Positions 1 to 64,000 of a stretch of DNA of 64,000 nucleotides are shown here, in pieces (position 1 is the stretch's first letter; each line of letters starts with the position of its first letter). The notes beneath the pieces are model-generated. The model ran no database searches, was not told where the DNA came from, and saw nothing but the letters and a program-made list of their open reading frames with translations. The DNA is from Aurantiochytrium sp. KH105 (lineage: Eukaryota; Sar; Bigyra; Thraustochytrida; Thraustochytriidae): positions 186,001-250,000 of the forward strand of contig BGKB01000063.1 in the NCBI GenBank assembly GCA_003116975.1, read 5' to 3'. The position numbers and the translations under genes were made by a program.

Positions 1-1855
1 CGGAGCGAAAGGGTTCCGCACAGAGAGGACTCGGAAGAAAGTCTTTAGCGCGTTCTCCGTGCCGCCAAAGTTGACTGTGAGTCAGAGGCATCACCAGCTG
101 CAGCCAAGGGAACCCATTACTGCATTATCTATTCGTGGTGGATGACTGACTCAATGAATCATAATAACTTATGTGGTGAGGTGACTTTCATCCCTTGATA
201 ATAGAGTTGATAAGAGGTGGAGAGGCTGACTGATGCATACACGTCAAGGGAAGCAGCAAGAGCGCCACGAGTGATGAAGACGGTATCTCCACTCCTCTCG
301 ATCTTACTCTTCTTCTCGGAGATCAATGGAGAGTCTGCTCCAACACGAGTACTGCGCGGAAGGCATCTTCAAGGAGAGGTGTGCTCCCTTTCAATCGCAG
401 ATCGTCAATACGCTTTGTTCGAGATCTGCTGCTGCTGGCTGAGCGAAGCCCCCCTCTTACTACTTTGCCGTTCATCTCTCTTCTTGGAAATGCCTGCTGC
501 TGCAGACGAGCGGCAGCGGCAGGCAGGCAACCAACAGCATCCAACACCATTTCATGTAACAGCGAGGGAACCAGCCCCGCTTCCCTTGCAGCAACAACTT
601 TCCGCCTTCGCGCATCTTGCTGCACCAGTCAAGCTACTTCACGTCTCGCAAAGACCAAGCCAAGCCAAGCCAAACCAAGCCAAGCCAAGCCAAGCCAAGC
701 CAAGCCAAGCCAAACTAAGCCAAGCAAGTCGAGCAAAGTCGAGCAACGCCAAGCAAGGTCGAGCAACGCAACTCCAAGTCGAGCAAAGACCAAGCCAATT
801 TACGCCAAGCAAGATCAAACCAAGCCAAGTCATGCCACGCCAAGCAAAGTCGAGCAACGCAACGCAAAGTCGAACAAAGTCGAGCAACGCAACTCCAAGT
901 CGAGCAAAGACCAAGCCAATTTACGCCAAGCAAGATCAAGCCAAGCCAAGTTACGCCACGCCAAGCAAAGTCGAGCAACGCAACGCAAGGTCGAACAAAG
1001 ACCAAGCCAATTCACGCCAAGCAAGATCAAGCCAAGCCAACAAAGTCCAAGCCACGCGAAGCGGCTGCGGCTGCGGCTGCGGCTCGCGCGTCGGAGACAA
1101 AGAGGAGGAGGAAGAGTTGCTCCCTGCTCTCGACGGCACGCCCTGCTCTCGATGGGTGCGCTCGCACACTCCCGGTCTGGATGTCGAGGGCCGCGCGTCC
1201 TAGGCGCTCGCTACCGCGAAGTCTACGCTGGCAGGGATTGGTTCCGCCTCGGGCATCGTGCCAGGTTGCAGCCTCAGAAAGACACGAGCACGAGGCCGAA
1301 GATGAGATGGCATGGCGCGGCTTGGCGTGGCGCGGCGCGACTCGGCGTGGCGCGATGATGGCCAGCATCAGCATCATCATCAGCATCATCATCAGCAGCG
1401 GCAGCAGCAGCAGCAGGCTGCGAAAGCTTGGCTGTGCGTGCACAAGCATCGGCTGCGACGAGAAGGAGGGATGGATGGATGGAAGGAAGACCCCCCGCTG
1501 CTGGCACAGCGGCGGCGGCGGCGGTCGGGGGGTGGGTGCTTGCACGCATCAGCATCGCGCCACCGGTACGTACTTTAAAGGCGGTGGCGTTAGCTGAAGG
1601 GTAGGCTGCGCGCCGGGGGACGCAAGTGCAACGAGATCCGGAGCCAAGGTGAAATGAGCTCGGAAGAGGATGTCAGGTCTCGACAAGCCCCAGCCTTTGC
1701 AAATCAAGCCAAGCCAAGCCAAGCCTTTCAAGCCAAAAGCAAACCCGTATGAGCATCGCGTCCGGTCAGAGCAAGAACTTGCGGGCATCGAGGTCATCGC
1801 CAAAAGCTAAAAGCTCTTGCTTCTAAAGAAGGTCATCGACACTGCAGCAAGCACA
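1..1855. repeat. Repeat-rich intergenic region with (CCAAG)n-derived arrays
   Basis: No convincing gene lies here. A near-perfect CCAAG/AAGCC pentamer run covers about 653-722. It decays into a longer degenerate pattern (AAGTCGAGCAACGC and CAAGCAAGATCAAGCCAAG blocks) to about 1065. Shorter tracts follow: GCGGCT near 1062-1085, CAGCAT near 1365-1398 and another AAGCC run at 1704-1735, only about 120 bases before the transporter start. Open frames of up to 328 codons cross the array in several frames and on both strands, as expected when a 5-base repeat lacks stops. Their translations are low complexity (QAKPS, LGLAWLG) and I do not treat them as genes. The first 200 bases show nothing recognisable. 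Confidence 0.75.
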
Positions 1856-3349
1856 ATGACTCGAACAAAGAACGCCGAAGTGGCGCCTCTGAGCGGCCCG
1901 GAGCAAGAGGGTGATGAGATCTGCTGCACGTGCGCGGGACGAACCTTCACCAAGGCAATGTGGTTCGTCTTTCTTGTCGTGTGCTTGAACATTGTGCTCT
2001 TCGCCGACCAGAATCTTCTCGCACCAGCACTCACACCCATTGCGCGCGAATTTGGCTTTGTGGAGAAATACGCCAACGGCACCGTCATTACGGAATACGA
2101 TGAGGACCTCGACGCATACGTTGCCGTCGTAGATGGAGACATGCGCGATCGCAAACTTGTCGGCGACATCACTCTCGCCTTCTTTGTGCTCGGTGGCACC
2201 ATTTCCCTCATCGTTGGCTATCTCACCGACGTCGTCAACCGCCGCAACACGCTGGCCGTTGTCATTGTACTTGGCGAGACCTCCTGCCTTGCAACCTATT
2301 TCACGACCACCTACTGGGGTCTCTTTGCTACGCGCGCGGCTACCGGCGTCGCGATCGGAGGTGCAATCCCTCTCATTTATTCGCTTTTTGGCGATCTTTT
2401 CTCGGTGAAGAATCGCGGCAAGGCCGTGGCCGCCGCGAGCATCGCGCAAGGCGCCGGGTCCGGAATCGGCCAAGTTCTTGCAGGCTTGATTATCAATGAC
2501 GAAGGAACCAATTGGCGCTTGCCCTTTGTCGTCGTGGCCGTGCCCGCGTACTTTCTCGTCATCATCCTGCTGCTCACTGTCAAGGAACCCGAGCGCGGCA
2601 CCAAAGAAGAGGCCTTTCAAGACCTCGATGAAGTCAACTATTCCGAGCGGATTTCGTGGGAGCAGGTCAAGACGCTCCTCAAGACTCCAACCTTTTTGCT
2701 CATCCTTTTGCAAGGCATTCCCGCTTCTCTGCCGTGGGGTGTCATTCAGGGGTATCTCAATGACTATTTGATCGAGGAAAAGGACGTGGACCGCAACCAA
2801 TCGGGCTTGGTTGTTTTGGGATTTGGCTTTGGAGCCATCCTCGGCGCCGTTGTCGGTGGCTTTCTCGCGGATCGCCTCGTCGACAAAAAGCGACGGATTC
2901 CTGTTGTCATGGGCGTCACTACCACAGTGGGTGCCTTTCCGCTCTTGGCACTCATCAATGCGGAACCCATGGCGGCCATTGCTTACACTCTCATCGCGAT
3001 CCCTTCGGGACTCATCATTGGTATCACTGGCTCTGCTGTACGGGTCATCCTTGTCAACACGATTGCACCAAGTGTGCGCGGAAGCGCCTTCAGCCTCTTT
3101 GCGCTGTCTGACGATATCGGCAAGGGTATGGGCGCCTATATCGTGAGTCTGCTCATTACCGCTGCGGGTTCGCGCGAGGCAGGACTTTCCATTTCTCTTT
3201 TGGGCTGGATTATCGGAGCCCTCTTCCACTTTTGTATGGTTTTCACCGTTGAGAAGGACTATCAGCGAACGCAGGACCATCTTGCCACAGCGCTCCTTCC
3301 GGAGGCTGGCACGTTGGCTGCGGGCAAGCCTGGAAAGCTCCAAATCTAA
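1856..3349 (+). CDS. MFS transporter, Spinster-like
   Basis: A 497-residue major facilitator superfamily carrier with about twelve membrane segments. The N-terminus is a short polar stretch containing CCTCAGR. The first helix reads WFVFLVVCLNIVLFADQNLL, and the loop after helix 2 carries the MFS signature GYLTDVVNRR. A second copy of that signature, FLADRLVDKKRR, follows helix 8, as expected for the duplicated 6+6 fold. The ADQNLLAPALTPIAREF segment resembles Spinster proteins (Spns), which export lysophospholipids or sphingosine-1-phosphate. The substrate here is inferred only from family resemblance. The ATG at 1856 has A at -3. An in-frame extension further upstream has no ATG. The gene converges on the hydrolase at 3645. 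A (CCAAG)n tract lies in its promoter region. Confidence 0.88.
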   Translation: MTRTKNAEVAPLSGPEQEGDEICCTCAGRTFTKAMWFVFLVVCLNIVLFADQNLLAPALTPIAREFGFVEKYANGTVITEYDEDLDAYVAVVDGDMRDRKLVGDITLAFFVLGGTISLIVGYLTDVVNRRNTLAVVIVLGETSCLATYFTTTYWGLFATRAATGVAIGGAIPLIYSLFGDLFSVKNRGKAVAAASIAQGAGSGIGQVLAGLIINDEGTNWRLPFVVVAVPAYFLVIILLLTVKEPERGTKEEAFQDLDEVNYSERISWEQVKTLLKTPTFLLILLQGIPASLPWGVIQGYLNDYLIEEKDVDRNQSGLVVLGFGFGAILGAVVGGFLADRLVDKKRRIPVVMGVTTTVGAFPLLALINAEPMAAIAYTLIAIPSGLIIGITGSAVRVILVNTIAPSVRGSAFSLFALSDDIGKGMGAYIVSLLITAAGSREAGLSISLLGWIIGALFHFCMVFTVEKDYQRTQDHLATALLPEAGTLAAGKPGKLQI

Positions 3350-3644
3350 GTTCAATGGGAGACACGCGATGGACGATGACAAATCATCACAGTCCATTCA
3401 TTGATACCATGCACTGCACAGCTTGTGTTTGGTTGGCTGACCTACATGCCGCCACCCTCTTTTCTTTTTATTTGGCTTGAATGCTCTGGGAGGTGGTGGC
3501 GCCCAATCCCGGCGAATCCAAAATGGCGACAAGGATGAAAAAAGGAAACATCCTCAAAATGCTTTGAGCGTTTCCCTTATTATTTTTTGTTATAACTTAT
3601 GCAAACAACGTTCACCACTGCATTACATGATGATGAATTCAGAG
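3350..3644. other. Convergent 3' region
   Basis: This 295-base gap between two convergent genes is AT-richer than the coding DNA. It contains T-rich stretches that could supply 3'-end signals for the minus-strand hydrolase (TTTATT at 3467-3472, which is AATAAA on the minus strand). I see no gene. Confidence 0.5.
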
Positions 3645-4895
3645 TCAGGCCTGCGACTTGAGTCGCCGCGCCGTATAGTCGGCGACATGCGAGAGCGCAC
3701 TTGTGGCTTCCTGACGAAAGAGGGGCCACAATAGCGGATAAATGTGCGGGGTTTCCTTGCCCGTGTGAAGTTCGACCTCCTTTTGGGCCTCATGGAGCTT
3801 TGTCTTGAATCGCATAATGTCGTCGCGAAAGACCTCGCGCTCTCCAACCGTGAGCATGAGAGGCGGAAGGTGGTCCACCTCAGCGTGAATGGGCGAGATC
3901 TGGGGGTGTGTGAGTGCTAGCTCGTGGTTGCCCGCATAAGAAACGGAAAAGTCGTGCAAGAGCTCAGGGCCGGCGACAAAATCAGTCTCCAAAAACAGCT
4001 TGTGCGACTCGCTCTTGACGTCGTGGTCCATCCAAGGAGAAAAGAGGACGAGCCCAGAAAGCGCGCCAATATCTTCATGCTTGTCACGGCGGAAGGCGTG
4101 CTCCGCGACGCCGAGGGCCAGACCGCCCCCCGCAGAATCGCCGCCCACCACCACAGATGAAGGCTTCACGCCGAAATCGCCGACAACCGCGTCGTACGCG
4201 CGATAGCAAAAATGAAGGTTCTCGGGGAACTTGGTCTCCGGCGCCAGAGGATACTCGATCGAAAGAACGCCGCACTTGACGCCGTGTTTCTTCTCCAAAA
4301 GCGTCAGGAGCTCTGTGTGCGCCAAAACGTACATACCTGCGTTGCCTGTTGCGTAGCCACCGCCGTGGTAGTAAAGGATCACCGGACAGCTCCCGAGCTT
4401 CGTGTCCGAGGACCGGGTGATCCAAAGAGCATCCTCGCTACCCTTTCCGAGGCCAAGGTCAACGTTGCTTACGTGACCGCCGAAAAGGGGCGCCGCAAGC
4501 CGTTGCATGCTCGCATAGCCGTCAATCATGTTGCGCGAGGCCTTGACATGCCCGATTCTCGCTGAAAACCCGAGGACTTTGACGACGATTTCATCCAAAA
4601 TGCTCCAATAAGGATGTTCACTCTTGCCCAGCAAGCGGCGGACCGCAATTATGCACGTCTTTCGCAAGATGTAGACGGCGCATTGCGCCATATGGATTGA
4701 ATGTTCGTACGTTTTCCGCGACGACTCGATCGAATGGTTGTGTACCGCCATCGCGGCAAAGGCGCCAATGGCGATGGCCCACCGCTGTCTGCGCAGCCAC
4801 CTCGTGATGAGCGCTCCAAAGACCATCCTCCGTACGGTGTCCAGCATTCCCGACGACGCAGCCGCTGGCTTTTCCGTCCCTTTGCTCGACGCCAT
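3645..4895 (-). CDS. Membrane-anchored alpha/beta hydrolase (HSL family, fold-3)
   Basis: A 416-residue serine hydrolase of the hormone-sensitive-lipase branch (Abhydrolase_3; relatives are arylacetamide deacetylase and steryl acetyl hydrolases). It likely cleaves acyl or acetyl esters. The oxyanion-hole motif HGGGYATG is at residues 177-184. The nucleophile elbow GDSAGG is at 252-257 with Ser254 as nucleophile. The histidine is probably His384 (TPHIYP). Where the family has the acid in a DPLRD block, this protein reads GEREVFRDD, so Glu354 may replace Asp. Hydrophobic stretches at about 38-52 and 67-85 suggest an ER-type membrane anchor. The ATG at 4895 is preferred because codons upstream in frame lack a methionine. 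Its promoter carries (GCTA)n immediately upstream. Confidence 0.87.
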   Translation of the reverse strand: MASSKGTEKPAAASSGMLDTVRRMVFGALITRWLRRQRWAIAIGAFAAMAVHNHSIESSRKTYEHSIHMAQCAVYILRKTCIIAVRRLLGKSEHPYWSILDEIVVKVLGFSARIGHVKASRNMIDGYASMQRLAAPLFGGHVSNVDLGLGKGSEDALWITRSSDTKLGSCPVILYYHGGGYATGNAGMYVLAHTELLTLLEKKHGVKCGVLSIEYPLAPETKFPENLHFCYRAYDAVVGDFGVKPSSVVVGGDSAGGGLALGVAEHAFRRDKHEDIGALSGLVLFSPWMDHDVKSESHKLFLETDFVAGPELLHDFSVSYAGNHELALTHPQISPIHAEVDHLPPLMLTVGEREVFRDDIMRFKTKLHEAQKEVELHTGKETPHIYPLLWPLFRQEATSALSHVADYTARRLKSQA

Positions 4896-6046
4896 AATGA
4901 GCAAGTCTTGCGCCCCTGTACTAGCTAGCTAGCTAGCTAGCTAGCTAGCTAGCAAGCAAGCAATCAAGGCAGCAGCTACCCTGCTCAGCACTCGAGTGCT
5001 GCTCTCGCTTGCTGCTCTCAACTTTGCAACTCCCGCGTTATGGTTTTGGGTCTGCCCTGCACTGCAACGCTGTACTGCACTGCACTGCACTGCACTGCAC
5101 TGCACTGCACGGCGCGCAAAGCCCTGAATACTCCAACAAACACTGTAGTACTGCCTCGGCCAACGCGCACTTTCGCACGGGTATACTGCTCCGCGCACTC
5201 GACCTCGCGCGCGAGCCCGGTCTGTCTGCCACGCGCGCAAACACTAGCTCGTGCGTGCCCTTCCTGCTCTGCCTCTGCTTGTGTCGCTTGTGTCGCTTGC
5301 ACGCGCTCCGCCTCCCTTCCCTTCAAGAGAGGCGCCGCGGGGGCACGCGAGGACTCTAAACGGACCCGGCGCAGAATGGCTGCCATATGTCGCGCGGAGG
5401 GGCGCGGGGGACAGATGCGAGCAGGGCTGGTGCAGAGGTCCGGTGTGCTTCCCCTAATGGGACGCGCGACGCCCTGCGCAATCCCAGGGCCAAGAAAGCG
5501 AGAGTGAGGGAGGTATGCATCGTGCCGCGCCGCCGTTGTTCTGCGCGGGGGAAATCGGCACGGCGAGGCTGACGAGGGAATGTGCTCGCTCGCTTGCGTG
5601 CCCGCTCGCTCGCCCGCTCCGCTTGTGCTTGTGCTTGCTCGCTTGTGCGGCTGGCGTGGACGGTGCGACTGATGATGACGACGCGTCGATGTCTACACGA
5701 AGTGGCGTATTCGTCCGTTAGACCCATAAAACTGTAAAGCAGTGCGGAGCAGAGAGGAATGGAGCGCAGATGATTGAGAAGTCGAGGTATGTACAAGGTC
5801 TTCGAGGAGCACTTGCATCGCGAGTTGTTGCTGGGCCGAAGCGAGTGAGGAGAGACGCAGATGACGCTTGCATTTCCTTTTCTTCATAAATTTTTATGCG
5901 GCGAGAAAATCGTGAAAGAGTATGAAAGACGGACGGACACCTAACAATAGTGACAGACACACGAAACGTGCATGAGACACAAGTGCGGGTGTGCACGGCG
6001 CGGACCAGCTAGCAGATAAAAGATGAGCCAAGACAAGTAAAGCGCC
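4896..6046. repeat. Divergent promoter region with (CTAG)n and (TGCAC)n microsatellites
   Basis: This 1.15 kb separates the hydrolase (-) from the TPR gene (+), so both promoters must lie here. A CTAG tetramer run spans about 4918-4953, directly at the hydrolase start. A TGCAC pentamer run spans about 5074-5110. The rest is GC-rich (CGCTCGCTTG-like) with no homology I recognise. Short open frames are present on both strands but have no conserved features. Confidence 0.7.
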
Positions 6047-7936
6047 ATGGCGAACACCCTGGGAGGGAATCGTCGCACAAGCGGCGGGCAGGCATACTCG
6101 TCGCTCAAGAGCGGCAAGCTTCGTCCTGTGCTTGGAGGAGATGACCCCGAAGATGAAGCCAAGCGCGAGGAGAAAACTGACGCAGACCATCTCCGGCTGG
6201 ACGCAAAGATATCGCACGAGGAAGATCTTGTCGTCGCAGCACCAGAGGATCAACTAGGTGCACTTGCAGCGCAGGAAGAAAAGGATGCGGCCACCGCATT
6301 AGAGGAACGTCTCAAAAGTGACATTGGTCGTGCCCAGAGCGCAGGCCGACAAGCGATCGAGGATGGCGACTTAATCGGCGCTGTCGCGTGCTACACTGAA
6401 GCAATAGAGATGCTCGAGGGCGAGGAATATCCAAGATGGAAGGCAAAGCTCCTGCTTCGTCGTGCGCGAACGCATGCGCTTCGTGGGGGCATGTTTCAAT
6501 GTATCGATGACGCCGCAGAAGCCGCAGCGCTGGAGCCAAACATGCAAAAGGCTTATGTTCTTCAAGGACACGCATTGCTTGCAACGCAACAATATGGTCC
6601 CGCATCGGAGTGTTTTCGGCGTGGGCTCCGAGACCACCCACACGACCCAGATCTTCGGCAAGGATTCGAAGAGGCTCTGCGCTGCATTCAGAGCTCCCGG
6701 CACAGCTTTGTACGATGCAGCGAAGGAACTCAGCCATGCGGGGAAAAATTCGCAGAGGTGACATGCGGAGATTTCACATCGATTGAAGAATCAAATTGGA
6801 TATGCAATGAAGCGAAACGCGGACTCTCCTTCGACCTCAAGGACGTCTTTGATACCGAAAAAGAGCGTCTCCACAAGCGCGGACTTGACCAGGATCCTTA
6901 CAATGCGCACGAAGAGCTCGAAGAAATTCTCTCTTTTTTGCATCGGGCTCGCGTCGAGCTCTTCACTCTCTTTTGCGCATATCTCAACTTTCCACGTGAT
7001 GCTCCCACAGCGGATGCTGCGATGAAACTGCTCAACGACAGGAAAGATGCTGCAATGACGGGTTCGGCCAAGGAAAAGCAAAAGATGCGCATGCTAGACC
7101 TGAGCAACTCGAGTCGGGGCGTTGGCAGCGCGTTGGACCCTCGGCGCATTCCATTAGGACGCTGGACGCGCATGACGGAAGAGCAATTTTATCAATTCGC
7201 CGAGCGACATTTGCTCACTGACAGCTTTGACGAGACTCATGTGGCAAACGTCTGGGCGCAGATTGTTCAAGACTCGGCCAGAACATCCTCACGGAGCGAG
7301 CTCGAGACGATTGGATTTCCTAAATTCATAGAAGGCGTTGCGCGTCTTGCGTGCCGTCGTTACCACGCGAGAACCGTGGACCGCGCCGAACGAGGAGCGC
7401 GGACTGTACCCATTTCGCAACGCTTATTTTATGCATTCGACAAGCATATTCTGGCCTCATCCGAAGTGTATTCGACCTTGCGGGCGGAAGTTGCCCGCGC
7501 GTCTATATATGATAACCGTCTTCGTACCAAGTTGCTCAGCGTCCCCAGCACCATTGTTGTTCGCAAGTCGCACGAGCTCAAGCTTTCCCGCGTGTACGAT
7601 TATTTTAAGCCGGCAACGGAAGAGGCCATGACCATGCAAGAGCTGCTGGACATGTGTTTGCGGATCCGTCTTGTTGACAAACGTGGACGAAATTTGGATG
7701 ATATCAAGGACGCTGCGGTGGCTGCGATCAGGTTCACGGGAGATCTCTCATTCAGATGTATCTCCTTTTCGGACTTTGGTGACATTATTTTGTTTTGGTG
7801 CGATGTACTCTCAAGGGATGCGGATATTGTGCCTTTCAATCAGCGTCTTGAAGCCTTCATTTCAGAGCGAATTATCAAGCCAGCACAGCGTCATGCCGGA
7901 CTCCGTGCGAGCCAGGCGCACCAATCCAAAAAATGA
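6047..7936 (+). CDS. TPR-repeat protein with conserved C-terminal region
   Basis: A 629-residue soluble protein. Residues 1-90 are charged and probably disordered. Three tetratricopeptide repeats follow at about 95-200 (AGRQAIEDGDLIGAVACYTEAIEM begins the first; ALEPNMQKAYVLQGHALL the junction of the second and third). This is the STI1/TTC type that binds peptides or chaperone tails. The remaining 430 residues are helical. They include FPKFIEGVARLA near residue 425, a pattern seen in calcium-binding-like modules of many stramenopile cytoskeletal and flagellar proteins, although I see no intact EF-hand loop. The exact function is unknown. The ATG at 6047 (GCCATGG) is a strong start. Confidence 0.82.
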   Translation: MANTLGGNRRTSGGQAYSSLKSGKLRPVLGGDDPEDEAKREEKTDADHLRLDAKISHEEDLVVAAPEDQLGALAAQEEKDAATALEERLKSDIGRAQSAGRQAIEDGDLIGAVACYTEAIEMLEGEEYPRWKAKLLLRRARTHALRGGMFQCIDDAAEAAALEPNMQKAYVLQGHALLATQQYGPASECFRRGLRDHPHDPDLRQGFEEALRCIQSSRHSFVRCSEGTQPCGEKFAEVTCGDFTSIEESNWICNEAKRGLSFDLKDVFDTEKERLHKRGLDQDPYNAHEELEEILSFLHRARVELFTLFCAYLNFPRDAPTADAAMKLLNDRKDAAMTGSAKEKQKMRMLDLSNSSRGVGSALDPRRIPLGRWTRMTEEQFYQFAERHLLTDSFDETHVANVWAQIVQDSARTSSRSELETIGFPKFIEGVARLACRRYHARTVDRAERGARTVPISQRLFYAFDKHILASSEVYSTLRAEVARASIYDNRLRTKLLSVPSTIVVRKSHELKLSRVYDYFKPATEEAMTMQELLDMCLRIRLVDKRGRNLDDIKDAAVAAIRFTGDLSFRCISFSDFGDIILFWCDVLSRDADIVPFNQRLEAFISERIIKPAQRHAGLRASQAHQSKK

Positions 7937-8128
7937 AACGAATGGGCGCGTGCGTGGCTCGTTCGTATGTAAAATAAGGCTTAAACCAACATCAAGTCGA
8001 AACGAAACGGACCAGAACTTTGTACGGACGTCAAAGGACAAGGAAAAATAAGGAAACCACAAGGGCCGGGCTGTAAAGAGGGGAAAAAAGAAGTTTTAAA
8101 AAAATGAAAATAGGGCCTATCCTCGCCG

Positions 8129-9322
8129 CTAGTGATCGGGAATACATAAAACTTGTCGCAGAGTCTCGTTGAGAAAGGAAAAGTCGCCGTCGTTGAGAAT
8201 GAGGACGTCGTAGATTTCCTTGTACTCCTCGAGACGCTCCGTTACGTTAAAGTTGAGAAATCCTACCTTGAGTTCGCGTGTGGCGCGCACGTCCTCGGAA
8301 AGAAGGCCTTCCGACATGTGCACATCGCCTGTGCTGTCGCCCACGAGCAGCACCGTGGCGTCTTCGTCATCGCCCCATGACGCCAAAAGCTGCTGCCGCG
8401 CCTCGGGCGCAGCATGCGTAAAGCGCTTATTGAGCACCTGAAACGGTTCTCGACCGGCAAGCTCGGCCTCAAAGCCTCGCAGTGTTCCATTCTCGTTAAA
8501 GCAAAACTTGTTGGAAACTATTGTGATGTTGTCATAAAGCTGGCCGCGCTGGCGTAGAACTTCCTCGAGAACGTCTGCGATGCCGGCCGAGAAAATAAGA
8601 ACAGGAATTCCAGCTTTGGAGAGCATGCTAAGGAACTCGGGCACGCCGGCACGCAGCTCGACTCGAGCGCGTCGCACCGCCTCGGCAACGTATTCCTTGC
8701 GAAAGCCGGCTTCCTTGAGCGCCTCGTGCGCCTTTTCGACCCATTCGACCATATACTTGTACTTTTGCTCGTGCGAGATCTCGGCAGAGATCTCGAGAGG
8801 AAAGTACTTTTCCTGCAGGCCACGCGCCACGCGATGGTACGAGTCGGGCAGCAAGCCGCACTCTTCAATTGTGCGGTGACACGAGTATCCGCGTTCCTCG
8901 CCGACCCAAAACGTCGTCATCGTGTAGTCAAAGTCAATCACCACGCGCAACTTGTCTTTGCCGGCTCGCTTGAGCATTTCAATCTTCTCTGCAGCTGCCT
9001 CGGGATCTGTGAGAATCCGCTCGCCCTGCTTGAACGCGGCATCCCGCGGATCTGCGTGGAAACCACGTTTCTGCTGGCCCTGCGAGGAGGGCGCGCCCAC
9101 TGCGTGTCGCTTGCGGACGCCGGACAAGAGCGCCCCGGCGAAGACCGCGGCCCAGACGGCCGTGCCCAAGCCCGCCGCCGTGGCGTTGACCTCGCTCATC
9201 CTGGCCCTGGTCCCCGTCGCCGCTGCCGCCTGCGCCGTGGCCTCTGTTGCGCTCTCGGGCTTTGCTAAAAGGGGCCGGGTTTGCGTCAGGCGAGTCGTTG
9301 CGCGGCGTGCGCCAGCTAGCAT
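8129..9322 (-). CDS. Pyrimidine (cytosolic-III type) 5'-nucleotidase, UMPH-1 family
   Basis: A 397-residue HAD-superfamily nucleotidase that dephosphorylates pyrimidine nucleoside monophosphates (NT5C3/UMPH-1 family). The nucleophile motif DFDYTMT is at residues 130-136 (Asp130, Asp132). The motif II serine lies in SAG at 245-247, the motif III lysine is near 299, and GDSTGD at 328-333 binds magnesium. Compared with the usual roughly 300 residues there is a 110-residue N-terminal extension. It is Arg/Ala-rich and acid-poor for its first 22 residues, then has a hydrophobic segment at about 48-69. This suggests mitochondrial targeting or a membrane anchor, as some animal paralogues have. The ATG at 9322 is the first methionine. 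Confidence 0.9.
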   Translation of the reverse strand: MLAGARRATTRLTQTRPLLAKPESATEATAQAAAATGTRARMSEVNATAAGLGTAVWAAVFAGALLSGVRKRHAVGAPSSQGQQKRGFHADPRDAAFKQGERILTDPEAAAEKIEMLKRAGKDKLRVVIDFDYTMTTFWVGEERGYSCHRTIEECGLLPDSYHRVARGLQEKYFPLEISAEISHEQKYKYMVEWVEKAHEALKEAGFRKEYVAEAVRRARVELRAGVPEFLSMLSKAGIPVLIFSAGIADVLEEVLRQRGQLYDNITIVSNKFCFNENGTLRGFEAELAGREPFQVLNKRFTHAAPEARQQLLASWGDDEDATVLLVGDSTGDVHMSEGLLSEDVRATRELKVGFLNFNVTERLEEYKEIYDVLILNDGDFSFLNETLRQVLCIPDH

Positions 9323-9337
9323 CAAGCTGCACGGCGA

Positions 9338-9408
9338 TCAGGCGATCGATTGATCGAATCGATCGATCGACGGCGATCGATTCGTTCGATTGATCGATTG
9401 TTGGCTGG
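9338..9408. repeat. GATC/ATCGAT-rich low-complexity tract
   Basis: About 70 bases made almost entirely of ATCGATTG and GATCGATC units, many of them self-complementary. The tract sits just upstream of the nucleotidase start and 17 bases beyond the 3' end of the anoctamin gene. It is a simple repeat that could also fold. No function can be assigned. Confidence 0.7.
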
Positions 9409-9424
9409 CGATTCCCGGAATTCT

Positions 9425-11956
9425 CTACCGACGTTTCGCTATTGTTCCCAGGCTCTGGCGCTCATTAGTGCTCAAGTACGTGTACACGAAGAGGATCGCG
9501 CAGAGATGCTCCAGGAAGCCGGCAATGAGGACGCGGGCATGCAAGGTCAATGCGTCGCAGCCAATCCAATCGGGCGTCAGTTTATCCTGCTCAGAGGCGT
9601 CCTGCGCACAATGTGAATCGAAGCCGAAAACGCGATAGGCCACGTCGAGGGCACCCGTGGAGAGCGAGATCTGGACGCTGATGACGGGAATTGCCAGCCA
9701 TATTGTCGCGTAGAGCGCCGAAAGCCATTCGCCTGGCGTCTCGAGCGCACTCATCGGCACCGTTCGCTTGGAAGCAAACATTAGGCGATAGCAAGTACCT
9801 CGAAAGGAAAAGAGGAGACGGCATGATGCGGCGAGCGGCAAAAGGCCCCACGCGCTTGTGAACATGCACACATAGCCCATTTGGATGACAATGCTTAAGT
9901 AGTCGTCGTGCTCCGAATAACGCGGCAAGAGCGACTGCAAAATGACCTCGCTCGCATTAAGCTTGTTCAAATCTGGCGTGTTCTTGAATATGTGTATTTG
10001 CCGGCAAGACTCTGCTCCCACGACTTGCAAGTCCGCCGCTGTTGTGTCCCGACTACCCTCTTGACGAACTACCGGTGTCCCATCAGACCTTTCGTGCGCC
10101 ATCGTTATCAACCTTTCGTAAAGAGTTTCGGCTGAGTAGACCAGGGCTGGCGCGTTCGCATCGCGGACAGAGTGCCCTTCTGCGTCGCTCCCGAGGTCAA
10201 TGATTCTGCGTCTAGCGGCCTTGGCCGACAGAGCAAGACGCGCAATTCGCGAGGGCACAAAGGTCTCCAGAATGCCATTGACGAAGGAGGTGACCAAAAC
10301 GGGTGTGACAAAGGCCTCGTCGAGACGAATCTTGTCAGCACGCCAGCCCCAAGGCGGAACAATGTAGCCATGGCCCGCCGCGATGAGCCACTCTTGTATC
10401 GCGGCGCCAAAGGGCACGTATAAAAAGGTAATGGTCAAATACCACACAAACATATTGAGCCAAATGAAAAAGAAGGACTTGCGCACAAAAAACTTGTGAA
10501 AATCCTCCAAGGTTTCGTGGCCCTCTTGCACGGTGAGCCAAAAGGTGAGTCTGCGGAAGAATGAAGTTTGGAAAACGTCGAGAATGAGCCCCATGACAAT
10601 GCCTTGGCACAGAATGTAGACCCAGCGGTCGGTGCCAACTGTCGCAGCCTCATGAGAAAAGCAAACACCCCAATAACGGCAATCAGACGGCTGCGTTGCA
10701 AGCAAAAGTGGAAATTCTTCGCGATGTACAAAATATTCCCGGTAACAATTGGGAGGCCACATGGACTCGGGTACATCTTCCATCGCCTGTGAGCCGTTGC
10801 CAATGCCACTCTGGTGAAGCAGAAACTCGCAGCACTCACACGTGGGGGCGTGCTTGCCAAACACATACCATTGCGTGAAAAAGAGACTCACAGGAACCAA
10901 AAGGAGAATATTGACGGCCACAAAAAGCATGGTGAAGGCGCCCGCCGCGATGCGTCGCCGTTGCCGACGAGATGCCGATGCTTCTCGAAGCGATGCTGGC
11001 ACATTGGGATTTAGAATGCTTCCTGGGGCACTGACCACGTGGCGCGACTTCCATTGGCGAGCTAGAGTCATGAAGCGAAAGGTCCACCTTCGAGCGAGCC
11101 AAGGGCCCCAAGCTCCGCATGTAAAGACGCCAAAGACGCCGAGAAGAATCACATACGCATCCCACGACACGAAACGAACAAGCAGGTAGTTGGCTGTGGA
11201 CAATGTAGCCAGCGCAAGAACGCACCTTCGGTAGTGCAAGAGAAACTCGATCGAGACAGAGATTCGATCTCCAAATTGTTGACGAAGTGTCTCTGTACGC
11301 ATGGTCTCACTTGTTTGCAAAATCCAATGACGCCACACGTGCAGTAGACGCGCTCGCAAACGTGCGGCTAGCCCGAGGTTTGTAGGCGCAGAATAGCCAA
11401 GGGAATGGAGAAATGCCTCGTTAAAGTACTCATCCTGCAATGGAAAGATGTCATGCACAACGCTCTCCAGCGGGGTGGAACGCTCGCCGCCTCTGGTGAC
11501 GTCAAACGAGCGCGCAACACCGTTGACATCTGTATTGATGTCATCCAAGCATTGCTGAATAATGCAATTGGTGAGGACGAGCTCTTCGGCGGGTGACAAG
11601 TCGCTGACGTGGTGGTTTGCTAAGAGCTTCTCGTCGGTGATGGGAACGTTCAGTTTTGCGTTTTGTCGTCGAGCCAACTCTCGCTGCAGCGTCAGCGATG
11701 GCTCGTGGGCGTTGGCGTCGATTATGAGAACAATGTACTCGGGTGTGTCTGCTGTTTCGAGAAGAACGCCGACATGAAGGTTTGCTTTTATGAGGGCTTG
11801 GACGAGAGCGCAATGTAGTTCTTGAGCCTGACGCTTGTCGATACCATCGTCAGCAGCCGCTATGCGTAGAACGATTGCGAACGAGTACGCTAGGGTTGTG
11901 GCACTCTTTTTTGGTATTGATGACGATGCCGGTGGCTCTGCGTGCACGCGTGTCAT
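9425..11956 (-). CDS. Anoctamin/TMEM16-family membrane protein
   Basis: An 843-residue multispanning protein of the anoctamin family (ion channels, lipid scramblases or ER tethers). An acidic-basic N-terminal domain (1-230) precedes about ten membrane segments from residue 240 onward. The best family signature is LPRYSEHDDYLSIVIQMGYV at about 677-696, followed by a TSAWGLLPL segment equivalent to TM7-TM8. The TM6 motif N560-G-I-L-E564 with a following Pro keeps two calcium ligands. TM7 reads D685-Y-L-S688 where the family has E-x-x-E, and the TM8 E/D pair is replaced by small polar residues. A loop at 372-430 has cysteines (CECC, NC, DC, VC) typical of the disulfide-bearing extracellular loop. 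The gene is intronless. Confidence 0.85.
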   Translation of the reverse strand: MTRVHAEPPASSSIPKKSATTLAYSFAIVLRIAAADDGIDKRQAQELHCALVQALIKANLHVGVLLETADTPEYIVLIIDANAHEPSLTLQRELARRQNAKLNVPITDEKLLANHHVSDLSPAEELVLTNCIIQQCLDDINTDVNGVARSFDVTRGGERSTPLESVVHDIFPLQDEYFNEAFLHSLGYSAPTNLGLAARLRARLLHVWRHWILQTSETMRTETLRQQFGDRISVSIEFLLHYRRCVLALATLSTANYLLVRFVSWDAYVILLGVFGVFTCGAWGPWLARRWTFRFMTLARQWKSRHVVSAPGSILNPNVPASLREASASRRQRRRIAAGAFTMLFVAVNILLLVPVSLFFTQWYVFGKHAPTCECCEFLLHQSGIGNGSQAMEDVPESMWPPNCYREYFVHREEFPLLLATQPSDCRYWGVCFSHEAATVGTDRWVYILCQGIVMGLILDVFQTSFFRRLTFWLTVQEGHETLEDFHKFFVRKSFFFIWLNMFVWYLTITFLYVPFGAAIQEWLIAAGHGYIVPPWGWRADKIRLDEAFVTPVLVTSFVNGILETFVPSRIARLALSAKAARRRIIDLGSDAEGHSVRDANAPALVYSAETLYERLITMAHERSDGTPVVRQEGSRDTTAADLQVVGAESCRQIHIFKNTPDLNKLNASEVILQSLLPRYSEHDDYLSIVIQMGYVCMFTSAWGLLPLAASCRLLFSFRGTCYRLMFASKRTVPMSALETPGEWLSALYATIWLAIPVISVQISLSTGALDVAYRVFGFDSHCAQDASEQDKLTPDWIGCDALTLHARVLIAGFLEHLCAILFVYTYLSTNERQSLGTIAKRR

Positions 11957-13301
11957 GGGATAGCTTGGCTTTGTTGATTGCCAACCTACCTTCTCTCACT
12001 CCCTACCTACCGAGCCAGCTAGCTGTTCTAATGAGGGGGGCCTTGCTTTCTCCTTTTCCGATTGCGAGGGACGCTACAGCTCGCTCGTGCTCTGCTCTTT
12101 CGAAGAGTTATCAGGCCATGCGGTCGTGCATGCTCGGCAATCAAGCCCGACCAATCACACATACACACGCACAAGTGTAGATCCGCAAAAAGAGACGAAC
12201 AACAGATCCTGGTCGAAAAGGAGCCCAGCCACATGATTACAACTTGCCTCTCTGTCAACGGCCATGTCGTATCTCCTCCCAAGCGCAGCACCAATTTGCT
12301 GCCTTTCCTGCAATCAAATATGTATCCAATCTTATCCTCCAATAGGGCTCGCCGCGGCGCTGCATATCCATTCTATCCTGTATTGCTCGTAAAATCCTTT
12401 ATCATGTAGAGTCCCTCCCACTGGCAGTGCAACCAAGTGCAAGTGCACTGCAGTATCTTCATCCGGCTGCAGGACCCTGGCCGCCGCAAGTCAAGTCGCA
12501 AGTGCAACTTGGCCTCGTGCGCGCACTCGCGCAGCCAAGCTCCACGCGGATCCCCGGCCCACCCTCTCTTTGCCCTTGCGCCACGAACTGCGAATATCCC
12601 AGCAGCTGGCTGCAGGCAGTGCGCAAGCTAGCTGCAGTGCGCAAGCTAGCTGCAGCAGCCATGGCAAATGATCTGCCTGCAGCTGCCTGCACAGTGCTCT
12701 ATCTCTCTGGCACTGCGATGACTGCACTGCACTCACTGCCTGCAGCAGTGTTTCGTACTTTTGTTGTAGTGTAGGCCTGGTGCACGCGACGCTGCAGAGC
12801 AGCGCACAGAAGAAAGAAAGAAAAAAAGAAAGAAAGAAAGAAAGAAAGAAGGAGAGAAAGAAGGAGAGAAAGGCAGGAAGGAGGCGAGAGGAGCGCGGCC
12901 TCGCACGCACCCGGCGGGCGCGCGGCGCAGAGGCCGATCGTGCGGGCGGAGAGCGCGCGCGGGCACGCAGGCGGGGCAGACGCGCGACGCAGCGGCGAGA
13001 GAGCGCGCGAGCGACGCAGGCAGGCGGGCGGGCAGGCAGGCGCGTCCGGGCCGGCGCAGAGCGCGATCGAGGGGGCTGCCGCGAGCGAGCGAGCTCGCCG
13101 AGTGAGGCTGCCAGCAGAGGCAAGGCGAGCAAGGCAAAGCAGGCATCTTTCTTTCTTTCTTTCTTGCTTTCGCTCGCCTGCACGCGGCGCGACGCGAGCA
13201 AGCGCGCGGCGCGGAGGGAGAGGAGAGGAGGGCCCGGGAGGAGCAGGCGCGGACGAGCGCGGCAAGTGCGAGCAAGCGCGCGGTGAGGAGAAGAAGGCAC
13301 C
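11957..13301. repeat. Divergent promoter region with GAAA/CTTT tracts
   Basis: This 1.35 kb separates the anoctamin (-) from V-ATPase subunit D (+). CTGCAGTGC/AGCTAGCTGCAG-type degenerate repeats occupy about 12430-12760. A GAAA tetramer run spans about 12809-12880, and a TTTC run spans 13147-13168. Between them is very GC-rich GCGAGCGAGC sequence. Open frames on both strands encode only Lys/Arg/Ala or Ser/Leu low-complexity peptides. I see no gene. Confidence 0.7.
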
Positions 13302-14024
13302 ATGAGCAGCTCGGATCGCATCGATGGCGTCTTCGCCACCCGAATGAACCAGCAGACGTACAAGGCCAAGGTCAAGGGCGCCGAGAAGGGCTACGAGCTG
13401 CTGAAGAAGAAGGCAGACGCACTCAAGGCCAGGTTCCGCGCGCTCTTGAAGGAGATCAGGGACGCCAAGATGGCGCTTGCAGAGGAGATGCCGGCCGCCT
13501 TCTTGGGACTTGCCAGTGCAATGTACCTAAACGAGAAGTTCCGGGACAATGTCGCCTACGAGGTCAAGGACGCGTCCGTGCGCGTGTTCGCCTCTGAGGA
13601 TAACGTTGCTGGCGTGCGGCTTCCGGTGTTTCAGGAGAACTTTATTGAATCGCAAGGCGATCGCTTCGGACTTACGCAGGGTGGCCAGACCATCGAGCAG
13701 GCCAAAAAGAAGTTCCAGTCTCTCATCCTCAAGCTCGTCAAGCTCGCCAGTCTGCAGACCTCCTTTGTCACCCTCGATGAGGCGCTCAAGGTCACCAACC
13801 GCCGCGTCAACGCTCTCGAGTTCGTCGTCATCCCGCGCATGTCCGCCACTGTCAAGTACATTGCCAAGGAGCTCGATGAGATGGAGCGCGAAGAGTTCTT
13901 CCGCCTGAAAAAGGTTGTGGCCATGTCGGACGACGGTCCTCCCCCCGAGGACGTCGACACCAAGGAGGCCGAGACCGCGCTGCCTGGCTTCGACGAGAGC
14001 AACGAGGACGACGTCATTTTTTAA
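13302..14024 (+). CDS. VMA8: V-type proton ATPase subunit D
   Basis: A 240-residue central-stalk rotor subunit of the vacuolar H+-ATPase V1 sector, transmitting torque from ATP hydrolysis to the membrane ring. The length and the two long terminal helices fit the ATP-synt_D family. The N-terminal helix (about 13-75) includes [17 protein letters not shown]. The C-terminal helix includes [16 protein letters not shown] and a following [12 protein letters not shown] segment, the family's most conserved block. The tail is acidic, ending in DDVIF. The start has an excellent context (CACCATGAG). The gene converges on the EF-hand gene at 14551. Confidence 0.97.
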
Positions 14025-14550
14025 GAATTTCACCGTGTTGCGTGATAATAACAAACAATCCCTTCTTCTTTCTTTTTCTGTGCTTTGCTTTTTTTCTCTT
14101 CATTCTTTCCAATTCCTTTTATTTCTTTCCTTGCTCGTTTCGATTTATTCGAGAACTCTGTTTCTTCTTCTTCTTCTTCTTCTTCGTCGTCGTCTTTCGG
14201 TATACCACGTAGTAGGCCATAAATACATTCCTGAGTTGGTGTGATCCCGTAAACTCGCACGATATGACACAACTTGTGATGAAGATCCTTTACAGACTCC
14301 CCTCGATGCATTGTTCACGCATCGGCGGTCCAGGAATTCGAATTCCAAGGACATGACAGTACTATCTGGAGAATCAAGGCTTGCAAGAAAATGAAAAGAA
14401 AGGAAACGAGGAAAGGGAGGGACAAGCTATTCAATTGACTCTGGCACACACACATGATCTTATTGCTTACTTGAAAGAGGATGCTTCGAAAGAGAGGGAG
14501 GGAGATGAACACGAAAGGGTAGGTCCAGCGAAGAGCTGGCTGGAAAAGAC
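14025..14550. other. Convergent 3' region
   Basis: This 526-base gap between two convergent genes is pyrimidine-rich on the plus strand (TTCTTCTTC at 14160-14186, then TCGTCGTC). It is probably 3' untranslated sequence for both. I see no gene or conserved element. Confidence 0.5.
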
Positions 14551-15780
14551 TTACTCGTCGTCCTCGTCCTCGTCGTCTCCGGAGAGAGAAGACACCCACT
14601 TGACAAAGGTAACAAGAAATTCCATAAAGGTGATTTCTCCTGAGCCATCGAGATCGAGCTCCTTCCAGCGCTCCGCGCTCATGAAACCACTGATGAGCTC
14701 ATCGTGCGTGCTCTCCTTGCGCACAATCGTCTTTCGGACTTTCTGCGGGCCAGCCGCGGGCTTTTCCTGCTCGCCGCTGTGGGCCGACCTTCCAGAACCT
14801 GGCGTATTTGCGGGGTTTTTCACCTCGCCAGACTCAATGTCGATTTCACCGCTCTCCGAGAGTTCCTTGTTGTTTTTCCACTCGTGGACGGCCATATTGC
14901 GGCCGGAGGAAGAGGTACGCACCATCTGATCGAATTGTAGAAGATTCTTGTCCTTGCTACCTTGCTTATTGAAGAGCCCAGCAAAGCTTCCACGGCGACT
15001 GCCCGAGCGTTTTTGCGCGGCCAAGAGGAGCTGCGCAGGGTCCACGGAGTTGCGACGCGCTTGCGAGTCCCGTCGTCGCTGATTGCTTGCGCGCGTATCT
15101 TTTGTCATTTCTGCCTCCCCGGTGCTCTGGTTGAGCGCCTCTTGCATGTCGTGGTAGCTGATGACACCTGAGCACGAAACGTCAAAGGCGAGGAACATCT
15201 CGGTGGCGAGCTCAAATACACGGCGAACTCCCTTGGTGTCTGCAAAGATTTTAGAAGCAGACTTGACTTCGGCGTCATCGGCGAGCTCCGGAATAAGGTC
15301 GAGAATATACGCAAGACCGATGCAGCAAATAAGTTCCTTGAATTGCACCGAGCCGTCCTTGGAGACGTCAGCATCGACAAAGATCTCCTTGATAACCTCT
15401 TTGCTGATGCCGGGGTTGAGTTTGTGCATGAGAATTTCTACCTCGTTAAATTCGAGGCTGCCGCTTTGATCCGTGTCGGTCTCGTCGTAGAGTCGGTGCA
15501 GCTCGCGGAAAGTCTTTTGCATTTTGGGAAAGTTCAATAGAACACGATTCACGCACGAATTGTGGGTTCTGCCAGCCTGCATGCGCTCCTTGTTCTTCTC
15601 TTTGAGGGTCTTGACAACGCGCTGCTCCAGAGCGCTTTGCGCCTCGTAGGCTACCTTTCGCGGCTTTTGGTTGTACTCAACGGAGCCGACTTCAGGATGT
15701 GAGTTGCTGCGGACCACGCGCTCCAACGAGTGCGTCTGGGCGACGGTCGTCTTCTTCGCAACGCTTGCTGTGCCCCCCAT
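14551..15780 (-). CDS. EF-hand calcium-binding protein with N-myristoylation signal
   Basis: A 409-residue protein with four EF-hand loops: residues 102-113 (DTDQSGSLEFNE), 138-149 (DVSKDGSVQFKE), 200-211 (DVSCSGVISYHD, weak) and 376-387 (DLDGSGEITFME). The first, second and fourth have good ligands. Loops 3 and 4 are separated by about 165 residues of Ser/Arg/Lys-rich sequence with RRxS-type kinase sites (RRDS, RRGS). The N-terminus MGGTAS fits the N-myristoylation consensus (Gly2, Ser6), so membrane association that depends on calcium is plausible. The tail is acidic (DDEDEDDE). The paralogue family is unknown; it resembles calcineurin-B or CDPK regulatory lobes only in the loops. No kinase domain is present. 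Confidence 0.85.
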   Translation of the reverse strand: MGGTASVAKKTTVAQTHSLERVVRSNSHPEVGSVEYNQKPRKVAYEAQSALEQRVVKTLKEKNKERMQAGRTHNSCVNRVLLNFPKMQKTFRELHRLYDETDTDQSGSLEFNEVEILMHKLNPGISKEVIKEIFVDADVSKDGSVQFKELICCIGLAYILDLIPELADDAEVKSASKIFADTKGVRRVFELATEMFLAFDVSCSGVISYHDMQEALNQSTGEAEMTKDTRASNQRRRDSQARRNSVDPAQLLLAAQKRSGSRRGSFAGLFNKQGSKDKNLLQFDQMVRTSSSGRNMAVHEWKNNKELSESGEIDIESGEVKNPANTPGSGRSAHSGEQEKPAAGPQKVRKTIVRKESTHDELISGFMSAERWKELDLDGSGEITFMEFLVTFVKWVSSLSGDDEDEDDE

Positions 15781-17595
15781 GGTGCGTAATGCGCAAAGCG
15801 TGCGCTGCGCTCTCTACGATCGTCAATAACCTCGACGCCTGGCCTATGTATGGGGGCGGCAGCAGAAGCACCACAAGCAGCTAGGCACCAAGGTTCGCCT
15901 TTGGACAGGAGAATGTCCTGCGGCACGGCTCCGTCGCTTCAAGCTCGTTGGATATGCACCAAGTTTCGCGCGCGCGCGCGCCCAAGCGCACGCCCGAAAC
16001 CAACGCCGTCTGCTCTCACGGCAGCCGGTCGACGTGCGTGGCGGCGAGGCCACGATGCGCCGCGGACGCCACCTGGTCTGATCTTGTCTAACTTTGGTTG
16101 GTTTGTTTGCCCCACCGCGCCACAAGAAAGGTCAAGCAAGCGAAGGCCGACCAGGTCGATGTTGTAACTCGAACAAAATGCCCCGTGGCTTGCCGGAACT
16201 CTTCAGGCGTCCGGACTCGGGGCCGGAAGGTGGAAATTGCTTGAACGAATAAGTGCGGACCCGCGCCTTCCTAATAACGCCGCACGCAAAAGGAGGAGAG
16301 ATTTACTTTATGAGTATACGCCCCTCACTCATACTCCACTCTTGCTCTCTCTCTCTCTCTCTCTCTCTCGCAGACTAGCTTGCTAGCTGGCTGGCTGGCT
16401 GGCCGGTTGGTCGGCTGGCTTGGCTGGCTGCTTGTGCGCAATCTACCTGGTTGTGTGTAGTACCAAACTCAGACAAATTTCCTCGGGCCAGAACCGGAGC
16501 TGTTGCGCTGATCAGTAGAGATGAAAACGGCGTCACCAAGAGCAGAATTAGAAAGCATCAGCGCCGCGCCTCTGAGACTCCGCGCCCCACCAACGGACAT
16601 ATTTTGCGCCAGACTCCGCCTCTGCCCCCATCCCCTCTTGCACCGCTTCCGCCGCTGGGTCGGTACATGACGCTCGAGCGGCGGCTGCTCTTCGAAAGCG
16701 CATTCGGCACGGACGCGGGCCTGTGCACGAGCAGCGCCCCAAACGTGCGACAAAGAACTGTGCAGCTTATGCGGCGAGCGGGACAAAGGACTCTCAAAGC
16801 TCGAGGCCCTGCTAAGCTAGCTCCCCGGACAGTTCAGTTACGATTACGGTTTATAGAAACCGCCCAGGAAAGCCGTTTCAGACTAACCACCTATAACGAT
16901 GAAAGAAAAACAAACCAACCTAACTGTCGCGCCGTTCATGATCGCATCGCACTGCACGTGTGGACGGATGATTTTTTCCCGCGGCGCCGACCTAACGACC
17001 GCCGCCGCCGCGCGCGAGAGCCCCAATCAATCTCGAATCCTCCGTCGCGTCTGGCAGGCTCGGCGCCGCGAAGAAGCGGGGCCGCCGCGGTGGTTTGGCG
17101 CTCGAGCGCGCGCGCGAGCGAGCGAGCGAGGAAGCTAGCAGAAAAGCGCAGCAGAAAAGCGCAGCAGGCGAGCTTTTGGCTTTTGCCTTGCTTGTCAAGT
17201 TGCTAGTACTACGCACACTGCGCAGACCAAGCAAGCGAGCGCAGTCTGACAAACAAACGACCTTTGCAGCCCATAAACTTTGCGCTCGCGCCCGCGACCA
17301 GACGACAGGCAGTCAGGCAAGGCAAGGCAAGGCAAGGCTAGGCTAGGCAAGCGTGCGCGCAGAGCAGACCAGTGCGTGCGTGCACAGCGCCGTGCAGCGC
17401 TCAGCAGGGCAAGCAAGACTCGACCAGTTGTGTGGAGAAAGGGAGTCGTCGTGGCAACGACCGAGACATTGATTGACGTCGAAGGCTGGGCCCCTTTGTG
17501 CACGCCAAGCAGCTCGCCGCCGCGGGGGCAGCAGCAGAGACACGGAGCCGAAAGAGAGCGGGAACGCTTGAGGAGGAAAACGTTGGGCGGTCGGT
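15781..17595. repeat. Long divergent promoter region with (CT)n and pentamer repeats
   Basis: This 1.8 kb separates the EF-hand gene (-) from the coiled-coil gene (+). It carries a CT dinucleotide run at about 16345-16369, a CTGGCTGG/TTGGCTGG tract at 16385-16430, GCGAGCGAGC around 17105-17130 and a GGCAA pentamer run at about 17314-17350. A 251-codon frame at 16451-17206 has a low-complexity Arg/Ser/Pro translation and no features, so I reject it. Confidence 0.65.
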
Positions 17596-20580
17596 ATGAG
17601 CGCCGGCAAACGTGCCGGCGGATGGTCCTTCGAGCCCGACTGGCTCATTGGCGGCGGCGACAAGGACCACGCTGTGCTGGAAGAGCTTTCAACTTGCCCG
17701 TCGTGGCTTACGCTGGAGAATACCCGGCAGCACAACTCGTCATCGCTCAACCTCACCAGCCACGCCATCGCAAAGCGGATCGATGCACTCGCGGACACTG
17801 ATGCCGCAGCCGCAACCCTCACGAGGGAAAGCGAGCGAGCAGGCCACGAACTCCGTGAGGCACGAAACCAGATTTCCATTCTCCAAGCAGAACTCCACCA
17901 GCGCGAGGCCCTGACGAGACACACCAAGGCGCAGAACCTGGTCCTTCGCAGCGAGCTTGCCGGCTTTAAAAAGAACGTAGCCGACCTGAACAATGAGCTC
18001 AAGGATCTTCACGACCATGTCCACTTTCTCAGACACATTACTGCGCCCACGCCTGATGCAGGTGCACTCGATGCATCGCTTGCCATGCTCCGCGGCCACG
18101 AACTCGAACAGGCGCGAAGTCGGGAAAAGGAAACCCGCGCCGCTCTCTGCACCTCAGAAACCGCACGCGAGCAGGTACAGATGGACCTGGATAACGAACG
18201 TCAGAGCCGCAACGCGAGCGAGACGAGCTACCAGTCCGAGATCGACCGCCTTAATCTCGAAATTGCGCGCTTTAGCGCTCTGCACACATCGCGCGAGCAT
18301 CGAAATCTCACAGATGAAGCGCGTCACAGGGATCTCCTCGCTCATCAGGAGAACCATCTCGCCAGTGTTAAGGAAGACTTGCGCAGGGAGCGCGAAGAGG
18401 CTGTAGCATTGGAGGCCAAAAAGTGGCGCGCAGAGATTTCGCGCCATGAGGAACGACAAATGACGCTGTCCGCAGAAATTGAAGACCTCAAGCAGACGAT
18501 CGATGCACTTGGCACGAAGAGCCGCGAACAGGCCGACCAGCTCGAGCTCGCATACGCCGAAATTCATGGCCGAGGCCTCCAGGACCCACGCCAAGACGCT
18601 GACCGCGCGACGATTGACCGCGAGCTGAGCAAACAGCGCGAAAAGCTTTTGGCGGAATTTAACCGCGAGCGTACAGAGCTCCGACGCGAACTGGCCCAAC
18701 TGCGGCAACTTGAAGTGACCCCAGGAATGACGCCACCGCGCCGGCGCACGTCCTACGAAGAGGAAAAGGGAGACAAGCTTACTCCCGAATCAAAGGTCCA
18801 CTCGCGCGACATGGGTGTCAATACCGAGAAAGACCCGCTTCTCGAGCGGCTCGGGGCCTACCACACACAGCTGCAGCTCGCCACGGATGAGCTTTCGCGA
18901 GCTAGCGAGGACAACAAGTATCTTTTTGGCAAGCTCGTGGCAGCATTCTGCGCGATCGAGGCCGCGCGTCGCATCAGCGAGCAGCAGCAAATGAAGGCGA
19001 CGGCTCGACACGCTCATGCTGACGCGCACGTTGATCCTGGTGTGGCACGGAGTCTGCATGCTCAAATTAAAGAGCTAGAGGAAAGCCAGGATAAACTCGG
19101 CGCTCTCGCGGAGATGTGGGAAGACCAGGCCAACGAATTAGAGGCCACGCTCGCAGAACGCGAACGGGTTGCCGTGCTGAACGAGGCTGCACTTCGTGGC
19201 GCTCAACAGAGCGTCGACCAACTCCAGGACCAGCTCGCGAACGTGCGCAAGGAGTTCGAGTCGCGCATGAAGGCCGAGCGAACCCACCTCGAACACAAGC
19301 TCGACCAGGCTGGAGACGCCCTTGAGCGTAGCGCTCGCCGTATCGAGGATCAGGAGCACCGTCTCAGCGCGCTCAATGGCAAGGCCGAGGATCTCGAGCG
19401 CACCAAGTCTGTTTTGGAGGCGGACTTGGCAATCGCTGAAAACGAGGTCATTCGCCTTCGCACTGAGCTCGCTCGCAAGAAGATGGAACTCTCGCGCACC
19501 GAAAGGTCTCGCAGCCACGCGTCGACACAGACGGACCCTTCGACGAGTCTCGCGCTGCATTCCGACGACAACACGCAGAGCCACGTCGAGGCTCTGCGTC
19601 GCGAGAGGAAGCGCTGGGAGGCCGAGAAGAACCGCGAGCTCAAGGCCATGCAAAAGAAGTTCGCCTCTTCCTTCAAGAAGCAAGTGGCCAAAGTCCTTGG
19701 CGCCCGGCCCGAGATCCCGCGCAGCGAAGCCCTGGAAATGTCTCTTGTCAGCGTCGATTCGGCAGATCCGCTCGAAGCACCCCCCTCGACTGCAACGACG
19801 GCACTGGGCGGCGACGCGCGCAGCAACCTGCTGCACTTTAATCTCCAGGACTGCACGCCGCCTGTGACGTCGTTGGACCCGAATGCGCCAGCACCTGCGC
19901 TTCGTGGCGGCGTATGGATGCCGGACAGCATGCGTCATGGCCGAAACTTCCCTACTGTACCGCGCGACCTCCTCTCCGCCGAGTTGGGATTGGAACGCCC
20001 GCAAAAAGATACCCAACGCGCTCACAAGGAGAATGCCTCTGGAGCCACAGCGAATCGTCGCTGGGACCCAGAGGAGTCGTACGCGCGATGGAAGAAGCAG
20101 CAGGAGCGCAAAAAGGCCACTACGGGCTCGGCAATGGCCTCGAGCCCACCCTATGCGGAGAATAAGCCGGTGGGCCCTCGAACGACAAGCAGCAAAGTCA
20201 CGAGTGTCTCTGCACTTCGATCCTCCCCGCTTTCGGGCACCCCGAGCCGTCTGCCTTTGCGCCCCACGAACGAGGTGACGCCGGTGAGGACCAGTGTCAA
20301 GTCGCGTGCGACGCCTTCCTCGGCAAGCTCGACTGCAAGCCGCATCCCCAAGCCTTCCTCTGCCAGAAGCAATGCTGACGCGGCATTCGCTTCGTCCACG
20401 ACGCCGACTTTTTCGGGTCGGAAAGCGGGCGCGTCCAAGTTCGCGGCCCCTCACGCACGCTCACCGCCTTCGCCGCCGCCGTACGCTGCAAGGCGGAAGA
20501 CTACTCGCGTGCGAAGCACCACATCCACACCATCAACAGCAACCCCGCCGTCGGGCCGCCGCCGCCCCGCATTCCGCTAA
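17596..20580 (+). CDS. Large coiled-coil protein, probable microtubule/centrosome-associated
   Basis: A 994-residue protein. Coiled coil covers about 60-140, 165-375 and 430-720, broken by Pro-rich linkers. The segment near 385-415 contains TPPRRRT and DMGVNTE. A second such motif, HASTQTDPS, lies near residue 640 and fits the TQT dynein light chain (LC8) docking pattern. The last 230 residues are Ser/Pro/Arg-rich and basic. They contain TASRIPKPSS, an SxIP motif in a basic Ser/Pro context, the hallmark of EB1-binding plus-end proteins. No known orthologue is apparent, and the microtubule role is an inference from these short motifs. The start ATG at 17596 is the first in frame. Confidence 0.85.
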   Translation: MSAGKRAGGWSFEPDWLIGGGDKDHAVLEELSTCPSWLTLENTRQHNSSSLNLTSHAIAKRIDALADTDAAAATLTRESERAGHELREARNQISILQAELHQREALTRHTKAQNLVLRSELAGFKKNVADLNNELKDLHDHVHFLRHITAPTPDAGALDASLAMLRGHELEQARSREKETRAALCTSETAREQVQMDLDNERQSRNASETSYQSEIDRLNLEIARFSALHTSREHRNLTDEARHRDLLAHQENHLASVKEDLRREREEAVALEAKKWRAEISRHEERQMTLSAEIEDLKQTIDALGTKSREQADQLELAYAEIHGRGLQDPRQDADRATIDRELSKQREKLLAEFNRERTELRRELAQLRQLEVTPGMTPPRRRTSYEEEKGDKLTPESKVHSRDMGVNTEKDPLLERLGAYHTQLQLATDELSRASEDNKYLFGKLVAAFCAIEAARRISEQQQMKATARHAHADAHVDPGVARSLHAQIKELEESQDKLGALAEMWEDQANELEATLAERERVAVLNEAALRGAQQSVDQLQDQLANVRKEFESRMKAERTHLEHKLDQAGDALERSARRIEDQEHRLSALNGKAEDLERTKSVLEADLAIAENEVIRLRTELARKKMELSRTERSRSHASTQTDPSTSLALHSDDNTQSHVEALRRERKRWEAEKNRELKAMQKKFASSFKKQVAKVLGARPEIPRSEALEMSLVSVDSADPLEAPPSTATTALGGDARSNLLHFNLQDCTPPVTSLDPNAPAPALRGGVWMPDSMRHGRNFPTVPRDLLSAELGLERPQKDTQRAHKENASGATANRRWDPEESYARWKKQQERKKATTGSAMASSPPYAENKPVGPRTTSSKVTSVSALRSSPLSGTPSRLPLRPTNEVTPVRTSVKSRATPSSASSTASRIPKPSSARSNADAAFASSTTPTFSGRKAGASKFAAPHARSPPSPPPYAARRKTTRVRSTTSTPSTATPPSGRRRPAFR

Positions 20581-21318
20581 GTACCGCTCAGCGAAGCGAG
20601 CGAACTAGTGCGCTTGTGACAATCAAGCAAGCTCACTATTCTCGAACGCGATCGCCTCATGCCCTGCCAAACCAATGTATTGCAATGCAATGCAACGCAA
20701 CGCAACGCAACGCAACGCAACGCAACGCAACGCGCAAGATAACCAATTGCGCGAAGCGTCGCATCGAGATGCTTTGAAGATGGACCAAGCTTGCGATAAC
20801 CAAGCACTCGTTTTGTCCTCTTTACCTCATTCTCGATGCCATCGTTGGCCAGGTGAGCGAGCAAGACTCTGCGCGCGCGAGACAACCAATCGCGTCGCTT
20901 TTCCATCACAACTTTTGATTTCGGAATTTGCAATTCGGCATTGCCCACCAGCCTAGTGTTTCAGGAGAGCTCCACTCTTCGATGCGAGAGAACCAATCGC
21001 ATCCATTGTTCCATGGAGTCCCACCCCTTTCCTTTCCCCCTTTTCGTCTCTCTTTTTCTGCGCGCCAAAATTGCGTTCACAATCCCACATCACCGGTCAG
21101 ACGCAGCCCACAGCGCATTCATGTACTATTACCCAATACTCTAAAACCAAGACAATCTTTCGTGCGTCTCTTGCATGAAATCTGAAGGAAAGGATCAGGA
21201 GAGGTCGAAAAGGTATAAATATAATAAATACATTTCTCAAAGAACTTGTGTGCGTGCAAACCAGTGTAGGCCGAGACACACATTTAATTAAAAGTCTAAC
21301 TTGTCCCTTGAAGGCCAA
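20581..21318. repeat. Convergent intergenic region with (CAACG)n
   Basis: This 738-base gap holds a pentamer run, TGCAA changing to CGCAA, at about 20681-20732. An AT-richer stretch at 21210-21240 contains ATAAATATAATAAATA. No gene is visible. The repeat lies 100 bases downstream of the coiled-coil gene, an exception to the upstream placement of most pentamer runs in this window. Confidence 0.65.
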
Positions 21319-21861
21319 CTAAACGGGCGACTGTAGTGGTGCGCGGACCAAGTCTCTACGGGTTTCCTGGAGAGCAGCCGGAACTGTAGGCTGATCCAAA
21401 GGCGCGTTTCGTGTACCCATTGCGAGTCGAGGGGTAGGCCTAGTCCATCCCTTGGTAGCTGCGCCTTCCGTGGCCGTCTTTCTGAATGCGCCTCTTGAGC
21501 GAAAGGACACCTGCTTCTTTCGTACTCTCCTCTTCTGTCTCCGAGTCGCTCGGGGCTGGTTCGCGTCGCTCGCTACAATGCTCTGCGTGGGAGCATCACT
21601 ACCTTTCGTCTCTTCTTCCTCCACATCCTCTTGCTCGTCCTCGTGTTCGTCCTCCTTCTTCTCAATCTTCTTGGCGTTCTTCTTCTTGGCATCCTTCATT
21701 GTAGTGTCTTCCTCCTCGGCGCGCTTGGCTGAGCGCTGCACCTGCGCCAGAATGGACTTGGCCTGAGGCACGCCCCAGGCCGCCAGCGACCTTAGAGGGC
21801 TCAGGATCGAGTCCGACGAGAGGTCGAGGCCCGCCATGTCCTCGTTGAACTCGACGTCCAT
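21319..21861 (-). CDS. Small highly charged protein of unknown function
   Basis: A 180-residue hypothetical protein that I do not recognise. The N-terminal 45 residues could form a short amphipathic helix (LDLSSDSILSPLRSLAAWGV). Residues 45-90 alternate Lys- and Glu/Asp-rich stretches. At about 105-125 there is a strongly basic segment (RRQKRRVRKK) that looks like a nuclear or nucleolar signal, immediately followed by QVSFRSRG. KKQVSF fits the RVxF protein phosphatase 1 docking pattern. The C-terminus is Pro/Arg-rich. The ATG at 21861 and the sustained codon bias support a real gene, but there is no homology evidence. Confidence 0.55.
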   Translation of the reverse strand: MDVEFNEDMAGLDLSSDSILSPLRSLAAWGVPQAKSILAQVQRSAKRAEEEDTTMKDAKKKNAKKIEKKEDEHEDEQEDVEEEETKGSDAPTQSIVASDANQPRATRRQKRRVRKKQVSFRSRGAFRKTATEGAATKGWTRPTPRLAMGTRNAPLDQPTVPAALQETRRDLVRAPLQSPV

Positions 21862-22464
21862 CGCGAGCTCGCCTGCACGCGAGCGCGACGTGGAACGAAC
21901 GAGCGAGGGAGCTCAGGCCGAGGCCGCGACCCGACCCGAGTCGCTAGCTGCTTCCCTCCGTCGCCAGACGAGCTCGCGCAGTCCGAGCTCGCCCGCCGCG
22001 GCGCTTGGGCTCTTCTGGCGCGCTGCGATCCCCGCGCTGCGCCACGCGGCGCTGGCGAGACGCGGCGTGCTCCTCTGGCGCGCGCGCGCAGATTAGATTG
22101 GTTCTGCAGGAGCCTGGTTGGCTTGCTTGCTTATTTGCTGCAGCTGCTCGATCGCATTTCGGGTGCCTGTGAGGAGCGAATTTGGGTTCCCGGGACCCAC
22201 CACTGACCACCTGGTATAGGCCCATACTACTACTATACCCATGGTGTACGTATAGAAGCACTATTTATTCTTGCTTGACGCGCGTATCTTTCGCACGGAG
22301 GTGCCAGTGACCATCGCGAGAGATCTTCGGCAGAGCACAGCGGGCCCAGGCTGGCCTGGGCTGGCGTTGGCTCTCGCGGGGTCCTCGAACACTTGGTCGG
22401 GCAAGCCAAGTTATTGAAAAAGTCCAGTCAAGTCAAGTCAAGTCAAGGCGAGAGCAGAGAGCAA
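21862..22464. repeat. Divergent promoter region with (AAGTC)n
   Basis: This 603-base gap lies between the charged-protein gene (-) and PNGase A (+). An AAGTC pentamer run at about 22421-22447 ends only 18 bases before the PNGase A ATG, so it lies in the promoter or 5' untranslated region. The remainder is GC-rich without recognisable elements. Confidence 0.65.
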
Positions 22465-22539
22465 ATGCGGGTACTCGCGTGGGTCTTGCTGGTCCAGTAC
22501 GCGACGGCAGTTTGCGGGAAATTGCTGACGAGCGGCGGC

Positions 22540-22577
<38 letters not shown>

Positions 22578-24186
22578 TAGCAACAAGAGAAAGAACCCGG
22601 TCGCGGTGGAGGTTCCGTTACAGCGCCCAGAGGTCGACCCGTGCGTGGTACCACTCATCGACCTTGCTCGCTTTGGTCTTGTCCCGAAAAATGGCGCCGC
22701 CTTACAACGAGTTTCGCCTCCTCGATGCGCAGCGAGCACCAACGCGGTCAAAATGGTTGTGCTCGAGATGGAAGCCGCCGTTGATGGACGCCAATTTGAT
22801 CGTATGGGCGGATTCTGGATCGACAACTGCAAACTCTTGCACTTGACCACAGCAGAACCGCTCAATCCTGGACGCGTGGCTTGGTCTGTGGAAAGAGATG
22901 TGACACCATTTGCCCGCATGCTCGTGGGCAGATCGATGCCTTTCGATGCCATTCTTGATATTCCAAACATTGTGCAAGGCCCGTACACTGGCGTCATCAA
23001 TGTGACCGTACGAGCGCTCATATACTACGATCCGCAAGGAAGCATGCAATTGGCTCCCTTACCGCTGGTTTTCCCACTTCGCGCGCCCTTTCGTGATCCG
23101 AGGAGTCCCTTGAAAGGAGCAATCGTGTCTGGCACAGAACGTCTCAAGCTACCGCCATTTCGCTGCGAGGCCTGCGGCTCGTCATCTGTGCAACTGGAGC
23201 TCGCATTGTACTCAACAGGCCACGGCGGCGCAGAGGAGTTCTATTACCTTGAGGCGCCTGGAGGGTCGCCTTTTCGTGAACTAGTTGTGTATCTGGACGG
23301 CGAGCCAGTTGCCGCGACGGTTCCTTTTCCAGTCGTCTATACAGGCGGTATCAACCCTCTCTTGTGGCGACCTTTGTCCGCGATCCTTGCGCTAAACGTT
23401 CCCCCATATTCGCTTGATCTGACACCTCTGGCACCTGTTCTTGGGGATGGCGCAGAACACTACTTCGAGATTGGAGTTCTCAACAACAGCAAGACCGGTC
23501 AATGGAATCTCGATCCTATATTGCTTGTGTCAACAGGAAGGCAGGCAAGAGAAGCAAGGCAAGGTGCATTGCCTGGTTCGTTCCCCGAGCCACCAGTTCG
23601 CGCATGGACGTGGCCCAGTTATGTGAGCGTAAGGACCCCCGGAGGCGTTCTCGTGCGGACGCAGACGCACACATTTGCATTAGGGCCGCATGATGTTAGC
23701 ATTGCATTAACCAATGTGGTGGAAAACGGTGTCGTCTCTGGACAAGTCGAAGAGCTCCTTACATCCCGTGATGGAGGCTTGATTGAAAATCGAACGTTTA
23801 CATTTTCCGTCATGGAAGAGGATGGTCCCGACTTCATCTCTGCTGCTGTCAATCAAACGCGCTCTCTTGAACGAAAAGGGGAAGGTAAGGGATTCTTGGC
23901 GCTCGAATCGACATACTTTGGCCATGCATTCTACAATATGAGCAAAGGCGGCCAACGCTCAGCAGCAGCGACACAGGCCATAAGAGTGTGGGACCACATT
24001 GAAAGGCAACGACCTTGTTTCGAGAATGTTCAATCGGCCACAAATGGAACTCGCGAAACAGACTTGCCGACTGAATCAGCGGCACGGTGCGACACGGGAT
24101 CCTTAAATGTTGTCCCTTGCGGTTCGAGTTTTTGCCCACAACGCCAAGGCTCAAACAAACAAGACAGCTGGCTGCAGAAGAAATGA
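22465..24186 (+). CDS. Secreted peptide-N4-(N-acetylglucosaminyl)asparagine amidase A (PNGase A)
   Basis: A 573-residue enzyme predicted to remove N-linked glycans from glycopeptides in the secretory pathway or outside the cell. The signal peptide is MRVLAWVLLVQYATAVCG. It is followed by a Ser11 run (27-37) encoded by AGC repeats. The PNGase A family signature GGFWIDNC (115-122), followed by LLHLTTAEP, corresponds to the conserved GGVWLGxxEhLRtSTPEP segment. Later family-like elements are EEFYYLEAP, a GGINPLLWRP block and GQWNLDPILL. Several NxS/T sites (NVT, NNS, NMS, NQT) fit a secreted protein. The ATG at 22465 is chosen because only it gives the signal peptide. Codon GC is a little lower than in neighbouring genes. 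Confidence 0.9.
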
Positions 24187-24545
24187 AAAAGGAACGTGTA
24201 TTTTGTAGGTTGTAGGCCCTTTTGTCGCCGATAGCGAGCGATCGGTCAAGTTCAGACAAACTTATTGAATTGCAAATGTGCTCATGCATACACGCATCAT
24301 CTTGGAAAAGACGACCCCCCTGTGGAGATCTGCGAGGCAAAGTAATAAGATTGATTGGGTAGAGGAACGTTGCGCAAAGGCGTTGGAGAAGAGAACAAAA
24401 TCCGTGCTATGACACCGCGAACGTTCAACAAAGGTGGAAAATGTGTGTGGAAGATGAATGAGAGAAAGAAAAGAAAAGAGCCCTCGGATGCACCCTTCTC
24501 TCGGCCCACGCACGCCGGTCCGCAGAGTGGACTCGCTCGAGAAAT
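24187..24545. other. Convergent 3' region
   Basis: This 359-base gap between PNGase A (+) and the SAM carrier (-) is of lower GC content than the coding DNA. I see no gene or repeat in it. Confidence 0.5.
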
Positions 24546-25349
24546 CTAAGTTGACTCTTCCAAGAGATAGCGCGTCTTCTGGTAAGCAAAGAAGTACACA
24601 AAGCCACCGATACCGATCCAAAAGACACGCGGTCCCACACCAGCCATGAGCTTGCCCGCGCCCTCGTCGCGCACGACGCGCTGGAGGGTGGAGAGAGCGC
24701 CATCGTAGGGAACACCCTTGGGGTCAGAACCGAGCATCAAACGCGTCTTGACAACGTCAAGTGGTGTCGTTACGGCAGCAGCCAAGGCGCCGGACGCAGA
24801 ACCTGCCGCTGCGGACTCCCACGAGTGCACGGTGCCATCGCCCCGGCGGCGGCCAATTTCGACCTTGAGCGCTTCCCAAAGCGGGAATTGGATCATCGAG
24901 AATGGAATCTCGCGCAAGACAGTCGTCCAGTAGCCCGTGTAGAAACCCGAGTATCCCTGGCGCGCCATGATGCCACGCAGCGCGCTCGAGTTGTCCTTGA
25001 AAAGGCCGGCTTGGCGCTTTTGCTTTACATTTTCCACGGGGACACGAATGAGGCAGGCAGCAATCTCACCCAGCGAGGCAGCAGCCATTTGTGTCTGGTA
25101 ATCGGACAAGGGGCCGCCAGCAAGGTTTGCTTTGGTCGTCTCGTAGGTAAAGAAGAAGAGCGACGCGCCGGGAACAGAGCCAAGCGCGGCGACACCGACA
25201 CCTGCAAAGAGGTTAGAAAAGCCTCCTGCCGCGCGAAAGCCCATGGGCGACTGCAGACGCGTCTTGATGGCATCAAGGGGCATCAGACTCGTGTCCACAG
25301 AGAACCCGGCCACGCCTCCGGCCACAAGCGCAGTCACGTCCACGCCCAT
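24546..25349 (-). CDS. Mitochondrial S-adenosylmethionine carrier (SLC25A26 type)
   Basis: A 267-residue mitochondrial carrier of three tandem modules, each with the PxD/ExxK/R signature: PLDAIKTRLQ, PVENVKQKRQ and PLDVVKTRLM. The opening AGGVAGFSVDTSLMPLD, then GGFSNLFAGVGVAALGSVPG, is characteristic of the SAM carrier subgroup, which imports S-adenosylmethionine into mitochondria in exchange for S-adenosylhomocysteine. The length is normal for the family, with no presequence, as expected. The ATG at 25349 is followed directly by the first transmembrane helix. The gene converges with PNGase A. A GATGCAGC octamer repeat lies about 140 bases upstream of its start. Confidence 0.93.
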   Translation of the reverse strand: MGVDVTALVAGGVAGFSVDTSLMPLDAIKTRLQSPMGFRAAGGFSNLFAGVGVAALGSVPGASLFFFTYETTKANLAGGPLSDYQTQMAAASLGEIAACLIRVPVENVKQKRQAGLFKDNSSALRGIMARQGYSGFYTGYWTTVLREIPFSMIQFPLWEALKVEIGRRRGDGTVHSWESAAAGSASGALAAAVTTPLDVVKTRLMLGSDPKGVPYDGALSTLQRVVRDEGAGKLMAGVGPRVFWIGIGGFVYFFAYQKTRYLLEEST

Positions 25350-25968
25350 CCTGGCTGCTTTTCTCCCTGCCTAACTTCTGGCGAGCTCTCTCGTTCTTCC
25401 GAACGAGACGCGGGGCTGCCTGTCCGAAGATGCGCAGAGATATCGCTACTCTCGCGCACGGTCTGCACCTCGGGTGCGTGCAGCAATGCAGCGATGCAGC
25501 GATGCAGCGATGCAGCGCTGCAGCAAGATCGCCGCACAGATGATGACGTCTTTACGTCTTGTCTTGCCTTGTCTTTTGGCTTGCTTCCTCTTTTTCACAG
25601 GCAAGATCTCTCGGTGGCCGCACATTTCCCCTCTTGTTTTTTTTTTCTGTTTTTTTTTTTTGCACAACCCATTTTGTAATTTTGGCACTGACGAACTGAC
25701 AACCGGTCTTGGATTTCCTCTTCCTCTTGCGCGCGATCGGTGGTTTTAAGATTGAGAAGGAAAAGTGAAGCAAGCAAGCAATCAGTCACAGGGCGCGATT
25801 CTTCAAGCATCCTTCTTCATGGTGGTTAAACGAACTTAGAAAAAAGTGACGAGTGTTTTGATGAACTGACTTGACACAAGACGACGCAAAGGAAGGTAAT
25901 GAAATCATCAAGTGGAAGCAAGAGTTGACGAGCACGTCAACCACTTACTTACCCGATCACTCATTCGC
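25350..25968. repeat. Intergenic region with (GATGCAGC)n and T-runs
   Basis: This 619-base gap lies between two minus-strand genes. An octamer run GATGCAGC spans about 25487-25524, upstream of the SAM carrier. Poly-T tracts at 25637-25663 (T9 and T11) are on the plus strand. The region thus holds the SAM carrier promoter and the 3' end of the RanBP-domain gene. I see no further gene. Confidence 0.6.
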
Positions 25969-27555
25969 TCACGGACACATGTCCCTGGCCTTAAGCAGCG
26001 CCTTGTAGAATTCTTCACACTGATCCTCGCGGGCAACCTTAAAGAGGTAAGTCTCTGGACCCTGCGAGGCGTCCGCGTCGTCAATGACAGATTTGCAGGT
26101 GAATCGCACAACCTTGTCGCTGGCGCGCTCCAGAGGCATGGCCTTCCACATGACGGCATTCAGCAAAAGCTTGAGGACGCCCTCGCGACGCATAACCAAA
26201 CGAGGTGGCTGCGAGGTCTTTTGAGCATCCCATTCCGAGCCCTGTGAAACGTTGATGTGAACAGTGCCGGCGCCCATTTCTCGGTAGGCGCGCTTGACAC
26301 CAGCCGTCTTTGGCGCAGTCGATGGCGTCGTCTTCTTTGCATCCTCGCTGCTGGTCATCGTGGTCGAGGTCTTCGATGCGGCGGCCTCCGTCGACTGCGA
26401 GGGCGTCTCATCCTCTTCGGAAATAGCAGTCAAACGATACAATCGAGCGCGCACGCGGTAGATGCAATCTTCGCCTTCTTCGCCAGTGATAACCTCTGTG
26501 GCCTCCGCGCTGGTTTCGTTCGCCTGCGAGTTCACCCCACCGAAAACGGCATTTTTTTCGTCGTTGACAGCATCGTTGACCTCCGAACTTCCGTTCTCAT
26601 CTCCGGCACCGTCCTTTGATGAAGCCTTGCTTTCGCCAGCTTCTCCATTGTCTTCGGACTTGTTGTTGCTGCTGCCGCTGCTGCTGCCAGAAGAGCCAAA
26701 GGCAGACGCTCCGCCCGCAGAGCTGCTGCCAAAGGTTGTGCTGGTTCCATTTTGCGACGCGAGTTGGCCAAAGGCTGATTTCGTCCCTGCAAAGGTGGCG
26801 AAAGGCGATGCGCCAGATGTGCTCACAGAGGCAAAGGGCGAAGCGCCGGTGCCCGAGAGCGCAGCAAAAGGAGACGCCTTGAACATGTCAAAGCCCTTGT
26901 TTGCGCTCGGCTTGGGCGCTTCTGACGCTGCTGTTGATACCGTTGATGGTTCTGAAGACTCTGCTGCTGCCTTGTCCCCCTCGCCTTGGTCTTTTTTGCT
27001 GTCTTTTTCATCGGTCTTATCTTGAGTTTGGTCTTTCGCGGCCTCCGAGGAGTCTTTGGCGACATTTTCTGCCTCCGACATCTCGGTCTCTTCTTTATTG
27101 CAACTATCAGCCTGGACGCCAGCGCTTTCCTCGCCGTCTTGATCTTGGGTGTCAAAATCCGAGGCCACGCTGCTCTTTTTGTTTTTTTCGCCAGAGACCG
27201 CATCATCACCTCCATCTTCCTCCAGACGTTTGCGTTTCAGGGCCAATCCGGAGGCGCTCTCCTCCTGATCGCCGCTGGTCTCGCCCGGCATGGTGCTAGC
27301 GCCTTGCTCCGTAGCCGTAGCAGTGGTTGTTGTGGCGGTGCTGTCGTTGTTGTCGTTGTTGTCAGCACTTGGGCCCAGCAGCTCGTCCTCTTCGTCCTTT
27401 GATACGTCGACGGGGCTTGGCCCGGTCCCGAGGATCTCATCTTCATCGTCGTCATTCGCGTCCGCTTTGGCAGCCACCGCCTGATCAGGCTCTGCGGCCG
27501 CCGCCTCGCGCTGCGTCTCGATCTCAGCGGCCTGCTCGCCGCCTGGGGTCGCCAT
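25969..27555 (-). CDS. Nuclear pore/Ran-binding protein (Nup50/RanBP3-like)
   Basis: A 528-residue protein probably acting at nuclear pores or in Ran-dependent transport. Residues 1-220 are acidic and low complexity, with a KRKR basic patch near 110 (nuclear signal). Residues about 225-310 hold phenylalanine repeats (SPFAAL, SPFASV, SPFATF, SAFGQL, TTFGSS, SAFGSS), i.e. PF and FG motifs of the kind that bind import receptors. A Ran-binding (RanBP1-fold) domain fills the C-terminal third. It opens with ITGEEGEDCIYRVRARLYRL, is interrupted by a Ser/Thr-rich insert, and continues through GAGTVHINVS, RLVMRREGVLKLLLNAVMW and a VRFTC strand. Order and size match Nup50 or RanBP3. The ATG at 27555 is the first methionine. 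Confidence 0.85.
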   Translation of the reverse strand: MATPGGEQAAEIETQREAAAAEPDQAVAAKADANDDDEDEILGTGPSPVDVSKDEEDELLGPSADNNDNNDSTATTTTATATEQGASTMPGETSGDQEESASGLALKRKRLEEDGGDDAVSGEKNKKSSVASDFDTQDQDGEESAGVQADSCNKEETEMSEAENVAKDSSEAAKDQTQDKTDEKDSKKDQGEGDKAAAESSEPSTVSTAASEAPKPSANKGFDMFKASPFAALSGTGASPFASVSTSGASPFATFAGTKSAFGQLASQNGTSTTFGSSSAGGASAFGSSGSSSGSSNNKSEDNGEAGESKASSKDGAGDENGSSEVNDAVNDEKNAVFGGVNSQANETSAEATEVITGEEGEDCIYRVRARLYRLTAISEEDETPSQSTEAAASKTSTTMTSSEDAKKTTPSTAPKTAGVKRAYREMGAGTVHINVSQGSEWDAQKTSQPPRLVMRREGVLKLLLNAVMWKAMPLERASDKVVRFTCKSVIDDADASQGPETYLFKVAREDQCEEFYKALLKARDMCP

Positions 27556-28442
27556 GTTGTGACACCTCACTCACGAGTTCGCGAGGAGTTGAGTCGGCGT
27601 TTCGGCCGAGCACAGTCCGGGATCCCGACCTTTTTGCTTTTCTACTTTGATATCAAGGGGGCCAGGTGGGACCAAGCCCAAGCACAGCTTTTTGTCTCTG
27701 CTGGTCGCCGACGGTGGCAAGCTATCGATCGATTTCGGGGGCGACGAGTCTTCGTCTCCCGTGCGTAAAGAAGAGCGCAAGCCTCCTTTCCCGTTCCTCT
27801 CCGTCTCCAAACTCACCTTGTACGTTCCCTTTGTGATCCGCTCGCTGCTTGTTTTTTCTGCCTTGCTGCTGCTGCTCCTGCTGCGCTGGAGACGCCGGCC
27901 CCAGGCCTGCTCGCGCAGCGCTCGCGGGCTCTTCGCGGGTGCGTCGCCTGCCTTCCTCAGCGAGCGCGAGATCCGACGAAGATAACAATGCCTCTGCGAG
28001 CCGCGGCTGCGGGCGGGACCGCAGGCGCGCCTCGCGGAGGGCGGGGGGGGCTAGCTGCTCTGCGCCTTCCTCCCTCCTTCTCCGCGCCGCGCCGCGCCGC
28101 CTCGCCGCGCGCCGCCTCGCCGCGCGTCGCCTCGCGTCGCCTCGCCTCGCGCAGCCGCCGCTTCGTCGTTTGCCTTTTGACCTTCTCCTTCTTTCTCCTT
28201 TCTCCGCTCTTCCTCTGCTTCGCCGCGCCCCACATTTGTGCCGCCCGGCGCGGGCCCGGAGGGCCGCAAATGTGGCCCGGAGGAAAGTGGCCCAAGCGGG
28301 ATAGGCCGCTTCGGGAAAGGGTGGTCGCGGCTGGCGGCGGGACCCGGCGAGAGACCCAGAACCGCAAGCCGCGCGGCCGCGACGAGCGAGAGCGCGCGGG
28401 CGAGCGGGCGGAGGAGAGGCGCGCGGGACGCGGGCGGCGAAG
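27556..28442. promoter_or_regulatory. Divergent promoter region with an inverted repeat
   Basis: This 887-base gap lies between the RanBP-domain gene (-) and RRS1 (+). The stretch 28080-28150 is a CGCCTCGCG-type direct repeat. At 28230-28275 there is an inverted repeat with perfect 9-base arms (CCACATTTG and CAAATGTGG) around a GC-rich, partly pairing centre. It could form a hairpin or be a bipartite transcription-factor site. It lies about 170 bases before the RRS1 ATG. Both genes serve nuclear processes, but co-regulation is only an inference. Confidence 0.6.
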
Positions 28443-29693
28443 ATGGCGCGCAAGGCGTCCAGGACGCCCGCCAAGCGCGGAGGCAGCGGCAAGAAGAAGG
28501 CGGCGGCGAGCAAGGCCGCCGCTGACAAGGAGGAGGAGCAGGCCAAGGCGCTCCTGCTCCAGCAAAAGCTCGAGGAGCTCGAGAAGGAGCCGGAGGACGA
28601 CGTAGACATGGAGGACGAGGAGGAGGAGGAGGAGGAGGAGAAGGGCGAAGTGGAAGTAGAAGAAGACGAAGAAGCAGATGAGCAGCAGGCGCAAGATGGT
28701 GCCGCCAATCGGTTCGAAGACTCCTCTGGCGAGGAGGAAGAAGAGGAAGAGGAAAGCGACGATGACGACGACGACGACGACGAAGAGGATGGTGAGCCTG
28801 GATCGCTCCAAAATGGCAAGCACAACGGTCTCGCGACCGCCAGTAAGGCTTTCACCTCGGACCTTGGCCACGTTGCCGCCTTCAACACGACCCCATTGGA
28901 TCCCTCCAAGGCGAGCAGCAACGCTTATTTGCGTGACATGGCACTTCAAAACCTCAAGCTCATGTTCCACGACCTCATGGAGCTCCCCGGTGTGGAGGGC
29001 AGCAAGGTTCTCAAGGAGCTCCCTCAGCCACAATTCAAGTTGCCGCGCCACAAGCCCATCCCCAAACCTAAGCCGGAAACCCGATGGGAAAAGTACGCGC
29101 GTGAGAACAACATCGAGAAGCGCAAGCGTGAGCGCATGATCTGGGACGAAGCGAAACAAGAGTGGGCTCCGCGCTGGGGCTTCAACCGCGCAAACGACGA
29201 CCAGCACGACTGGCTCATCGAGGTCAAGGACAATGAGGACCCGGACACCGATAAATTCTCCGAGCGACGCAACGCCAAGAAGCTGCGCGTGCTCAACAAC
29301 CGTAAAAAGTTCCTTCGCAACAAGGCTGAGTCCGAACAGAAGCAAAGCGTCCACGAAGTCGAGAACCTCAACGTGAGCGGGGCCCGTAGTGGGTCGTCCA
29401 AGCGCGGCAAGACCAAGGTGCTGAATCGGTTGGCCACCGCGCAAGTTTCGACTGCATCGCTTGGACGCTTCGACGCTACCATGGAGGGCGAGCCTGCGCG
29501 CCAGCTCAAGGTGAGCAAGAAGCGAAAGTTTGAGCCTGTCGAATCCACCCGGGATGCTGATCGCGACAAGAAGATTCTCTCGAAGCTGTTGGGTAAACAC
29601 ATTGGTGGCGATTCTTCTGCGGAGCAGTCCTCGTCCAAGTCGGCAAAGAAACGCGCGGCCAAGGGCCGTGGCAAGAAGAAGGGGCGCAATTGA
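28443..29693 (+). CDS. RRS1: Ribosome biogenesis regulatory protein RRS1 homologue
   Basis: A 416-residue nucleolar assembly factor for the 60S subunit. With Rpf2 it helps load the 5S RNP (5S rRNA with uL18 and uL5). The RRS1 core starts near residue 160 (AYLRDMALQNLKLMFHDLM). The most conserved block is at about 199-240: LPRHKPIPKPKPETRWEKYA, then RERMIWDEAKQEWAPRWGFNRAND. The N-terminus has a very long Glu/Asp run (about 51-115), longer than in yeast or human RRS1. The C-terminus is Lys/Arg-rich (KKRAAKGRGKKKGRN), a nucleolar signal. A possible AATAAA polyadenylation signal lies at 29903-29908. The ATG at 28443 opens a basic MARKASR segment. Confidence 0.93.
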   Translation: MARKASRTPAKRGGSGKKKAAASKAAADKEEEQAKALLLQQKLEELEKEPEDDVDMEDEEEEEEEEKGEVEVEEDEEADEQQAQDGAANRFEDSSGEEEEEEEESDDDDDDDDEEDGEPGSLQNGKHNGLATASKAFTSDLGHVAAFNTTPLDPSKASSNAYLRDMALQNLKLMFHDLMELPGVEGSKVLKELPQPQFKLPRHKPIPKPKPETRWEKYARENNIEKRKRERMIWDEAKQEWAPRWGFNRANDDQHDWLIEVKDNEDPDTDKFSERRNAKKLRVLNNRKKFLRNKAESEQKQSVHEVENLNVSGARSGSSKRGKTKVLNRLATAQVSTASLGRFDATMEGEPARQLKVSKKRKFEPVESTRDADRDKKILSKLLGKHIGGDSSAEQSSSKSAKKRAAKGRGKKKGRN

Positions 29694-30091
29694 GTTGTAG
29701 CTGACGGGAGCTTCGAGACAAGATAGCAGAATAATCACCTTTATGTACTTCAGAGCAACGGATGTTTTTGGCCTTTTATCTGCTTTTCATGTTTGAATGA
29801 CTGTTTGAGTGATTTCATCGATATCATTGATTTCACTGATCGATCGCTTGGTTCATTTTCGTTATGTCGGTTTGCCCCGACGCAGCCCCTCTTCTCCCAA
29901 GAAATAAAACCAAAACAATAACAAAAGATCAGCTCACTTTCTTGTTGTTTGACGCCTCATGCTCGCGTAGTACATGCAATGTCGTGGACATCATCATAGT
30001 CATTCGTATCTAGGACCTAGGCCTAGCGTGTGCTTAACTTCCACCTCCGCCAAGCCCTTTTCTGGCGCGACAGGGTTCATTTGCCGGCTCA
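29694..30091. other. Convergent 3' region
   Basis: This 398-base gap between RRS1 (+) and the TTLL gene (-) is AT-richer than the coding sequence. It includes GATATCATTGATTTCACTGATCGATCG-like sequence around 29817-29845 and an AATAAA motif at 29903. No gene is visible. Confidence 0.55.
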
Positions 30092-32434
30092 TCACCTTGC
30101 CTTTTCGTCTGATGATGAGAGGACCTCTTCGAGGTGCATCAGAATGTCGTGAAGTGCCAACCGCGTCGGATTGCGCTTCTGCTGCACGAGAAATGCAGAG
30201 TGAATGTCGTGGTTCTCGCGGTTCGGGTAGACCTTTTGCCAGCCGCCGCGCGAACGCCGCTCCTTGTAGTAATCCAAGAGATACTCCCACTCTACCTTGG
30301 TGAGCTCACTGAGCATCTCCCTATCAATGTCCTTGAGCGCAACAAGCAGGTCATCTGCAATGGAGGATTCTGTGCCAAACAGCATGGCCACCATGTCAGA
30401 CATCATGCGCATCTTCGTAATGGAATAATGATCGGACTTGTCGCTAGACAGCTTCATGCTGGGCTGACCATTGACTTCAATGACGCGCGGATTCATCTTG
30501 TCGTCGACAATGAGATCAACGCCCATGATTTGGAAGCAGTTCGGGCACGTGCTTTCCGAGTGGCTACTATAGTATCGGCGCCATTCCTGCTCGGCACTGA
30601 GCATGACGATCGAAATTGCAATCTGTGCGCGCTTAAAGAGTGCCTCGTAGTCCTGGCCAGACTTGGTCAGGTAGTTGCGAAGGTCCTCGAACGCCCAGGT
30701 AATCTCCGTCACGTTCTGGTTGACATACTTTTTGTTCACCGAGGTATTGGTGAGATACTGCGAACGTTTGCCGCCCTTGCGAGCATGCGGGTCGTAGGCG
30801 CTCGAAGCAAAGCGAACGATACCACGCTCAAACACATAGGCACGCATCGGCACCGTCGAGGTGACGAGAACGTAGGTCCGAATGTCCCACTTGCGGTTCT
30901 GAATAAGATGCGGATTGCCCAGGTAATTTTGCACAATGTGCGTCTTGAGACGGATCTTACTCAGCTCCTTCTCGCCATCGACCACTGTGATGCCCTTGCC
31001 ACCACCCATGGTGAGAGGCTTGACGATGAAGGAGGCGTCTGGATGCTGCTGCGCGTACTCCTTGGCAGAGGACCACTCGCTAGGGAAGAGCCAGCAATGA
31101 AAGGTGTAGTCCGCGAACATGGCCTCACCTTGGGTCCCTTGCGAGATTGTTTTGCAAAAGCTATCTTTGCTCCAAAGCACAGCGCGCAAGCCAAGGACTC
31201 GATTGATGCGCTGGTATCGGTGCACCTTGGACAGTCCCGTGGACGAAAAACAATCATCATTCTTGAGCGCGAGACAGATCAGAACGGGATGCTCGTCGGC
31301 AGCCAGAGACTTGACCGGCATCGGGCCCTCCTTCTTGCGACGTTCCATTTGAAAACCTGCTGGCTCAAAGCCTCGCGCATACGTTTCTTGATCGCGGTTC
31401 ACATACGTTTTGGTGCCCCAAACGAAGACAGACTTGCCACTAGCGTGCGCCCAAAACGAAATTTCTTTCTCAATGCGGCGCACCTCGTCGGCGTATTGCT
31501 GTACATCGCCCTTGACGACCACAGAACGTTTGGGGACCGTTTTGACAACGGATCGGTGCTCGGTTGCGTGGCTTGGCGAAGCGTGACTAGCTTCTGGCTC
31601 CGGTTCATCGTTCGCGTCACTCTCGGGCTCCACAGCATAATAATCTGGCTCATGAACCTCGGTTCCGGTAATTGTTTCCGAGCTTGAGTCCCGGACCACC
31701 TCGCGAAGTCGTTTCGTCTCCTTTTCTTCCCACATGAGCTGGTCTCGGACGCGCGAGCGCCACTCTGCCTCGGACGCCTTGCTTGCGTCGTTTTGCGCCA
31801 CATCGTCAAGCTCCTGGAGTTCGGCATCCCACTTTTCAATTTGTTGCTGTAGCTTTTCAGCAAACTCGAGTTCCTCTTCGTCCATGTCGGAGGTGTCGGT
31901 AAGCTGATCAGGCTGATGGAGGACTTCAAAGGAGAAACGCGTATCGGCGGGCAAGAGACTCTTGTCCATATTTTTGCGAATGTCCTCGAGCTTCATTTCG
32001 AGCAATGCTGTCTCGAGAAACTTTACGCGCGCTTCCTCGGCGGCCTTCTTCTTCTCTTCCTCAAAGGCCGCGAGGCTTTCGGGCGATTCCTCGGCGCCTG
32101 CGTCAGACGCAGACTCGTCCACATCGCTCGGATCCTCGTCGCCGTCGTCGGGCATTTCTTCCTCCTCGCCGCCACCTTCGCTGTCTTCATCGCCATCACC
32201 ATCTCCGTCGCTGTCGTCCTTGTTGCTGCCGCTCGACTCAGCTCTGGCCACAGAGGCGTCCATGGAAGCAAAGCTTCCCAGTGGATTGAGCACGACACCT
32301 GGCAAAGTTTGTTCCTGCCGCCTCAGGTTGTCGTGCAGGTCATGGTAAATCTGCGTGTTCGCTCCAAAATTGAAAGTGAACACCAGGATTGTGATGCCCA
32401 GAAGATACAGGTAGTCGAGCCGTGATAGGTTCAT
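30092..32434 (-). CDS. Tubulin-tyrosine-ligase-like (TTLL) enzyme with N-terminal membrane segment
   Basis: A 780-residue ATP-grasp enzyme of the TTLL family, which adds glutamate, glycine or tyrosine to tubulin and other proteins. The catalytic core runs from about 380 to 700. FIVKP (469-473) and GGGKGI (477-482) form the ATP loop. QNYLGNPHLIQNRKWDIRTYV (502-521) is the family signature. GVDLIVDD and VIEVNGQPS provide the metal and substrate residues near the C-terminal end. An N-terminal hydrophobic segment at 8-25 is followed by a strongly acidic stretch (about 70-120) and a predicted coiled coil (120-250). A membrane-anchored TTLL is unusual. The specificity class (ligase, glutamylase or glycylase) cannot be read from sequence alone. 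Confidence 0.9.
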   Translation of the reverse strand: MNLSRLDYLYLLGITILVFTFNFGANTQIYHDLHDNLRRQEQTLPGVVLNPLGSFASMDASVARAESSGSNKDDSDGDGDGDEDSEGGGEEEEMPDDGDEDPSDVDESASDAGAEESPESLAAFEEEKKKAAEEARVKFLETALLEMKLEDIRKNMDKSLLPADTRFSFEVLHQPDQLTDTSDMDEEELEFAEKLQQQIEKWDAELQELDDVAQNDASKASEAEWRSRVRDQLMWEEKETKRLREVVRDSSSETITGTEVHEPDYYAVEPESDANDEPEPEASHASPSHATEHRSVVKTVPKRSVVVKGDVQQYADEVRRIEKEISFWAHASGKSVFVWGTKTYVNRDQETYARGFEPAGFQMERRKKEGPMPVKSLAADEHPVLICLALKNDDCFSSTGLSKVHRYQRINRVLGLRAVLWSKDSFCKTISQGTQGEAMFADYTFHCWLFPSEWSSAKEYAQQHPDASFIVKPLTMGGGKGITVVDGEKELSKIRLKTHIVQNYLGNPHLIQNRKWDIRTYVLVTSTVPMRAYVFERGIVRFASSAYDPHARKGGKRSQYLTNTSVNKKYVNQNVTEITWAFEDLRNYLTKSGQDYEALFKRAQIAISIVMLSAEQEWRRYYSSHSESTCPNCFQIMGVDLIVDDKMNPRVIEVNGQPSMKLSSDKSDHYSITKMRMMSDMVAMLFGTESSIADDLLVALKDIDREMLSELTKVEWEYLLDYYKERRSRGGWQKVYPNRENHDIHSAFLVQQKRNPTRLALHDILMHLEEVLSSSDEKAR

Positions 32435-33659
32435 CTTCCTTTTGCCAAGAGCTTGCTTGCCGAGTCAAATCGAAACAACGTGGCCAGGGTATTTATTCTA
32501 TGAGCTTGCAGAGTCACGCACCCTCGAGGGCTCAGACCCTCCGGACGCTATTTTGTGATGCAGACCAATGCGATGTTGGTCTCTGCACTGCTATGCCCCG
32601 CAAGACCGCGCGCAAAGCTTGCTTGCTTGTCCGTCTACCCGTCTGTCAGCGCACGGCTGGCCAGCCGGTCTTTCCCAGGCGATAAGATCTTCACCCTGGT
32701 GGCCGGGTCACGCCGCACCGGCCCTCTTGCCAAGGCGCGTCCACCTCCGTGCGCCCCGGAGACCCGGCTTGGCGGCGCGTCTCAGGGGCTGGCGTTGCGA
32801 GGCGCGCACGCCGCGGTCTCCCCAGCCTCTCTGCGCGGCTCCCCGCCCGCGGGCTGCGTCGGCACGGCCCCGACCCGTGCGAGCCGACGTTGATGGAATG
32901 ACTCCGCGCGGTCTGGTCATCCTCGGCGAGGCGTCTCTGCATCTTTTGGGGCGTTTAGCGCATTAGGAATCTTTGGAACGATGTGCTGCTTCCTTCATCC
33001 TCTTTCAACCTGCAGATGGTTGGCAAGGGAGAGGGAAGAAGAGGATGGAGGCTGTTTTGCCAGTGCAGCCAAGACCTGTACCTGTTCTGATAAGGAAAGG
33101 AGTGAACAAAGCGAACTTCGAAAAGCGTGCTTGCGAGAAATTCTTGGTCCTGTGGTCAAAACGAGTGGTAAAGCCAAGGCTAATGCGAGCGGTGCGGATA
33201 AATCGTCCAGACGCAGGTCTTCTCTTCGGTCATGATGTTTATGTACTGCATAGCACTGATCATGCCCACACAACTCAGCTCTCTTGTTTTCAATTCAACT
33301 TCACGAGGCAACTTGCTGCTGGCTCACTTGCTCGTTCGCTCGCTCGTCTACTAACTAGCCCGCCCTTTGTAGCTAGCTAGCTACTGGAAGAGAGAATAAC
33401 CGCCGTCAAAGTCAAAGGCGGGAAAAAATCAAAATAATCAAACTGCCGCCGATCAAGCAAAGGGTCCAAACACTGTCCCTCGCGCATCGCTCCGTTCGTT
33501 CGACAGTCGAGAGCGAGGAGCGCACACGCGCAAGGCGCGGCTCGCGCGTGCGACACTCGCACACTTGCTCTCGCTTGCTCGCTCAGTCTTGTTCGCTGCG
33601 TGTCTCCACCAGGCGTGTGAGCACACTCGTTGCGCGCGAGAACTGCAAACATCGACATC
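32435..33659. other. Divergent promoter region
   Basis: This 1.2 kb lies between the TTLL gene (-) and WDR90/POC16 (+). It is GC-rich from 32690 to 32900 and otherwise average, with GCTCGTTCGCTCGCTCG near 33330 and a short AGCTAGCTAGCTA tract at 33371-33383. I see no gene. Both flanking products act on microtubules, so a shared bidirectional promoter is possible, although 1.2 kb is long for one. Confidence 0.55.
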
Positions 33660-36600
33660 ATGGCGACAGCGTCGAGCATCTGGCAGCGACCGTTCGTGGA
33701 CGTATTCAAGCTCGTGGGGCTGAGCACCGGGTCGTGGGCAAACTGCGAGCGTGAAGGAAATGTGAAGCAAACGCTGGACAAAACCATTGGAAAGAATGTC
33801 GTGCGCATCACAGGTGCCGTCGCCACGGCAAACAAGCTTGTAATTCCTGGCAAGCAACATCAAGCAGGACTTGGCCTGACGGGAAGCTTCGTGTACGTTC
33901 AAGTGCGCCCTTTGCCGCACCAACTCTTTACGATTATTGTGGAGGTCCTGTGTAAGGACGGAAGCGCCACGCGCATTACTTTGAGCAACATGTTTCGTGT
34001 GCCATCACGGCGCGGGGCACGCATCCTGGTCCCGCTCGATCTGGCCGACGATTGGTACACGATCGGTCTCGACGTTCCTTTTCTCTTGGAGCGCTTCAAG
34101 GACCCGGCGCGACCCAGCGAGTACTGGTGTTTAAAAAGTATTTCCGTCTTTGCAGGTGTTCAGATTCGCAACGTGTTCACAGCAGAGACGCCGTACCGCT
34201 CCACGCCCGATCTTGCCGATGATAGCGAGATGGCCAACTTGGAGGCCCTGCCCACTGCGCTGCAAATGTCCAGGTCAAACCCGAATCTCGTCATTTGGGC
34301 ACCCGCCGTACCGCACAACATCTCGTACTCTTCGGCAACTTCGGTCCCACTGCGCTCACTGGCGGCTGGCTCGGGTGGCAGCTTGCCTTCGCCAGGCTTG
34401 TCCTCGACCTCTTCTCCAGCCCCATCCCTCACGGAAGAGTCTAAAGCCGCATCCTCTTTTACTTCTCTTCATGGGGCCCTCAACGGGCCGCGCAAGAAGA
34501 CCTCCGGGGACAAGACGAGCCGCCAACGGTCCTCGCGCAAGCCATCGGAAAATGACTCACACAAAGGGAACGCGGTGGCGTCCGCTGACGACCCTCCAGC
34601 GGCGACTCTACCATCTCTTGCATCCTCGAAGCGATTCCCTACTGCACCCCCTCCGCCGCCGAAACATCTTCCCGCGCAGGCAGAGACCTCCTCGCTCGAA
34701 AGGGCTCCTGGTGCGACCTCACAGAAACCCCAGCGTCCTGCTCCAGTGCCATCAGTCCCTGCGCTACGCCCAGACCCCGTCATGAAGCTGCATACCTACG
34801 TAGGACATTCGTATGCGCTGGAAAGCGCAAGACCACTCTGGTCCGGCGATGGGAAACATATTATCTATGCCAGTGCGAGCAATATCATCATGGGCAATGT
34901 AGAAAACCCGCACCGTCAGCAGCGCATTCTCCTTGGTCACACCGCACGAGTGAATTGCCTCGCACTGGATCCAGAAGGGTCGATGCTCGCCTCGAGCCAA
35001 GAGGGACGCAACCCGGTCATTCGACTCTGGAACACGACCTCGTGCAAGTGCATTTCTGTGATTGCGGCCAGCTCCGGGGGCGGGCTACGTTCCTTAGACT
35101 TTAGCGCCGACGGGAGTTTTCTCTGCGCCGTTGGCCGAGACGAGCACAACCGCACGCAAATCTACGTGTGGAAAGTCTCTGGCCTCCAATCCAACGCGAG
35201 TGGCCGGGCGACAATGTCCACTGCTAATATGACTACAGTGCAACAGGGCAGCGCCCAAGACTCGCGGATCTCGCTTGTGGCGCGTCAAACGTCAGAATTT
35301 GACATTGTTCGCATTCGCTTTTCGCCGTACGACTCTTTCCAACTCGTGTCGTGCGGTCGCGAGAACATTCGGTTCTGGCGGATTCGCAATCGGCACATGT
35401 CCGGCACACCGGTAGTTCTCAACGAATTTGCGCGCAAGGCAACATTTTCCGATTTGGCCTTTGAGAGCGATTTTGGAAGTGCAACCGCGGGAAGTAGCGC
35501 GATTGGAGGCGGAACGACCTCGTTTGACAAGCGGGTCTTTGTCGCGACCAATCTTGGAACTGTCGCAGCTGTGCACTATGAGCGGCGCACGGTCCTCTGC
35601 ATTTACCGTCTGCACGATGGGCCCATTCACGCACTTACCGTGAATGAGGGTTTCTGCGTGACAGCGTCTGAGGATCAGCACGTCCGGGTGTGGCCTTTGG
35701 ACTTTGCAGATTTCTTTCTTGAGGCACGCCACGAATCTCCCGTTGGTGCGGTCGATGTCTCGCCTGATGGCCTCAAGATTCTCACGAGCTCAACAGCAGG
35801 GGTTCTTGGCGTGCTGGACGTGGCAACGCACTCGCATACGGTCAAGCTTCGCGCTCATGGGAGCACGGTCTCGTGTGTGAGCTTTCGAGCTGGCCCACAC
35901 GGCGAAAATGAGATGGCCTCTGCATCTTCGGACGGAACAGTTCGTGTGTGGTCCGTGCCCGGATGTGAGCAAATGTACGAGTTCCGCTCCGACGAAGACG
36001 AGGCGCTGTGCTGCGCGTACCACCCAGACAAGAATCAGAATCTGCTGATTTGCGGATACAAGTCCGGAACTCTGCGTGTCTTTGATGTGCAAGGCACGGC
36101 TCTGGTTTACGAGTACAAGCAACACGCCGCTGCCGCGCGGGGCGTTGGCATGCACGCAGAAGGCATTTGTGCCATCACGCTCAGCGAAGACGGCCATCTC
36201 TGCGTATATGATAGCGCCGAGTACTTTCAACCGACCAAAATGATTGCCCTCGAGGACGGCGTCGCACCGGCGTCGAGCAAGACGGAAGCTAGACGATGGA
36301 CGCCAAAGTGTCTCGCCATGGACCCACGCGGCAGGCTTGCCGCGGCAGTGCACCCGTTTCGACCTGAAATCGTACTGGTCGCGACCGACTCGCAGCGCCA
36401 GCTCGTGGACTTTGAGATTGTCCTACGTATCAAGCGCACTGCCAACTCGTCACGAACCAGCGGTCGTTTGCCTCTTTTCGAGGCGATTATCTTTTCCTCG
36501 AGCGGCGAGGAAATTTTCGCAACGACGACCGACAATCGCATTGTCAAGTACCGCATCTTACATGGGGCGGAGCAAGGCTGGGACGCCATGCTGGTGCGCG

Positions 36601-39026
36601 ATGCTCATTCGATGCATCCGGCCTCGGTGAGTGCACTGGCGTTGAGCCCTTATGGGGCTGACTACATGGCCACGGCAGGTAGCGACAACATGGTGCAAAT
36701 TTGGGACGCACGCATGCGTGGGACGACGCCGACGCTGCAGAAATTTATTGGTCACGCCTCAGAGGTGCGTGACGCCAACTTTTCGCTCGACGGTCGATTC
36801 CTCGCTACAGTGGGCAGCGAACAGGCCATGCTGTTGTGGGAGTTCTTTGGGCAACCTTCCGAGGGTCCTTTTGCCCCGACCGCGATCATGGCTGAAACGG
36901 AAGTGGAAGGCGAGCAAGAAGAGATCGAGATGACAGCACAGACTCTTTTGGAGCCCGACGCTGCAATGACGCGCCACCACGCTGAAAACAAATCCGCCCG
37001 TGCGGTTCGAAGGCATTCGCTGTGCGAGCTAGGCTACGCGGGGAACCTTGTGCCTGCCCAATGTTCTGCAACGCAAGTCGTCGCAGATCAAATTCTTGGC
37101 GTCAACACGTCATCAACCTCTGTCATGGCCTGGCATCCGGAGACGGGGCTTTTGATGTACAGCTGCGGGCGAAGCGTGGTGTTTATGGATCTCGAAAGCC
37201 AAAGGCAGCAACTCTTTGCAAATCACGAAAGTACGGTATCCGCGGTGACTCTCAGCGCAAGTGGATGCCTTTTCGCTTCAGGCGCCGGCGTGGCCACTGC
37301 TGCAGGCGCAGCGGCAGCCGGTCGTCAAGGAAGAAGCGCAGAAGTCATCATTTACAAGTTGGCTTTGAGCGAGACAGGACATGATGTGAGTGTTGCGCAC
37401 GTTTTGGTGGGGCACCTGCATGGCGGGGTTCAGGCGATGCAATTTTCGGCCAATGAAACCAGGCTCGCCTCCCTTGGCGCAGCAGGGAATGGCATGATTT
37501 GCATCTGGGACGTACGTCTGGGTACGCTCGAGTCTAGTCATCGTCTGGTTGACGGGCTTGGCTTTGATCTCTTGTGGGTGTCGGCCGACACCATTGTCAG
37601 CACAGGTGCAAGTGGTCAATTGGCGTTCTGGCGCGTCCCGGCCAGTGGCGCAGAGGGGGAAATCAACCTCGCTACGCTCCATCAGACGTCGCGCCTCGGG
37701 CAAGAGGGCGTAGACTTGACTCGCATCGCCAAAGCGCCCAAGTGGCTGACGCGCGCGCACGGGGCGGAGATGGTCATGGCTCTAGGAGACGCGCACGGGC
37801 ACGTTCGTGTCATTGCGCTGCCCGAACGCGTCGAGCTTGCGCGTTGGCAGGCAGCCGAAGACGAAATTACGGCTTTAGTATGGTGCGACAAACACCTCAT
37901 TGTCGGCGTTCGAAGCGGAGTTGTAGTTCTCTGGGACGTGGGGGAGCAGTACCCAGATGAGGGCCAGATTCCAGCGCATGTCTTTAGCTACAAGGATGCA
38001 GTCCTCGATATGTGCTGGGAAGGCCTCGATGGATTGGTGCTCACTGCTGGCGCGTCTTGCGTGTACACGAACGTTCAGGATCAACGTTTAGTTCCTCTTG
38101 TAAGGGGTCCTCCGGACGCAATCGAGGATCTGAGCGTGAGCGCGGATGGCTCACTTCTCGTGAGCTGCGGTGGCAAGAATGTGGCTTCTTCGTCGACGGT
38201 GAGGCTCTGGGAGCCAAACACACTGGAAACCTTTGCTCAAGTGAGTGTTGCCGAGGACGGTATTGCGATCCGATCAGCAACTTTGGTCGCGCCCTCGGGC
38301 GCACCGCCGAAACTCTGTGCTCTTGCCTGTTCGGACGGAAGTATTCGTGTGGTGAACATTTCCTCCTCGCTGCTGGTATCCTGTGTGCAAGTGCTTGGCG
38401 GTGCTGATGCGCTCGTGTCGGTGTGTCAGGTTGGGGACCAACTCGTTGCTGCTTCGACGCGCGGGGCAGTTTTGGCCATCACTGTAGATCTTGCGAGTGG
38501 CGCGCTTGACACTTCGTCCTTGTACATGGTATGTGATTCTGGAGACCAAGCGAGCGAAGATTCTCATGTTTGTCTCAGCAGCGATGCGCGCGTGCCCAAC
38601 GTGGTGGCGGTCGTGGGCGCAGGCGGCCAGCTTCAAGTTTTCTCTATGGCGCAGTCTGGGCGTGCGGAAGAGCTTTTGGCTAGTGCAGAGCTGGCATTCA
38701 AGTTTGTCGGATTCTCGTGGGGGAACGAGGACCGACTTGTTTGTGCGACCGCTCACTCGGTTGCGTACATTGACGTCGGCGGCGAAAAAATTGTGCTTTC
38801 TGCTGAAGTCGCACTCTCAGATGAGGAGCGTGTGACAGCTCTCGCTGGCGACTACATTGGTACCAATTTTGGGCGCGTGTTGCGGCTCGATGCTTCGAGT
38901 ATGGAGATGCAGGTACTTTTCGATGCTCATGGAAGTCCTGTGAGCTCGCTCTCAGGTAACCCCAAGCACGGCCTTTTGCTGTCGGCGGCGGGGCAAGAGT
39001 TGGTAAAACATTCCGTTCCGAAGTAG
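33660..39026 (+). CDS. WDR90/POC16-type protein: CFAP20 domain plus tandem WD40 propellers
   Basis: A 1788-residue centriolar protein, close in length to human WDR90 (about 1750). Residues 1-185 are a CFAP20/DUF667 domain, recognisable by WQRPFVDVFKL, the LGLTGSFVYVQ strand, an ITLSNMF element and DDWYTIGLDVP. A Ser/Pro-rich linker (190-395) follows. The rest is a long series of WD repeats arranged as multiple beta-propellers, for example GHTARVNCLALDPEGSMLAS, VRVWSVPG, VQIWDARM, ICIWDVRL and VRLWEPN. CFAP20-plus-WD40 architecture is diagnostic of WDR90/POC16, which binds the inner centriole wall. Its presence implies centrioles and flagellated cells, consistent with zoospore-forming protists. 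The whole frame is intronless. ATG at 33660 follows CATC. Confidence 0.92.
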   Translation: MATASSIWQRPFVDVFKLVGLSTGSWANCEREGNVKQTLDKTIGKNVVRITGAVATANKLVIPGKQHQAGLGLTGSFVYVQVRPLPHQLFTIIVEVLCKDGSATRITLSNMFRVPSRRGARILVPLDLADDWYTIGLDVPFLLERFKDPARPSEYWCLKSISVFAGVQIRNVFTAETPYRSTPDLADDSEMANLEALPTALQMSRSNPNLVIWAPAVPHNISYSSATSVPLRSLAAGSGGSLPSPGLSSTSSPAPSLTEESKAASSFTSLHGALNGPRKKTSGDKTSRQRSSRKPSENDSHKGNAVASADDPPAATLPSLASSKRFPTAPPPPPKHLPAQAETSSLERAPGATSQKPQRPAPVPSVPALRPDPVMKLHTYVGHSYALESARPLWSGDGKHIIYASASNIIMGNVENPHRQQRILLGHTARVNCLALDPEGSMLASSQEGRNPVIRLWNTTSCKCISVIAASSGGGLRSLDFSADGSFLCAVGRDEHNRTQIYVWKVSGLQSNASGRATMSTANMTTVQQGSAQDSRISLVARQTSEFDIVRIRFSPYDSFQLVSCGRENIRFWRIRNRHMSGTPVVLNEFARKATFSDLAFESDFGSATAGSSAIGGGTTSFDKRVFVATNLGTVAAVHYERRTVLCIYRLHDGPIHALTVNEGFCVTASEDQHVRVWPLDFADFFLEARHESPVGAVDVSPDGLKILTSSTAGVLGVLDVATHSHTVKLRAHGSTVSCVSFRAGPHGENEMASASSDGTVRVWSVPGCEQMYEFRSDEDEALCCAYHPDKNQNLLICGYKSGTLRVFDVQGTALVYEYKQHAAAARGVGMHAEGICAITLSEDGHLCVYDSAEYFQPTKMIALEDGVAPASSKTEARRWTPKCLAMDPRGRLAAAVHPFRPEIVLVATDSQRQLVDFEIVLRIKRTANSSRTSGRLPLFEAIIFSSSGEEIFATTTDNRIVKYRILHGAEQGWDAMLVRDAHSMHPASVSALALSPYGADYMATAGSDNMVQIWDARMRGTTPTLQKFIGHASEVRDANFSLDGRFLATVGSEQAMLLWEFFGQPSEGPFAPTAIMAETEVEGEQEEIEMTAQTLLEPDAAMTRHHAENKSARAVRRHSLCELGYAGNLVPAQCSATQVVADQILGVNTSSTSVMAWHPETGLLMYSCGRSVVFMDLESQRQQLFANHESTVSAVTLSASGCLFASGAGVATAAGAAAAGRQGRSAEVIIYKLALSETGHDVSVAHVLVGHLHGGVQAMQFSANETRLASLGAAGNGMICIWDVRLGTLESSHRLVDGLGFDLLWVSADTIVSTGASGQLAFWRVPASGAEGEINLATLHQTSRLGQEGVDLTRIAKAPKWLTRAHGAEMVMALGDAHGHVRVIALPERVELARWQAAEDEITALVWCDKHLIVGVRSGVVVLWDVGEQYPDEGQIPAHVFSYKDAVLDMCWEGLDGLVLTAGASCVYTNVQDQRLVPLVRGPPDAIEDLSVSADGSLLVSCGGKNVASSSTVRLWEPNTLETFAQVSVAEDGIAIRSATLVAPSGAPPKLCALACSDGSIRVVNISSSLLVSCVQVLGGADALVSVCQVGDQLVAASTRGAVLAITVDLASGALDTSSLYMVCDSGDQASEDSHVCLSSDARVPNVVAVVGAGGQLQVFSMAQSGRAEELLASAELAFKFVGFSWGNEDRLVCATAHSVAYIDVGGEKIVLSAEVALSDEERVTALAGDYIGTNFGRVLRLDASSMEMQVLFDAHGSPVSSLSGNPKHGLLLSAAGQELVKHSVPK

Positions 39027-39515
39027 GAGAGAAGATTATATAAGAATCAAATTCAACATCTTTGTCTGTATTGAGAATGAAAAGTGCACGGAGTGCTGTT
39101 GTTGGCGGCGGGCCAAGAGTCGAATTTACAGAGACTTTGGGCGTCAAGGAAGTGATCAAATTCAGCACTTTTCTCTGTGCTAGTACCGAGATTAGGATTG
39201 GGGACGCAAAAATGTTGATGCTGTGAGCTCTCTTTTATCGAAATTGATCGAAGCACGCGGCAGGGTCTGACAGTCCGCCTTGAATGAAGGAGGAGCATCA
39301 GAAGAAGATCGAACCAAAAGTTGAACAGAGATCGAGGTGTCTATTCACATATTGTTGTGTAAAGAGTAGGCCTAGTACAGACAAGCGAGCGAGTATCATC
39401 CCGAAGAAAGTGAAGACTTTTGTGGACCAATCACGAGTCTGCGTTTCATTTACATATCATTTTGTTGCGTGAAGATCTCGTATCGAAGTTGTCACGCACG
39501 CCGTGCAATGGGAGG
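39027..39515. repeat. 3' region with degenerate duplication of the WDR90 gene end
   Basis: This 489-base gap lies downstream of WDR90/POC16. A segment at about 39097-39175 (CTGTTGTTGGCGGCGGGCCAAGAGT, then CAAATTCAGCAC) resembles the gene's own last codons and start of the 3' region at 38985-39060 (CTGTCGGCGGCGGGGCAAGAGT, then CAAATTCAACAT). It looks like an old tandem duplication about 110 bases apart. No other feature is visible. Confidence 0.4.
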
Positions 39516-39812
39516 TCAGATTGCATTCAATTCACTCGAAGATGATGACGATGATGGCACGTGAGGCCCAGAGTTGTCTGAAGTGAAGAGAAGCTTGACA
39601 GAGATGAGGCACTCGGTCACAACGGCAGCAGCAATGAGCGCCCCGCTTATCGTTCTCGCCATGCAGCCCTTGCAGAGGCTCTCTGGGTCGCAAGACCCGC
39701 TGGCGTTGTCGCGCGTCTCTACAATGGCGTTGTCAACGCGGGCCAGGAGCTCGCGGTAGTACGCGTCGTCGCGGGAGCCGCCACTCGTTCCTCCAGCGTC
39801 TGCGTCGCCCAT
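39516..39812 (-). CDS. Small membrane protein, possibly DMAC1-like
   Basis: A 98-residue protein with one hydrophobic segment at about residues 55-75 (SGALIAAAVVTECLISVKLLF). It is preceded by a short cysteine cluster (SCDPESLCKGCMARTISG). This CxxC-plus-helix pattern resembles DMAC1/TMEM261 (DUF4536), an assembly factor for mitochondrial complex I. However, the match is short and my confidence in the family is low. The N-terminus is Gly/Asp-rich and the C-terminus has a Ser7 run. Start ATG at 39812. It could be an unrelated tail-anchored or signal-anchored protein. Confidence 0.55.
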   Translation of the reverse strand: MGDADAGGTSGGSRDDAYYRELLARVDNAIVETRDNASGSCDPESLCKGCMARTISGALIAAAVVTECLISVKLLFTSDNSGPHVPSSSSSSSELNAI

Positions 39813-40465
39813 GCTTTCAGGATTCGTCTCGACTGCCCACCCCGTGGCAGAGGCGGGACTTTGCGCGAGGGGCCTCTGATAACGCGAGGCAGCCTGAACG
39901 CGGTCAGTCGCCCGTGTCTGCCTACTTTACGTCCGTCCGTTCGCAGGAATCCCCGCCACGAGCAGCCAGCGAAACGCGGCGGAGAGAGTTTTGCTCATGA
40001 TCTTTGATACCCTTATCTTCATCAATGCGAAGACGAGGGCCGGTCATCATCATCATCCGAGATACTACGGCGCTGGCTCTGGAGAGAGACAGAGACAGAG
40101 AGAGAGAGAGAGAGTCGTATCGTGGGGGCCACCACGATGGCAGTCAAACGAAAAAGAATGTCAAGTGCCAGTGACACATTTATTCATCCCTTCACTTCTT
40201 GACGCACTGACTAGCAAGATGATGTTTTGCGATGGCAATCAGACGAGAAAGAATGAATGAATGCACGCACATTGACTCATTTGTTCCTTCCTTCCTTCCT
40301 TCCTTCCTTCCTTGACTCCTTCAAGATGGTATTTTTGCAGAGATTTCAATGTGGATTCAAAATGATATATTTTTGCAGAGATCAATGTGGACGACCCTGT
40401 GGACATACATTCCTATATGCATGCGTGCGTGCATGGGCGAGAGAGGGACAGAGCCTTTCGAGAAA
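39813..40465. repeat. Intergenic region with (GA)n, (TTCC)n and a 38-bp direct repeat
   Basis: This 653-base gap lies between two minus-strand genes. It holds a GA/CAGAGA run at about 40077-40114, a TTCC tetramer run at 40283-40313, and a direct repeat. TATTTTTGCAGAGATTTCAA at 40330 recurs at 40368 as TATTTTTGCAGAGATCAATG. The first part is the promoter of the small membrane protein, the last part the 3' end of the TLC-domain gene. Confidence 0.6.
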
Positions 40466-41335
40466 TCATTCGGCCTTTTGCGATTTAGTCTTGCGCTCTG
40501 CATACGCTGGAGCGGGAAGCGAAGGCTTGGCCTTGAAGAACGCATTGTAGACACCCTGAAGCAAGTTTCCCCACCAAACCCAATTGAGAAAAGTGAGCAC
40601 AACGATGCTGGACATGCTCGTCACGCCGACCATGTGTGGATACTTTTCATGGGCACCAAAGGCGGGCGACTCATCGTGCACCGCGAGCCAAAGGTAGTTC
40701 AAATAAGTAAAGAGAAAAACACGTGCGGGGAAGATAAAGAAGAGCACAACGCCAAAGCTCTGAAACAATTTGTTCATGCCGTCAGCGCGAGCAATCTCGA
40801 CAACGGTGACGAGGGGCGTACTAAACTCGGAAAGTCCAACCGCGGCGGCAAACATACCGCTCTGACCAAAGAACATGCTATTGACGAGGCCGACAATGCA
40901 AGCGACGTGGTGGAGGACGAATTGCCATCGGAAGTTTTTCCAGATGAGACGGCCAACGAGGTCCTGCGTCATGTACGCCAGCATGAGCGCATTCACGACA
41001 GAGACCTGGAATTCTTCGAGGGGAGACAGCAAGGTCTTGCCCACAAGCACATCGTAGAAGCCTGCGACGGTCCCGTGTCCAGCTTGGATGAAAATGATGG
41101 AATAGTACATGACAGAGACGATGCAGCAAAAGGTGCCGCAAAAGAGGTTGGTGAATCGTAAGAGCAAGCGGTTGTTCTTCCTCTCCTCGATCTCGTCGAG
41201 GTACCTTGCAAAGAGGCCCACAAAGCTCACGCTGACCGCACAGAGCGCCCATAGCGACACCTTGTGCGAGGATGTCGGCATGTTGGCTCCCAGCGCGTCA
41301 GCGACGCCTGAGAGCTTCTCGGAAACGTTGGTCAT
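40466..41335 (-). CDS. TLC-domain multispanning membrane protein
   Basis: A 289-residue protein with about seven membrane segments fitting the TLC (TRAM/LAG1/CLN8) fold. The family hallmark is a HH pair on a membrane helix, here FVLHHVACIVGLVNSMFF. Preceding it are LMLAYMTQDLVGRLIW and the polar WKNFRW. After it comes a SEFSTPLVTVVEIAR segment, as in TLCD4/TMEM56-type proteins (lipid or sterol-sensing membrane proteins), rather than the longer ceramide synthases, which carry a Lag1 motif that I do not see. The C-terminus (ERKTKSQKAE) is basic and could hold an ER-retrieval-like signal. Its substrate is unknown. ATG at 41335 (GCATGAC context on the minus strand). Confidence 0.82.
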   Translation of the reverse strand: MTNVSEKLSGVADALGANMPTSSHKVSLWALCAVSVSFVGLFARYLDEIEERKNNRLLLRFTNLFCGTFCCIVSVMYYSIIFIQAGHGTVAGFYDVLVGKTLLSPLEEFQVSVVNALMLAYMTQDLVGRLIWKNFRWQFVLHHVACIVGLVNSMFFGQSGMFAAAVGLSEFSTPLVTVVEIARADGMNKLFQSFGVVLFFIFPARVFLFTYLNYLWLAVHDESPAFGAHEKYPHMVGVTSMSSIVVLTFLNWVWWGNLLQGVYNAFFKAKPSLPAPAYAERKTKSQKAE

Positions 41336-42731
41336 GCTTCACTGCTCTTGATCAATCAATCGCGCGTTCCGTTCGTCCACAACCAGACCAAGCTAGCTCT
41401 CCCGCTGTCTTTCTGTCTGTCTTTCTGCCTGTCTGTCTGGAGTTCGCGTACGTTGCTTTCGAGTCTGCTGCCGCTGGCCTGCCTGACTGCTCTCGCTCGT
41501 TCGTTCGTTCGCGCTCTGCAGCTGACGCCGCAAGAGCTCGTTCGTATGAGTCAGCGCGACGCTGACGTGCTGACTCGGCTTATCATAACCACATGAATAC
41601 TATTCACGTGGATGGGTTCTCGCGCGGTGCACGCGACGCGACTGCGATGGTCGTTGCAGGAGAACATGCGGCAGAGAACTCATTCGTGGTCTGTTGTAGG
41701 CATGCAAGGGCGCAGAAATGGCCAATGACGCATTTGTAGCTAGCCGCCTTGTGTGCAGAAAGTGTTTGTGTTTATAGATTAGGGGAGAAGTGCTGGTTCT
41801 GTTTTGTGGATTCTTGCTCAGCCACCATGGCCAGCCGCCATGGCCGCAGTCGCGTCGACCAGCCACAGGCAGTTGCAATTTGCTTTGACGCTTGCTGTGA
41901 CTTACCGTGTATCGTTGCTGACGAAGCCACGAGCACATCGGTGGCGGGTATTTCCACGAGCTATCGACCGAGCGACCTCTCAGACGGGTAAAACAAAGCC
42001 TCTCAGTTTTCATTGTCCCCCTGCCAGGCTGCTGGCCGCCAGGCCGGTGACGATCGTGCATGATGCTGATGGCACAGTGGCTTCCTCACGTATAATCCTC
42101 CCTTTGTAAACAACAGCCATAGCAGCCAGTTGGCAGCATGCAGCTCAACTCATCGATGCGGACCAAGACAACCAACCTCGCGGGCCCCCGCTGGCCAGTC
42201 AGCTCGGACGACATCCACCACCAGCTCCGTGACCCGTCGCCAGCCTGAGCCACAGCCACGGGCCGGCCGGACAGGTTCCGTGGGTTTGTTTCGTGCTCAG
42301 GGCGCAAGTCCCTTATGTGGTACAACAAGTGCTAAAAAAGCAGCAGCACCCAAAGCAACATGGCAACGCGAAGAAGCACAAGAACGCGTTCGGGACCGGG
42401 GAATATCATGATGAGGTACTGGTCGACCAGGGTCAACCCCGTGCCTCTCGGGACCGGCCAGCCAGCTGGCAAGAGAAAGCGCACCATGCTCGTGCAAAGC
42501 CCCAATCGCGCATAGGCCTCCACCATTGCAACGCCCGAGCCGCGCCCACATCGACCTCTAGGCCTAGATAAACGCTACTTCATTGCGACCTCGTTGATTG
42601 TGCAAAGCCCGAACCGCGCTCGCGGGACTCTCTCTCGGGACGCGGCCGCACGCGCGAAAGTCGAGACGAGCAGAGCCGAGACGAGGCGCGCGGGCGCAGG
42701 GCGCGCGGGCTCTGCGCGCGGCGCGGCGAGG
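41336..42731. repeat. Divergent promoter region between TLC gene and SfsA-domain gene
   Basis: This 1.4 kb holds TCTGTCTTTCTG tracts near 41410-41450 and GTTCGTTCGTTCG near 41500. The remainder is of average composition. Several short open frames occur but have no recognisable domains or codon bias. The stretch just before 42732 is GC-rich and encodes only Arg/Ala if read in the SfsA frame, with no methionine before 42732. Confidence 0.6.
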
Positions 42732-42867
42732 ATGGGCGCGGCGAAGCGGACGCGGTCCCGGGCGGGCGGCGGCGAAGATGATGGCGGCGCGGGTGAGCCG
42801 GAGCGGCGAGGCAGAGGCGTTCGCAGGGCCTCGTCGGCCAGGCCCGGATCGAGCTCGTCGGCGGCGG

Positions 42868-42902
<35 letters not shown>

Positions 42903-44168
42903 GCGGCAGAGGCAGCGGCAGAGGCGGCGTCGAAGAAGCCGCGGGCGAAGCGGGCGAAGACGGAGAGCGCGGCGGCGCCGGCAGCGAGGTCGACGATGCA
43001 GTCGAGGAGGCTGCTGGCCAATCTGGGTTCCATGGTCTCCGGGCGGGTCCTGGCGCGCCCTTCGAAGCGCGTCCGTACCCCGTACGTGGCGGACGTGCAG
43101 CTTTTAGATGGCACGGACAGCGTCGTCCAGGCGCACTCGCCGTCGCTGGGATGCGCTGGCATGGTTTCGCCGGGACGCATCGTGGAGATGACGGAAGTGG
43201 CGGCGACATCGTCGACCTCGTCGTCGTCCTCGTCTTCGGCCAAGAAGACGCCTCCGCGCAAAACAAGCCATTCCGTATGTCTGTGCCACGATGCCCCGCG
43301 CGTCGGGGGTCTCGGAGGCATGCAAGGCCCGGTCGTTGGTGCGCTGCCTGCGCTCGCCGAGAATTTCGTGCTCAAGGCTCTCGAAGAAGGCTGGTTTGCA
43401 GAATTTGCGCCGGGGTATACCGTGACAAAGCAAAAGAAGTACGGTGGAAGCCGTGTGGACTTTGTCTTGAACTATGAAGGCGAAGGAGAAAAAGAAGAGA
43501 AGAACAAGCAAGACGCTGCGAAGTCCGATGTGACGCAAGGTGCTACTTCGCCGCGCAAGACACTCATCGAGGTCAAGAATGTAGTCTGCGCCGACTATCT
43601 TCCCGGGGAGAACCCTATCAGTACAGGTATGGAGGGCGAGCTGGAGCCTCGGCTGGCTTCGTGCCTGCAAGATGCTCAGACAGGGGCGCTCTTGCGCGCA
43701 GCCGTGTTTCCGCATGGAGGCACGCGAAAGCCCAAAATCAAGGTCCTCTCTTCGCGGGCGATCAAGCATGTGCATGAGTTGACGCAGCTTCATCTCTCTC
43801 GTCGGGTGGGCGAGGAAAACTTGGATAGCGCCATGATTTTTGTCGTGAACAGAAGCGACTGCGAACGTTTTCGGCCTGCGCACGAATCGTGCCCCTTGTT
43901 TGCCAGGGTTCTCTACGAGGCGTCGCTTGCGGGCGTGCGCTTGCTTGCGTACACGGTGAACTGGGACTTGGCTTCGGGTTGCGCGTACCTAGGCCACCGC
44001 ATTCCGGTCGAGTTTTCTGCTGAGACCAAGGCTACGCCATTAGATCGCGTTTGGCTCGACCAGGTCCTCGTTTACGAGGCTGGGCCCAAGCCGGACTCCT
44101 TGGGGACCAAGTCCTCGGATAAAAAGCACAAGAAGAAGCACAAGAAGCGCTCGCGGCGGCACGACTAG
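42732..44168 (+). CDS. SfsA-fold protein (OB-fold plus PD-(D/E)XK nuclease-like)
   Basis: A 478-residue protein whose core matches the bacterial SfsA family. The N-terminal OB-like part is at 101-160 (GRVLARPSKRVRTPYVADVQLLDG, then SPSLGCAGMVSPG). A PD-(D/E)XK core follows: SRVDF at 240-244, then LIEVKNV at 278-284 (Asp243, Glu280, Lys282). It ends with SSRAIKHVHEL and AMIFVVNRSDCERFRPAHE. The known family binds DNA and is nuclease-like, but its cellular role is unclear. Compared with the roughly 230-residue bacterial form, this protein has three extra parts: an N-terminal low-complexity stretch with Ser runs, internal Ser and Glu/Lys inserts, and a basic tail (KKHKKKHKKRSRR) that suggests nuclear location. 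This is a bacterial-type family in a eukaryote, so gene transfer is possible. Confidence 0.86.
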
Positions 44169-46773
44169 TATGTATGTATGTATATGTATGTATGACCGAC
44201 CTTTTGCCGTATTATCAATCCCCAGCCTTTGTTGCTGTTGCTTGCTTTTGAGGAGAAAGGAGCCCGCCCGGCCAGCCTCTCTCTCTGCTGTCTTTGTGGC
44301 TCTGCTCTTTGTTGGTTGGTTGCTGCTGCTTTTTGCAGATTCCGCTGGCATCTTATCACCGCTGCCACCCCTGCTGCAGCTGCTGCAGTTGCAGTCGCTG
44401 TCGGTCTTGCTGTCGTGCCCACCGACTTGTGTGGCGTTCGCCACTGTGCGCCCGACTGCGATGCGAGCCGCAGCCGCGGTGTGGATCTGCACTGCTGCTT
44501 TCTTTCCAAGAGCGCGCCCGACGAGTCCCCGGTCTCTCGGCGCTCCGTCGGGCACGCCTGGCTGGCCGGCCTCGCGTCAATCAAGGCGCCGCGCGGCTGG
44601 CTGGTTGGCTGGCTGGCTGCAGCAGCAGCAGCAGCTGCTGCAGCGGGTCGGCTGGCCAGCCCGCGGCGTCTTCAGGGCGCTCGCTGCCCGCGCGTGTGCG
44701 TTGCGAGCAGCGGCGACAGCGGGCATTTCATTTCCCATGGACCATGGTGCATGCCATCGACGCGACCGCAACCTCGACCTCGACCTCGACGTCGACCTCG
44801 AGCAGCGAGGCGAGGCGAGGCGAGGCGAGGCGAAACAAGTGCGCGTCGCGCCTGCGCGCTCCCGCGTGAGCTGAGCTGAGCTGAGCTGAGCCGGCCCTGG
44901 GCGGGGCCACAAAGACGAGGTTTGTTTGTCGGGTCCCTGGCATCATTCGTGGGGCTTTCTTTTTCTTTCTTGCCCGACTCCGCCAGACTCTTCTTCTTTC
45001 ACAATCATCTCCATGCAGGACGAGGACTCCTCCGTCTCCGGCGAGCTCGGGCGGCGCGGCATGACTGAGGCCCCGGGCGAGGAGAGGAAAGAAAAGCGCG
45101 CAGGCTCAGTCCTTCATTCATACATTCATTCCTAGCCTGCATGCAGTCATTCCTTCATGCGTGCACTCCTTCATTCGCCCATCTCGCGCAAGCTTGCCTT
45201 GTCGGCCAGCCTGAACTCGGCGCAGCGCAGTCGGCCGCAGTCGGGCCATACCTTGTCAGAGCGAGGCGGGGCATTCTCGTGCGTGCGCTTTGTCTCTGTC
45301 TCTGTCTGTCTCGGTCTCGGTCTCGGTCTCTTCCAGGCCGGCGAGAACGCCAATCATGATGAACTCGACGCTCAACCCGCCACGCCAAGGTGAACGCGGC
45401 GGTGCAGAGCAGAGCCGAGCAGAGCAGAGCAGAGCACCGCTCACGAACGCCTCTCGCGTGCGGACTGGCGTGGCTGGGGCGGGGTCGGGACGGGTTGACG
45501 TGGGTTATTAGGATGGACGTGTCGGGCTGGGATTGTCTGCATTCCTGGCGGCCTGTTTTTTACAGCAGGATAAGACAAGACTCCTTGCGCTCCTTTACGT
45601 TCGTTTCTTCATTCCTTCCTTCACCGAGCAAGACTCGGTGCTGGTTGCTGGTGTGCCTGCCATCCATGTGAAGAAGAAGAAGAAAAAAGCCATGAATGGA
45701 ATGACTTGACGAACGAATGAATGTGTGTTATACTTGCTTTGCCTAGAATCGATCAACCCATGAGAATGAACCAAAAAAGCGGCAATTGCTGCCGCAGCCA
45801 CCAGCAGCATCACCAGCAGCTGCATCAGCAGCGGCACCAGCAGGCCGTGAGGAATCGGCGCTTCCTTCCACCCATCCCGAGTCCTCCACGCCTGGTCGCT
45901 GGACCGAGTCTCGACAATCCATCGCCCGCACCGAGATCATCCGTCCAATCATTCATTCCTTCATTCCTTCATTGACTCCGAAGCCGCCGCAGTCGTTCGC
46001 CCTCGGCTGGTTGCCTTTGCTTTCCCACTCCTTGATTCATTCCCGCCTCGCCTCTTCTTCTCCTCCTCCACGCCCTTCCCTTCCGACTTTCTCGCTCGCT
46101 TCATTCCCGCACTCTTGCCTATCCTTCCTTCCTTCCTTCATTCATTCATTCATTCATTCATTCATTCATTCCTTCATTCATTCATTCCTTCCTTCCTTCC
46201 CTTCGTCCATTCACTCCTCGCAGCTGTCGCTCGATCTCTCAGGAAGGCAGACAGAACCCCGACGCCGACGCCAGCAGACCCGACCCAGGCGACCCAGGCG
46301 ACCCAGGCGACCCAGGCGACCGCGCGACCGCGCGAGCGAGCGAGCGAGCGAGCGCGAGCGGGCGAGCGCGAGCGCGAGCGCGTGCGCGACGCCGAGCAGA
46401 GCGCGAGCAGTGCGGCCGCGAGCAGCAGGAGAGAGCGAGCGCCGCGGCGTAGCGGACTGTCGAGCGAGCGACAGGCGCCGCCCGGACCCTACGCGCCTCG
46501 ACCCGACCCGACCCGACGCGACGCGACCCGGCGAGGCGAGGCAGACGCCGCGCGAGGCCGGCCGGCTCGGAACTGAGGAGGCGAGGCAAAGCAGGGAAGA
46601 CCGCCGCGCGAGAAGGAGCAGGAGCAGGAGAAGGCCAAGAGCGAAGCCCCCGTCGACGGGACGGATACTTCCGCCACGGCAGCGAGCGCGAAACGCGACT
46701 TCGGCGCCGACACAGACAGCGAGCGAGCCAGCCCAGCGAGCCAAGAAAGCAAGCGAACGAGCAGTCGAGCACG
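44169..46773. repeat. Long simple-repeat promoter region of the G6PD gene
   Basis: This 2.6 kb, the longest gap without a gene, is packed with unrelated short tandem repeats. They include TATG near 44170-44192, CCTCGA at 44772-44800, GCGAG at 44806-44832, CTGAG at 44867-44891, CTCGGT near 45290-45332, CAGAG at 45403-45436 and ATTC/TTCC at 46121-46200. Closer to the gene are a 9-base CGACCCAGG repeat (four copies, 46280-46318) and GCGA/CGACC tracts to about 46530. A 355-codon frame at 45786-46850 has a Ser/His/Arg-only translation and is rejected. Only the G6PD promoter must be here. Confidence 0.8.
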
Positions 46774-48357
46774 ATGTTGGACCAAATGATGAGCGAGGAG
46801 GAGTACGCTCCCGCAGAGTTCCTCGACCCGAACCAGGAGACCTGGCATGACGAGAGGCTGACCTTGGTCGTCTTTGGAGCCTCGGGAGACCTCGCCAAGA
46901 AGAAGACGTACCCGGCCATCTTTGACCTCTTTCGCGTCGGCGCCCTCCCGCGACTGACCATTGTGTGCGGCTATGCAAGGTCCAAGATGAGCGACGACGA
47001 ATTTCGCTCACGTATCCATGAATATCTCCAGGATAAGGGCTCCGAGGAGGAGCTCGAGCGCTTCCTGGACATTTGCATCTACCGCAGCGGACAGTACGAC
47101 GGCGTCGAGGAGTTCAAGGAGACAAGTGCCGAACTCCGCGCCCTCCACGAGTGCAAGGACGACCAGGAGGTAGAGAATCGCATGTACTACCTGGCCATCC
47201 CTCCCAACCAGTTTCTCAACACGATCAAGACCACTCGCGAGGGAGGCATGTCCGAAACCGGATGGACTCGCGTCGTTGTGGAGAAGCCCTTCGGCCACGA
47301 CACCGAATCGGCGAAAAAGCTTGGCGACGACATTGGCCAGTACTTTGACGAGTCCCACCTGTACCGCATCGATCACTACCTGGGAAAGGAGATGGTACAG
47401 AACCTCGTCACTCTTCGCTTCGGCAACGCCTTCCTTGAGCCTCTATTTAATCGTGACCACGTCAAATCCGTCATTATCTCCTTCAAGGAGCCCTTTGGCA
47501 CGGAGGGCCGCGGCGGCTACTTTGACTCGTACGGAATTATCCGCGATGTCATGCAAAACCATCTCATGCAGCTTCTCAGCATCATCGCAATGGAGCCGCC
47601 TGTAAAGGTCGCCGGCGCCACTAAGGACGGAACCGACTATTCGCGCTTTGTTCGCGATGAAAAGGTCAAGGTTCTTGCTGCCGTCAAGCCCTGGTCCCTC
47701 GATGACGTCGTTCTCGGCCAGTACGTCTCCAACGGGGACAAGCCGGGCTATCTCGACGATGAGACCGTCCCCGAGGGTTCCAACCAGCCCACCTATGCGG
47801 CTGTGCGCATGTTCATTCATAACAAGCGCTGGGATGGCGTGCCCTTTATCATGAAGGCTGGCAAGGCGCTCGACGAGAAAAAGTGCGAGGTGCGTTTCCA
47901 GTTCCGTGACCCGGCTGGCGCAGCCGCCATGTTCGGCGAGTCGCGCATTCCGCGTAACGAGCTCGTGCTCCGTCTCCAGCCCCAGGAGAGCATCTACATG
48001 AAGCTCAACGTGAAGAAGCCCGGTCTCGCCACTAGCATGGTGCAGAGTTCGCTCGACCTCGACTACACGGATCGCTACGATGATCACCAGATTCCGGAGG
48101 CCTACACGCGTCTTCTGCTCGACGTTTTGCGCGGAAAGCAAGCAACCTTTGTTCGCGACGACGAGCTTCTTGCTGCCTGGGAAATTGTCACGCCTCTTTT
48201 GGAGGAAATCGAATCGGGTGGTGTCAAGCCCATTCCGTACGAGTACGGATCGCGTGGCCCTGCCGAGGCTGACGAGCTCGTCAAGGAGTCTGGATACGTT
48301 CGTAACGCCGCGTACGCAGCACGCTACAACGACTGGAAGGAGTCCAAGAAGAAGTAA
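46774..48357 (+). CDS. Glucose-6-phosphate 1-dehydrogenase
   Basis: A 527-residue enzyme oxidising glucose-6-phosphate to 6-phosphogluconolactone with NADP+, the entry step of the oxidative pentose phosphate pathway. That pathway supplies NADPH for lipid synthesis. The NADP-binding motif GASGDLAKKK is at 35-44, EKPFG at 170-174 and the substrate-binding RIDHYLGKE at 198-206 (His201, Lys205). The length matches the cytosolic enzyme. The N-terminus (MLDQMMSEEE) is acidic and has no plastid or mitochondrial presequence, so the cytosol is inferred. Downstream elements include RWDGVPFIMKAGKALDEKKCEVRFQF. Start ATG at 46774 is preceded by GAGCACG. Confidence 0.96.
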   Translation: MLDQMMSEEEYAPAEFLDPNQETWHDERLTLVVFGASGDLAKKKTYPAIFDLFRVGALPRLTIVCGYARSKMSDDEFRSRIHEYLQDKGSEEELERFLDICIYRSGQYDGVEEFKETSAELRALHECKDDQEVENRMYYLAIPPNQFLNTIKTTREGGMSETGWTRVVVEKPFGHDTESAKKLGDDIGQYFDESHLYRIDHYLGKEMVQNLVTLRFGNAFLEPLFNRDHVKSVIISFKEPFGTEGRGGYFDSYGIIRDVMQNHLMQLLSIIAMEPPVKVAGATKDGTDYSRFVRDEKVKVLAAVKPWSLDDVVLGQYVSNGDKPGYLDDETVPEGSNQPTYAAVRMFIHNKRWDGVPFIMKAGKALDEKKCEVRFQFRDPAGAAAMFGESRIPRNELVLRLQPQESIYMKLNVKKPGLATSMVQSSLDLDYTDRYDDHQIPEAYTRLLLDVLRGKQATFVRDDELLAAWEIVTPLLEEIESGGVKPIPYEYGSRGPAEADELVKESGYVRNAAYAARYNDWKESKKK

Positions 48358-48875
48358 ACGCGCTTTCGCTTACGCTTGCGTTGCGCCTTCGCTGTTGTGA
48401 TTTCACTTAACTTCGACGATGCCTCAATTGACCTCTTTTTTGACAGCTTTGTGTGCGCCCGAACGATGCGCGACTTTGTTTCCATTTTCATCTCTCATTA
48501 CCACTACCACTTTTTTCTTTTCTCTCCCCCACCCCTCATTTACGCAACTCTTAAACCATCTCATCTGAATTTATGCTTTTCTTTTGCATTTCCGCGCTTC
48601 TCGTCCTTGTTCGTTCGCCAGTTGTTCGCCATCTTCGCAATGACCCAATTACGTTACGTCATCAACGCGCTTACATCAGATACGCAATCGCGTCATCAAC
48701 GTGAATGCCGAATCTGCATCAGCGCAGACGAATACACAAAGACAAGGAAAATAGCAATGGTGATCCGCAAGCGAGCGAGTCACCAAAGACAACCTCGCTC
48801 GCACTTTCAGTCATAATAACAAGAACAACAAGCAAGTAGATGGAGTTATGATAAAATAAGGCCAGTTCACGCATT
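48358..48875. other. Convergent 3' region
   Basis: This 518-base gap between G6PD (+) and cyclin H (-) has pyrimidine-rich sequence at 48480-48545. I see no gene in it. Confidence 0.5.
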
Positions 48876-50328
48876 CTACTTCTTCTTCTCCGAGTCTTTC
48901 TTTTTCTTTTTCTTCTTCTTTCTCTCCTTCTTTTCTGCTGTGTTTGTCTCTTGCTCTTCGCCACGCGAACCACCGTCTTCCACTTTGATGCGCTTTCCAC
49001 TTGCGTCCATCTTGGCGTCATCACCGGCGTCCTCCTTTTCATCGTCCGCGCCGTCGCCTGTCTCACGTTTGCGCTTGCGCTTGATAGGCTTGACGTTTGC
49101 AGCTGGGAGCTTGGCACAGTGCTTCGTCCACTCTTTGACCCAGCCCTCGGCGTTGGCACTCGCCCTCAAAAGTCCGCCCATGGCCTTGACGGCTCCTTTG
49201 GCCTCCTTGAGTTGATTCCCCAGCGCGGTCAACTCCTCCAGAAGTGTTGCCGGCGGATCAATCCCCTCGGGGAGGATCCATGCCAAAAGTTCTTCTCGCG
49301 AAAAGTCAGGGGCATTCTTTTTCACTTCCCCATGCGCCGTCACCAGCGCTGCGAAAGCAAGTCGTGACGGAGGTTGGAGAAACAGCAGGTCCGTATACAG
49401 CACGTTTTGCAACAGGTTCCTGGCTGATGTCTCGAGCGAACGCCACGTCTTGGCTCGCTTGGGGTCCTTGGCGCGTAGCGCTTCCATAAGGCCTTCAAGT
49501 GGGCGCTGCGGCGAAAAGATGGACAGCTCAAAGTCGATGCCACCCAGAAACGCAATTTCGTTCTCTACAATCATCTCTGGCGCTGTGTTGGCAAGTGCAC
49601 CTAACTTGTCCACGCGAACGCCGCGCAAATCACTCGTGAGCGGAATTTCCTCCGCCTTGCCGGCAACGTAGACTGCGACTGCGCGCATGACGAATGGATT
49701 GAACTGTAGCATGGAATTTCGCAGAAAGAATCGTTTGAAAAACGAAGATGCAGTCCAAAAGAGGACATCAGCGTATTGAGAAGAGCGCTCCGACTCTGAA
49801 CCGCCCTTGCCGTCGTCTGCGACGTCGACAAGACGTTCATTCAACTTGCGCGCTTCCTTGGGATCAAGACACCATGCTCGAATTTTGTTCAAGTAAATCG
49901 CCTCTATCGCCTTGGTCTCCTCCTCTGTCAGCATGGTCTTGGGGTCTACGCCCCGGGCTTCTGCTGCCTTCATCTGAGCGCTACGCACTTCTGCGCGGAC
50001 TCGATCTTTTTTGGTTCGTCATGACGCCGCGTCCGTCCCATTGTATCCGAGTCAGTCAGCCGTTCCTTTGTCTGCACGCCACATCGCCAAACTCCATCCA
50101 ACTCCTCCTCGCACGGCATCCGATGCTCAACCGTGCCCTCCACGTTTGGTGATCGCTGTGACTGCCGCGCAAAAAGCCCTTTTTATCTTGCACGTTGTCG
50201 TCGTCGGCGTCGTCGTCGTCGAGGAGGCCTCGACCCTGCTTGTGCCATTCCCGCCGGCACTTACCGACATCCTCCTGCGAAGCAAAGGTCCAGTGCGCCT
50301 TTTGCGTGGACCGCTCATAGCTCGCCAT
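48876..50328 (-). CDS. Cyclin H (CDK-activating kinase / TFIIH), two exons
   Basis: A 397-residue cyclin H homologue, the regulatory subunit of CDK7 in the CDK-activating kinase and TFIIH. On the minus strand, exon 1 is 50328-50265 and exon 2 is 50005-48876, separated by a 259-base intron with a GTAAGT donor and AAAAAAG acceptor. Exon 1 encodes MASYERSTQKAHWTFASQED, matching the conserved cyclin H opening (SQKRHWTFSSEEQL). The splice continues as VDRVRAEVRSAQMKAAEARG. Two cyclin boxes follow: SSFFKRFFLRNSMLQFNPF and AGKAEEI in the first, SRLAFAALVTA in the second. The C-terminus is Lys/Glu-rich with nuclear signals and ends in a K9 run and SEKKK. An unspliced reading would begin within exon 2 and lose the conserved N-terminus. 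Confidence 0.9.
50006..50264 (-). other. Intron of the cyclin H gene
   Basis: The donor reads GTAAGT directly after the exon 1 codons for EDV plus one base. The acceptor is AAAAAAG just before ATCGAGTCC, preceded by a TGACGAAC sequence that could serve as a branch site. The intron is 259 bases long and splits a codon after its first base (phase 1). The joined frame restores the cyclin H N-terminal alignment. The pyrimidine tract before the acceptor is weak. Confidence 0.8.
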
Positions 50329-50576
50329 CGGCCGCTCGTCCACGGGCGTGCGACCGCGCGCGTGCACGCCCTCGCCCTCGCCCTCGAGCTCGCTCTCGCT
50401 GCCGTCGCAGCTTTGCAGTAGCTAGTACTATCGCAGAGGCGGTATGCGGAACTGCCGCGGAACGAACGCGGATCCGGGACCTGCCGGAAGAAAAAACGCG
50501 CGTCGGCCCATGAGCAGCGTCTGCAAGTGCAGAATGCAGGCGCGGGAAGTGAGGAAGCAGGACCCGCAAGTGCGGA
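50329..50576. promoter_or_regulatory. Bidirectional promoter of cyclin H and the TBC protein
   Basis: Only about 248 bases separate the cyclin H first codon (minus strand, 50328) from the first possible TBC-protein ATG (plus, 50577). Both promoters and 5' untranslated regions must share this interval. It holds a CTCGCCCTCG-type direct repeat at about 50370-50398. No TATA-like element is obvious. Confidence 0.5.
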
Positions 50577-52517
50577 ATGCGCTCCCGAACAGTGAAGCTG
50601 CGCGGAGAAGGAGCAGCAGGGGCAAGTAAAGAGCAAAACGCCTCGGGCATTCCGAGGGCGTCGCGCGCGCGCGCGATGCTGTCGCGCAGAGAGAGGTGGT
50701 TCGCGCTGAGCGGCGCGTCCTGGCTGCGGTCGCACGCGATCTCGAGCGCCAGCGCCGGCAGCAATGGAAGCATCAGCGGCAACGCGAGCAGACCTGGCCT
50801 GCGCACGATGAACCCAAACCCAGACGCCGGCGACGTCGTTCGCGGCGGCACGCTCGCTGTCGCCGACGTCAAGGACCACGAGGAGGATGAGGTCAACGAC
50901 GACGCAATCCGTGCTCGCCGGGTTGAGACGAGGTACGGGCGAGGGTGTCTGTCGTACAAAGCAGCCTTGGAGGCTAGAGGGAGCGACGAGGATGTGCTTG
51001 AGGAGGACGAACTCATTGATCGGGACCTGGGCCGCGTGCGTAGCGAGCTCGTCGATGCACTTTTTGCGACGCGTGGAGTCCCATTCAAGCTGCAAACCGT
51101 CCTCGCGAGTGCGCGACGGATACTGCGCGCGTTTTGCACGCGTAATCCGCACCTTGGGTATGTGCAAGGGTTCCACAATATGGTGATTGTCTTGCTGTCG
51201 GAATTTTACGATGATCGCGACGTCGCGGCGACGGCCTACGAAGAGGAGCGCGCGTTTTGGGTCTTTTGCGCCCTGTGCGAGACAATCATGGGCAATAGGT
51301 TCTATGCCAAGGACGGCCCGCGTAAACTTCAAGGTTACATGAACGCCGTGGAGTGCGTGTCAGAGTCAATTGGGCGGAAAAAGTTTCATGGCATCAGGAG
51401 CGTCGACAAGGAAAGTGTCGTGCAGCTGCTTTCGCTGAAGTGGCTCTTGCACCTTTGGGCTGATGACGCCGTCGTGTCCGACGCCGCTGTCCTCAAGCGC
51501 ATCTGGGACTGCGTTTTTCTCTCTGCAGCGGGTTGTGCCAGCATGAACCCGCCTGAAAGCGCTTTGCGCAGTGTATATAGTGGGCGAAAGCCTCTAGTGC
51601 CGCGGGCAACGGACTTTCACCTGCGCCTCGCCGTCGCCATGATTGAGGACACGCCAATTCTTGCCATTCCCGAGGAGCTCCAAGATTCGGACGACGATGA
51701 TGAGAGTGATGGTTACTCGTCGGCCCTTGAGAGATGCTCGAGCGATCTTGCCACTCAAATTCTTAAAGTCCAGGTCCCATCTCCTCCCTCCACGGCGCGG
51801 GAACCGGAACATTCAGACACGTCTTCGCACTCACATGAAAGCGGCGAATTTGCTGAGGCGCCTTTTACGACGCGAAGTCTGCGACCGAGCCCGTCCTTGC
51901 AGAGTCTGCAAGAAGCTCCGAAGCTTCGTCGAAAAGCTAGTCTTGAAGAAATGGGAGCGCATGCGACAGGGTTCGTTTATAACGCAGTGCTGAAGCGCGT
52001 GCGGAAACTCACGCTCCGCAAGCTCGAAGGGCTTATTGCACTTGCGGAGCAAATCGTTCTGCTCAAGTCAGATACCCACGAAGCTGAGGCTGAGGCCCAC
52101 GCGGCCGCTCGCGGCGAAACCAATGAGGAAACGTCCAAGGCCATTCTCGAGTTTATTGAAAAGCTAAGCAGCTCACGGAACCGCAGCGTGCCCATTCGAT
52201 ACAATACCTTCAAGCGCTTGGCGATCACGGCGTGCCCCACCTGGACAGTGTCGGATATCATGGCCGTGTTTTCAACGCTCGACGTGAGCCGTAGCGGCCA
52301 AGTCTCGTCGCATTACCTCATTCGCCAGCTTCCTTTTCGATTTGCGGACCGTCCCGTTGGCGAAATTGAGAGCTTGGCTACTGCCATTTACGCGCACACC
52401 GCCGCGCAGCACGACGTGCAAATGTCACAAAGCGATAGTTTTGTAAGCACTGACCTTGATGGGCCGGACGAGTCGTGCTCTGCCGGTCCTGGAGGATCGA
52501 TGTGTCTCGTGCAGTGA
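50577..52517 (+). CDS. TBC-domain Rab GTPase-activating protein
   Basis: A protein of up to 646 residues. The TBC (Tre-2/Bub2/Cdc16) domain starts near residue 110 with dual-finger catalytic motifs: IDRDLGRVR at 147-155 (Arg153) and GYVQG at 194-198 (Gln197). Both are present, so it should stimulate GTP hydrolysis by a Rab GTPase. SLKWLLHLWADD and KRIWDCVFL come later in the domain. The C-terminal 270 residues are Ser-rich and then carry an FKRLAITACPTW and DVSRSGQVSSHYL region reminiscent of an EF-hand-like module. The start is uncertain: ATGs at 50577, 50676 and 50808 are all possible, and I list the longest. The gene is divergent to cyclin H with only about 250 bases between first codons. 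Confidence 0.87.
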   Translation: MRSRTVKLRGEGAAGASKEQNASGIPRASRARAMLSRRERWFALSGASWLRSHAISSASAGSNGSISGNASRPGLRTMNPNPDAGDVVRGGTLAVADVKDHEEDEVNDDAIRARRVETRYGRGCLSYKAALEARGSDEDVLEEDELIDRDLGRVRSELVDALFATRGVPFKLQTVLASARRILRAFCTRNPHLGYVQGFHNMVIVLLSEFYDDRDVAATAYEEERAFWVFCALCETIMGNRFYAKDGPRKLQGYMNAVECVSESIGRKKFHGIRSVDKESVVQLLSLKWLLHLWADDAVVSDAAVLKRIWDCVFLSAAGCASMNPPESALRSVYSGRKPLVPRATDFHLRLAVAMIEDTPILAIPEELQDSDDDDESDGYSSALERCSSDLATQILKVQVPSPPSTAREPEHSDTSSHSHESGEFAEAPFTTRSLRPSPSLQSLQEAPKLRRKASLEEMGAHATGFVYNAVLKRVRKLTLRKLEGLIALAEQIVLLKSDTHEAEAEAHAAARGETNEETSKAILEFIEKLSSSRNRSVPIRYNTFKRLAITACPTWTVSDIMAVFSTLDVSRSGQVSSHYLIRQLPFRFADRPVGEIESLATAIYAHTAAQHDVQMSQSDSFVSTDLDGPDESCSAGPGGSMCLVQ

Positions 52518-53407
52518 TGACCTTACCCTTTCCCATATCCCAATTGTTAGAGTCCCTTTGGCGCTCCGGCCAATGTCGCTGCACTGCACGTTCTTATCAC
52601 AAACTAAGAGTCATAAACGGCAGCTTGTACTGTATGTAATTCTCGAAAGCTTGTCTGTCAAATTCTGTTTGATAGGCAATCGCATTCAATAGAGCGTCGA
52701 CCGAGGCATGAACACAGCCAATGATTTTTTTCTTCCTTGTGGGGAAGGCTCACCCCCTCCGCGCTCTTTTGCGTCGAGGGTTCTTCTCTTTAGCCTTCCA
52801 CGTCACACCAGTCGTGTCGTGTCGCTCGCTCGCGTCTTTTTCCTTCATCAACCAACTCGAAAGATTCTTTCACACAAACCACTGTCGCTTTCTCTCCAAA
52901 TTGCCATTCGCAGCTTGCACCCAGCAAGCGCCGTGTTTGCGTGCGTGTCCGCATCGAGCGGCGCATTGCAAGGGACTCGTGCAAGTCCAACTTACTTGCG
53001 GCACCCAGCTCGATCGTTCGTCCCGACTTTTCTTGGGGGTGCCGCAGCTCTCCTCGCTCTTCTGCGCCGGGTCCTGTGCATCCATTTCCCTTTGGAGCAT
53101 TTTCAGTCCGGGTCTTGTATGCGAGGTGGTCCGCGCAAGACGCGCGCGGTGCCCCCCGCGGAGGCCATGGTTGCGTTGAGTAAAGGCGCGCTCAAGAACA
53201 TGACAGCGAGCGGCAGAAAGCAATCGCGCGCAGCAAACAGCCGCGTCCGAGGAGCGGCGCGCGGGCAGCTGGCCGGGAGCAAGAGCGAGTGGAAGGGGAC
53301 GAAGGGAGGGAGAAGAAAGGATCACAGACGCACGGCGCGTCGAGATCCGCGCTCGAGGTTCTCCGGGAAGAGGGGTTTTCTGCTGCGCGGCGAGGAGAAG
53401 AAAGAAG
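52518..53407. other. Intergenic region upstream of S1P lyase
   Basis: An 890-base stretch between two plus-strand genes, covering the TBC gene's 3' end and the lyase promoter. The stretch 52700-53170 is pyrimidine-rich. A 265-codon plus-strand frame at 52708-53505 overlaps the lyase start in another frame. It has no domain features and is probably untranslated sequence. Confidence 0.5.
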
Positions 53408-55120
53408 ATGGGGCAAGTCTTCGCGGCGCTGACGCGCGAGCGCAGGCTGCCGCTGCTGGCGCTCGCGATCGCGATGCTGCGCGTGCAAAAGACGGGAAAA
53501 CATGAGAGCCTGCTGGAAAAGTTTGGCGAGATCTTTGCCAACGGGTCGTACAGCGTCCGCGTACTCGGCGATGTCGTCGGCGTCTACGCCATCGTGAGCT
53601 TCGTGCGGCAGCTCATTGTGCTGCAGCGCACCATGCGAAGCATGACCTTGAAGCAAGCCAAGGATGCCATCGGAAACGACGTCGCAGACATGCTCAAGAG
53701 CGTTCCCGTGGTCAAGGACAAGATCAAGAGCGAATTCGAAAAGGTGGAAAAGGATCTCGAATTGTCTCTCAAGGACCCGGCCCGAGAGCGCATCATTACT
53801 CTCCCTGAGCAAGGCATTCCCAAGGAAGAAATTCTTGGCAAGATGCGTAAGCTTTACGGAAAGGAAAAGAGCAAGTGGCACGACGGCTGGGTGAGCGGGG
53901 CCGTGTACCATGGTGGTGACGAGCACATTGAAATGCAGAGCGAGGTCTTTGGCCTCTTTAACATTACCAACCCCCTCCATCCGGACATTTGGCCTAGTGT
54001 TATGCAGTTTGAGGCAGAGATCGTTTCCATGACCGCCAACCTCCTCAACGGCGGCACAGACACCGTCACTGGAACGATGACGTCGGGCGGCACCGAGTCC
54101 ATCATCATGGCCGCCAAGACGCACCGTGAATGGGCGCGCAAGGAACGCGGAATTACGAGGCCCGAGATTGTCGCCTGCGACACGGCGCATGCTGCCATCG
54201 ATAAAGCATGCGAGATGCTCGGCATCAAGCTCGTTCACGTCCCGATGGATGAAACGACTTGTGCAGCTGACCCCAAGGTGCTCGAGTCGTACGTGACTCC
54301 CGACACCATCATGATCTACTCGTCGGCTCCTCAGTACCCCCATGGCGTCATTGACCCCATTGCCAAACTCTCCGAGATTGCTGTCCGGAATGGCTGCGGT
54401 CTGCACGTCGACTGCTGCCTCGGTGGCTTCGTCCTTCCTTTTGCCAAAAAGCTCGGCTATGATATTCCCGATTTTGATTTTGGCCTCCCCGGCGTCACCT
54501 CGATGAGCTGCGATACGCACAAATACGGCTATGCGGCCAAGGGAACGAGTGTCGTGCTCTACCGCAGCGCGCATCTGCGCAACTATCAATACTTTAGCTA
54601 TCCTTCCTGGCTCGGTGGCGTGTACGTCACACCCAGTACGGCAGGCAGCCGCCCCGGCGCGCTCTCTGCGTGCACGTGGGCGTCCATGGTAGCCATGGGT
54701 GAAAAGGGTTTTCTTGAAGCGACGCAGAAAATTATGGACGCTGCCGCCAAGATCCGCAAGGCTGTCGAGGAGACCCCCGGCGTCCACGTTGTTGGCAAGG
54801 CGCAAGCCATGATCGTGGCCTTTGCATCCAAAGACTTTTCAGTTTACATGCTCGTCGATAAGCTCGAGCACCGCGGCTGGTCGCTCAACTCGCTTCAGCG
54901 CCCCGCGGCCGCGCACATTTGCGTCACCTTGCCCGTGGTTGCCAACGCCGACCAGTTCATCAAGGACCTTCGCGAGAGTGCCGCCGAGTGTCTTCGTGAT
55001 CCGAACCCGCCCAACAAGGACGAGGGTCAGGGCCGACTCTACGGCGCCGCATCTGCGCTCCCGTCGGGCCCCATCAAAGACGTTCTCAACACATACACGA
55101 ACGTCGTCCTCAAGGTCTAG
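53408..55120 (+). CDS. Sphingosine-1-phosphate lyase
   Basis: A 570-residue PLP-dependent enzyme that cleaves sphingosine-1-phosphate to a long-chain aldehyde and phosphoethanolamine, the final step of sphingolipid breakdown, on the ER membrane. One membrane segment at about 52-73 (VLGDVVGVYAIVSFVRQLIVL) precedes the cytosolic catalytic domain. Key motifs are SGGTES at 226-231 (phosphate contact), HVDCCLGGF at 333-341 (Asp335 contacts the pyridine nitrogen) and DTHKYGYAAKG at 369-379 (Lys372 forms the Schiff base). Length and order match SGPL1/Dpl1. An AATAAA signal lies 48 bases after the stop. A Spinster-like carrier lies 50 kb away at 1856, but the two are not a cluster. Confidence 0.96.
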   Translation: MGQVFAALTRERRLPLLALAIAMLRVQKTGKHESLLEKFGEIFANGSYSVRVLGDVVGVYAIVSFVRQLIVLQRTMRSMTLKQAKDAIGNDVADMLKSVPVVKDKIKSEFEKVEKDLELSLKDPARERIITLPEQGIPKEEILGKMRKLYGKEKSKWHDGWVSGAVYHGGDEHIEMQSEVFGLFNITNPLHPDIWPSVMQFEAEIVSMTANLLNGGTDTVTGTMTSGGTESIIMAAKTHREWARKERGITRPEIVACDTAHAAIDKACEMLGIKLVHVPMDETTCAADPKVLESYVTPDTIMIYSSAPQYPHGVIDPIAKLSEIAVRNGCGLHVDCCLGGFVLPFAKKLGYDIPDFDFGLPGVTSMSCDTHKYGYAAKGTSVVLYRSAHLRNYQYFSYPSWLGGVYVTPSTAGSRPGALSACTWASMVAMGEKGFLEATQKIMDAAAKIRKAVEETPGVHVVGKAQAMIVAFASKDFSVYMLVDKLEHRGWSLNSLQRPAAAHICVTLPVVANADQFIKDLRESAAECLRDPNPPNKDEGQGRLYGAASALPSGPIKDVLNTYTNVVLKV

Positions 55121-55167
55121 ATCGATTCACTTCCCTCTTTTCTTCACTGCGTCCACGTGCAGTTCTA

Positions 55168-55173
55168 AATAAA
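55168..55173 (+). terminator. Probable polyadenylation signal of S1P lyase
   Basis: AATAAA lies 48 bases downstream of the lyase stop codon, at the expected distance for a eukaryotic polyadenylation signal. This hexamer is seen in the sequence; its use is inferred. Confidence 0.5.
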
Positions 55174-55356
55174 TGTAGTATGTTACAAAGTACCCAACGT
55201 CTGGAGTGCGTGAGTATAGGTCGATCGAACGATGCAGATAAAGACTCTTGTGCAAGACTGTCGTTCATTAACAAGATATGGAAGACCAAGAGGGAAATGC
55301 ATTCAAACGATTGACTTTATTGACTTTGTTGAGCCCTTCCATGTATGGGCTGGCTT

Positions 55357-56703
55357 TCAGGAGAAATACTTGTCGCTACTTGATCTCGGGCCAGTTTTGC
55401 GCCGCTTTTTGGCTGAGCCGGAGTGTTGCGGAGCGCCTTCATTCTCCTCGTGTCTGGCTTCGCGCCGGCTCTTGTGGTAATTGTTGAGGACAGAATGCAT
55501 AGTGCTGAGAACGGCGGGGCCAGATTCAGCCAATGTACGTGAGACGATACTTCGATCTCCGGATCGAATACGTGCATACGGTTTTCCTTTGATGCTTGTT
55601 CTTCCGACGCATATCTTTTTCGTATACTTGTTTTGCTGCACCATGGTATAAAATTTTGAATGAAGTTTCAGGAGCTTCGTGCTACAGACTTGAGCGACAA
55701 TGCTGGAGACGTCGCTATCCGTTTCTCTCATCTTACCACGAGGTCTCGTCTTCTCGAAAATCACGTTATCGCGAGACAAGAAATACGGTCCTCCGATGCG
55801 AGTTCCATTCTCGTCATAAACATTGATGTTATCGAAACGCGCTGCGGAGAGAAGCTCTGGGGTCAAAGGTGACTTGCCCGGTTCGAGGTCGAGTTTCAAC
55901 ATTTCCTCAGCTTCGTCGAAAGTGACGCGGGCGATTTCTGTCTTCGAGAATCGGGCAACAGCGATCACCTGACAACCCTTTTGTTCAGAGGATGTAATGT
56001 AGGTGACAAGTTTTCCGTATGAGGACTCTCTTTCTGAAACCTCCTCGGGCGTCTCCTCGGGCGTCTCGGGTTCTGCGCTGTCATCATCACTCCGATGACC
56101 CTCGGGGGTGACAACAACAACTTCAGGCGGAGTAGGTGTCGCAGGCGTTTGGCCGTCCTGCTCGCAAAGCATCGGTAGAAGATATGAAGGCAGGACCACG
56201 CTTGCATAAAGAGTGCGATGAAAAATGGCTCGAAATTCCGACACCTTTTTCTTCATGTTAGCATCCTCGGTTGCTCCATCGTTTGTCCAAGGGCTATCGT
56301 CCGAGACATTTTCATTCTGAGACGACTGAGTTTGTCTCTCTAAAATTTCTAAGTTCTCGTTCACCACTTGAAATGAGTTCCATGCCTTGTCCGAGAGCTT
56401 CTTATGATGCTTGTCTAGGCGAGGCTGTTTGTCGGGATGTATGATCAGAAGAAGCTGTTTTGCTATACGTGACCCTTCAGGATCATCAAGGGTTCTCATC
56501 CACTGCGTAAATTTCATAAGCTTGGCGGGACCTTCCCTCTTATGCATCTCAATCACTCTTTTGAAGATCTTGGGAAGCAGAATGCTGATCGAGAGGAGAC
56601 CTTCAAAGAACGAAAGAAAAGCATCGTCGTCTCCTCGTTCCACATTCTCTTCTTCGTCATCGCTGAGAGCCCGGGGAACATGCGTTGCGCTATCTGCCTT
56701 CAT
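55357..56703 (-). CDS. Orphan protein with J-like HPDK motif and nuclear signal
   Basis: A 448-residue protein that I do not recognise. Residues 78-122 contain IAKQLLLIIHPDK, with HPDK at 89-92 and then basic DKHHKKLSDKAWNSFQVVNENLEIL. This fits helices II and III of a DnaJ J-domain with its Hsp70-activating HPD tripeptide. The usual helix I (Y-x-x-L-G) is missing or diverged. The middle is Pro/Glu/Thr-rich (PETPEETPEEVSE). The C-terminal part contains LARFSKTEIARV-like and IARVTFDEA segments, and the end has a bipartite nuclear-type signal (SAKKRRKTG). Composition is visibly lower in GC than in neighbouring genes (roughly 40-52 percent in the lines I counted). Its ATG at 56703 faces the repeat array, and the gene is divergent to the orphan at 59304. 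Confidence 0.72.
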   Translation of the reverse strand: MKADSATHVPRALSDDEEENVERGDDDAFLSFFEGLLSISILLPKIFKRVIEMHKREGPAKLMKFTQWMRTLDDPEGSRIAKQLLLIIHPDKQPRLDKHHKKLSDKAWNSFQVVNENLEILERQTQSSQNENVSDDSPWTNDGATEDANMKKKVSEFRAIFHRTLYASVVLPSYLLPMLCEQDGQTPATPTPPEVVVVTPEGHRSDDDSAEPETPEETPEEVSERESSYGKLVTYITSSEQKGCQVIAVARFSKTEIARVTFDEAEEMLKLDLEPGKSPLTPELLSAARFDNINVYDENGTRIGGPYFLSRDNVIFEKTRPRGKMRETDSDVSSIVAQVCSTKLLKLHSKFYTMVQQNKYTKKICVGRTSIKGKPYARIRSGDRSIVSRTLAESGPAVLSTMHSVLNNYHKSRREARHEENEGAPQHSGSAKKRRKTGPRSSSDKYFS

Positions 56704-56847
56704 ATTGGTGAGGATGTTCTCGAGCTTGCTTCAACCAAGGATTATGGATTTGTCGAGCATGAGCTAAAATTTAGGCATCGCTACAGAATACAATGCAGCT
56801 CATTTGGCTCCTATGTTGCTCGGAAGTATTCTACGCGTGGAGTCGAG

Positions 56848-59076
56848 TCACCAGCATCCTTGGGAGAGGAGAGCAGCGGGAGCTCGTGCGCGAGGGCGTC
56901 ACAAGGTGCCGGTTCCGGAGCGTGAAGGTTGCGTGATTCTCCGTGTCGCTATCTGAGTCGAATATATCGGCAGTGCGCTTTGGCGAGGACGACCGCTCGA
57001 CCCGGAAGATCCTCCCCAGCGGAAGGAGCGGAGAGTAAAGGCAGATCGGCGCATCATCCCGGACGCGAACGCCCCTCAAAGATTCCGTAGCCAGTCCAGT
57101 CCGGCAATCAAGACAAGTGAGTAGCAAGACGGTAGGCGTAGCCTACTTGCGTCCGCGATAGTGCTCGACAGCACTATTCTCGAAGCTTGATGTCGCGCGC
57201 GATGCTCCTCTTATGAAGTCGGCGCAGCAGCTTCCTACCAAGAGGTGAACCGCGAGAGAGCTTGTGCGGGAGGACGTCTCAAGAGACCGGCCCTGGTCCG
57301 CGATAGTGCTCGACACTCTTCTCGAAGCTTGATGTCGCGCGCGATGCTCCTTTTATGAAGTCGGCGCAGCAGCCTCCTTCCAAGAGGTGAGCCGCGAGAG
57401 AGCTCGTGCGGGAGGACGTCTCAAGAGACCGGCCCTGAGGCGCGGAGGTTGCGTGATTCTCCAGGTCGCTATCTGAGCCAAATACATCGGGAGTGAGCTT
57501 CGGCGAGGACGGCCGCTCGACCCGGAGAGATCCTCAGCAGCGGAAGGAGCGGAGGGCAAAGTCAGATCGGCAGCATCATCCTGGACGTGAATTCTTCTCA
57601 GAGACCCTGTCGCCAGCCCAGTCCGGCATTCACGACATATGGCTAGCAAAACGCTAAGCTTAGCCTACTTGTGTGATGCTCGACAGCACTATTCTCGAAG
57701 CTTAATGTCGCGCGTGATGCTCCTCTGACGGAGTCAGTGCAGCAGCTTCCTTCCAAGAGGTGAGCCGCGAGAGAGCTTAGGCGGGAGGACGTCTCAAGAG
57801 ACCGGCCCTGGGGCGTGAAGGTTGTGTAATTCTCCGGGTCGCTATTTGAGCCGAATATATCGGGAGTGAGCTTCGGCGAGAACGGCCGCTCGACCCGGAA
57901 AGATCCTCCGCAGCGAAAGGAGTGGAGGGCAAAGTCAGATCGGCCGCATTATCCTGGACGTAAACCCTCCTCACAGATCCTGTCGCCGGCCCAGTCCAGC
58001 AATCACGACATATGGCTAGCAAAACGGTAGGCTTAGCCTACTTGCGTCCGCGATAGTGCTCGACACTCTTCTCGAAGCTTGATGTCGCGCGCGATGCTCC
58101 TTTTATGAAGTCGGCGCAGCAGCCTCCTTCCAAGAGGTGAGCCGCGAGAGAGCTCGTGCGGGAGGACGTCTCAAGAGACCGGCCCTGAGGCGCGAAGGTT
58201 GCGTGATTCTCCGGGTCGCTATCTGAGCCGAATATATCGGGAGTGAGCTTCGGCGAGGACGGCCGCTCGACCCGGAGAGATCCTTCCCAGCGGAAGGTGC
58301 GGAGGGTAAAGGCAGATCGGCCGCATCATTCCGGACGCGAACGCCCCTCAAACATCCCGTAGCCAGTCCAGTCTAGCAATCAAGACAAGTGAGTTGCAAG
58401 ACGGTAGGCTTAGCCAACTTGCGTCCGCGGTAGTCTCGAAGCTCGTTGTCGCGCATGGTGCTCCTTTTATGAAGTCGGCGCAGCAGCTTCCTACCAAGAG
58501 GTGAACCGCGAGAGAGCTTGTGCGGGAGGACGTCTCAAGAGACCGGCCCTGGGGCGTGAAGGTTGCGTGATTCTCCGGGTCGCTATCTGAGTCGAATATA
58601 TCGACAGTGAGCTTCTGCGAGGACGACCGCTCGACCCAGAAAGATCCTCCCCAGCGGAAGGTGCGGAGGGTAAAGGCAGATCGGCCGCATCATTCCGGAC
58701 GCGAACGCCCCTCAAACATCCCGTAGCCAGTCCAGTCCGGCAATCAAGACAAGTGAGTTGCAAGGCTTAGCCTACTTGCGTCCGCGATAGTGCTCGACAC
58801 TCTTCTCGAAGCTTGATGTCGCGCGCGATGCTCCTCTTATGAAGTCGGCGCAGCAGCTTCCTACCAAGAGGTGAACCGCGAGAGAGCTTGTGCGGGAGGA
58901 CGTCTCAAGAGACCGACACTGGGGCGCGAAGATTGCGTGATTCTCCGGACCGCTTTCTGAGTCTAAAATATCAGTAAGTTTCTGCGAGGACGAACGCTCG
59001 ATCCGAAAATATGATCTGCAGTGGAGGGAGTGGAGGGCAGAGGCAGATCGGCCGCATCATCCTGCACGTTATTGTT
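56848..59076. repeat. Tandem array of about 370-bp repeat units
   Basis: Six units of about 370 bases, marked by the anchor GCGTGATTCT at 56931, 57451, 57824 (diverged), 58201, 58565 and 58935, giving spacings of 520, 373, 377, 364 and 370. The extra 150 bases in the first interval are an internal partial duplication of about 145 bases (GTCCGCGATAGTGCTCGACA at 57151 again at about 57296). The first and last units are degenerate, which is typical of array edges. Each unit includes a GAATATATCGG element, a CTCGAAGCTTGATGTCGCGCG block and CTTCCAAGAGGTGAGCCGCG. The minus strand of each unit has an open frame of 80-98 codons with a shared sequence, but inter-unit spacings are not multiples of three. 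The array fills the gap between two divergent orphan genes. Confidence 0.9.
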
Positions 59077-59303
59077 GCCTTTGAATCACATAGACTTCCC
59101 CGCGCGTTTTCAGTTACATATCTTATTTCAACACATTCAAGGTTTATCGATCCGCGTCCTTTCCCCTCTGTCCGTGGAGGGTATTTATTGATCGGGGCAG
59201 CAGCAAAACCATAACTGGTCGACAAAGTTTGACCTTTTGAAGGCATTTGACTTTGCTTATCTAGACACCCATTATCTTGGTTCAAGCTCAGTCAGGCTTC
59301 ACC

Positions 59304-60287
59304 ATGCCTTCTGACGAAGACCACTCCGTAGCACCTCAAGTTCTTATCCAAGCTGGACTTGATAAAAGCACCAAGCTCGTGGTGAAAGAAGTGCGAAAAA
59401 TTGGACAAGAAGCGACGGCGACGTTGGAAAAAGTGGGAACGGATCTTAATACGTTTCAACGCAAGGCGGATGTTCTCGTTCAGAAGGTCATGGGAAAAGC
59501 ACCTGATGATCCAGAGCTAAGTAAGCGAAAGGATGCTACTGACGACGACGATAATTTCTACTCGTTGTACAGGCGAATTGAACGCAAGTTCAGTGCAGAA
59601 CTTGTGGCGTTTTATCGTGACAGTGCTACGAAGCTCCTTAACAATGAAACCTGCCCACCATTGCTCACCTCGGATGCCCCGTATCGCATCCATGTCTGTG
59701 GGGGGGTCGTTTGCCCATTCTCGATCGGCTTTCTCATCATGCTTGGCTCGATCCCGGAGACCGAGCTCACCTTTCCGCGGCTTGAGAAGGTGTACACAAT
59801 TGCTCTCAGTGCAGCTGCCGAATACAGGGCGAAGAAATCTGTTCTTACACGCGAAAATACAAATCTTAGTCAGATGAGGCAAAGGCGCAATGGTGAATGG
59901 ACTTATACGTGGTTCACCAATAAAATTAGGAAGGAGGGACTTTCCGAGAATGTGAGGAAACTATGTCGAGTCTGCCGAGACTTTGTGCTCGCCTTTATCT
60001 CCAAACAACAACAAGACCAGCACACAAAGAACAGCACCAAAGCCGCAAAGGAAATGGCTGAAGTGCTAAAGAAGCTCGTGCCGCAAGTAAAGAAGGATCT
60101 TCACGCAGTAGTGGGCCAGGTTAGTGAGATGGAACACCTTGGTTGTGTTCACATGATGACAAGCCACATTTCGTCCAAATCAGGCAGAAAAAGGGCCGTG
60201 AAGTTCTTGACGGAAATGATGGACGAAGATGAGCATTTGGAGCATAACAGCAAGAAACCGCGTTCGCCCACTACGAATCCGCCTTAA
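59304..60287 (+). CDS. Orphan protein, coiled coil and cysteine-rich hydrophobic segment
   Basis: A 327-residue protein with no family I recognise. The ATG at 59304 sits in CACCATGCC, the best start context. Residues 20-70 look helical. An acidic stretch (DDDDN) follows near 80. A hydrophobic, cysteine-containing segment (VCGGVVCPFSIGFLIMLGSIP) at 131-151 could be a membrane or buried helix. More cysteines (LCRVCRDFVLAF) precede a Lys/Gln-rich coiled-coil region. The C-terminus is basic and acidic, ending in KKPRSPTTNPP. Base composition is lower in GC (near 47 percent in the line I counted) than the adjacent channel gene. It shares the array and divergent orientation with the J-like orphan, and lies only 123 bases from the two-pore channel. 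Confidence 0.7.
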   Translation: MPSDEDHSVAPQVLIQAGLDKSTKLVVKEVRKIGQEATATLEKVGTDLNTFQRKADVLVQKVMGKAPDDPELSKRKDATDDDDNFYSLYRRIERKFSAELVAFYRDSATKLLNNETCPPLLTSDAPYRIHVCGGVVCPFSIGFLIMLGSIPETELTFPRLEKVYTIALSAAAEYRAKKSVLTRENTNLSQMRQRRNGEWTYTWFTNKIRKEGLSENVRKLCRVCRDFVLAFISKQQQDQHTKNSTKAAKEMAEVLKKLVPQVKKDLHAVVGQVSEMEHLGCVHMMTSHISSKSGRKRAVKFLTEMMDEDEHLEHNSKKPRSPTTNPP

Positions 60288-60355
60288 AAATGAATCACAA
60301 GCTGTGCAACGACCGCAAGAAAAGAAAGACAAACTTTTCACACAAATTCGAGACA

Positions 60356-60361
60356 AATAAA
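60356..60361 (+). terminator. Probable polyadenylation signal of the 59304 orphan gene
   Basis: AATAAA lies 69 bases after the stop codon and 50 bases before the next gene's start, so 3'-end formation of this gene and the promoter of the channel share 123 bases. The signal is inferred from sequence and distance only. Confidence 0.45.
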
Positions 60362-60410
60362 GAATTTTTATCAGAGCAGCAGAATCGTTTCATCGTTTAC
60401 GGAGGGAGAG

Positions 60411-63302
60411 ATGAAGGACGGGAGGACGAGGTCGCTTTGGCCGGTGCGCGAGGCAGCAGAGTCGCGTGAAGACGGGGCAGACCGTGCGGGCGGCACGCAC
60501 GACGCCGAGGAGCGTCGTGCTGGCGAACGCATGGCCCTCCTCGAAGGTAGCACCAGCACCAATAACAATCATGGCGGTGTCAGCCATGCACCCGGAGCTA
60601 CTGGCGGGGGACTCACAAGCGGATATCAGAGCTTGCCGAACATTGCTGACGCCAGAGCAAGGCGCAGCGGGCGCCTGGGGTCCGCGCTGGACTACAGCGA
60701 CATGAGCGACGATGACCTCGAGCTCAAGCGTCGCATGCATGCCGTTCACGTCGCAGCAATGTACATTAGAGCGGCACTTTTCGACAGACGTATCTCGTTT
60801 CTCACGGATCCGGACTCGCTCTGGTACGTGCGCGTGTACGAAAGCTCGGGCATGCGCGCTCTTGTGGATGCCTCTCTTCTCGGATATCTGTTGATCACCT
60901 TTTACGAGAAAAACGACGGTTCGCAGCCCGCATGGACCTACGTTGTTGAGACCTCTGCGTGGACTTTCCTGGCGGTCATGTTCTCCCTACGCGTTCGCTT
61001 CACAGATCTAAAGCAGCTTCAGCGCAGTCTTTTTGCAAAGATACATGCTTTTGCGCTCACCGTGGCCTTGATTGATCTCATTGCGAGCATTTACATGAAC
61101 GCAGTCGCACATCATCCGTATTATCGCTATGCACGTGTTGTACGACCTCTTTTGCAGCTCGAGTACTCGCATTTGGTGCGTAGACGTGTCATCGACATTC
61201 TTCGAACGTGCTGGCGGGTTCGTGCGGCCTTTTTACTGCTCGCCTTTGAGATTACTTTTTTTGCCGTGGTGGCCATCTTTCTCTTTTATGGATCAGAGGA
61301 AGGCGACCAGTTCTTCAACTCGATGGGTGAATCGATTGTTACGCTGGTGATTCTTCTTTCAACGTGTAACTCGCCTTCTGTCATGGTGCCTGCGTACGAG
61401 TCGAACCCGTGGAGCGCACTTTTTTTCGTCTGTTTCTTGGTGGTCTCGGTCTTCCTCATGCTCAACTTGCTCCTTGCAGTTATTTACAAAGAGCATCGTC
61501 GTCATCTTTTGCACGAGGCGAAGCGACAGGCTGTGCGCAAGCGCGCCTGCACATCGGCAGCCTTTCGCGTGCTTCGACAAGAAAGCATGCACAGTCTCGC
61601 GCCCGCCTTGCGTCCGACCAGTTTCGGACCCGTGGGTGTGCCCGATGGCCTCGTCGCTGATTTGCTCGTTGATCTCGGCGTGAATGTCGAAGACGCTCCT
61701 TTGCTGGTCAGTCTACTCGGAGAGGGACGCACTCCTGGCTTTGTATTTCGTGACGACTTCGAGGACGTTTTGCTCGTATTGCATTTTACCATCAAGGAGC
61801 ATGCGTCCGAGGAGGAGGAGGTTGATGCCTTCTTTGGGGACAATGATATGATTGCGAATGAGGACGCAGAGGGCGCCGGCGCCGGCGCCGGCGCCACGCA
61901 TGATGGAACGAACGCTGCCAGCGGCGAAGGAAACTTCAATGTTTCGGGGCGGTCATTCTTCAATGGGTCGCCAATGTCGCGCACACGGTCTGATGTTGCT
62001 GCCACGCCCATGAGCGGGCACTTGAGCGAAGCAGAAATCTCCTCGCCAGGATCATTGTCTCGCCCGGCCAATGTGCGCCGAAGTAAACCCATGTCTCGCT
62101 CAAGGCAGATTGCCATCCGTCTGGTCAAGCACGAGATTTGGATACCCTGCATTGGCAGAGCGCGCACTCTCGACCTTGCTGTGAACACCTTGCTCATCGT
62201 CTCTGGTCTCATTACTGTCACTGCGCTTTCCGTAGACATTGACGTGGTCATTTACGACGATCCCCTTCCATTCCGCATCATTAATCGTTGCTGCACGCTG
62301 CTATTTGCCACAGAGATTGCTGTCCGTGTCCACGCGGCCTCGCCTCGTCGTTTTTTTGAGTCTGCGTGGAACACCTTTGAGTTTATTATTGTTAGCGCTT
62401 CTCTGATCGGAACGCTCTCGCAGGTCTTCACCCCCAAGCTTTCAGGCCATACTCATCTCTTGCTCTTTTTGCGAAAATTGCGTCTGCTGCGACTCCTGCG
62501 TTCTGTGCCACAGTTTCGGCTCCTCACGGAGATGATTGTTTATCTTTTGCCAGCCCTCTACATTTTCTCACGCGTCATTTTCTTCTTCATGTACATCATT
62601 GCCATTGTGGCAATGGGCACTCTCGACATGCAGTTGCAAGATGCGTCCGATTTCGCAGCAACCAACTTTCTTACCTTTGCAAATGCGTTGCTCACGCTCT
62701 TCCAGCTCATGGTCGTCAACGACTGGAATAAGACCATGCGTGCTTATTATGCGGCAACAGGCAACCCACTGGTCTACGTCTTTTTCATTGCCAATTATCT
62801 CTTTAGCGTCATGGTTGTCCTCAACGTGGTCACCTCCTTTGCGCTTGAGGCCCTCGACAAGAATATTGCGGACTTTGCTTTGCTGCAGGACGCCGTGCCC
62901 GCGGGGGATGCCAACTCGGTCAGTAGCACGGAGCGATTGGAGCTACAGATGCGCGAGCAGGCCCGGTTGCAGCAGCGACGACAGAACTCACGTCGAGAAC
63001 GCGACCTTTTCCAGGGTCGCCAAAGCCGTGTCGGCCTTGCTGCAAGTGTTGGCGACGACCGCAGCGATCGCGAGCTTAAGCGCACCTTTAGCTACGTGGA
63101 GCGACTCCAGACGGTGCGCAAGGTGAATCGCGTTGTTCGTGCGGCTCCGAGGGAGTCTCATCTTGTCCGCCTCTTGCGCGATGTCTTTGACAACGAAATG
63201 GACGAACCCACAATTGCGGAGATCAATCAAGAGCTTCGGCGCAATGGCCTCTCCAATCTACTTTCTCGCCCAGCACAGCGCGATGATGTCTCCACCAGCT
63301 GA
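60411..63302 (+). CDS. Two-pore channel (TPC) family cation channel
   Basis: A 963-residue voltage-gated-like cation channel with two six-helix domains. Domain I spans about 110-365, its pore filter TCNSPSVMVPAY at 318-329. Domain II spans about 580-850, its S4 with regularly spaced arginines (FLRKLRLLRLLRS, 686-698) and filter VVNDWN at 768-773. This filter pair (NxPxVMxPAY and VVNxW) is characteristic of two-pore channels, which conduct sodium or calcium in endolysosomes or vacuoles. The N-terminus (1-100) and the I-II linker (365-570) are low complexity, including a GAGAGAGA run from a GCCGGC hexamer repeat at 61876-61896. The C-terminus is long and basic. The ATG at 60411 is the first in frame. 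Confidence 0.9.
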   Translation: MKDGRTRSLWPVREAAESREDGADRAGGTHDAEERRAGERMALLEGSTSTNNNHGGVSHAPGATGGGLTSGYQSLPNIADARARRSGRLGSALDYSDMSDDDLELKRRMHAVHVAAMYIRAALFDRRISFLTDPDSLWYVRVYESSGMRALVDASLLGYLLITFYEKNDGSQPAWTYVVETSAWTFLAVMFSLRVRFTDLKQLQRSLFAKIHAFALTVALIDLIASIYMNAVAHHPYYRYARVVRPLLQLEYSHLVRRRVIDILRTCWRVRAAFLLLAFEITFFAVVAIFLFYGSEEGDQFFNSMGESIVTLVILLSTCNSPSVMVPAYESNPWSALFFVCFLVVSVFLMLNLLLAVIYKEHRRHLLHEAKRQAVRKRACTSAAFRVLRQESMHSLAPALRPTSFGPVGVPDGLVADLLVDLGVNVEDAPLLVSLLGEGRTPGFVFRDDFEDVLLVLHFTIKEHASEEEEVDAFFGDNDMIANEDAEGAGAGAGATHDGTNAASGEGNFNVSGRSFFNGSPMSRTRSDVAATPMSGHLSEAEISSPGSLSRPANVRRSKPMSRSRQIAIRLVKHEIWIPCIGRARTLDLAVNTLLIVSGLITVTALSVDIDVVIYDDPLPFRIINRCCTLLFATEIAVRVHAASPRRFFESAWNTFEFIIVSASLIGTLSQVFTPKLSGHTHLLLFLRKLRLLRLLRSVPQFRLLTEMIVYLLPALYIFSRVIFFFMYIIAIVAMGTLDMQLQDASDFAATNFLTFANALLTLFQLMVVNDWNKTMRAYYAATGNPLVYVFFIANYLFSVMVVLNVVTSFALEALDKNIADFALLQDAVPAGDANSVSSTERLELQMREQARLQQRRQNSRRERDLFQGRQSRVGLAASVGDDRSDRELKRTFSYVERLQTVRKVNRVVRAAPRESHLVRLLRDVFDNEMDEPTIAEINQELRRNGLSNLLSRPAQRDDVSTS

Positions 63303-64000
63303 TGCAAAAATTTTAAATAATAAAACCCCCTGTTTTCCCGTCTCGTTTATCTTTTCGCTTTCACGACATTGTCAAACAAAAGTCTTCACAGGTCTCCTTC
63401 AGACTGCCTGCGCCAGACCCGCTCGAGAAACAAGACTCGGGTTCGCAACAATGGCATGCACCACCAAAAGGTGTTGGTTGGAGAGTAACCCCGGTCCTGG
63501 TTCTTGTTCCTCCTCTCTTTTGCAACCCTTGCAAGAGGTTCGGTCCGCGTCTTTGTTAACATTCATGCTGCGGTCCGGAGCCATCAGACACGCACGCACC
63601 CGTCCTCCCCAAGGTCCCGCAACCAACCGGACGGACCTTCGGCGCAGAAGCATAGGCACATTCGCTCGCTGCTGAATCGGCGCCAGTGATGCTAGGCGAA
63701 AGTCAATTACCAGGACCGAGACCGCGCGCTGACGAGCCTGGTGCGAGTGTGGCGGAGTGGGTGGACACACTTCGCTTTTACAGTTTTTATGCCCGCTGGT
63801 GTCCTCAATGTGCGCTTGCGCGGCGTTCGCCATGTTTGTGAGGGGATGAATCCAGGACCCAGCGAAGATCATGTGCAGCGCAAAGCTGCATTGGCGCAGG
63901 GCGCGCGCACGGGTGGGTGGCTGCCGACGGACCGGCGCGGAGACGAGCGTACTCGCGCGGGGAGAGACGTGGCGCCCGAGCGTGGGTGCTCGGGGTGAAG
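63303..64000. other. Unassigned sequence at the window end
   Basis: About 700 bases after the channel gene with no gene I can support. Two separate plus-strand frames contain NPGP tetrapeptides (ESNPGPG encoded at about 63482 and GMNPGPS at about 63845). These resemble the end of 2A-like motifs found in some retrotransposons, but the upstream part of the motif is poor and no reverse transcriptase is visible. Anything beginning here would continue outside the window. Confidence 0.4.
63319..63324 (+). terminator. Probable polyadenylation signal of the two-pore channel
   Basis: AATAAA begins 17 bases after the stop codon, within an AT-rich stretch (TTTTAAATAATAAAA). Distance and sequence fit a polyadenylation signal, although others may be used. 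Confidence 0.45.

Follow-up and report, generated by a model that had tools for sequence, protein, structure and literature searches.

Two intact open reading frames, here called A and B, lie on opposite strands of the window (the whole 64,000-nucleotide stretch of DNA analysed here) and point away from a tandem array of about 2.1 kb, as a sequence-only reading of this DNA had described (Table 1). The same reading had called both genes low in GC, and this was confirmed by values of 0.49 for A and 0.48 for B, against 0.54–0.63 in most length-conserved neighbours. Low GC is not a property of the whole family; at another copy of the pair, on contig C58, A has 0.59 and B has 0.61. The product of A is composed of an N-terminal region predicted to be a divergent J domain, a central region with the invariant AVARFS motif, and a basic C-terminus. 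Basic stretches occur in the C-terminal half of both proteins. The basic C-terminal signals reported earlier hold for A, where such a stretch is found near the C-terminus in all six copies, and are weaker in B; these stretches suggest a nuclear location for A and, weakly, for B. The Pfam search of window proteins covered four proteins.

Table 1. Features of the A–B locus and its flanks (positions are those of the window)
Feature	Position	Strand	Description
Left flank gene	53408-55120	(+)	Pyridoxal-dependent decarboxylase family (Pfam); allelic dS 0.090
Hyperdivergent island between haplotypes	55269-60225		4957 bp; flanks ~95% identical up to 55268 and from 60226
Gene A	55357-56703	(-)	Intact ORF, 448 aa; hyperdivergent between haplotypes
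Basic C-terminal cluster of A	55384-55419	(-)	GSAKKRRKTGPR; putative nuclear signal
AVARFS of A	55945-55962	(-)	Residues 248-253; invariant in 6/6 A proteins
J-like region of A	56314-56631	(-)	~Residues 25-130; HPD at 89-91
Tandem array	56931-59075		Six units (520, 373, 377, 364, 370 and 141 bp); haplotype-specific
Palindrome, copy 1	57132-57146		15 bp, GTAGGCGTAGCCTAC
Gene B	59304-60287	(+)	Intact ORF, 327 aa; divergent partner of A
Right flank gene	60411-63302	(+)	Ion transport protein (Pfam); allelic dS 0.072

The HPD tripeptide is invariant in all six A proteins. When a profile of the J-like region was compared with PDB, the chain 1iur (KIAA0730 protein), which we take to be the J domain of human sacsin, was matched at E=2e-4 (0.0073 with a profile of the whole of A), the aligned part comprising the HPD loop and the following helix. 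The likeness is, however, confined to about 60 residues. With matches up to E=10 considered, the Pfam DnaJ model reports none of the six A proteins; their sole Pfam rows are DUF4460 and HHD_RTEL1 (one member each, 0.02). Other DnaJ-family chains of PDB scored 0.1–0.9 against the J-region profile (DNAJC8 0.096, DnaJ 0.18, DNAJB8 0.19), none of them significantly. MCM chains ranked second and third against the A profile (0.034 and 0.035) and made up 6 of the 20 rows, and window A alone retrieved a single PDB match, a designed protein (0.0061). We read A as carrying a divergent J (Hsp40) domain, and the earlier statement that neither protein can be placed in a family no longer applies to it.

That statement stands for B, which, judged from profile searches, has no convincing relative and belongs to no known family. 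Neither Pfam nor NCBIfam yielded a match approaching its curated cut-off, PHROGs gave nothing convincing for it or for the A and M proteins (M being a third gene found at other copies), and its PDB rows begin at E=0.6. The best Pfam rows of B (Zw10_N 0.011, Gag_p17 0.028 and others), as well as a weak NLRC4_HD row (E=0.077), each concern one of six members and were taken as chance. Pfam and NCBIfam showed no signature of a homeodomain, an HMG box, a receptor or a pheromone in A or B, and at E up to 10 the Pfam matches of the six A and six B proteins include no homeobox family. Their maximum 19-residue hydropathy ranges from 0.98 to 2.07, the top value being that of B in the window, with no clear transmembrane segment. 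Matches of M to TMF, DUF745, SMC and similar models were dismissed as coiled-coil noise (best 1.7e-4; below curated cut-offs where these are given), and its match to a PHROG minor head protein (0.016) as chance. A viral origin was also rejected; IMG/VR pattern scans touched 26 (A), 91 (B) and 386 (M) stretches, none of which was confirmed.

The 76-Mb assembly contains both haplotypes. The second haplotype of the window contig (C63) is represented by contig C38, which is collinear with it over about 82 kb at mostly 94–95% identity, with lower values at 5-828 (85%) and at 40.4–46.2 kb (87–90%). The single large break spans 55268-60226. A and B occupy matching places in C38, and the DNA between them cannot be aligned with that of C63; among 165 windows of 500 bp, all five without a match and all nine below 0.5 fall inside the locus. 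Between the haplotypes A retains 57% amino acid identity (dS 0.47) and B 40% (dS 0.99). The allelic dS of the locus is far above the chromosomal background (0.03–0.13 in 28 of 32 ORFs), as is looked for in a balanced polymorphism. Two further ORFs among the 32 have values as high as those of the pair, 274-1203 (1.28) and 12491-13321 (0.67); since each has a different length in the two haplotypes (309/234 and 276/213 aa), both were taken as spurious. ORF 274-1203 lies within a CCAAG-rich repeat.

Synonymous divergence declines toward the outer ends of both genes. Along A, dS is about 1.0–1.15 in codons 1–191, 0.48 in codons 192–256 and 0.15–0.18 in codons 257–439; along B it is 1.8–2.0 at the N-terminus and 0.22 in the last codons. 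The middle of B is patchy, codons 124–183 (0.37) being flanked by values above 1.3. At the 3′ end of A, DNA identity falls abruptly from 96% to 81%. The two alleles are each other's nearest relatives, both for A (57%; others at most 21%) and for B (40%; others at most 22%). An inserted foreign element, one of the explanations offered earlier, fits poorly, since both haplotypes carry the pair at one site and dS declines outward.

The proposal that the two genes belong together was upheld across the genome. Homologues form a divergent pair at all six copies, which comprise two allelic pairs (C63/C38 and C99/C102) and two more copies (C58 and C342); window B as query finds five B copies, and there are six in total. 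Identities among the A copies track those among the B copies (Spearman 0.96 between the two matrices, as good in 4 of 720 label permutations). None of the copies has an internal stop or has lost a single partner; the C342 contig, which is 15.7 kb long and has a flank matching C101 and C92, ends within A. The third gene, M, lies between A and B in four of the six copies, and a tblastn search of the A–B interval in C63 and C38 found no remnant of it (best E=0.76). The C99/C102 module is inverted between the haplotypes. No inverted repeats were found at the inversion borders, so a mobile element recognisable by them was rejected there, and a transposase is absent from the Pfam rows of A and B and from the best 25 of 46 rows of M. 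The flank of the C58 copy has a counterpart on C17 in which A, B and M have no matches, and the C58 copy seems hemizygous. Weak further matches exist for M (C113, C4 and C104; E 0.03–0.17) and for A (C240, 0.098; C19 and C3, 0.8–1).

At C99/C102 the alleles have ordinary dS and are not hyperdivergent. The dN/dS there is 1.14 for B, near 1, and 0.66 for A, versus 0.04–0.25 in seven length-conserved neighbours; Fisher tests against all nine neighbours pooled gave p=4e-12 for B, 0.0013 for A and 0.08 for M.

We read A and B as a co-evolving divergent pair in a diploid genome. Their promoters, their N-terminal parts and most of the B coding sequence would have stayed apart between the two alleles for much longer than the surrounding chromosome has. 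The allelic position, the conservation of the pair, the excess synonymous divergence and the fast protein evolution are observed. From the two alleles of a single individual we infer that their cause is long-term balancing selection on self/non-self discrimination; an ancient hyperdivergent locus of this kind, mating-type-like or allorecognition, is the explanation that we put forward tentatively, with its chances close to even but below. Rather unlikely, as a more specific proposal, is a thraustochytrid mating-type or allorecognition locus, the first in its protist class, with a new specificity chemistry in which a nuclear J-domain protein forms an allele-matched complex with a partner whose fold is new to us; it would be related to a multicopy B-M-A module of which M is missing here. 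Several unlinked loci and an apparently hemizygous copy would equally fit a selfish or immune family. The ordinary dS of C99/C102, the patchy divergence of B, the abrupt identity drop at the 3′ end of A, the two further ORFs with dS as high and the missing homeodomain, HMG-box, receptor and pheromone signatures count against the recognition reading.

As claimed before, the array falls entirely within the interval between the start codons of A and B; cut as in Table 1, it ends 227 and 228 bp away from them. Its 520-bp unit contains an internal duplication of about 145 bp, the 141-bp last unit is a remnant, units 1–5 are 83–94% identical, and self-similarity extends back to about 56839. TRF places it at 57296-59069, with 4.8 copies of a 377-bp period and a score of 2401, and reports in addition a 142-bp doublet at 57151-57437. 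The longest stop-to-stop stretch of the array has 113 residues. A dispersed satellite is contradicted by a search of the assembly, skipping very common words, in which the array sequence was found solely at its own place. The array is no constant partner of the genes either, as C38 has both without a large array. Three of the six copies (C63, C58 and C342) have large tandem repeats upstream of B; the recurrence around similar arrays that the sequence-only reading proposed to look for holds for the pair and fails for the arrays, those of C58 and C342 being unrelated. Homologues of A and B at separate unlinked loci, which would have refuted the link between the two genes, were not found, and copies without arrays were (C38 and C99). 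Because the other haplotype has no array and those elsewhere are unrelated, the array was rejected as the core of the locus. It is very improbable that it serves as a putative binding platform for A or B, either of which would then act on its own shared promoter, as the module of the sequence-only reading would have it. Such a role would suit the basic proteins and a palindrome present five times in the array (further copies, with 0–2 mismatches to GTAGGCTTAGCCTAC, start at 57654, 58027, 58404 and 58761) and, at up to two mismatches, nowhere else in the stretches joined from the six contigs. It would also suit the finding that three of four places with tandem repeats of period at least 60 lie upstream of B, in about 280 kb of stretches picked for holding the A–B family. 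However, no array of such a period occurs in C38, C99 or C102 (in C102 a run of 218 N occupies this place), C63, C58 and C342 carry arrays with no sequence in common, and the other copies lack the palindrome.

A neutral accident, in which one haplotype received a short tract by introgression from a distant relative, or by conversion from an unsampled paralogue, without lasting selection, appears distinctly unlikely. The haplotypes are already about 5% apart, so that hybrid ancestry is possible, two alleles are known, and the patchy dS of B and the abrupt drop at the 3′ end of A would agree with such a tract; yet it coincides with the gene pair, dS climbs stepwise along A and not at a single border, and proteins evolve fast at an independent locus of the family (C99/C102). 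Paired plant NLR genes are arranged head-to-head as sensor and executor, and an immune or antiviral pair of this type, with diversity kept by parasites, would account for divergent genes with hyperdivergent alleles, for structural variation among copies and for the dN/dS of B. Pfam, NCBIfam and PHROGs reported neither an NLR core nor a nuclease or TIR-like domain for A or B, and we regard this explanation, too, as quite unlikely. A toxin–antidote (killer or meiotic-drive) element is unlikely as well. One gene would poison gametes or spores, its partner would rescue them, and rival haplotypes would persist by mutual killing, which would be consistent with the tight, fast-evolving divergent pair at several unlinked loci, the apparently hemizygous C58 copy, the module inverted between haplotypes and the hydrophobic C-terminal segment of M. 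The peel-1/zeel-1 element of Caenorhabditis is likewise a linked (toxin–antidote) pair on an ancient divergent haplotype, but it is present or absent, whereas the pair is intact in both window haplotypes, and all six copies have kept both partners and show no internal stop. The basic C-termini, moreover, suggest nuclear proteins, and a toxin-like signature was not found.

Under balancing selection on recognition, A and B from one haplotype would form a cognate nuclear complex, with specificity set by their divergent parts. The J domain of A might recruit Hsp70 to assemble or dismantle this complex, and a signal would arise from one class of A–B combination only, self or non-self. The shared promoter would keep the partners linked and co-expressed, and the intergenic arrays would be by-products or tuning elements, expanding where the other haplotype offers no template.

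Such a locus would resemble the basidiomycete HD mating-type locus in its divergent gene pair, in alleles far more diverged than the conserved flanks with identity falling at the edge, in an N-terminal specificity domain, and in an inversion between haplotypes (here at C99/C102). For Agaricus bisporus var. burnettii, a large inversion between mating types is described (PMC8305134). Unlike that locus, A and B have no homeodomain, A has a predicted J domain, the pair exists in several copies at unlinked places, four of which include a third gene, and a mating role is putative here. The MTA/MTB genes of Tetrahymena thermophila differ by transmembrane helices and a cysteine-rich GFR domain in a shared terminal exon, neither found in A or B by hydropathy and Pfam. 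A further parallel is HSP40L of the Botryllus fuhc histocompatibility locus, likewise a polymorphic J-domain protein inside a recognition locus; a review states that its authors knew no other polymorphic DnaJ-family member, and describes HSP40L as close to DNAJC21, cytoplasmic in mammalian cells and variable at its C-terminal tail, whereas A diverges most over its N-terminal part (PMC12065747).

The sex of thraustochytrids is little known. MND1 is present at two places over the cut-off, compared with one below-cut-off match and none over it in 14 controls, and meiosis in the source organism is therefore plausible from its gene content; a DMC1-like pair fell below the curated cut-off, and the DMC1 model also matched 12 of 14 controls below it. 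A 2019 paper on Aurantiochytrium acetophilum, as cited in PMC11642839 and PMC12692134, called its own evidence of sexual reproduction the first. Among the matches listed for open papers (titles and abstract starts), none concerned a thraustochytrid mating-type locus. Should the J-domain protein turn out to set specificity here, HSP40L of Botryllus would be joined, from a distant lineage, by another polymorphic Hsp40 of a recognition locus. A locus with the genetic signature of a mating type would offer a precise target for breeders and evolutionary biologists.

Open reading frames A and B and the array between their start codons were confirmed in the window as the sequence-only reading had described them. 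The two had also been proposed to form a module, and they do recur as a divergent pair in all six family copies of the assembly. These copies, on contigs C63 (that of the window), C38, C58, C342, C99 and C102, were obtained in assembly searches with A, B and a third family gene, M; additional matches, all with E >0.02, lie outside this count. The C102 copy was missed by the window's B as the query and recovered with the B of C58. M, whose protein is coiled-coil-like in the middle and carries a hydrophobic segment in its C-terminal part, lies between A and B at C58, C342, C99 and C102, in the same direction as A (B<- M-> A->); neither the assembly search nor a search of the two loci detected it at C63 or C38. 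None of the six copies contains internal stops (A of C342 runs off the contig end). A and B evolve together as one unit, given that their identity matrices are concordant (Spearman 0.96, matched by 4 of 720 permutations). The copies with low GC are those at C63, C38 and C99, not C58 and C342. Weak matches of C58 A on C19 and C3 are probably due to chance.

Coordinates of features, in the window unless a contig or stretch is named
Feature	Position	Details
ORF A	55357-56703 (-)	448 aa
Tandem array	56931-59075	units 520, 373, 377, 364, 370, 141 bp (own cut)
ORF B	59304-60287 (+)	327 aa
CCAAG-rich array	655-1062	121-bp higher-order period; inside ORF of unequal length between haplotypes
Stretch L016	C58:224500-234400	holds the C58 copy
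Stretch L018	C99:67000-76900	holds the C99 copy
Stretch L019	C102:158500-168400	holds the C102 copy
C17 stretch paired with L016	C17:224897-226451	
Part of a high-copy repeat	L016:9073-9890 (C58)	40 of 85 candidates scored, most 85-95% on other contigs
Weak matches of C58 A residues 85-167	C19:2192-2437; C3:530267-530512	E 0.8-1; frames open for 1728 and 1680 codons

The assembly contains both haplotypes. Places matched by the DMC1 model form six contig pairs of like scores, and those of MND1 form one. DMC1/RAD51-like genes lie on the pairs C173/C20 and C32/C27, one matched as a single piece (436.9 bits against a DMC1 cut-off of 447.7) and the other in several pieces. Excerpts of the report on strain KH105 take duplicated genes as a sign of diploidy and give a scaffold total of 76.7 Mb in the text and 86.0 Mb in a table (PMC5924542). 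C63 is collinear with C38 over ~82 kb, mostly at 94-95% identity, with lower values at 5-828 (85%) and 40.4-46.2 kb (87-90%).

This alignment is lost at 55268 and returns at 60226. When matched identity was scanned per 500-bp window (n = 165), 14 windows fell below 0.80; nine of these lie at 56001-60500, all below 0.5 and five without any match, while the other five (12501, 28001, 42001, 42501, 69001) have identities of 0.55-0.78. The C38 locus carries A (491 aa) and B (338 aa) in the same order and orientation, 2.0 kb apart, and no array of period at least 60 was found there. Protein identity between the haplotypes is 57% for A and 40% for B, with NG86 dS of 0.47 and 0.99, respectively, against 0.03-0.13 in 28 of 32 non-overlapping ORFs (at least 240 aa). 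Two further high-dS ORFs were taken as spurious because their lengths are unequal between haplotypes. DNA identity falls abruptly, from 96% in the flanking sequence to 81% over the 3' part of A. Along A, dS rises stepwise towards the start of the gene (0.15-0.18 at codons 257-439, 0.48 at 192-256, ~1.0-1.15 at 1-191). B has a patchy profile, with 1.8-2.0 near the start, 0.37 in codons 124-183, then 1.3-1.5, and 0.22 at the end. Relaxed constraint alone would not be expected to give such high dS, which calls for old alleles, introgression or an excess of mutation at the locus.

The N-terminal region of A, judged from its sequence, is a putative J domain. HPD is present in all six copies, and the profile of this region matches KIAA0730 (1iur) among PDB sequences at E = 2e-4, followed by MCM chains at ranks 2 and 3 (E 0.034-0.035) and other DnaJ-family chains at 0.1-0.9. 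The domain is called divergent because the Pfam DnaJ model misses all six proteins. AVARFS is invariant in A outside the J region; for the rest of A and the whole of B, no convincing match was found in Pfam, NCBIfam, PHROGs or PDB sequences (the copies tried vary by library). Basic stretches suggest a nuclear location, more clearly for A than for B.

Searched as DNA against the 76.0 Mb of the assembly (367 contigs; very common words skipped), the array sequence was placed at its own locus only; its longest stop-to-stop stretch is 113 residues. A 15-bp palindrome recurs in it five times (0-2 mismatches) and, at that tolerance, is absent outside the array in the joined stretches of the six contigs. 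That the array is an operator platform is highly improbable. Repeats of period at least 60 occur at four places in ~280 kb, three of them upstream of B in the family (~370 bp at C63, 219 bp at C58, 222 bp at C342), and these three have no sequence in common. Since the stretches were picked for holding the family, this count is no more than suggestive. Intergenic arrays could grow where the homologous chromosome gives no template.

The C99 and C102 copies are haplotypes of each other, with 13 kb on each side at ~94%; between these flanks, the B-M-A module (~6.7 kb) has opposite orientations in the two. The inversion may be an assembly error; its borders hold no N run, the single 218-N run sitting in the C102 B-M gap, and no inverted repeats were found there. 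About 200-480 bp of unmatched sequence lies at the C102 borders (stretch L019 compared with L018 of C99). Here dS is unremarkable, yet the proteins change fast: dN/dS is 1.14 for B, 0.66 for A and 0.47 for M, compared with 0.04-0.25 in seven length-conserved neighbours and 0.80 and 0.67 in two of unequal length (one further ORF has no counterpart). Against all nine neighbours pooled, Fisher p is 4e-12 (B), 0.0013 (A) and 0.08 (M). The C58 copy looks hemizygous, because C17 carries a counterpart of its left flank (91%) that ends ~500 bp before A, and assembly searches with A, B and M gave no match on C17; the module may thus be a presence/absence polymorphism between haplotypes. A high-copy repeat on C58 is perhaps a transposable element adjoining the module.

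All readings of the locus rest on one genome. A toxin-antidote pair is a possible but unlikely explanation of the locus; an immune pair and introgression without function are each slightly less likely still. Mushrooms have a divergent HD pair (PMC8305134), Tetrahymena MTA/MTB is a head-to-head pair with shared ends outside and specific parts inside (PMC10901506), and a polymorphic Hsp40 is known at the Botryllus fuhc locus (PMC12065747). In anatomy and divergence, A and B are similar by analogy to the HD and MTA/MTB loci, at which partners have to be distinguished; neither a homeodomain, as for HD-locus membership, nor a TM domain, as for MTA/MTB, was found. Among the matches listed, titles and abstract starts of the open literature name no mating-type locus in these protists. 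The likeliest reading of the A-B locus, which we favour tentatively, is a locus for self/non-self recognition on which balancing selection acts.
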